A model generated the notes under the pieces. That model did not search any database and was not told the origin of the DNA. It saw nothing but the letters and a program-made list of their open reading frames with translations. The position numbers were made by a program, and so were the translations under genes. From an uncultured Sphingomonadales bacterium (GTDB lineage: Bacteria > Pseudomonadota > Alphaproteobacteria > Sphingomonadales > Sphingomonadaceae), in the NCBI GenBank assembly GCA_903858875.1, contig CAIOKP010000017.1, positions 1 to 36,797 of the forward strand: 36,797 bases of DNA, written 5' to 3'. Positions 1 to 36,797 of the stretch are shown piece by piece (position 1 is the stretch's first letter; each line of letters begins with the position of its first letter).

Positions 1-665
1 ATCAGTGCGCGAGCGTGACCCATCGTCAATTCGGCACCTTCGACCATACGGATTACCGATTCCGGCAAGCTCAGCAGGCGTTGAATATTCGCCACATGAC
101 TGCGCGATTTGTCGACCATCCGGGCAATGTCGGCCTGTGTCATCCCTTCCGATTCGGCGAGTCGTTGATAGGCACGCGCTTCTTCGATGGGGTTCAAATC
201 TTCGCGTTGGAGGTTTTCAATTAACGCCAGCGCCATAACCTCGCGGTCGGACAGCTTGCGGACCAACGCCGGAATTTCGTGCAATTGGGCGCGCTGCGCA
301 GCGCGCCAGCGGCGTTCACCAGCAACGAGGCGATAGCGCCCCTCACCCAGTGGCCGGACAATCACCGGTTGAATGACCCCGCGCGCACCAATCGACGCTG
401 CTAGCTCATTGAGCGCCGCCTCATCAAAATAGCGGCGCGGCTGATCCGGATCTGGCTCGATGACTGCAATCGGCAATTGGGCGAGACCGCTTTCAACCGA
501 AATCATTTGAGCCGGGGTGCTACCACCGCCATCCTTTGTGCCGGATGCCACAGGTTCTTCCCGACGGCTCTCGCCCAACAACGCCTGGAGCCCGCGCCCG
601 AGCGCCTGCGGCTTACGCCGAGCAACAGCGGGCGCGCCAGTTTGGGTAGTGGTGTCGTCGGTCAT
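1..665 (-). CDS. parB: Chromosome partitioning protein ParB (C-terminus truncated by window edge)
   Basis: Manual minus-strand translation from ATG at 665: MTDDTTTQTGAPAVARRKPQALGRGLQALLGE...QLPIAVIEPDPDQPRRYFDEAALNELAASIGARGVIQPVIVRP...GERRWRAAQRA...ALIENLQREDLNPIEEARAYQRL; ATGA overlap with parA stop. Confidence 0.96.
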   Translation of the reverse strand, partial: MTDDTTTQTGAPAVARRKPQALGRGLQALLGESRREEPVASGTKDGGGSTPAQMISVESGLAQLPIAVIEPDPDQPRRYFDEAALNELAASIGARGVIQPVIVRPLGEGRYRLVAGERRWRAAQRAQLHEIPALVRKLSDREVMALALIENLQREDLNPIEEARAYQRLAESEGMTQADIARMVDKSRSHVANIQRLLSLPESVIRMVEGAELTMGHARAL

Positions 666-1441
666 GCGGCTTTCCTGTGTGCGGGCAAACGCCCAATCAA
701 TTCGCGGGCCAGAGCCATATAGGCGCGGCTGCCCGTACAATGTTGATCATAGATCAGCGCTGGCAATCCGTGGCTTGGCGCTTCCGACAGGCGCACGTTG
801 CGCGGAATCGGCGTTTCAAACACCAACGCGCCCAGGCAGGATCGCACGTCATCCGACACCTGATCCGTCAACCGGTTACGCCGATCATACATGGTCAGCG
901 CCACACCAACGATCCCGAGGTCGGCATTGAACCGCTGCTGGACCCGCTCGACGGTCAACAAAAGCTGGCTTAGGCCTTCGAGCGCAAAAAATTCGCACTG
1001 CAACGGCACCAACAACGTATCCGCCGCTGTCAGCGCATTCAACGTCAACAAACCGAGCGAAGGCGGGCAGTCGATAAAACAGATGTCATGCACCCCCCCG
1101 TCGCGGGCAAGTGCATTGCGCAAACGGTCTGTCCGGTTCTCCACCGTCACCAGCTCGACCTCCGCGCCGGACAAATCGACCGTCGCCGGCACAATGTCGA
1201 GGCCGGGAATATTGGTCGACAAGGTGCATTCCGCAAGACTGGCATCGCCCAGCAACAGGTCATAGGTCGAATATTCGCGCGCCGCCGTGCCGATGCCCAC
1301 CCCGGTCGAGGCATTGCCTTGGGGATCAAGGTCGATCAACAGCGTGCGCCACCCCGTTGCGGCAAAGGCCGTGGCGAGGTTGATCGCAGTTGTGGTTTTA
1401 CCCACCCCACCCTTTTGATTGGCTATGGCAATCCGGATCAC
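662..1441 (-). CDS. parA: ParA family ATPase (chromosome partitioning)
   Basis: Walker A KGGVGKTTTAINLA, FIDCPPSLGLLTLNAL; adjacent to parB. Confidence 0.97.
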   Translation of the reverse strand: MIRIAIANQKGGVGKTTTAINLATAFAATGWRTLLIDLDPQGNASTGVGIGTAAREYSTYDLLLGDASLAECTLSTNIPGLDIVPATVDLSGAEVELVTVENRTDRLRNALARDGGVHDICFIDCPPSLGLLTLNALTAADTLLVPLQCEFFALEGLSQLLLTVERVQQRFNADLGIVGVALTMYDRRNRLTDQVSDDVRSCLGALVFETPIPRNVRLSEAPSHGLPALIYDQHCTGSRAYMALARELIGRLPAHRKAA

Positions 1442-2079
1442 TGCTTCACCCCTTTGGCATTGAGATGGCCGACGATCAGCCCAGCTTCTGCATCGGTCAG
1501 CGATGGTTCCACGTGGAACCCGGCACCAACAGAATTTTTTAGCGCTGCCAATTCAATCGCCGCTGAACGCCCCTTCGGCAACAGCCAAAGCGTGTCCCTT
1601 GTGGAAAAACGTGCGGATAGTTTCAGCAATCGATCCAGCGGCGCAAAGGCCCTTGCAGAGATCACCGCAAACGGTCGGGTCTCAATCTGCTCTAGCCGCT
1701 GACCGACGACGATCGCACGGGGTAGATCGAGCGCTTCACACACCCGGTTCAACCATTCGATCCGCATACCACGCGATTCGACCATCACCACTTCGCATTT
1801 TGGGCGCAACGCCGCGATCACCAGACCGGGAAACCCCGCACCAGTGCCAAGATCCAGCCACGGCGAGGATGTTTCACGTGGAACATGGGTTAACAATTGT
1901 GCCGAATCGAGAATGTGTCGCTGCCACAATGAATCAAGGCTGTTCGCGGAGACGAGGTTCTGCACCGCGTTTTCCTCGACCAACATCGCCGCCAGTTTTT
2001 CTAACCGCTCGATCGCCTCGGCATTGCCCTCCGGCATCGCGCGAATCCAGTCCCGCGCTGCGGCTTCGCTGTCGATCAT
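1438..2079 (-). CDS. rsmG: 16S rRNA (guanine527-N7)-methyltransferase RsmG (GidB)
   Basis: [15 protein letters not shown] motif; conserved gene order mnmG-rsmG-parA. Confidence 0.96.
1505..1520. promoter_or_regulatory. parS-like site in rsmG
   Basis: GGTTCCACGTGGAACC, perfect 16-bp palindrome. Confidence 0.85.
1870..1885. promoter_or_regulatory. parS site in rsmG
   Basis: TGTTTCACGTGGAACA, matches the general parS consensus TGTTNCACGTGNAACA. Confidence 0.93.
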
Positions 2080-3923
2080 CCGGTAATCCTTTTGGCATGA
2101 ACCAGCAACGCCGCTAGCGCCGCCGGGGTAATTCCTGGCACTCGCCCCGCCGCCGCCAGCGTGGCCGGGCGGGCATAGGACAGCCGCTCAACCATCTCTC
2201 GCGACAGGCCGGCGATGTCCGAATAGGGAAATTCATCAGCCAGGCCGAGTGTCTCATTGGCGCGCAGATCACGCAATTCCCGCTCCTGCCGCGCCAGATA
2301 CGGGGCATAGGCGGCGTCCTCCACCACCTCTTCGATCAATGCGGCGTCAGCGTCGAGCGACCGCCCGAGCCAAGGTTCGAGCGCCGCCATCTCCACCCCG
2401 TCAAACCGCAACCAATCGCGCAAAGGCAAACGCCCCGCGTCCGCCCTGGCCACAATGCCAAATGTTGCGAGATCGAGCGCGGTAACAGACTGGTCCAGCC
2501 CAGCCTCCAACGCTGCCTTCGCCGCCACGCGCTCGTCATACCACGTGACGCGATCAGCCCCGACACACCCGGCCGCGATTGCCAAAGGCGTCAATCGCGT
2601 CGTCGCATTATTGGCCCGCAACCGCAGCCGATACTCCGCCCGGGCGGTCAACATGCGATAGGGTTCGGTCACCCCGTGCAAAGTGAGGTCGTCGATCATC
2701 ACCGCCATATAGGAATTCGCGCGATCAATCGGTGCGGGCTCACTGCCCAACACTGCAGCGGCCGCGTGCATCCCGGCGACCAAGCCTTGCGCGGCAGCCT
2801 CTTCATAACCGGTCGTGCCATTGATCTGGCCAGCGCAATATAGCCCGGGCATCGCACGCAATTCGAGGCTGGGGCGCAAGGCGCGTGGGTCGATGTGATC
2901 GTACTCCACGGCATAGCCCGGCACCACCATGTCGACCGTTTCCAATCCTTCCATCGTCCGCAACATCGCCAATTGCACGTCGGCGGGGAGACTGGTCGAA
3001 ATGCCGTTGGGATAGACCAGCGGCGTGTCCAACCCTTCCGGCTCGAGGAAAATCTGATGGCTGTCGCGGTCAGCAAAGCGGTGGATCTTGTCCTCAATGC
3101 TTGGGCAATAGCGTGGGCCGCGCGCACCAATCGCACCGCTGAACAGCGGCGAGCGATGGAGATTTTCGCGGATTGTATCATGCGTGCCGGCGTTCGTGCG
3201 AGTGATCGCACAGAAAATTTGCGGGTTCACCCGCCCATGCCCCATCGCCGACATGCACCACGGATCGGCGTCGGAATGCTGCTCCTCCAACCGCGACCAG
3301 TCAATCGTCCGGCCATCGAGACGCGGCGGCGTACCCGTCTTCAACCGCGCCATCGGCAAATTGGCATCGCGCATCTGCGCCGCCAAACGGTGCGCGGCGG
3401 CTTCGCCAATGCGGCCACCAGTGATAACTTCCTCACCGCGAAACAACGTGGCGCCAAGGAAGGTGCCGGTGCACAAGACAACCGCGCGGCCATTTAACCG
3501 GGTGCCATCGGCCAAATCAATGCCGACCACGCGGTCGCCATCGAATACCAACGCGGCGGCCTCGCCAGCGATCTGGGTCAAGTTACCTTGCTCGGGCAAC
3601 ATCCGTTGGATCGCGGATTTGAATAATTTTCGATCGGCCTGAATGCGCGGACCTTGAACAGCGCTGCCCTTGGATCGATTGAGCATCCGATAGTGGATTG
3701 CCGCAGCATCCGCCGCGCGGCCCATCAACCCATCAAAGGCATCGACCTCGCGCACGAGGTGACCTTTGCCAAGTCCACCAATCGCCGGGTTGCAACTCAT
3801 CGCCCCGACAACGCTCAAATCAAAACTAACAAGTGCAACACAAGCACCCATGCGCGCGGCAACCGCGGCGGCTTCTATGCCGGCGTGTCCGCCGCCGATG
3901 ACGATGATGTCGAACTGCTGCAT
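2076..3923 (-). CDS. mnmG: tRNA uridine-5-carboxymethylaminomethyl(34) synthesis enzyme MnmG (GidA)
   Basis: [47 protein letters not shown]. Confidence 0.97.
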
Positions 3924-3963
3924 GACGCCGCGTTAGCCCAGCGGCGCGGCTGGGTCAAAAGAC

Positions 3964-3979
3964 TGTTCCACGTGAAACG
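3964..3979. promoter_or_regulatory. parS site in mnmE-mnmG intergenic gap
   Basis: TGTTCCACGTGAAACG. Confidence 0.92.
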
Positions 3980-3992
3980 CATTTTGTGGGCA

Positions 3993-5270
3993 CTATTTGC
4001 CAATACAAAATCGACCAAACAACGCGTCGAGCATATCCTCGGTCCCTGCGCCGCCGAGTAATCTGTCAAACGCCACCCGCGCCAAGCGCAAATTCTCAGC
4101 GACCAGCAAGAGGTCTCCGACAGGATCAATATGCGCAATTGCCGCGGCGGATTCCGCTAACAACCCGCGTTGCCTTGCGTTCAAAGCGACAGCACCCGGC
4201 TTGGGTAAACTGCGACGTGCCGTCTCAACCAAATCATGGCGCAGGTCAGACACCCCATCCCCCGTGACTGCTGAAAGGCGATGGCGAGCGTTCGCTTTGG
4301 GAAGATGATCCGTGCGGTCGATTTGCGATACAATCTCCCAGGCTCCCGATGGCCCCTCCCCCAAAGGTCCAAGCCATAATACAAGATCGGCCGCCGTCAT
4401 TGCCGCATGAGCGCGGGCAATGCCGATCTGCTCGACCACATCCGCGCCGGAATCGCGCAAGCCGGCGGTATCGAGAAATTGAAACGGCACACCGGCGATG
4501 GCAACCGCGCGCATCAATATGTCACGAGTGGTACCAGCGATTGGCGTGATAATCGCCGCCTCACTTTCAACCAGCGCATTGAACAACGTGCTCTTGCCAG
4601 CGTTGGGTGGACCGGCAATGACGACCTTAAACCCCTCGCCCAGCGCTTCTGCCCCAGGACGGGATAGCCACTCAGAAAGTTCCACGTGGAACATCCCGAT
4701 CGCGGACCCAAAGGCCAGAGGCAGTCCACCAACATCATCCTCATCGGAAAAGTCGAGCGCCGCTTCAACCATCGCCGACAAATACAACACCTGATCGCGC
4801 CAAGCCTTCACTTGCCGCGACAAGGCACCGTCGGCCATCGCCATTGCGCTTTGTCGTTGCAGTTCGGTCTCTGCTGACAATAGATCACCCAAACCTTCGG
4901 CCTGAGCCAAATCCATTCTGCCATTGGCAAAGGCCCGGCGGGTAAATTCGCCTGCTTCGGCACGGCGCAATCCCGGCAACCCAGCTAAAGCACGCTCAAT
5001 CGCCGCGATGACCGCGCGGCCGCCGTGGCAATGGATCTCGGCCAAATCTTCGCCCGTCGCAGTGGCTGGCCCCGGAAACCACAACAACAAGGCGTGATCG
5101 AGCATAGCGCCGTCAGCATCCCGCAAACTGGCAAGGCTCGCCCGGCGCGGTGCAGGCAACCGCCTGGCCAGCGCCCGTAACGCATTCCCCGCGTTCGATC
5201 CGCTGATCCGGATAACCGCAATCGCGGCCGGTGGCATCCCGCTGGAGCAGGCAAAAATCGTATCGGTCAT
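3993..5270 (-). CDS. mnmE: tRNA modification GTPase MnmE (TrmE)
   Basis: MTDTIFACSSGMPPAAIAVIRISG, G1 GPPNAGKSTLFN, GTTRD, C-terminal FCIGK. Confidence 0.97.
   Translation of the reverse strand: MTDTIFACSSGMPPAAIAVIRISGSNAGNALRALARRLPAPRRASLASLRDADGAMLDHALLLWFPGPATATGEDLAEIHCHGGRAVIAAIERALAGLPGLRRAEAGEFTRRAFANGRMDLAQAEGLGDLLSAETELQRQSAMAMADGALSRQVKAWRDQVLYLSAMVEAALDFSDEDDVGGLPLAFGSAIGMFHVELSEWLSRPGAEALGEGFKVVIAGPPNAGKSTLFNALVESEAAIITPIAGTTRDILMRAVAIAGVPFQFLDTAGLRDSGADVVEQIGIARAHAAMTAADLVLWLGPLGEGPSGAWEIVSQIDRTDHLPKANARHRLSAVTGDGVSDLRHDLVETARRSLPKPGAVALNARQRGLLAESAAAIAHIDPVGDLLLVAENLRLARVAFDRLLGGAGTEDMLDALFGRFCIGK
4678..4693. promoter_or_regulatory. parS site in mnmE
   Basis: AGTTCCACGTGGAACA. 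Confidence 0.9.
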
Positions 5271-5284
5271 GACAGAGTGGACTG

Positions 5285-5524
5285 TTACTTCTTGGCCGCC
5301 ATGCCAACGCCGGCTTCCATCAGCTGTTGAAACAATTTCATACCCATTTGCCCCATCGGCGCGACCTGCTTGGAAATTTCGTTCAACTGTTCGATGCTGC
5401 CAACACCCTGCATCGCCTTGGCCATCGCGTCGACATAGGCCGCATTCACGTCGGCCACATCAGGCAGACCCAAAAAACGACGCGCCTCGTCAGGTGTACA
5501 ATCAATCTCGACATTCATTTTCAT
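5285..5524 (-). CDS. Small conserved protein, DUF6489-like
   Basis: 79 aa ORF MKMNVEIDCTPDEARRFLGLPDVADVNAAYVDAMAKAMQ..., 14 bp upstream of mnmE. Confidence 0.75.
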   Translation of the reverse strand: MKMNVEIDCTPDEARRFLGLPDVADVNAAYVDAMAKAMQGVGSIEQLNEISKQVAPMGQMGMKLFQQLMEAGVGMAAKK

Positions 5525-5771
5525 AGCATGGCCTCTTTCGCCGTGTGATGATCGGATGACGCTGACACAGGTGACAGGGGTTGTCTATCCAAGGCACGTT
5601 CAAGCTGCACCCCGCAGCGTAAACCTATCCATTGACGGGCAAGATCCAAGGCCTTATCCGGTGTGCCTACCCGGCATAGACCGCGCTGTCCTGCGACGCG
5701 CGGCATAGGTTCGCTTTCCCCAAGCCCCATAGCCTGCCGGCCGAACCTCAATCCACTACGGATTTATGATT

Positions 5772-7028
<1,257 letters not shown>

Positions 7029-7045
7029 ACGGTTCGCAAGATTTC

Positions 7046-7079
7046 AAAAGGGCGGGGGGAAACCTCCGCCCTTTTTTTT
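7046..7079 (+). terminator. Intrinsic terminator downstream of rho
   Basis: AAAAGGGCGGGGGGAAACCTCCGCCCTTTTTTTT: GC-rich hairpin followed by T8. Confidence 0.88.
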
Positions 7080-7085
7080 AGCGCG

Positions 7086-7541
7086 TCAGAACGGTTTCAA
7101 CACCACCATGATGACGACCAATGCCGCGGCCAGCCCCGGTATCTCGTTCAACAACCGCAGCTGTTTGCCGGTCAACCGCCGTTCGCCACGGGCCAGCGCC
7201 TTGGCATAACCGGCCAGCCACACATGATAGCCCGACAGGCCCAGCACGACGGCGAGCTTCAGATGGAACCACCCCGCATGAAATGCCCCGATCGAATAGG
7301 CCAGCGCGAGCCCTAAGGCCCATACAACGCCCAGCGATGGCCACAGGATGATGCGTAACAGCTTTGCCTCACGATCAACCCAGCGGGCCTCCTCCGCCGA
7401 TCCAGCGGGTGATTCCTGATGGTAGACGAAATAGCGTGGCAGCATGAACAGGCCCGCCATCCAAAAGATGACGAAGATGATATGCCCCGCCTTGAGCCAC
7501 AGGTAAGTCATCGACAGCATCCAATCCATGCCCGCACCCAT
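7086..7541 (-). CDS. hemJ: HemJ-type protoporphyrinogen oxidase (CopD/UPF0093 family membrane protein)
   Basis: YLWLKAGHIIFVIFWMAGLFMLPRYFVYH; multiple TM segments; adjacent to hemE. Confidence 0.88.
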   Translation of the reverse strand: MGAGMDWMLSMTYLWLKAGHIIFVIFWMAGLFMLPRYFVYHQESPAGSAEEARWVDREAKLLRIILWPSLGVVWALGLALAYSIGAFHAGWFHLKLAVVLGLSGYHVWLAGYAKALARGERRLTGKQLRLLNEIPGLAAALVVIMVVLKPF

Positions 7542-7550
7542 GCCATAGCC

Positions 7551-8576
7551 CTACCTCCGCCAAGCGCGAACCAGCGCCAACACCTGTTCGACATGCGCGA
7601 TAGGCGTGGTCTGGCCGATGCCATGGCCGAGATTGAAAACATGGGGACGATCGGCAAAGGCTTCAAGCACGCGCGTCGTTCCAGCATCGAGCTCATCGCC
7701 GCCCGCCAGCAACAGCAGTGGGTCGAGATTGCCTTGCACCGGCATACCCACCGGCAATTCGCGCGCGGCCCATACCGGATCGATGGTCTCATCAATCCCT
7801 AGCGCGTCGACACCTGTTTCGCGGGCATAAGCGATCAGTTTTTCGCCGGCCCCCTTGGGAAAGCCAATGATTGGGACATGGGGATGGCGCGCCTTGACCG
7901 CCTTTACGATGGCGGCATTGGGCGCAATCACCCATTTTTCGAATTCACGCGGGGCGAGTGATCCGGCCCAACTGTCGAACAATTGGATGGCTTCCGCTCC
8001 GGCTTCGATCTGGCCACAGAGGTAGCCGACAGTCACCCCTACGATAGCATCGATGATCGCCGCAAAAGCCGATGGATCGCGATAGGCATAAGCGCGGGTG
8101 TCATGCTGGTCACGGCTGCCCTCGCCTGCGACCATATAGGTGGCGATGGTCCAGGGGCTGCCCGCAAAACCGAGCATGGTCCGGTCAGAGCCGAGTTGTG
8201 CTTTTACCTGCCGAACAGTCTCATAGATCGGGAACAGACGCTCTGGCACCGCTTGCAGGCCATTCAGCGCATGATCCACAAGGCGGGGTGACATGCGTGG
8301 TCCTTCGCCTGCCAGAAACTCCAGGTTCTGCCCCATCGCGTAGGGTACAATGAGAATGTCCGAAAACAGGATCGCTCCGTCAAAACCAAATCGCCGGATC
8401 GGTTGCAGAGTCACCTCCGCCGCTGCCGCGCTATCATACACAAGCGCCAGAAAGCCCCCCTTTTCGGCCCGCAAAGCGCGATATTCCGGGAGGTAACGCC
8501 CGGCTTGCCGCATCAGCCAAATCGGCCGCTGGTCGGCATTTTCACCACGGAGCGTACGGAGCAGGAGGCCGGGCAT
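7551..8576 (-). CDS. hemE: Uroporphyrinogen decarboxylase
   Basis: PIWLMRQAGRYLPEYRALR, NLGHGI; ATG at 8576 preferred over TTG at 8585. Confidence 0.96.
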   Translation of the reverse strand: MPGLLLRTLRGENADQRPIWLMRQAGRYLPEYRALRAEKGGFLALVYDSAAAAEVTLQPIRRFGFDGAILFSDILIVPYAMGQNLEFLAGEGPRMSPRLVDHALNGLQAVPERLFPIYETVRQVKAQLGSDRTMLGFAGSPWTIATYMVAGEGSRDQHDTRAYAYRDPSAFAAIIDAIVGVTVGYLCGQIEAGAEAIQLFDSWAGSLAPREFEKWVIAPNAAIVKAVKARHPHVPIIGFPKGAGEKLIAYARETGVDALGIDETIDPVWAARELPVGMPVQGNLDPLLLLAGGDELDAGTTRVLEAFADRPHVFNLGHGIGQTTPIAHVEQVLALVRAWRR

Positions 8577-8885
8577 TGAGTCCAATCCTTAACAAGAAAG
8601 AGTCTTTTTAAAGGGATTTAGTAGGTAGTTGGTCTGTGGATACTGGGTATAGCCAAGCCTTGCCCGATTTATCCCGGGATGAACAGAGCCCGCGCCGTTC
8701 CGACTCGTTGCCGCCCCCGGTCAAGCACAGCTTATCCTCGCTATCCCCAGCCTGTGGGAAACCTTGTCCACCTGTCCACAACTCCCCGATCTGACTCCGG
8801 TTAGCGGGTAGGAACCCGATACCCAAAGTTGTCAGCCTGTCTCTCCCGTGGTTTATGGGCAGGCTTTTCCACAGGACACCTGCGC
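8577..8885. other. Candidate chromosomal replication origin (oriC, Cori-type)
   Basis: hemE-ppsR(RP001-like) intergenic gap; AT-richer stretch 8589-8620; DnaA-box-like 9-mers GTATCCACA(-) 8635-8643, TTGTCCACC 8764-8772, CTGTCCACA 8772-8780, TTTTCCACA 8865-8873; gene direction diverges here. Confidence 0.8.
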
Positions 8886-9728
8886 ATGACCCGGTTGCAT
8901 CTTCACCTGCTGTCTGACTCCACCGGCGAGACGCTGGAGATGATCGCCAAGGCTGCGCTGTCGCAATTTGACGATACCGATGTCGTGCGACATTTTTGGC
9001 CAATGGTGCGCAGTCAGGCGCATCTCGACCGGATTATCTCCGATATCGGCGCTAATCCAGGCCTCGTGCTGTACACTATGGTCAGTCAGGACATTCGCAA
9101 GGCGCTGGAGGAACGCTGCCGGATGTTGGGCTTGCCGGCGGTGCCGGCGCTGGATGCGGTGATCGATGCGTTGGAAAGCGCGTTGGGGCAACAGGCGAAG
9201 GGGCGGCCGGGGCGGCAACATACGCTGGACGCCGCCTATTTCGCGCGGGTCGATGCGATCCATTTCACTATCGCCCATGATGACGGCATCGCGCATGAGG
9301 ATTGGGAAGAGGCCGACATCGTGCTGGCCGGTGTGTCGCGCACATCCAAAACCCCGACCAGCATCTATCTCGCCAATCGCGGGTATAAGGTCGCGAATAT
9401 TCCGGTCGTGGTGCAAAGTCCGCCGCCCGCCGATCTGTTCCGACTGAAAAAGCCGCTGGTCGTCGGGTTGACCACCGCGCCCGAACGCTTGATTCAGGTG
9501 CGGCGCAATCGGCTGTTGTCGCTTAATCAGTCGCCCGAAACCGCGTATGTCGATAGCGGCCAGGTGTCGGACGAATTGCTCTATGCCCGGCGGATGTTTG
9601 CCGACAATGGCTGGCCGGTGATCGACGTCACGCGCCGGTCCATCGAGGAAACGGCGGCGGCAGTGATCAACCTGTTGAAAGAACGGCACGTCCACGGCGA
9701 CGCGCAAACCGGAACAAAGCCCATCTGA
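8886..9728 (+). CDS. ppsR: Pyruvate, phosphate dikinase/PEP synthase regulatory protein (kinase/phosphorylase, DUF299; RP001-like)
   Basis: [58 protein letters not shown] at 8886 preferred over extended ORF start 8829. Confidence 0.93.
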
Positions 9729-10348
9729 TGTCTATCAACGCCCCCACCCTCGTGCTGGCCAGCCAGAGCGCCTCGCGCCGCGCCATGCTGGATGCCGCCG
9801 GCATCGCCCATGAGGCGATCCCCGCCCATGTCGATGAACGCGCGATAGAGGCGGCACTGGCCGACGCCCCTGCCCCGGATATTGCGCTGGCCTTGGCCGA
9901 TGCCAAAGCATTGGCGATTTCGGCGGCAATATCCGCGCCCGACCGTTTGGTATTGGGCAGCGATTCCCTGGTCGTCGTCGATGGCCGCCGTTTCGACAAA
10001 CCGACCAGTCGGGATAATGCCGCCGACCATCTGCGCTTCTTTTCGGGCAAGATGATGGAACTGCACTCCGCCGCCGCCATTGCGCGCGACGAGGTGATCG
10101 TCTGGCGCCACGCCGATGTCGTGTATCTGCATGTCCGCCCCTTGTCGGAGGCGTTTATTGCCGGCTACCTTGACGCGGAGTGGCCGCATGTCGCGGGCTG
10201 TGTCGGTGTATTCCGCATCGAGGCGCGCGGCGTGCAATTGTTCGAAAGGATTGACGGCGACCATTTCACCGTCTTGGGAATGCCGCTCCTGCCTGTACTC
10301 GGCGCGTTGCGACGCCTGGAGGGCAGCGAGGGAGACATGCCGCTATGA
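9728..10348 (+). CDS. maf: Maf-like nucleoside triphosphate pyrophosphatase
   Basis: [46 protein letters not shown]. Confidence 0.93.
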
Positions 10349-11178
10349 CCCTGCCCTATGCCGAAGTGATCGGTGACCCGATTGCCCAGTCGAAATCGCC
10401 CGCCATTCACGGCTTCTGGCTGGAAAAACTGGGGATCGCGGCGGAATATCGGCGGGCACATGTCCGGTCAGAGGAATTGGCGGCCTATATCGCCGCGCGC
10501 CGGGTCGATGCCGATTGGCGCGGGTGCAATGTCACTATGCCGCATAAGCAGGCGATTATCCGATTGCTCGACCGGCTGGATGCCACCGCCGCGAGGATTG
10601 GCGCGGTTAATACCGTGGTGTGTGAGGCAGATGGTACACTGACCGGGCGCAATACCGACGCGCCGGGTTTTATCGAACCTTTGTTGAAGGCGCCTGTCAT
10701 GCCAACGCGCGCGGTGGTGATTGGCGCGGGCGGCGCGGCACGGGCGATTGTTACGGCTTTGGTCGATGCGGGGGTGACCGTTACGATCGCCGCGCGCCAT
10801 CCGGCCGAGGCGGCGGCATTGCTGAATGATCTGGTGCCGGGTGCAGAGTACCGCGCTCTTGATTTGGCGGATGTTGCGCAGCCGGCTTCGGCGCCTGCCT
10901 TTGATCTGGTGGTCAATGCCAGCCCCTTGGGCATGGTCGGCAATCCGCCGCAGGTGTTCGACCTGTCGCACGCGACCGCCGACGCCATCGTCTATGATAT
11001 AGTTACCGCCCCGCGCGTCACGCCATTGATCGCGGCGGCGCGGCAGTCTGGCCAGCAGACGGTCGATGGCCTGTCGATGTTGATTGGCCAGGCCGCCGTG
11101 GCGTTCGAGCACTTCTTTGGCGTGGCACCCTTGCGCGACGATGGGGATGCTGAGCTGCGCGCCTTGCTGACGGCATGA
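10345..11178 (+). CDS. aroE: Shikimate dehydrogenase
   Basis: [42 protein letters not shown]; overlaps maf stop. Confidence 0.95.
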
Positions 11179-11783
11179 TCCGGCCGTTCATCCTCGGGTT
11201 GACCGGATCGATCGGTATGGGGAAATCGGCGGTTGCCGCGATGTTTGCCGATCAGGGCGTGCCAGTGTTCGATGCCGACGCCTGCGTTCGGGCGTTACAG
11301 GGGCCGGGCGGCGCGCTGTTACCGGCCATCGAATCGGCGTTCCCCGGCACCACTGGCCCCGCTGGGGTGGATCGCGGGGCGTTAGGTGCAGCGGTGTTTG
11401 GTAACCCGAAGGCACTTGGCATACTGGAGTCGATTGTTCACCCGGCGGTCGCTGTTCAGCGCGCAGCGTTTTTGCGCGATCATGCCGATGCGCCGCTGGT
11501 GATATTCGACATCCCGCTGTTGTTTGAGAAAACCGGGCGCGCGACGGTGGATGCGGTCCTTGTGGTGTCCACCACCCCAGAACAACAACGCCAACGGGTG
11601 TTGGCCCGCCCCGGCATGACGGCGGACAAATTCGCCGCGATCCTTGCGCTGCAAATGCCGGACGCCGAAAAGCGGGCAAAGGCGGACTATGTGATCGATA
11701 CATCAACCGGGTTGGATCAGACTCGGGATGCGGTGGGCGCGCTTATCGGGCAGATTTGCGAGGCATTGCCCGACGACGAATAA
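11175..11783 (+). CDS. coaE: Dephospho-CoA kinase
   Basis: ILGLTGSIGMGKSAVAAMFADQGVPVFDAD, ESIVHPAV, FDIPLLFE. Confidence 0.95.
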   Translation: MIRPFILGLTGSIGMGKSAVAAMFADQGVPVFDADACVRALQGPGGALLPAIESAFPGTTGPAGVDRGALGAAVFGNPKALGILESIVHPAVAVQRAAFLRDHADAPLVIFDIPLLFEKTGRATVDAVLVVSTTPEQQRQRVLARPGMTADKFAAILALQMPDAEKRAKADYVIDTSTGLDQTRDAVGALIGQICEALPDDE

Positions 11784-11828
11784 ATCCCATCATCCCCCTT
11801 GTGTGTTGGGCGGAGCAGGACAATAAAT

Positions 11829-12539
11829 ATGCAAATGAGAGAGATCATCTTCGACACCGAAACGACCGGTCTCGACCCCCAATCCGGCGACAGGTTGGTC
11901 GAAATCGGCTGCATCGAGATGATCAACAAAGTGGCGACCGGCGCCACATTTCACGCCTATTTCAATCCCGAGCGCGATATGCCGGCCGAAGCCGAGCGGG
12001 TGCATGGCCTATCGGTGACCTTTTTGGCGGACAAGCCGTTGTTCAAGACTCGGGCAGTGGAATTGCTCGAATTCCTCGGCGATTCGCCGCTGGTTGCGCA
12101 TAATGCCAGCTTCGACTTTGGCTTCCTCAATGCCGAACTGGCGATTTGCGGGATGGAACCGGTAGATCGCGGCCGCATGGTTGATACGGTCAAAATCGCC
12201 CGCGCGAAGCATCCGGGCGCCAAGAACTCGCTCGACGCGCTATGCAGCCGGTATGGCATCGATCGCAGCCATCGGACCTTGCACGGGGCGCTGCTCGATG
12301 CCGAATTGCTGGCGCAGGTCTATGTCGAATTGCTGGGCGGGCGCCAGATCGGTCTCGAACTGGCCGCCGATGCGGCAGGCGGGACAAATGGCGGGGCGAC
12401 CTTTACCACCACCCCTATCGCAACCGGGACGAGCGAGCGAACGTTCCGCCCTGCCCGGCCCCACACCGCCAGCCCGGAGGAACTGGCCACGCATGAGACA
12501 TTTGTGAAATCCCTCAAGGAGCCACTCTGGCTCAACTGA
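11829..12539 (+). CDS. dnaQ: DNA polymerase III subunit epsilon
   Basis: [63 protein letters not shown]. Confidence 0.96.
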
Positions 12540-12573
12540 TCACTTCGCTAAAACAACAAAAGGAGAAGCAACC

Positions 12574-13140
12574 ATGGACATTCGCGTTTCCGGCCATCAG
12601 ATGGAAACCGGTGAGGCTCTGCGCGTCCACGTCGAAGATCGGCTTAACGTCGTCGTCGACAAATATTTTTCGCGCGCCCTGTCTTCGGTTGTGACCTTCA
12701 GCAAGGCGCCAGGCGGCGCCTTTCGCTGCGACATCGTCACCCATGTGCGTCAGGGTTTGATTTTGAAAGGCGCCGCGATTGCGCATGATGCGCACAACGG
12801 GTTTGATCTCGCCGCTGACAAGGTCGAAACCCAGCTTCGCCGTTACAAGCGCCGGTTGAGCGCACGTCAGGAACAGGCCGCCCATGCGGTGCGCTCGGAC
12901 GATGCGGCGTATACGATCTTTATCGAACCCGATGTTGAAATCGAGGAAGTTACTGTCGAGGCACCGCTTGTCATCGCGGAAATGCGCGTCGATGTGCCCG
13001 AGACCACGGTGTCGGATGCGGTGATGATGCTCGACTTGCGAAACACCAATGCCTTGCTGTTCAAAAACGCTGGTACGGGCAAACATAATATGGTCTATCG
13101 CCGGGGTGATGGCTCGATCGGCTGGGTCGAACCGTCCTGA
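12574..13140 (+). CDS. hpf: Ribosome hibernation promoting factor, long-form HPF/RaiA
   Basis: MDIRVSGHQMETGEALRVHVEDRL; C-terminal MMLDLRNTNALLFKNAGTGKHNMVYRRGDGSIGWVEP. Confidence 0.93.
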   Translation: MDIRVSGHQMETGEALRVHVEDRLNVVVDKYFSRALSSVVTFSKAPGGAFRCDIVTHVRQGLILKGAAIAHDAHNGFDLAADKVETQLRRYKRRLSARQEQAAHAVRSDDAAYTIFIEPDVEIEEVTVEAPLVIAEMRVDVPETTVSDAVMMLDLRNTNALLFKNAGTGKHNMVYRRGDGSIGWVEPS

Positions 13141-13205
13141 CCAGCGTTTTAGCACCGCTTTGACCTCGGGTTGATGTGGCCGCCCTTGCGGTTTTTCCGG
13201 GGCAG

Positions 13206-13248
13206 AGGCGTTTGATGATGGCTATATCTCCAGCCTGATCAAACGCCT
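13206..13248 (+). terminator. Long hairpin between hpf and ptsN (terminator/attenuator candidate)
   Basis: AGGCGTTTGAT (13206-13216) ... ATCAAACGCCT (13238-13248), inner GGCT/AGCC; followed by TTGCG. Confidence 0.55.
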
Positions 13249-13259
13249 TTGCGTGTTCC

Positions 13260-13796
13260 ATGAAAAACCGCTATCGGCGGCGCCACTCCCGCAGGCATAT
13301 GGCGCGCGGGATAGAAGGCATTTGTATTTCAGCGATGACGGTGTTGTTCACGCTCTTGCCAGAAGCCGTGGGTACGGTGAAGGCCGACAGCAAGTCGGCT
13401 GTACTCGAGCAGCTCGCTGCCCGGTTCGCGACCGTCTATGGTCTCGATCGCGCCCTCGTGCTCGAACGCCTTGTCCAGCGGGAAAATCTTGGCAGCACCG
13501 GTTTTGGTCGCGGTGTCGCCATTCCCCATGCGCGGATTGCCGACGTTGAACGCCCGATGGCGGCGTTTCTGCGGTTAGAAGCGCCAGTGGCGTTTGATGC
13601 CGCCGATGATATGCCGGTCAGCCTGGTGTTCGGCCTGCTGTCGCCGGAACAGGCTGGCGTGGTGCATTTGCACGCGCTGGCGGCGATTTCGCGGATGATG
13701 CGCGATGATCGTATGCACACCGCGCTGGACGAAGCGCCGAGCGATGAGGCGCTCTATTCCCTGATCGCCAACGTTATCGACCGTGACGCCGGCTGA
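13260..13796 (+). CDS. ptsN: PTS IIA-like nitrogen regulatory protein PtsN (start uncertain)
   Basis: LVQRENLGSTGFGRGVAIPHARI, FGLLSPEQAGVVHLHALAAISRMMRD. Confidence 0.9.
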   Translation: MKNRYRRRHSRRHMARGIEGICISAMTVLFTLLPEAVGTVKADSKSAVLEQLAARFATVYGLDRALVLERLVQRENLGSTGFGRGVAIPHARIADVERPMAAFLRLEAPVAFDAADDMPVSLVFGLLSPEQAGVVHLHALAAISRMMRDDRMHTALDEAPSDEALYSLIANVIDRDAG

Positions 13797-14274
13797 CGGG
13801 GTCTTTGCCCCTGTATCGGGGGCCCAGACCCATTGGCGCGCATTGGAACACCTTTATGCTTCGGCGCCAATCAATGCGTTGTTTCGGTCCGACTTGGTGA
13901 TCCCCGGTGAGGGGCAATCGCGCATTACGTTCCACGTGGAACCTTCGTGCTATCACGCGGCAGGGGCGGCGCATGGTACGGTCTATTTCAAGATGCTTGA
14001 TGATGCCGCGTTTTACGCGGCTAATACACTGGTCACAGACCGATTTTTGTTGACCACCGCGTTCAACCTGCATTTCACCCGCCCGATCAAATCCGGCATT
14101 TTCGTTGCAGAAGGCAAATGGATCAGCGGCCGGCGCCGCGTGCTGGTGGCCGAGGCGCGGCTGCTGGACGAGGAGGGTGAGGAGGTTGGCCGGGGCACCG
14201 GAACCTTCATGCGGTCACACATCGCGCTGAGCGGGCTGGATGGCTATGCCGGCACCGCGCGGGCGGGGCAATGA
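13783..14274 (+). CDS. PaaI-type (hotdog) thioesterase
   Basis: HAAGAAHGTVYFKMLDDAAFYAANTLV ... TTAFNLHFTRPIKSG hotdog-fold pattern. Confidence 0.85.
   Translation: MTPADGVFAPVSGAQTHWRALEHLYASAPINALFRSDLVIPGEGQSRITFHVEPSCYHAAGAAHGTVYFKMLDDAAFYAANTLVTDRFLLTTAFNLHFTRPIKSGIFVAEGKWISGRRRVLVAEARLLDEEGEEVGRGTGTFMRSHIALSGLDGYAGTARAGQ
13928..13943. promoter_or_regulatory. parS-like site in PaaI-type thioesterase gene, on the opposite side of oriC
   Basis: CGTTCCACGTGGAACC. Confidence 0.82.
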
Positions 14275-14612
14275 CCGATCGCCTGCCCGCCGGGCTCGAG
14301 GTTTCAGCATTGTTGCGTCAGGTATCCGCGGCCGGTGGATTCGCCATGGTAATCGCCAAGGGGGAGCCAGAAGCGGGCACGATTTTGGTCGTCCTGGTCG
14401 AGAATGGCGCGCAGGCCCGCGCCTACGAACGGATGCCCGCGCCCGATGGCACCCGGCAATGGCAATGCACCCGCCACGACTCGCCTGAAAAGCCTGGGGA
14501 TTTTACCGAATGGCTCGACCGCAGGCATCATCAGGACCGCGATTTGTGGATTGTGGAACTGGACATCGTGCGCGGTGAACGGTTCATCGGATTGTCGCCC
14601 CCCGTCGATTGA
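14271..14612 (+). CDS. DUF1491-like protein
   Basis: RLPAGLEVSALLRQVSAAGGFAMVIAKGEPEAGTILVVLVENG; ATGA overlap with upstream CDS. Confidence 0.8.
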   Translation: MTDRLPAGLEVSALLRQVSAAGGFAMVIAKGEPEAGTILVVLVENGAQARAYERMPAPDGTRQWQCTRHDSPEKPGDFTEWLDRRHHQDRDLWIVELDIVRGERFIGLSPPVD

Positions 14613-14811
14613 CTCGTAGGGGAGGGTTGAGCAGTAGCAGTGAACCACGATCGCGAGGGCGGTTTGGAAGGTGTTTCGACCTTTCGATCAAGCACGCAGA
14701 CGGGGAGCAACCGGCAGGATTTCCGGCGGCCATACCATCGCGCAATACCGTTTGTGATGGTGCCGTTTCGAACCTGCGACAGGCTTGCTCACCGCCTAAT
14801 TAAAGTTTGCT

Positions 14812-15444
14812 ATGAGTCTTCTTCTAAAACGTGCCAGCGCTGTGTCGGTGGCCGCTACTTTTTTGATGATGGTGTTCAGTGTCGCCGGTTCCGGCGCCGC
14901 CGCTCAGGAAAAAATCCTGACGCAGGCCAAATCTGCACCCACAGATCTTCTGCCCCAGCCTAGTGCACCCGCAGCGGTCGATGCCGATAACGGCGTTGTG
15001 CCCCCCGTGGATTCGGCCACGGCAAACCCCGCCTCGCTTGCCGAACTGGTCGCCAGTCAACCGCAGGTTGAGGAAGTTTCGGACGAGCTTAACTGCCTCG
15101 CCGGCGCAATCTATTTCGAAGCGCGCAATGAATCACTCGCTGGCCAGCTTGCCGTAGGCCGCGTGATCATCGCCCGGACCCGCTCGGGTCGCTTCCCCAC
15201 CAGCTATTGCGGTGTGGTGTATCAGCCCTCGCAATTCTCCTTTGTGCATAGCCATTCGATGCCAGCGGTAAACACCGCGTCGCGGACATGGCGTAATGCG
15301 GTGGCCATTGCTACGATCGCGCACAAAGGCGCTTGGAACAGCCCAGCCGAAGGTGCGCTGTTTTTTCACGCCGCCCGCGTCAGCCCGCATTGGGGCAATC
15401 GCGTGCGCGTGGCACAAATTGAAAATCACATCTTCTATCGTTGA
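14812..15444 (+). CDS. SleB/CwlJ-type cell wall hydrolase
   Basis: N-terminal signal; LNCLAGAIYFEARNESLAGQLAVGRVIIARTRSGRFPTSYCGVVYQPSQFSF. Confidence 0.92.
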   Translation: MSLLLKRASAVSVAATFLMMVFSVAGSGAAAQEKILTQAKSAPTDLLPQPSAPAAVDADNGVVPPVDSATANPASLAELVASQPQVEEVSDELNCLAGAIYFEARNESLAGQLAVGRVIIARTRSGRFPTSYCGVVYQPSQFSFVHSHSMPAVNTASRTWRNAVAIATIAHKGAWNSPAEGALFFHAARVSPHWGNRVRVAQIENHIFYR

Positions 15445-15468
15445 TCGAACCTGATCTGCGGTTTCAAC

Positions 15469-15500
15469 GGCCCCCTGCCTATCGTGGCAGGGGGCCGTTT
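15469..15500. terminator. Terminator between convergent sleB-like and xth genes
   Basis: Perfect 11-bp stem GGCCCCCTGCC-TATCGT-GGCAGGGGGCC followed by GTTTT. Confidence 0.88.
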
Positions 15501-15505
15501 TGGTA

Positions 15506-16294
15506 TTAGTCCCGCAATTCGACCCAGATCGGTGCGTGATCGCTGGCCTTTTCCCGGCCGCGATGCGCCTTGTCGACACCGCAGGCGACCAGTCGGTCGG
15601 CCAGTTCGGGCGACAGCAAGGCATGATCGATCCGGAACCCGTGGTCTCGCTGCCAAGCCCCGGCCTGATAGTCCCAGAACGTCCACATCCCGCCATTGGG
15701 GTTATGCGTGGCGATAGCATCTGTCCACCCGTCGTGCAGCAATCGCAGATAGGCATCGCGCGTTGCCGGTTGCATTAACGCATCATCGGCCATCGCTGAC
15801 GGCAACCACACATCGGCATCGGTCGGGATGACGTTGAAGTCGCCGGTCACGATCGCCGGAATCTCCAGCGCCTTGATTTCGGCCATCCGCGCTCGCAAGC
15901 GCTCCATCCAACGCAATTTATAGTCGAATTTCGGTCCCGGCTGTGGGTTACCGTTGGGCAAATAGATGCAAGCAATCCGTATGCCGTTAACATCGGCTTC
16001 GAGATAGCGCGAATGTTCGTCCTCAGGTTCACCGGCCAAACCGCGCTGGATTTCGACGGGTTTTACCCCATCGGTCAGAATGGCCACGCCGTTGAAGCCC
16101 TTTTGCCCGTGCCAGATTGCGTGATACCCGATTTTCTCGAACTCATCGGCGGGAAAGCCTTCGTCCTGCGTCTTGATCTCTTGCAGGCAGGCAACGCTGG
16201 GCCGCGTTTCCTCCAGCCATTCGAGCAAGCGGGGCAGGCGGGCCTTGATCCCGTTGATGTTAAAGCTGGCGATTTTCATGGATTTACCGTTCAC
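15506..16294 (-). CDS. xth: Exodeoxyribonuclease III
   Basis: MKIASFNINGIKARLPRLLEWLEETRPSVACLQEIKTQDEGFP ... RIDHALLSPELADR ... ASDHAPIWVEL. Confidence 0.95.
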   Translation of the reverse strand: MNGKSMKIASFNINGIKARLPRLLEWLEETRPSVACLQEIKTQDEGFPADEFEKIGYHAIWHGQKGFNGVAILTDGVKPVEIQRGLAGEPEDEHSRYLEADVNGIRIACIYLPNGNPQPGPKFDYKLRWMERLRARMAEIKALEIPAIVTGDFNVIPTDADVWLPSAMADDALMQPATRDAYLRLLHDGWTDAIATHNPNGGMWTFWDYQAGAWQRDHGFRIDHALLSPELADRLVACGVDKAHRGREKASDHAPIWVELRD

Positions 16295-16635
16295 ACCGCA
16301 AAGCTGGAGCCGCAGCCGCAGCCGGCGGTGGCGTTAGGGTTTTCGACCTTAAACGCCGCGCCGCCCAAAGATTCGACATAATCGACGATGCATCCCGCGA
16401 CCAGATCGAGGCTCATCACATCGACGACCAGTTGCACGCCGTCGGTTTCGGTCACCGTGTCGCCAGGCTCCGGCGCATCGGCCAATCCAAAGCGGTATTG
16501 GAACCCCGAACAGCCGCCACCTTCGACCCCCAAACGCAATATCGCTGGCTTGGCCTGCTTTTGCGCGATGAACGCCACACGGGCGGCGGCGGACGGGCTG
16601 AGGGCGATTGGTGGGTTGGGCGCGTTCATAGGCAT
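16291..16635 (-). CDS. Iron-sulfur cluster insertion protein, ErpA/IscA family
   Basis: LRLGVEGGGCSGFQYRF ... PNATAGCGCGSSFAV conserved Cys pattern; start from internal ATG of ORF 16291-16734. Confidence 0.92.
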   Translation of the reverse strand: MPMNAPNPPIALSPSAAARVAFIAQKQAKPAILRLGVEGGGCSGFQYRFGLADAPEPGDTVTETDGVQLVVDVMSLDLVAGCIVDYVESLGGAAFKVENPNATAGCGCGSSFAV

Positions 16636-16693
16636 GAATGTAGGCGCGAGGACGCCCGCCCGCAAGCGGCGGACGCATCCTCGCCCGGGAACA

Positions 16694-17122
16694 TCACGCC
16701 ATTTGGATATAATCGCGCAAAGCGTCCGCTTCACCCTGGATGTGGTCGATGCGATATTTGACCATGTCGCCGATCGAGATAAACGCCGCCATCCGCCCGC
16801 CGATCAACACCGGCAAGTGGCGGATGCGCCGCCGGGTCATCAACCCCAGCGCCTCCAACACAGGCGTTGCCGGATCGACGGTAATCGCAGGTGACGTCAT
16901 CACCTGTCCCACCGCCATATCGAGCACGGCTGGGCCATGGTCTTTCAACCGATAGATCACATCGCGTTCCGAAAAAATTCCGGCGATGGCGTGACCGTCC
17001 ATCACCGGCAACGCTCCGATGCGGCGTTCCGCCATCAGCGCCACGGCATCGCGGACTTTCATGGCAACAGTGCAACCAACAACGTCGGTGGATCGGCCTT
17101 CGATCAGACGGGCAATCGTCAT
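16694..17122 (-). CDS. CBS domain-containing protein
   Basis: Two CBS repeats: DAVALMAERRIGALPVMDGHAIAGIFSERDVIYRL / VLEALGLMTRRRIRHLPVLIGGRMAAFISIGDMVKYRI. Confidence 0.93.
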   Translation of the reverse strand: MTIARLIEGRSTDVVGCTVAMKVRDAVALMAERRIGALPVMDGHAIAGIFSERDVIYRLKDHGPAVLDMAVGQVMTSPAITVDPATPVLEALGLMTRRRIRHLPVLIGGRMAAFISIGDMVKYRIDHIQGEADALRDYIQMA

Positions 17123-17229
17123 CGCGCTCTCCCAGCTTATTGTTTATTGTATGAGTATGACATGAGTTTCCGGGCCTGACTAGCGGGCAACTTCGCGGGC
17201 CATTTTCCCCGCGCACATCCTGCCAGCGA

Positions 17230-18252
17230 TCATACGGCTAACCGCTGCCCACATTCGCTCGCGCTACGGGCAAGGTCGAGGATGGCTTGCACCGCCAAGA
17301 TCTCGCGCGGCAGGGTGGGGGCTGGCCCTACGTCATGACAGGCGTCTGCCAAAAGGGCATAGAACTGCTGCTGACAGCCGCGTTGCGCCGTCATTTCACG
17401 AACCACGCCATCACCATCCCAATGGCGCAGCGGATCGAGATCAACGCCCCATTCGGGTGCATCTGGCCGTATTCCCGCAATGGATTGCGCCTCTTGCGGG
17501 TCGGCGGCAATTTTCACGAGCGACCCTTGCAACCCATGCGCGATAAAGCGCGACGATCCGCCCGCAACACACATGCTGGCGTGCAACGTTACCCGCTTGT
17601 CGGGATAGTGCAGCGTCACATGGGCGAAATCATCCGCCTGCCCACCGGGGCGCAAGGCGGCAATATCGGCATCGACCGCGACAGGCTGACCAAACAGCAA
17701 AAGCGCCTGATCGATCAGATGGGGCCCGAGGTCGTACCAAACGCCCGAACCTGCGCCACCATCCTCGCGCCAACGGTCCCGCAATGCCGGGCGAAAGCGG
17801 TCGAAATGTGAAGCAAAATGCACCACATCCCCAATCAAGCCGGTTGCAAGCGCCGCCCGCATGGTCAGAAAATCGCTATCCCAACGCCGATTATGAAAAG
17901 CGGTCAACAACCGCCCCCGCGCTGCTGCCAGATTCACCAACGCCTGCGCCTCTGCCAAATTGAGCGCAAACGGCTTTTCCAGCACGACATGTTTGCCGGC
18001 TTCCAAAGCCTGTTGCGCCAGCGTGGCATGGGTCGCGCTGGGGGTCGCGATCACCACCAGATCGATCGCCGGGTCATCCAACACCGATGCTACATCGCCG
18101 ACCAACATCACGCCGGGGGCGGGGGGCGGCATTTCGGCGCGCCGCGACACCACTTTGCGTAGCGTTAGCGTGGGCACAGTGGCGATATAGGGCGCATGGA
18201 ACACCCGCGTCGCCATGCCATTGCCGATGATCCCAACGCCGATTTTTGTCAT
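17230..18252 (-). CDS. Gfo/Idh/MocA family oxidoreductase
   Basis: KIGVGIIGNGMATRVFHAPYIA, VVIATPSATHATLAQQALEAGKHVVLEKPFA. Confidence 0.93.
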   Translation of the reverse strand: MTKIGVGIIGNGMATRVFHAPYIATVPTLTLRKVVSRRAEMPPPAPGVMLVGDVASVLDDPAIDLVVIATPSATHATLAQQALEAGKHVVLEKPFALNLAEAQALVNLAAARGRLLTAFHNRRWDSDFLTMRAALATGLIGDVVHFASHFDRFRPALRDRWREDGGAGSGVWYDLGPHLIDQALLLFGQPVAVDADIAALRPGGQADDFAHVTLHYPDKRVTLHASMCVAGGSSRFIAHGLQGSLVKIAADPQEAQSIAGIRPDAPEWGVDLDPLRHWDGDGVVREMTAQRGCQQQFYALLADACHDVGPAPTLPREILAVQAILDLARSASECGQRLAV

Positions 18253-18264
18253 GCCACTATCCTA

Positions 18265-19755
18265 TCAGGCCAGCGCCGACGCGGGCAAGACTATCGTGTT
18301 CAACGAATCTGCCGGCAGATCGAGCGCCAGCGTTCGCCCCCCCACATCATAGCGCACCTGCTGCACCTGCCCGAGGCTGTTGCTGGCCACCAGCACCAGC
18401 GAGCCGTCGGGGTTGCGGAACGCCAGTTGGTCGTCAAAGCCCAGGAAGCTGTCGACCGGGATCGCCCGCGCGCCGGGGCGGACATGGCTGGCCAAATGGC
18501 GGATCAGCCAATAATCCTGCGTCAGCCGATAGGACCGCCGCGCGGGATCGACCACGACCAGACTGTTCTGCGGCCAACCCCAACCGCTCCAGCCGCCTTC
18601 GGGCATTGCAATGTTCCAATAGTTCCACGCCGATGCGCCAGCGTCGAAATATTGCTTGATGGTTTTCCAGCCATAGCGGGCATAGTGCCAATCATTGGTG
18701 CCCACGCCGCATTCCTGCTCGCTGCCCCACAATTCGATGTCGGGAAACCGGCTGCGTAACAACGGCAGGGCGCCTTTGCCAGCCCATTGCACGCCGATGC
18801 CCTTGACCACGGCGGCGGCCTTGGGGTCGGCCATCACGTGCGAAAACAGGTCGGCATTGCCGCGTTCCAGCGTGCCAAAGAACACTTTGACGCCATGGAG
18901 GTCCATCTCGCGCCCAAGGAACGGCAGGAACCGCGCCAACCCCTCCGGCGTCCAGCAGCACGAGGGGAAGGGCTGTGCCGAGTTGAATTCATTTTGCGGC
19001 ATGACCGTATCGATGCGAATGCCCTTGGCGGCGTAGGCCTCGACATAGCGCGCGAAATAGCGGGCATAGGCCGCGAAATAGCGGTCGTCCTGAAGGAAGC
19101 TGTCCTGCCCTTCCTTGCCATATTGGTCGGGGCGGATGCCGGTGTCGGGCTGGCCGGGCCAAGCGGGGGCTTGCGCATAATGGCCGCCCTTTTTCATCCA
19201 TGTCGGCGGCGACCATGGCGAGGCCCATAGCCGCAGATCGGGCTGAAACGCCTGCGCCGCCTTGATGAACGGGATCAGCGTGTCGTCATCATTGGCGATG
19301 GAAAAATGGTCGAGCGCAAAATCACCCGGGGTTTCGTCATAGGAATACCAGCGCCGCGAAATGTCATTGGCCCCCATCGGCGTCCGGCACAGCGACAGCG
19401 CGCAGCCATCCGTCCCGAACAGCGCCGACAGTGCCGCATGGCGATCAGCTGGTGTCAGCACGTTCAGCGCATCCCAACCCTTTTCGCTGAACGCCCCGCC
19501 GAAACCGGCGATGGTCTGGCGCGGGGTATCGAGGCGGACCGTCGCGTCGCTGGCAAACAGGCTGGCCGGCGCGCCGCCCAGCGCGGGCAGGGCGCGGCTT
19601 TGCCATGGCGCGCGGGCAGTGGTCGAAAACCACCGGGTGGCGGTCGCGTCGCTGGCGGTTGCGGCCACCACTGCGGTAGGTAGCAGGCTTTGGCCGGCCA
19701 CCGCGCCCATCAGGCCGAGCGCACCGCGGCGCGACAAGGCAAACGGATCAGTCAT
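18265..19755 (-). CDS. Glycoside hydrolase family 30 protein (glucosylceramidase-like), with Tat-like signal
   Basis: SRRGALGLMGAV N-terminus; QTIAGFGGAFSEKGWDAL, WASPWSPPTWMK, MPQNEF acid/base, ELWGSEQECG nucleophile region. Confidence 0.9.
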   Translation of the reverse strand: MTDPFALSRRGALGLMGAVAGQSLLPTAVVAATASDATATRWFSTTARAPWQSRALPALGGAPASLFASDATVRLDTPRQTIAGFGGAFSEKGWDALNVLTPADRHAALSALFGTDGCALSLCRTPMGANDISRRWYSYDETPGDFALDHFSIANDDDTLIPFIKAAQAFQPDLRLWASPWSPPTWMKKGGHYAQAPAWPGQPDTGIRPDQYGKEGQDSFLQDDRYFAAYARYFARYVEAYAAKGIRIDTVMPQNEFNSAQPFPSCCWTPEGLARFLPFLGREMDLHGVKVFFGTLERGNADLFSHVMADPKAAAVVKGIGVQWAGKGALPLLRSRFPDIELWGSEQECGVGTNDWHYARYGWKTIKQYFDAGASAWNYWNIAMPEGGWSGWGWPQNSLVVVDPARRSYRLTQDYWLIRHLASHVRPGARAIPVDSFLGFDDQLAFRNPDGSLVLVASNSLGQVQQVRYDVGGRTLALDLPADSLNTIVLPASALA

Positions 19756-21283
19756 CGTCGGATACCTCTAGAATGATGCGGCGATAACGGGTGAGGGCAG
19801 GCGTGCCGCTATCCGTGACGGCGAGGATGAGTTGCGCTTGCCGTTCGGCGGGGCAGGGCAGTTGCGGCAGATCGAGCCAGCTTTTGTCGCAGCGCGCCGT
19901 GACGGTGATCGTCGTGCGGGCGGCGGTTGGCTGGGCGATGCTGACCGCGGGGTTGGGCGCGCGCCCGTCGAAACCGGCCTCGGCATAGGCGAACCAGCGA
20001 TAGGTCAGGCGTTGGCCATCGGGGTCGCTGCTGGCGCTGGCGTCGAGCGGGATGATTTGCCCGACGCGGGCATGAATCACGACAGGGGCCACACCGGATA
20101 CGCCGTTGACGACCGGACGCGGCGGGTGGTTGGCCTTGGCAAAGGGCAGGACGGTCCAATCCATCCGCGCCGCGAAATCGTTTTGAAACGCCTCGCGCCA
20201 GCGCCAGATGGTCGCCTGATCGCTGGTGCGGCCGTCGATCGTGTCGGCGGAGGTGACGCGCATGAAACTGTCACCACCCTGGGTCCAGATCGGGCGCGCT
20301 TCGCCCGCCGGGGTGCGCCGCACATAGCGCCCGCCCCAGCCGCCCCAGCCAGGGGTTTCGGCATGGTTCAACCCATTGGGGATCAGACCGAGGAAAGACG
20401 GCGTATCGCCTTCCATAATGAACATATGGCGCGGATAGGCGGCCCCTAGCGGCCCCTTGGCGCGAATGTTCCGGTCGAGCCATTCGTTCGACACAGTGGT
20501 GAAATCGGCGCCTTCGCCGTTGCGGTAATAGCGGTCGCCCGAAATGCCGGTCCATGTCGCGCGGGCATAGTCTCCGCCATCGGGTGAGGACGGTGTGCCG
20601 ACCTAGAACAGCGTCGGATAGTCGCGGCGGATCGTGGCGCCGGCGTCATCCTGATCGCTGATCGCATAGACGCGGAGCTGGGCGATGAGGTTGGCGAAAT
20701 CGGCGGTGTTCAAGGTCTGGCGGGCATTGGCCAGCGCCTCGGCCAGCGTATTGGCTCCGCCCCATAGCGTCACCCACAGCGGGCGCGGGTCAGGCCGCCG
20801 TGCCGCCGCGATCAATGCCAGGGCCGCGGGCGAGGGATGCGCCGGATCGATCGCGGCCAGGCCATAGCCGGCAACGCCCGGCTGTACCCGCGCTGCCAGA
20901 TCCGCCGCGTCAGGATAGCCCGGCGCATTGGCGCGCAGTCCGGGCACAACTTTGGCATAGGCGGCGATGACGCGTTGCGCGATGTCCGGGCGGACCTTGT
21001 CACGCTGCCACACCGATGTGGTCGCGCCAAAGCCCTCGATGTCGATCTCGTTGGCATAGAGCAGCAGCCGCACCAGCGACATCTGGTCATCCGGTTCGTT
21101 ACCGATGTCGGACAGTACGAACAGGCGTGGATGCGGTTCGGTTTGCAGATTGGGGCGCGGATCGGCCGGGGCCTTGGCCGCGACCGGTTGGGTCGCGGCC
21201 AAGGCCAGCGCGGCGGCTAGGAGCTTACTGGCCCGCACGGCGCTCGGTGAAGTCGAGGCGGGCGGTGTTGGGGTCTTCGACAT
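19748..21283 (-). pseudogene. DUF1593 (Sde182-like, nucleoside hydrolase-like) protein interrupted by one in-frame TAG
   Basis: ORFs 20603-21301 and 19748-20494 are in the same frame; ...RRDYPTLF-TAG-VGTPSSPDGGDYARATWTGISGDRYYRNGEGADFTTVSNEWLDRNIRAKGPLG... Confidence 0.85.
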
Positions 21284-22727
21284 GGGCGGCGCCCTTTGCA
21301 TCGATTATTTGCACGGTGGTGTCCCCGGCGGTGGCCTGTGGCCATGCGGGGGTGCCTGCGCCATCGGGCCGGCCGGTCTTGGCAAAATTGACCCAATAGC
21401 GGTGGGTCAGGCCGGCAACGGGGGCTTCCTCGGCAAGGGGCGCATCGCCTTTGCGTGCGGCAACAGTGTCGAACACATAGGGCAATTCGCTGGCATGCAT
21501 TGCGCCGCCAAACATTTCAGCCGACTTGGGCGTGGCATAGGCGAAGCGGTACAACCACACCTTGCCGCCACCGGCCGCCAGAGAACGGGCCACGAGGCGA
21601 GCGGGTTCCTTGAACATCCGGTCGGCGGCGGCGGCGATGGCCACATGCATGCCGGGCGCTGTGCCGGTGGGGTCGTACAGCACGCGGGCGGCATCAGCGT
21701 CCGGGCCGAATGGCGCAAAGATCTTGGCCTTATCCTGCTCAAACGACAGGCCATCGGCGGAATTCGACCCGACGATCACCGGCACATTCGCCGTCAGCCC
21801 TGCCGCAATGGCGTCATCCGGGGCGCCCAGGATCGTCTGGCCATCGACCATTGGGCCGGAATAGCCGGGCTTGGCCATGGTCATCATCGATAGATCGGCG
21901 GTCACTTGCGCCTCGGGCAGCGCGCGCAATTGCGCGGCGGTCAGGCCGGGGGCGAATTGCGCCCCGATCCGCGCCGCCTTGGCCAGCGTCGGCTGGGGCA
22001 GGGTGCCGTTGCGGCCCCCGCCGCTCTCGATAATGGCTTGCGAAAACAGCCCGCGCGCCATGGGCGATTGCAACAGCATGTGCATCGACATGCCGCCCGC
22101 GCTTTCGCCAAATACGGTGACGCGCGATGGATCGCCGCCAAAACGCGCGACATTGGCCTGCACCCATTTGAGCGCCGCGATTTGATCGAGGAAACCGAAA
22201 TTGCCGCCCAACCCTTCGGCCGCAAGGCCGGGGTGGGCAAAAAAGCCGAACCGGCCGAGGCGGTAATTGAGGCTGACAAACACCACGCCGTCGCGCGCGA
22301 AATTCGCGCCGGAATAGACGCCGGGCGACGACCCGCCGTTCACAAAACCGCCGCCGTGGATCCACACCATGACGGGCAATTTGGCGCCCGTTGCCGCGCT
22401 GGCTGGCTTCCACACGTTGAGCACGAGGCAATCCTCGGCCGGTGTCGTGGTGATTGGGGCCGAATCCGGCGGAAACGGCGCTTGGGCGCAATCGTGGCCA
22501 AAGGCCGCCGCCGAACGGATGCCGGTCCATGGCGCGACGGGCTGCGGCGCGCGCCAGCGGTTTTCACCCACTGGCGCGGCGGCATAGGGAATGCCCTTGA
22601 AGGCGGCGACAGCGCCTTCGGTTATCCCGGACACCGTACCGCCGGTCACGGTAACGGTTTGGGCAAGCACAGGGCTGGCGACAGCCAGCAGGGATGCGGC
22701 GACGAGTATAGCGCTATGCTTGCCCAT
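21225..22727 (-). CDS. Type-B carboxylesterase family protein
   Basis: AFKGIPYAAAPVGENRWRAPQPV, EDCLVLNVWKPA, VMVWIHGGGFVNG, VTVFGESAGGMSMHMLL. Confidence 0.94.
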   Translation of the reverse strand: MGKHSAILVAASLLAVASPVLAQTVTVTGGTVSGITEGAVAAFKGIPYAAAPVGENRWRAPQPVAPWTGIRSAAAFGHDCAQAPFPPDSAPITTTPAEDCLVLNVWKPASAATGAKLPVMVWIHGGGFVNGGSSPGVYSGANFARDGVVFVSLNYRLGRFGFFAHPGLAAEGLGGNFGFLDQIAALKWVQANVARFGGDPSRVTVFGESAGGMSMHMLLQSPMARGLFSQAIIESGGGRNGTLPQPTLAKAARIGAQFAPGLTAAQLRALPEAQVTADLSMMTMAKPGYSGPMVDGQTILGAPDDAIAAGLTANVPVIVGSNSADGLSFEQDKAKIFAPFGPDADAARVLYDPTGTAPGMHVAIAAAADRMFKEPARLVARSLAAGGGKVWLYRFAYATPKSAEMFGGAMHASELPYVFDTVAARKGDAPLAEEAPVAGLTHRYWVNFAKTGRPDGAGTPAWPQATAGDTTVQIIDAKGAAHVEDPNTARLDFTERRAGQ

Positions 22728-22731
22728 GGGG

Positions 22732-24945
22732 TCAGTCCTTCTTCTTGGCGGCAGCGATGCTGGCGGTGACGGGGGTGCCAAGGTGTTCGGCATCCTCACC
22801 CAGGGCAAAGCTGTATTGGCCGCCCTTGATTGTCCAGCCGTCCTTCGTCCAATCGGCCAGCAGGCGCGGGTCGATGGTGACCGACACCGGCTTTTCTTCA
22901 CCCGCCTTCAGATCGACGCGGGCAAAGCCGACCAGACGCTGCTTGGCCTCTGCCCCACGTGCGGTGAGATAGAGCTGTGCCACGGTGGCGCCGGGACGCG
23001 CGCCGGTGTTCTTGACCGTAAAGCTGGCCTTAAGCCCGTTAACCTTCAACCCGGTGTTGGCAAAGCTGGTGTAGCTGAGGCCATAGCCGAACGGGAACAG
23101 CGACTTTTGCTTGGTCCGTGCGAACCAGCGATAGCCGACGTCCGAACCCTCGATGTCGTAATTCGCCGACAACTTGGCATCGGGCGATGGCGGGTCACCG
23201 GAGAAGTTGGTTTCCAGATCCCAATAGCCATCAAGCACCGGACGCGGCAATTGCGCCGTGCTGGCTGGGAAAGTGACCGGCAAGTGGCCCGACGGGTTGG
23301 TATCGCCGAACAGCACGGAGGCGATGGCATCGCCGCCCCGCGCGCCCGAATACCACGCTTCGATCACTGCTGGCACCTTGTCGAGCCATGGCATGGCCAC
23401 CGGGTTGCCGGTTTCCAACACGACGATCGTGTGCGGATTGGCCGCGACCACCGCCGCGATCAGCGCGTCCTGACCATTGGGCAGCGTCAGATCGCCCTGA
23501 TCCTTGCCCTCGGTTGACCACTTGGTTGCAAAGACAATCGCAACGTCGGCCTTCTTGGCCTGATCCACCGCCTCGGCGATGATCGAGCCATCGCGATAGG
23601 TCACGTTGGCGTCCTTGGCGTTGGCGCGGATGCCGGCCAGCGGGGCGACGCCCTGATAATGCTGGCTAAAGAACGATGCCCATGGGCCGTCGCCGCCGAG
23701 CGGGATTGCCACCTTGGGGCCACCGACCCCGTCGACCTGGCTCGAACCGCCGCCCGACAGCACGCCGGCAACGGCATAGCCGCCGATCACCGCAATGTGC
23801 TTGGCCGTTTTGGCCAAAGGCAGCAGGTTCCCGGTGTTCTTCAACAATACGATGCCCTGCTTGGCGGCTTCCAGCGCCACTTCGCCATGGGCGGCAAAGT
23901 CGATCGCGCCGCCGGGCTTGGCGTCGTTCTTGTCGATGCCGGCGGCATAAATCGCGGTCAGCACGCGCTTGTTCATGTCATTCAGCCGCGCCGCCCACTT
24001 GGGATCAGCCTTGGCCTTGGCGGCCAGATCGGCGCCGAAGAACACTTTGGGGTCCAACTGGGCGCCCGATTGCTGATCCAGTCCGTGGATCGCGGTATCC
24101 AGCGAGGGCACCGCGCCCCAGTCGGACATCACGAAGCCCTTCCAATGCCAATCATGCTTCAACACGGTGTTGAGCAACATGTCATGGTCGCAACCATGCG
24201 TGCCATTGATGACATTGTACGAGCACATCACCGACAGGGGCTGGCCCTGTTCGATGCCGATTTCGAAGGCCAGCAGGTCGCTTTCGCGCGCGGCGGCTTC
24301 GCTGATGCGGGTGTCGACGAACTTGCGGCCGGTCTCTTGCCCATTCAGCGCGAAGTGCTTGATAGTCGAGATGATGCCGTTCGATTGAATACCACGGATC
24401 GCCGCGCCGACCAGCGTGCCGGACAGCAGCGGATCTTCGGACAGATATTCAAACGTGCGGCCATTGCGCGGATCGCGGGTCAGGTTGACGCCGCCGGCCA
24501 GCAGCACGTTAAAGCCCTTGGCGCGGGCCTCCGAACCGATCATCGCACCGCCAGCTTCGAGGATGGCGGGGTTCCAGGTGGCCGCTTGTGCCAGACCGGA
24601 CGGCAGCGCCGTTGCGCCATCGCCGCGCAACCCGTTGACATAGGCAACGCCGAGCGAGGCATCGCTTTCCTTCAACGCGGGCACGCCCAGTCGCGCAACG
24701 CCTGGCACATAGCCTGCGCCGGGGATGGCGTCGGCGGGCACCTTGGCGCTGTTCGGGCCGAACGGCAGGGGCATGATACCATGCGTCAGAACGGTCTTTT
24801 CATCGGCGTTCATCGCCTTGACCGTTGCGACCGCGTGGGCTTCGGCGCGGGCGATATCGGCGGCGGTCGGGGCGTCGGCCTGCGCCGTGCCATAGGTCAG
24901 CGCCATCACGGCGGCGCCGGCCATCATCCAGCTATGTTTCGTCAT
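22732..24945 (-). CDS. Glycoside hydrolase family 3 protein (beta-glucosidase-like), secreted
   Basis: FNVLLAGGVNLTRDPRNGRTFEYLSEDPLLSG, KHFALNGQETGR, GFVMSDWGAV, C-terminal Fn3-like region; ATG at 24945 preferred. Confidence 0.93.
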   Translation of the reverse strand: MTKHSWMMAGAAVMALTYGTAQADAPTAADIARAEAHAVATVKAMNADEKTVLTHGIMPLPFGPNSAKVPADAIPGAGYVPGVARLGVPALKESDASLGVAYVNGLRGDGATALPSGLAQAATWNPAILEAGGAMIGSEARAKGFNVLLAGGVNLTRDPRNGRTFEYLSEDPLLSGTLVGAAIRGIQSNGIISTIKHFALNGQETGRKFVDTRISEAAARESDLLAFEIGIEQGQPLSVMCSYNVINGTHGCDHDMLLNTVLKHDWHWKGFVMSDWGAVPSLDTAIHGLDQQSGAQLDPKVFFGADLAAKAKADPKWAARLNDMNKRVLTAIYAAGIDKNDAKPGGAIDFAAHGEVALEAAKQGIVLLKNTGNLLPLAKTAKHIAVIGGYAVAGVLSGGGSSQVDGVGGPKVAIPLGGDGPWASFFSQHYQGVAPLAGIRANAKDANVTYRDGSIIAEAVDQAKKADVAIVFATKWSTEGKDQGDLTLPNGQDALIAAVVAANPHTIVVLETGNPVAMPWLDKVPAVIEAWYSGARGGDAIASVLFGDTNPSGHLPVTFPASTAQLPRPVLDGYWDLETNFSGDPPSPDAKLSANYDIEGSDVGYRWFARTKQKSLFPFGYGLSYTSFANTGLKVNGLKASFTVKNTGARPGATVAQLYLTARGAEAKQRLVGFARVDLKAGEEKPVSVTIDPRLLADWTKDGWTIKGGQYSFALGEDAEHLGTPVTASIAAAKKKD

Positions 24946-24982
24946 GTTGCAATCCCTTGTTCGTAAAATCGGTTGCTGCCCC

Positions 24983-25032
24983 AACATGCAAACAGCCGCA
25001 AACCTGAGGGAAGGTTTGCGGCTGTCCATGTT
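24983..25032 (-). terminator. Long inverted repeat between TonB receptor and GH3 gene
   Basis: 13-bp perfect stem ACAGCCGCAAACC/GGTTTGCGGCTGT (8-nt loop) extended by AACATG/CATGTT. Confidence 0.7.
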
Positions 25033-25054
25033 CTTTTGGGCTGTAGGATGGCCC

Positions 25055-27436
25055 TTAGAACTTGAAGCCGGTCCGCAGGCCGAAGGTGCGCGGATCGGAC
25101 ATCGTGACCGAGGAGGCGCTGCCGGTGACGAGCGAGACCTTGTTCTCGATATTCTTCACAAAGGCCGTGGCATACCACGCGTGGTTAGGCGCGTTGTAGG
25201 TCAGGCTGGCCTGAGTCTTGGTCTGCGACGGCGTCCACAGCTTTAGCCAGTACGGGCCATTGTCGCCAAAGACGGTGACCGAGTAGGCCGACGAATACCG
25301 CGTGCCGAGCGAAGCGACGACTTCTGCATCGCCAACCGGGATGGCGTACTTCACAGAGGCGTACATCACGGTCGAAGGGGTGCGGTCCAGTTTCTGACCG
25401 GCGTAATTGGCCAGCTGACCATTGGCATTGACCGTGCAAGCACCCGAACTATCAAGACCGCTGGGGCAGAACTGGCGATAGTGACCATCGGTGAGGTCGA
25501 AACCAGCCGTGACGTTGAGGCCCTTCATCGGGTTCAACTGGGTCTCGAACTCCCAACCGAGCACCGAGGCCTTACCGGCGTTGGTGGTGATGGTCTGCAA
25601 CGCGCCGTTTACCGGTACGATCGCCGACAGCTGGAGGTTCTGGTAGTCGTAGTAGAAGACGTTGGTGTCGATCTTTACGCCCGGCGCGACGGTGCCGCGA
25701 TACCCGATTTCGTAATCGGTCAGCGTTTCGGGCTGGTAATAAATCGCGTGCTGATCGCCCATGGCGTAGTTGCAGCGTTCACCCTGCGAGCTGACCAGCG
25801 ACTGGCCCGGTGCGCCGGTCGAGCAACCGTCACCAAAGCCGCCTTCCTTATAGCCGGTGGCAATCGAGCCATACAGCAGGCCGCGGCCCACATCGGCGTC
25901 AAAACCAACGCGCCAGGTCAGCTTCTTGCTCTGGATATCGCCGTCGTTGACATAGCTGCGACCGGCCGCGCCCGAGGTCAGGTCATACTGACCACCGGCA
26001 TAGACGTTCGAGCCCAGATTGTTTTCATGGACGGTGTGACCATAGCGGTTGAGATCGTCCGAGGTATAGCGGGCACCCGCCGTCAAGCGCAGGTGATCCG
26101 TGACCTTATAGGTCGACTGCGTGAACGCGCCCTTGGTTGCCGAGATCGTGTGTTGCGGGAAACCGTAGATATAGGTGTTGCCGAAAGCCGGCGGTGCCAG
26201 ATCATAGATGTAGAAGGCGATCCGCGATTCCTCGCGGAAGTAGTACAGGCCACCTTGAATCTTCAGCGGGCCATCGCCCGAATTGGCGAGACGCAGTTCG
26301 TGCGACTGCTGCGTATAATCGCCGTTGAACGTACCGGGCAGGTTGCCGCCGATCAGGACGTTGCTGTTTTCCTGCGCTTCATACTGGCGGATCGAGCCGA
26401 TGTAGGTCGCCTTGACCGGGCCGAAATTGTAGTTGAATTCGGCATCGAGGTTATACGCAATGTCGTTGACATCGGGTTTCGACGAACCGGTGTACCCACC
26501 ACCATACTGATTGGTGGTCGGCAGGCCAGTCGCCAGTGGCGTGTTGAACGAGGCCCACGGCAGCGAGCTGGTCAATGCCTGGCTGGTATTGCCGATCGGG
26601 GCCCAGGTCGCGGTGCGCTGTGCCGTCGGGGTTGCGCCGCTCTGAATGTTGAAGAAATTGCTGGTGGCCACCGAGCTGTCGCGCGAACCGTTCAGCTTTG
26701 AATAGGACCCGCGCAGCAGCAGGTCGCCATTGTCACCCAGCTTGAACAGACCCTGCAGACGGGCGCTGACGTTGGTGCGGAAATTCTTGTTGTAATTGGC
26801 ATCGCCGGGCGCCGACTGGGTGAAATTGTCACGCGAGTCATAGCTGGCCGACAGGCGGAACGCGGCCCAATCGTTGGCGGGCAAATTCACAAAACCATCG
26901 GCGTTGATGGCGTTATAATTGCCATAACCGAGGTTGCCAGCAGCCGAAAACGCCTTGAAATCAGGTTTGTTGGTGATCACGTTGATCACGCCGGCGGTGG
27001 TGTTGCGGCCGTACAGCGTGCCCTGTGGGCCCTTCAACACTTCGACGTCGTGGATGTCGAGAAACGCCACGTCGGCTTCTTGCGGACGGGCGATATAGAT
27101 GCCGTCGAGCAAGAAGGCAGCCGAAGGGTTGCCCTTTTCGGTGCCGTCGGTGCTGGTCACGCCGCGGATCGTGATCTGGAGGCCGTTGGTGCGGTCGATC
27201 GACAGGTTCGAGACCTGTTCACCAAGGTTGGCCGGGTTGGTAATCCCCTTGTCGCGCAGGCCGTCGCCCGAAATCGCGGTGATCGCGATAGGCGTCTTGG
27301 ACAGCAGCGTGTTTTCGCGGGTGGCGGTGACGATGATGTCACCATCGCTGGTGGTCTGTGCAGCCTGAGCCATGGCAGCAGACGACGTCATAATGGCAAT
27401 AGCGGACACGACGCCCGCCAAGGCGACTTTCTTCAT
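25055..27436 (-). CDS. TonB-dependent receptor
   Basis: Signal peptide; DIIVTATRENTLLSKTPIAITAIS plug, LKGPQGTLYGRNTTAGVINVITNKP, C-terminal LRTGFKF. Confidence 0.95.
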   Translation of the reverse strand: MKKVALAGVVSAIAIMTSSAAMAQAAQTTSDGDIIVTATRENTLLSKTPIAITAISGDGLRDKGITNPANLGEQVSNLSIDRTNGLQITIRGVTSTDGTEKGNPSAAFLLDGIYIARPQEADVAFLDIHDVEVLKGPQGTLYGRNTTAGVINVITNKPDFKAFSAAGNLGYGNYNAINADGFVNLPANDWAAFRLSASYDSRDNFTQSAPGDANYNKNFRTNVSARLQGLFKLGDNGDLLLRGSYSKLNGSRDSSVATSNFFNIQSGATPTAQRTATWAPIGNTSQALTSSLPWASFNTPLATGLPTTNQYGGGYTGSSKPDVNDIAYNLDAEFNYNFGPVKATYIGSIRQYEAQENSNVLIGGNLPGTFNGDYTQQSHELRLANSGDGPLKIQGGLYYFREESRIAFYIYDLAPPAFGNTYIYGFPQHTISATKGAFTQSTYKVTDHLRLTAGARYTSDDLNRYGHTVHENNLGSNVYAGGQYDLTSGAAGRSYVNDGDIQSKKLTWRVGFDADVGRGLLYGSIATGYKEGGFGDGCSTGAPGQSLVSSQGERCNYAMGDQHAIYYQPETLTDYEIGYRGTVAPGVKIDTNVFYYDYQNLQLSAIVPVNGALQTITTNAGKASVLGWEFETQLNPMKGLNVTAGFDLTDGHYRQFCPSGLDSSGACTVNANGQLANYAGQKLDRTPSTVMYASVKYAIPVGDAEVVASLGTRYSSAYSVTVFGDNGPYWLKLWTPSQTKTQASLTYNAPNHAWYATAFVKNIENKVSLVTGSASSVTMSDPRTFGLRTGFKF

Positions 27437-27499
27437 AGACCCTCTCCTTCGTGATGGGGCGAACCAAGTCCACCCTCCAATGCACTGGTTGTATAGTCA

Positions 27500-27525
27500 G
27501 ACAACGCTGTCAAGACGGCGCTGTC
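27500..27525. promoter_or_regulatory. Tandem candidate LacI-family operators upstream of TonB receptor
   Basis: GACAACGCTGTC (27500-27511) and GACGGCGCTGTC (27514-27525), near-palindromes; minus-strand TTGACA overlaps at 27508-27513. Confidence 0.6.
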
Positions 27526-27792
27526 AATCTGGAGTAGATGTGGTAATTTGATCACGGTAATGTTGCAGGCATGCGATTTTAAGCATGGAAATCAGACAAA
27601 TAAGGCAATTTCCCGGCGCAATCCATAGACGCCAATCAGGTCACAGATATGGGGCGAACGCCCCTGCGTGCGGGGTCGGATTGCCGTTGCCACTGATACC
27701 AAGGTCATCACGGGCAATCACATAACTTGCTGTTTTATTTCCTGATTTACGTCTGCGGCACTGTACTCGAACGGCTATCCGCTGTGTGAAAT

Positions 27793-27815
27793 TTGACATT
27801 TTAGACAACGCTGCC
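27793..27815 (+). promoter_or_regulatory. Candidate -35 (TTGACA) plus LacI-family operator upstream of lacI-like gene
   Basis: TTGACA 27793-27798 followed by GACAACGCTGCC 27804-27815; 14/15 match to the receptor-side site. Confidence 0.55.
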
Positions 27816-27905
27816 AACCTAGTGAGGCATTATGATGATCGCGAGATCGTGCATACCTATACAACGCCGGTTGCAATCAGCGCGCAGTTCGGTTGGAAGG
27901 GCTAA

Positions 27906-28952
27906 ATGACTGACAGCGTAAATGACGATGAAGCGCGTGGCCACGCCACGATGAGCGATGTGGCCGATGCCGCAGGCGTCTCGCTCAAAAGCGTGTCGCG
28001 CGTCATCAACAACGAACCGCATGTGTCGGCCAAGCTGCGCACCAAGGTTGAGGCCGCGATCGCCACGTTGAACTATGTGCCCGATCCGGCGGCGCGATCG
28101 CTGGCTGGTGCGCGCAGCTTCACGATTGGTTTGTTGTTCGACAATCCCAGCCCGAATTACACGATGAAGGTGCTGGCCGGGGCCTATCGCGCCTGTGTGG
28201 AGCGCAAGTATCACCTGCGCATCGATTCGATCGATACACGGGTTGATACCGCCACACTGCACGCGGCGTTGGACGCGATTTTTCGCGATACGCGGTCGGA
28301 CGGCTTTGTGCTGACCCCACCGCTCAGCGATGATCCGCGTGTATTGGAAGCGCTCGAACGGCGGGGGGTGCGCTATAGCCGCCTTGCGCCTTTGCTCGAT
28401 CCACAGCGGTCGATGGCGGTGATAATCGACGATGCCGCCGCCGCTGCGCGCGTGGCGGACCTGTTGTATGACCACGGGCATCGCCGCTTCGGCCTGGTCA
28501 ATGGGCCAGACAGCCACGGTGCGGCCTTGACCCGGCGGCAGGGTTTTCTCGACCGGTTGCGCCAACGGGACCCCGCTGTTGTGACGGCCGAAACCTCGGG
28601 CGGCTTTCTGTTCGAAGGGGGCATCGTTGCTGGGCGCGAATTGCTGGATCGCCCCGACCGTCCGACCGCGATTTTCGCCACCAATGACGATTCCGCGGCT
28701 GGCGTGATGGTCGCTTGTACCCAACTTGGGCTGACGGTGCCGCGCGATGTGTCGGTGTGTGGTTTCGATGACAGCTGGATCGCAAAGACCGTTTGGCCCT
28801 ATCTGACCACGGTATTCCAGCCGATTGAGGCGATGGCCTATGCGGCGGCGCAAATGCTGCTCGACCGTGAACCGACGACCGGTGTGGACCGGGTCCGGTG
28901 CCTCGACTTTGAACTGATTCTGCGCGATTCTGTCGAACAGGCGCCGGTTTAA
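27906..28952 (+). CDS. LacI-family transcriptional regulator
   Basis: TMSDVADAAGVSLKSVSRVINNEPHVSAKLRTKVEAAIATLNYVPDPAARSL HTH; periplasmic-binding-like domain. Confidence 0.95.
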   Translation: MTDSVNDDEARGHATMSDVADAAGVSLKSVSRVINNEPHVSAKLRTKVEAAIATLNYVPDPAARSLAGARSFTIGLLFDNPSPNYTMKVLAGAYRACVERKYHLRIDSIDTRVDTATLHAALDAIFRDTRSDGFVLTPPLSDDPRVLEALERRGVRYSRLAPLLDPQRSMAVIIDDAAAAARVADLLYDHGHRRFGLVNGPDSHGAALTRRQGFLDRLRQRDPAVVTAETSGGFLFEGGIVAGRELLDRPDRPTAIFATNDDSAAGVMVACTQLGLTVPRDVSVCGFDDSWIAKTVWPYLTTVFQPIEAMAYAAAQMLLDREPTTGVDRVRCLDFELILRDSVEQAPV

Positions 28953-28960
28953 TCTAAAAA

Positions 28961-28997
28961 CCTATCGCGCCAAGCCTATCGCGCCAAACCAATCGCG
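28961..28997. repeat. Short tandem repeat, 14-bp unit CCTATCGCGCCAAR x2 plus partial third copy
   Basis: CCTATCGCGCCAAG CCTATCGCGCCAAA CCAATCGCG. Confidence 0.7.
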
Positions 28998-29023
28998 GGG
29001 GCAGTCGGATCGACCGCCCCCGC
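28995..29023. terminator. Terminator hairpin between convergent lacI-like and hup genes
   Basis: GCGGGGGC-A-GTCG-GAT-CGAC-C-GCCCCCGC: 8+4 bp stem with one A/C mismatch and 3-nt loop. Confidence 0.7.
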
Positions 29024-29030
29024 GGGGTGA

Positions 29031-29306
29031 TTAGCCGTTCAGCTTGTCCTTGACTGCCTTGGCAGCGGAGAACGTGAACTTCTTCGACGCAGCGATCTGG
29101 ATCGTGTCGCCGGTGGCCGGGTTGCGGCCTTCACGGGCGGCGCTTTCCTTGACCTTGAACTTGCCAAAGCCGTTGAGCGAGATTTCTTCGCCAGCCGCTG
29201 CGGCATCGACGATGGCGGCCAGGGCCGCATCCACATACTTGCGGGCATCAGCCTTGCTGATCCCCTGCGCGGCTGCCAGCTTTTCGGCGAGGTCGCTGTT
29301 GTTCAT
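29031..29306 (-). CDS. hup: HU family DNA-binding protein
   Basis: MNNSDLAEKLAAAQGISKADARKYVDAALAAI ... GFGKFKVKESAAREGRNPATGDTIQI. Confidence 0.96.
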   Translation of the reverse strand: MNNSDLAEKLAAAQGISKADARKYVDAALAAIVDAAAAGEEISLNGFGKFKVKESAAREGRNPATGDTIQIAASKKFTFSAAKAVKDKLNG

Positions 29307-29558
29307 CTGTAAAGCCCTTCAAATGGAGTTGAAGCCCCTGCCTAAGCAATATGGGGCGCTTGGTCTATGAATCAGCCCGGTTTCTGGCCGTTCTGGAAAC
29401 GTGCATCCACAGTCTTCTTGTGGAAAACCTCAAATTTTCACGATCGTGGCGAAAATTTAATCAGGGTCGCTGGGTAAAAACCCTTTGCCTGCGGTCTTGC
29501 GACGACGAATCACGCGGCGCGCGACGGGGCATTTCGTCCTGCGCGAGGGCTGAAATGC

Positions 29559-30197
29559 CTAACGCTGGTATTGTGGCAGCGACAGATTGCACTGGATCGC
29601 CGCCCCGCGCAGACCGAGACCGATCAGAAAGGCGATGCTCATCGCCATCCCGCGATCCACCCCCGCGCCGACCAGCGTGACATAGGCCCCAGCCGCACAT
29701 GCCGCCGCCGTTACATATAATTCGGGACGCAGCACGATCGATGGCATCCCCGCCAACATATCGCGAAAGATACCGCCCATGCTGGCGGTAACCACGCCCA
29801 TGATCGCGGCGGGCAGCGGCGGAATGCCCCATTCCAGAGCCTTGGCCGCGCCAAACACGCTGTACGCCGCCAACCCGACACCATCGAGCCATTCGATCGC
29901 ATGGGCCGGCCAGATCCGGCGCGGCGTAAACCATGCCGCCAGAGCCGAGGCGAGGCACACCGTGATTGGCGCTGACCGGTGCATCCAGAACACTGGCGCC
30001 CCGATCAACACATCGCGCATCGTGCCGCCGCCGACCCCGGTGACAGCGGCAAAGAACATAAAGGTGATCAACGTTTTGCGCATGCTGGCGGCGGCCAGTG
30101 CGCCGGACAGGGCAAATACCGCGGTCGCTGCCATATCCAGCCATGGCATGATCCAACTGGAGGCCTCAACCACCCCTTGAATTGGCAAACTATGCAT
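29559..30197 (-). CDS. Trimeric intracellular cation (TRIC) channel family / UPF0126 membrane protein (start uncertain)
   Basis: FALSGALAAASMRK, FFAAVTGVGGGTMRDVLIGAPVFWM, GGIFRDMLAGMPSIVLRPELY. Confidence 0.92.
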   Translation of the reverse strand: MHSLPIQGVVEASSWIMPWLDMAATAVFALSGALAAASMRKTLITFMFFAAVTGVGGGTMRDVLIGAPVFWMHRSAPITVCLASALAAWFTPRRIWPAHAIEWLDGVGLAAYSVFGAAKALEWGIPPLPAAIMGVVTASMGGIFRDMLAGMPSIVLRPELYVTAAACAAGAYVTLVGAGVDRGMAMSIAFLIGLGLRGAAIQCNLSLPQYQR

Positions 30198-30344
30198 GTT
30201 TCGACGCGCTCCAGTCGGGTGACACGATGGGATAAAACCGCCCACCAACCATCGCCCGATACAACCGCAACCTGTCCAGCGAAACAGGGGGTGTCGCCAT
30301 ATCCGGTATAACGCGCCCAGTTGCTACACGGCCCGCAAAGGCGC

Positions 30345-30653
30345 ATGACAGCGCTCATGGTGAGCAAATCCCCCTTTGATGACCCTGTGACCGCTGCGGC
30401 GGTGTGGACCCGTTTTCGGCGGTTGATGCGGTGGATGTTTTTGGTGACGGTCACCACGGTGATCGGCGCGATGATTGTGCTGTATCGTCAGGAAGGGATG
30501 GTCTCGATCCATTTCTATATTGCGACCGCTATCGGCATGTCATTTGCCATGCTGTTGATGTCGGCGCTGATGGGTCTGGTGTTCTTGTCGAGTGGGACCG
30601 GCCACGACGAATCGGTGATCAACCCCGTCGAGGACGATACCAAACCGCTCTAA
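30345..30653 (+). CDS. Small two-TM membrane protein of unknown function
   Basis: ORF in 30321-30653; [26 protein letters not shown]...[35 protein letters not shown]; start uncertain. Confidence 0.75.
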
Positions 30654-31021
30654 CCGCGCGATTTGAGGCGGAAATCCTCGACTGGCACACCGCCGATAAG
30701 ATGTTCCTGAAGGATGCGTTCCAGCACGGGTTCGGTGCAGGAATGGTACCACACGCCATCGGGCCAGACGACCGCGATGGGGCCGGCAAAACACACCTTC
30801 AGACAATCGGCCTTGCTGCGATGGATGCCGACCTCGGCCAAGCCCAATTGTTTGCAGCGTTTTTTCAGGTAATTCCACGCTGCGCTGCCCGCCTCGCGCG
30901 AACAGCATTCGCCCTTTTGCGGTTCGGCGCAGAGCAGGATGTGGCGCTGAATGCCGCCGGGGGCCGCCTTGGCCAGTGCCTCTTCGGCGCGGGCGATCTC
31001 GTTGGCGTCGGTCATCGGCAC
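30650..31021 (-). CDS. (2Fe-2S) ferredoxin domain-containing protein
   Basis: [19 protein letters not shown]...[13 protein letters not shown]...[27 protein letters not shown]-like thioredoxin-type ferredoxin pattern. Confidence 0.88.
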
Positions 31022-31443
31022 ATCAACGGCGCCAGGCCCGTCAGCAACGCATCGGGCAACGCCGCCGCCCGGCCATCAACCACGTAAACCGCGACCGATT
31101 CCGCCAAACCCGCCGGTCGCCCGTTCTGCATCAACAGATGCCGCAAACGCAGGCTGTGCTTGCCGGGCGCGACAACGCCCGTGTGCACCGTGATTGGCGC
31201 GGGGTAGTGGCATTGCGCGAGGTAATCGATGGTCAGGCTGGCCAGCATCACTTGCCCGCCCGGCGCCATCGCGTCGGCAAAGCCGCTGGCGACGTGAAAT
31301 CGCACGCGGGCATCCTCGACAATCGCGGCCTGCGCCACATTGTTGATATGGCCGTTGGGGTCGAGATCGGCATAGCGCGTCGGAATCTCGCAAGCATGGG
31401 GATACAGCGCGGGGTCTAACAGGCGGGGATCAGGTTTGGCCAT
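31012..31443 (-). CDS. Acyl-CoA thioesterase (4HBT family)
   Basis: [30 protein letters not shown] hotdog motif. Confidence 0.88.
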
Positions 31444-31456
31444 CGTTGCCGCCCTC

Positions 31457-33568
31457 TCAACGCTTCAACCAGCGGTCGAGCCAACCCAGTACGGTGGCGT
31501 GCCATTGCAGCGAATTCTTCGGTTTCAGCACCCAGTGGTTTTCATCGGGGAACACCAGCAGATCCGCCGCCACACCGCGCGATTGCAACGCCGTAAACGC
31601 AGCGATCCCCTGCGTATAGGGGATGCGGAAATCCTTCTCGCTGGTGATCACCAGCATCGGCGTTTGCCATTTTGCGACATGGTTGACCGGGTTCCATTGT
31701 TCGAACGCGGCCGGTGCATCGTGATAGGTGTGGCCGCCATGTTCCCATTCATCGAACCACAATTCATCGGTTTCATAGGCCATGGCGCGGGCGTCAAACA
31801 CGCCGTCATGTTGGACCAGGCATTTGAACCGGTCGGCCCATTTCCCCTCGATCCAGTTCATCATATAGCCACCATAGGACGCGCCCAGCGCACAAGCCCG
31901 GTCGCCATCCATCTGCGGATCGCGGGCCAAGGCGGCGGCAAGGCCCTTTTGCAGATCTTCCAGCGGCGACCCGCCCCAATTCTGGTTGATCGCATCGGTG
32001 AAGGCCTGCCCATATCCGGTGCTGCCATGGAAATCGACCGAGACCACCGCATAGCCTTGCGCGGCGAACAGGCGCGGGTTCCAGCGGAACGACCAGCCGT
32101 CCCCGAACGACCCCTGCGGCCCGCCATGCACGAACAACAACACTGGTAATTTGCCCGATGCATTGGCGGGTTTGTAGGTCATGCCCCAAACCGTATCGCC
32201 CTGCGCGCCGGTAAAGCTGAACCGGCCCACGGTGACCGGCGCCAGCGCGGCGAGTTGTGCATCATTGGCGTGGCTGATCTGGCGCGGTGGCTTTGCGGCG
32301 TCGGCGAGATAGACCTCTGCCGGGCCGGAGGCGCTGTCGCGGGTGAACAATAGGCCGCCCTTGGCCAGCGGCAAGATCGCGCCAATATGGCCTTCCCGCG
32401 CTGTGGTGCCGAGTTTCAGCCGTTCGACCTTTCCGGTACGCACATCAATGCGAAATGCCGGGTGATCCAGCACTTCATCCGCCGTGGCGATCAGCGCGCG
32501 CGAATCCGCCGTCCATGCCAGCGACGCAACCGACCGGTCCCACCCGGCGGTCAGCGCGCGATCCGCCCCGGTTTTCAGGTTGCGCAGATGCACCACCAGC
32601 CGGTCCGATTCATACCCTGGCCGCGCCATCGCCGCATAGGCCAGCCATTGCCCATCGGGCGAAGCGGCTGGTGCGCGGTCGGTCGCGCGGTTGGCGGCGG
32701 TCAAATTCACCGGCGCCGTGCCATCGAGCCGCGATTGCCAGATGTCGAGATTGGTCGAGGTCGGTTCGGCCCGGTCGGAGGCGCGGGCGACGAAGAAGAC
32801 GCTCTGCGAATCGGGGGCCCAAGCGATGTCTTCGGCGCCGCCATCGGGTTTGGTCGGGGTGTCGGCGGTCAGCGCGCCGGTTGGGCCGTCCAGCGCCGCG
32901 CCCTCGCCGGTGATCGCGCCATCAGTGCCCAGCGCAAAGGCAAAGCTGCGGGTGTAAACGCCAGGCGTTGCCCAGCTATCCCAATGCCGCACAAAGCCGA
33001 CGCCGTCACGATACAGCCGCCCGCTGCCCGGCCCGGTCAAGGCGGTGTCGCCCGTGCCATCGCAGCCGAGCGTCGGGCAATCACGCGCCACGTCGCCCCA
33101 GACGACGAGGCGTTTGCCGTTGGGCGACAGGGTGAAACCGGCAACATCGGCCTTGAAATGGCTGGCCTGCACCGGCGCGGCATCGGCCCGTGTCAGGTCG
33201 AGGGACCAGAGCTGATCGCTGCCCGACTTGTTCGAGAGAAAATAGAGCCGATGGCCATCGGGGCTAAAGGCGGGGGCGGTTTGGTTGGCGCCGGGCAAGT
33301 CGGCGATGTGGCTTGGCGCGCCGCCCTTGGCCGCAACGCGCCACAGTCCGGTGGTGCGCTTATAGCTGGCCGGGTCGGTGTCGGTCTGTTGCCAGACGAT
33401 CACCTGGCCATCGGGCGAGGCCGCAGGCGCCCCGACGCGAGCCAGCGTCACCAGATCCTGCGGCATGAAACCGGCTTGAGATGCCTCGGCCTGTGAAGGC
33501 TGGGCGATCAGGGCCGCGGTGGAGCAGGCCAGCGACAGCGCGAAACGCGCGACAAAACGAGTGTGCAT
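31457..33568 (-). CDS. S9 family peptidase (prolyl oligopeptidase / acylaminoacyl peptidase-like)
   Basis: Signal peptide; LFVHGGPQGSFGDGWSFRWNPRLFAAQGYAVVSVDFHGSTGYGQ, GASYGGYMMNWI, FPDENHWV. Confidence 0.94.
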   Translation of the reverse strand: MHTRFVARFALSLACSTAALIAQPSQAEASQAGFMPQDLVTLARVGAPAASPDGQVIVWQQTDTDPASYKRTTGLWRVAAKGGAPSHIADLPGANQTAPAFSPDGHRLYFLSNKSGSDQLWSLDLTRADAAPVQASHFKADVAGFTLSPNGKRLVVWGDVARDCPTLGCDGTGDTALTGPGSGRLYRDGVGFVRHWDSWATPGVYTRSFAFALGTDGAITGEGAALDGPTGALTADTPTKPDGGAEDIAWAPDSQSVFFVARASDRAEPTSTNLDIWQSRLDGTAPVNLTAANRATDRAPAASPDGQWLAYAAMARPGYESDRLVVHLRNLKTGADRALTAGWDRSVASLAWTADSRALIATADEVLDHPAFRIDVRTGKVERLKLGTTAREGHIGAILPLAKGGLLFTRDSASGPAEVYLADAAKPPRQISHANDAQLAALAPVTVGRFSFTGAQGDTVWGMTYKPANASGKLPVLLFVHGGPQGSFGDGWSFRWNPRLFAAQGYAVVSVDFHGSTGYGQAFTDAINQNWGGSPLEDLQKGLAAALARDPQMDGDRACALGASYGGYMMNWIEGKWADRFKCLVQHDGVFDARAMAYETDELWFDEWEHGGHTYHDAPAAFEQWNPVNHVAKWQTPMLVITSEKDFRIPYTQGIAAFTALQSRGVAADLLVFPDENHWVLKPKNSLQWHATVLGWLDRWLKR

Positions 33569-33607
33569 GACAGCGAAGCTAGCGCCTTGTGCGCCGCCCC
33601 GCAATGA

Positions 33608-34069
33608 TCAGCTTTTTTTCCCAACAATCCGGGCGATTTCGGCCGCGATCAGGCGTTCGACCATCGGCGGCAAATGCTTGTCCAGCCATTCGGCCAAGGC
33701 CGGCTTCAGCAATTCGCGCGTCAATTCCTCCAGCGAGGTTTCGCCAGCGCGAACGATCTGCGGCGAAGCACTGGGCTGCGCCATCATCGCCAAGGCGGCC
33801 AATGACGAACGCATCGAGGCGCGCGCGCCTTCGTTCAGCAGCGCCGGTTCGACGGCGTTCTCGGCCTCGTCCTCTGGCTGAAAATCGAGAAATTGCGCTG
33901 ACATGGCAAGGTCGAGCACGTCGTCATCCTGCGCAGCGGGCGGCGATTCGGGCTGCGGAGTCGCGCGGACCGGGTGCGGTTCTGCATGCGCGGCACGATT
34001 GTCGCGTGCGATAACTTTTTTAATCGAATCAAGGATTTCCTCGACCGATGGTTCGCCTGGCTGGCGCAT
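33608..34069 (-). CDS. DUF2497/PopZ-like polar organizing protein
   Basis: N-terminal EPSVEEILDSIKKVIARDN and C-terminal LEELTRELLKPALAEWLDKHLPPMVERLIAAEIARIVGKK separated by acidic/Pro linker. Confidence 0.88.
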   Translation of the reverse strand: MRQPGEPSVEEILDSIKKVIARDNRAAHAEPHPVRATPQPESPPAAQDDDVLDLAMSAQFLDFQPEDEAENAVEPALLNEGARASMRSSLAALAMMAQPSASPQIVRAGETSLEELTRELLKPALAEWLDKHLPPMVERLIAAEIARIVGKKS

Positions 34070-34120
34070 CGCCCTTGCCCCTGTTTCTAAAATATTCCGA
34101 AAGCCGATATGCCCCCGGCC

Positions 34121-35587
34121 CTATTGGCCCGGAATTGAGCCGTTCTGGGCCGGTGTGTCAACGGTGCGGGTGGGAACGCCTGCGCCCTGCACCTTGTCGC
34201 TGCCCCAATCTGTCCATTCTCCACGCGCGCTGCGGGCATGCACCGTGGGGTCGTACAGCGCGCCGCCATCCAACCCGAGGTCGCGCGCCTCAGCCCGGCC
34301 CATGGCGGATAGCAGCGAGAAGCCTGCGACATAGGCGTTGCGTTGCGCGGTGACCAATTGGACCTGCGCGTTCACCAATTCCTGTTCGGCGTTCAGGATG
34401 TCGAGGATCGTGCGGTTGCCCACGCTGTTTTCGGCGCGGACCCCTTGCAGGCTCAACTGTGCTGCATCGACGGCCGTTTGGGTCGAGGCGATGATTTCGT
34501 TGGCGGCGCGATAGTTCGAAAATGCGGCGCGAACATTGGCGATGACCGCGCGTTCGGTGGCGATTTCCTGATCCATTGCCTGACCTTCGCGGGCCTCGGC
34601 CTGCTTGATCAAGGCACTTGGGCGCCCGCCCTGATACAAGGGAATGGTCGCGCGGATGCCGACATCGGCGGATTTGTCAGATTGCGGCAACAGGCTGGTT
34701 GGCACGCCGGCCACGCTCAACGAATGCAGGTAATCGGTGTAGCCGCCATCGGCGAACAAGGTCACCTTGGGCAAGCGCGAGGCCTTGGCCCCTTCTGCAT
34801 CATAGCCGGCGGCCTTGCTGCGTCCACGCGCACCGGCCAGGTCGGGGTTGCCATCTAGCGCGATCGCCACCGCATCCTCTGGCGCCTTGGGCAGCGGGGG
34901 CAGCGGCGGTGGCGGCTGAAGGTCGCCCGGCACCTTGCCGATGATCTGGATATAGGTTTCGCGCGCCTGCACCACGCTCGCCTCGGCGCCGCGCAGATTG
35001 CCGACCGCCAGCGCGAGCCGCGACTGCGATTGCGCGACATCGGTGCGGGTGACATCGCCGATCTGGAACCGGTCGCTCGTCGCCTTGAGGTTGGCCTCCA
35101 GCGTCTGAACCTGCGCCTTGTTCAGCTTGACGATCACCTGGGTGCGGATGACATCGAGATAGGCGGCGACCGTCTGGGTGAAAATCCCGCTCTCGGTCCC
35201 GCGTAGATCGGCGCGGCCGGCAATGACGCGGGTATCAGCGGCGCGAATCGCGTTTTTCACCGCGCCACCATTGTACAGCGGTACGGTCATCGTGCCGGTG
35301 AGAGAGGCCATGCGCGGCATATCGGCGGTCGACAGCTCGCTTTGGCGAACGAATTCGGTCTCCGACGCCACACCATTCAACGATGGCAATCCATCGGCCC
35401 GCGCCAAAGTCACCGCCGCATCGGTCGCGCGCAATTGTTCGCGCGCCGCCAACAGGGTCGGATTTCCGGCATAGGCCAAAGCCAACGCATCGCGCAGGTC
35501 ATCCGCGCGGGCGGTGGTTGTGGCCATCATGCTGGCGACACCCATCGTGCCGGCCAGCAGCCGAAAACGCCAACCCTTGAGCATCAC
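34121..35587 (-). CDS. tolC: TolC family outer membrane protein
   Basis: LRDALALAYAGNPTLLAAREQLRATDAAV, NRTILDILNAEQELVNAQVQLVTAQRNAYVAGFSLLSAMG. Confidence 0.94.
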   Translation of the reverse strand: MMLKGWRFRLLAGTMGVASMMATTTARADDLRDALALAYAGNPTLLAAREQLRATDAAVTLARADGLPSLNGVASETEFVRQSELSTADMPRMASLTGTMTVPLYNGGAVKNAIRAADTRVIAGRADLRGTESGIFTQTVAAYLDVIRTQVIVKLNKAQVQTLEANLKATSDRFQIGDVTRTDVAQSQSRLALAVGNLRGAEASVVQARETYIQIIGKVPGDLQPPPPLPPLPKAPEDAVAIALDGNPDLAGARGRSKAAGYDAEGAKASRLPKVTLFADGGYTDYLHSLSVAGVPTSLLPQSDKSADVGIRATIPLYQGGRPSALIKQAEAREGQAMDQEIATERAVIANVRAAFSNYRAANEIIASTQTAVDAAQLSLQGVRAENSVGNRTILDILNAEQELVNAQVQLVTAQRNAYVAGFSLLSAMGRAEARDLGLDGGALYDPTVHARSARGEWTDWGSDKVQGAGVPTRTVDTPAQNGSIPGQ

Positions 35588-35589
35588 CT

Positions 35590-36201
35590 TCAGAAGCTCC
35601 AGCGCTTCGGCGTGGCGAATTCGGTGATCGCGGGGATGCCCATGTCGCCAACCGAGGCAAAGGTGATGATACCCGCTGTCTTGCGTCCCGATGCCAAGCG
35701 CGTGAGGTTGCCCTGCACCAACCCGGTCACAATGCGGCCACCTTCGGCCAGTGCATTGGTCAGCGCTTCGGGCAATTCACCCGCCGCGCCATCGACCACG
35801 ATCAACGAATAGCCACCGGCCAGTCCGGCGCCAACATCCGCCGCATCGACGACATCCAGCGATCCGACCAGCGGGCGCAGCAGCTCGGCCAGATAGCCAG
35901 CGCCTGCCGTCACCACCAGCGCCTTGTCAGCGGTCGTCGGCTCAGCGGCGGCCAAAGCCGTCCCATGGAACAGCGGCGCGGCGAGAAACCGCCCGCCGCC
36001 CAGCGGCACGGCGCGGTCCATATAGGCGGCGGCGCGGTGGTCGGCGGGCACGAAATCTTCGCGCGCGACACGGGCCACAGCGGCCAGCACCCAAGGCTGG
36101 TTGACGCCGCTGGTACGCAGCTGGCTGTCGATCATGGCGCGGCGGGGTGACCCGGCTTCGGCGCCCATGGAATGGAAATCTGTTCCGGTCATGCTAATCA
36201 T
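35590..36201 (-). CDS. Protein-L-isoaspartate O-methyltransferase-like protein (start uncertain)
   Basis: RRAMIDSQLRTSGVNQPWVLAAVARVAREDFVPADHRAAAYMDRAVPLGGGRFLAAP; weak SAM motif VVTAGAGYLAELL. Confidence 0.85.
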   Translation of the reverse strand: MISMTGTDFHSMGAEAGSPRRAMIDSQLRTSGVNQPWVLAAVARVAREDFVPADHRAAAYMDRAVPLGGGRFLAAPLFHGTALAAAEPTTADKALVVTAGAGYLAELLRPLVGSLDVVDAADVGAGLAGGYSLIVVDGAAGELPEALTNALAEGGRIVTGLVQGNLTRLASGRKTAGIITFASVGDMGIPAITEFATPKRWSF

Positions 36202-36494
36202 CCTCACGCCGATCTGTATTGCACAGCTAACACAGTGGTGCAATCGCGATGTGCTTCTATGGCATGACCGGCCATAAAGCCAAGGGGTTTGACGCGCGAA
36301 TCAGCGCGAAAGCACCCGGAATGCTCTGGAAAAATACCTCTGCCGCCTCCACAACTTTGGTCGCGCTTATGCCAATTGCGCTTTGCGTGGGGGGGCAATC
36401 GTGCCTATGGGCGATAACCGCAAAAACAGCAAAGCATGACCGGGGGCGAGGGCCACCACGCCTGACGCCCGCCGATCCGCAAGGAGCGCGATAG

Positions 36495-36797
36495 ATGGCA
36501 GACATGGTGACAATCCGCGAGGAAGACCTGATTGATAGCGTGGCAGATGCCCTGCAATTCATCAGCTATTACCACCCGATGGATTATATCCGCGCCCTGG
36601 GCGCGGCATATGAGGCCGAACAAGGCCCCGCCGCCAAGGACGCTATCGCCCAGATTCTGACCAACAGCCGGATGTGCGCCGAAGGGCACCGCCCGATCTG
36701 TCAGGACACCGGCATCGTCAACGTGTTCATCGAATGGGGCCAGAATTGCCGCCTCGAATCGGACAAGTCGTTGCAGGATGTCGTCGATGAAGGCGTC
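36495..36797 (+). CDS. Class I fumarate hydratase, N-terminal part (truncated by window end)
   Basis: Open frame MADMVTIREEDLIDSVADALQFISYYHPMDYIRALGAAYEAEQGPAAKDAIAQILTNSRMCAEGHRPICQDTGIVNVFIEWG. Confidence 0.92.
   Translation, partial: MADMVTIREEDLIDSVADALQFISYYHPMDYIRALGAAYEAEQGPAAKDAIAQILTNSRMCAEGHRPICQDTGIVNVFIEWGQNCRLESDKSLQDVVDEGV

What the first reader, a model, noticed from the sequence alone, without database searches (positions are those of the whole stretch)
1505..13943. Five parS centromere sites bracketing the putative oriC on both sides
Five sites share a GTTYCACGTGRAAC core: 1505, 1870, 3964, 4678 and 13928. Three of them contain the exact 12-mer TTCCACGTGGAA, expected about 0.002 times by chance in 37 kb at equal base frequencies. 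Four lie 4-7 kb left of the hemE-ppsR gap and one about 5 kb to its right. ParB/parS at the origin is established knowledge; the site map of this genome, with a lone site on the right arm, is read directly here.
Basis: partly seen in the sequence, partly recalled or inferred. Interest (0 to 1): 0.72.

Follow-up and report, generated by a model that had tools for sequence, protein, structure and literature searches.

The report
Bacterial centromere sites around replication origin
The five palindromes are almost certainly ordinary parS centromere sites of a Novosphingobium chromosome, all clustered around its predicted replication origin; the one on the far side of the origin is a lineage-specific addition that was probably gained separately at the same codons in another branch of the genus.

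Summary
Five exact GTTYCACGTGRAAC sites lie at 1506, 1871, 3965, 4679 and 13929, and they are the only five in the whole 3.06 Mb draft genome (about 0.03 expected by chance). The window is the origin region of a Novosphingobium-like sphingomonad: parB-parA-rsmG-mnmG-mnmE-rho-hemJ-hemE, then a gap rich in DnaA-box-like sequences, then ppsR-maf-aroE-coaE-dnaQ-hpf-ptsN-paaI. The adjacent ParB keeps the residues reported to give parS rather than Noc-site specificity. All 48 good-quality relatives searched carry the motif. The rsmG 3'-terminal site is present in 36 of 36 relatives whose rsmG is in reach, although its flanking codons vary. These are therefore parS sites of a ParABS system, a known kind. 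The "bracketing" is real but variable: in the genus, 12 of 25 genomes with hemE on a site-bearing contig have a site on the ppsR side, at differing positions. The lone right-arm site lies inside a paaI-like thioesterase gene. It occurs in 4 of 196 genus genomes, in two separate clades at the same codons, most simply by independent gain. That small evolutionary point is the only part that seems new. No binding was measured.

The parts
3..746 (-). parB (cut by the contig start; N-terminal 248 residues in frame, the first ones before the start codon)
   Evidence: TIGR00180 parB_part 190 bits against a cut-off of 58; nearest solved relatives are chromosomal Spo0J/ParB; R173, N178, G201, R204 equivalents kept
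662..1441 (-). parA
   Evidence: ParA/MinD-type ATPase matches, directly upstream of parB
1506..1519 (.). parS site 1, inside the 3' end of rsmG (1438-2079, -); encodes FHVE
   Evidence: exact match; present at the same alignment column in 36 of 36 rsmG genes compared
1871..1884 (.). parS site 2, inside rsmG; encodes VPRET
   Evidence: exact match; same column in 32 of 36 rsmG genes
3965..3978 (.). parS site 3, in the 69-bp gap between mnmE (3993-5270, -) and mnmG (2076-3923, -)
   Evidence: exact match; a site at the corresponding intergenic place in nearly all relatives with this region
4679..4692 (.). parS site 4, inside mnmE; encodes FHVE
   Evidence: exact match; same column in 8 of 49 mnmE genes, with other relatives using two other mnmE columns
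7551..8585 (-). hemE, left boundary gene of the predicted origin
   Evidence: orthologues at 77-86% identity in Novosphingobium origin regions
8586..8876 (.). hemE-ppsR gap, predicted oriC
   Evidence: densest cluster of DnaA-box-like 9-mers in the window, 7 in 300 bp with up to 2 mismatches; 54% GC; same boundary genes as the Caulobacter origin (PMC1914354)
8877..9728 (+). ppsR (DUF299/COG1806), right boundary gene
   Evidence: NF003742, 331 bits against a cut-off of 225
13929..13942 (.). parS site 5, lone right-arm site, inside a paaI-like hotdog thioesterase gene (13783-14274, +); encodes FHVE
   Evidence: exact match; thioesterase TIGR00369; same codons as in L055 and L064 only, among 58 paaI genes

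Best explanation
The five sites are functional parS centromere sites of the chromosomal ParABS system of a Novosphingobium-like bacterium. ParB, encoded next to them, loads at parS as a CTP-dependent clamp, spreads onto neighbouring DNA and forms one partition complex over the origin region. ParA then pulls the copied origins apart, and the complex probably also loads SMC (these steps are known from other bacteria and inferred here). The four left-arm sites in and around rsmG-mnmG-mnmE are the main cluster; the rsmG pair and the mnmG-mnmE intergenic site are the conserved core. The site in paaI is an accessory, lineage-specific parS on the other side of oriC that can extend the ParB domain across the origin. 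Shown here: site identity, genome-wide clustering, conservation, ParB residues. Inferred: binding, segregation role, added value of the right-arm site.
For: Five exact sites and no others in the draft genome, about 0.03 expected by chance. Adjacent parA and parB. ParB keeps R173 and G201, stated to be absolutely conserved in ParB and to contact parS (PMC7383237; alignment to the Caulobacter ParB structure 6t1f). The motif is in 48 of 48 relatives of good quality, with the reversed control nearly absent. In 25 genus genomes the sites cluster mostly within tens of kb of hemE. The rsmG terminal site is kept in 36 of 36 genes at mean 1.95 bits per base, against 1.04 in the flanks and 0.64 at other third positions. 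The 14-mer GTTCCACGTGGAAC, present here three times, is the core of Pseudomonas aeruginosa parS1-4, which ParB binds in vivo (PMC5098823).
Against: No binding or segregation data for this organism. parB is incomplete in the contig. The genome is a draft. ParB here has Asp where Caulobacter has the parS-contacting G170, although all sphingomonad ParBs seen share it. Cumulative GC skew does not single out the hemE-ppsR gap within the window; its minimum is at 18,961.
Confidence: 0.95

Rival explanations
1. The four left-arm sites are working parS, but the paaI site is a chance or passive motif that is not used for segregation.
For: It is absent from most relatives: 4 of 196 genus genomes have a parS at these paaI codons. 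Single sites away from the cluster can be dispensable; one parS suffices in P. aeruginosa (PMC5098823). The F-x-V-E background is only 3-4 changes from parS in many relatives.
Against: Chance expectation in all ppsR-side 9-kb stretches of 68 loci is 0.006, whereas 7 of the 68 have a site. Two separate clades hold it at the same codons, with an otherwise unseen His. An exact 14-mer identical to verified parS will very probably bind ParB.
Confidence: 0.2
2. The palindromes are sites of another DNA-binding protein with a CACGTG core, or Noc-type sites.
For: CACGTG cores are used by other regulators (own knowledge); the genome encodes further ParB-family proteins.
Against: Four of five sites are not in promoters; they sit beside parAB and around the origin. 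The full 14-bp core is parS, and the adjacent ParB has the parS-type residues R173 and G201, not the Noc-type Q173 and R201.
Confidence: 0.02
3. The paaI site is ancestral to the genus and was lost in most lineages, or moved between lineages by recombination, rather than being gained twice.
For: Counts of change cannot separate gain from loss, and a short tract exchange would leave little trace.
Against: The gene tree without the site columns places L055 with L086, L090, L060 and L068, which lack the site, and no bootstrap tree has one origin. Well-supported species-tree branches force at least two changes. A single gain would need many losses.
Confidence: 0.25

Closest known systems
Caulobacter crescentus chromosomal ParABS and its parS cluster (PMC5815017)
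   Same: ParAB, parS sites of the same core clustered in a few kb, about 8 kb from the hemE-COG1806 origin on the left arm; several lie inside genes.
   Different: In Caulobacter the sites reported are in one left-arm cluster; here one further site lies on the right arm. The sites here are mostly the GTTCCAC-GTGGAAC form.
Pseudomonas aeruginosa parS1-4 (PMC5098823)
   Same: Identical core GTTCCACGTGGAAC, bound by ParB in vivo, near oriC.
   Different: Different gene neighbourhood and class (Gammaproteobacteria); there one site is enough for segregation, which is untested here.
Origin regions of other Novosphingobium (loci; genomes)
   Same: Same gene order, rsmG and mnmG-mnmE sites, and 2-8 sites in most genomes.
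   Different: Right-arm sites sit elsewhere (maf, intergenic, or 18-40 kb away) or are missing.

Membership tests
parS sites of chromosomal ParABS | 16-bp palindrome with core GTTYCACGTGRAAC | tested here: met
   five exact copies
parS sites of chromosomal ParABS | clustered near oriC, rare elsewhere | tested here: met
   all five in 12.4 kb around the hemE-ppsR gap, none elsewhere in the draft genome
parS sites of chromosomal ParABS | cognate ParA and ParB encoded by the same genome, usually next to the sites | tested here: met
   parA 662-1441, parB 3-746
parS sites of chromosomal ParABS | ParB with parS-specifying residues R173 and G201 (Caulobacter numbering) | tested here: met
   alignment to 6t1f and residues in PMC7383237
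parS sites of chromosomal ParABS | conservation across related species beyond the coding constraint | tested here: met
   rsmG terminal site in 36 of 36, the most conserved 14-nt window of the gene
parS sites of chromosomal ParABS | ParB binding, spreading and a role in segregation | not testable with these tools
   needs ChIP-seq or in vitro assay
Caulobacter-type replication origin | located between hemE and the COG1806 (ppsR) gene with several DnaA boxes | tested here: met
   gap 8586-8876, 7 DnaA-box-like 9-mers with up to 2 mismatches, the densest in the window
Caulobacter-type replication origin | GC-skew minimum at the gap | tested here: inconclusive
   local dip near 9-10 kb, lower minimum at 18,961
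Noc binding sites (NBS) | A at position 1 and C at position 6, with Noc residues Q173 and R201 | tested here: not met
   all sites have the parS letters; ParB has R173 and G201

The most novel reading that the evidence does not exclude
Accessory parS sites are gained repeatedly at predisposed codons (an F-x-V-E context) inside genes on either side of oriC, and the centromere requirement then dictates the protein sequence there: in the paaI thioesterase the same parS, with an otherwise unseen His, arose separately in two Novosphingobium clades.
Probability: 0.5. Interest if true: 0.4.

Novelty: new member of a known kind. Interest (0 to 1): 0.25.

Why it matters
It gives a clean parS map for a genus for which no parS paper turned up in the library searched, and it shows a conserved core (the rsmG pair and the mnmG-mnmE gap) plus a changing set of accessory sites. 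Caulobacter work proposed that new parS sites are tolerated mainly near the old cluster (PMC5815017); the turnover seen here is a natural test of that idea.

Tried and rejected
Other sites with 1-2 mismatches in the genome: the 1-mismatch copies (C157:2392, C391:8535) are not more than chance, since the reversed control pattern gave more hits (137 against 42), and the C391 one lies in what reads like a cysteine desulfurase (SufS/CsdA-type) gene (the gene name is my reading of the translation). Noc-type sites: rejected by sequence and by ParB residues. GC skew as proof of oriC: not decisive. A within-gene rate test for a burst of changes at the L055 site against its nearest relatives was only suggestive (5 of 14 against 16-17% elsewhere, p about 0.07). 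Literature on parS in Novosphingobium, or parS with rsmG, gave nothing relevant.

Full report
Observation. The 14-bp core GTTYCACGTGRAAC occurs exactly at 1506, 1871, 3965, 4679 and 13929, with no further copy at up to 2 mismatches in the window. The whole draft genome (3.06 Mb, 397 contigs, 89.6% complete) has these five and no others, and the reversed control pattern has none. Chance expectation is about 0.03 genome-wide at 62% GC.

Setting. The gene order is parB-parA-rsmG-mnmG-mnmE (minus strand), rho, hemJ-hemE, a 291-bp gap, ppsR-maf-aroE-coaE-dnaQ, hpf, ptsN, paaI-like thioesterase. The family identities of parB, rsmG, mnmG, mnmE, ppsR, hpf, ptsN and paaI are, and parA is a ParA/MinD-type match there; rho, hemJ, hemE, maf, aroE, coaE and dnaQ are named by reading the translations and from synteny with relatives. 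The nearest origin regions belong to Novosphingobium. The hemE-ppsR(COG1806) pair bounds the experimentally defined Caulobacter origin (PMC1914354), and the origin of most Sphingomonadaceae is predicted near hemE (PMC4741004). In this window the gap has the densest group of DnaA-box-like 9-mers. GC skew alone does not settle the place.

The binding protein. ParB is cut by the contig start, but its DNA-binding region is present. Aligned to Caulobacter ParB (6t1f) it has R173, N178, G201 and R204; [quoted passage not shown] Position 170 is Asp in this ParB and in every relative where the region was readable, where Caulobacter has a parS-contacting Gly. The core GTTCCACGTGGAAC is that of parS1-4 of P. 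aeruginosa, bound in vivo (PMC5098823).

Conservation. All 48 good-quality relatives across the order have the motif. Among 36 rsmG genes within reach, the 3'-terminal site is present in 36 and the upstream site in 32, at fixed alignment columns. The terminal site averages 1.95 bits per base against 1.04 in its flanks. The site in the mnmG-mnmE gap recurs in most loci. The mnmE site shares its column with 7 relatives, while others use two different mnmE columns.

Bracketing. Of 25 genus genomes with hemE on a site-bearing contig, 12 have at least one site on the ppsR side, from +1.4 to +40 kb in the main; one of them (G006) owes this to an apparent inversion that put the par cluster there. Within 9 kb of hemE on that side, 7 of 68 loci have a site, against 0.006 expected by chance: four in maf, two in paaI, one intergenic. 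The right-arm site of this genome is therefore one case of a variable accessory set.

The paaI site. A genus-wide search found ACGTTYCACGTGRAACC in 11 of 196 genomes, and in 4 of them the match lies in paaI: this genome, G111 (which has the contig length of L055), G112 and G120 (which has the contig length of L064). In the 58-gene alignment the three holders (window, L055, L064) have the site at the same codons and are the only ones with His there; all others are at least 3 mismatches away. On the concatenated tree of nine neighbouring proteins, the window and L064 fall together (with site-less L046, L047, L049, in which no paaI was found nearby) and L055 falls in another clade, so starred branches force at least two changes. 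The paaI tree without the site columns keeps L055 with site-less relatives at up to 96% identity and gives no bootstrap tree with one origin. Independent gain is the simplest reading; many losses or short recombination are not excluded.

Mechanism. By analogy with well-studied systems, ParB loads at parS with CTP, spreads, is moved by ParA and recruits SMC. In Caulobacter the sites cluster about 8 kb from the origin on the left arm and ParB covers about 10 kb (PMC5815017), which matches the left cluster here. What the right-arm site adds is not known; a wider ParB domain spanning oriC is the likeliest effect. Verdict: ordinary parS sites of a known system, with a modest evolutionary twist.

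Noticed in passing
window 3-746 (-), parB: Asp replaces the parS-contacting Gly170 of Caulobacter ParB in this protein and in every relative where the region was readable (VDKSRSHVAN).
   Followed up: partly
G025 (same genus), several contigs: One relative has 15 copies of the parS core, some 294-443 kb from hemE on the same contig and others on other contigs.
   Followed up: no
G006:C4:37711-41318: The par-cluster-like sites of this relative lie 30-34 kb on the ppsR side of hemE, which suggests an inversion around the origin.
   Followed up: no
G000:C57:1188-1685 and C251:184-375: Further ParB-family proteins in the draft genome, perhaps from plasmids.
   Followed up: no
L046, L047, L049: No paaI orthologue was detected within reach on the ppsR side in these close relatives of the window, so the parS-bearing gene may have been lost or moved there.
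   Followed up: no
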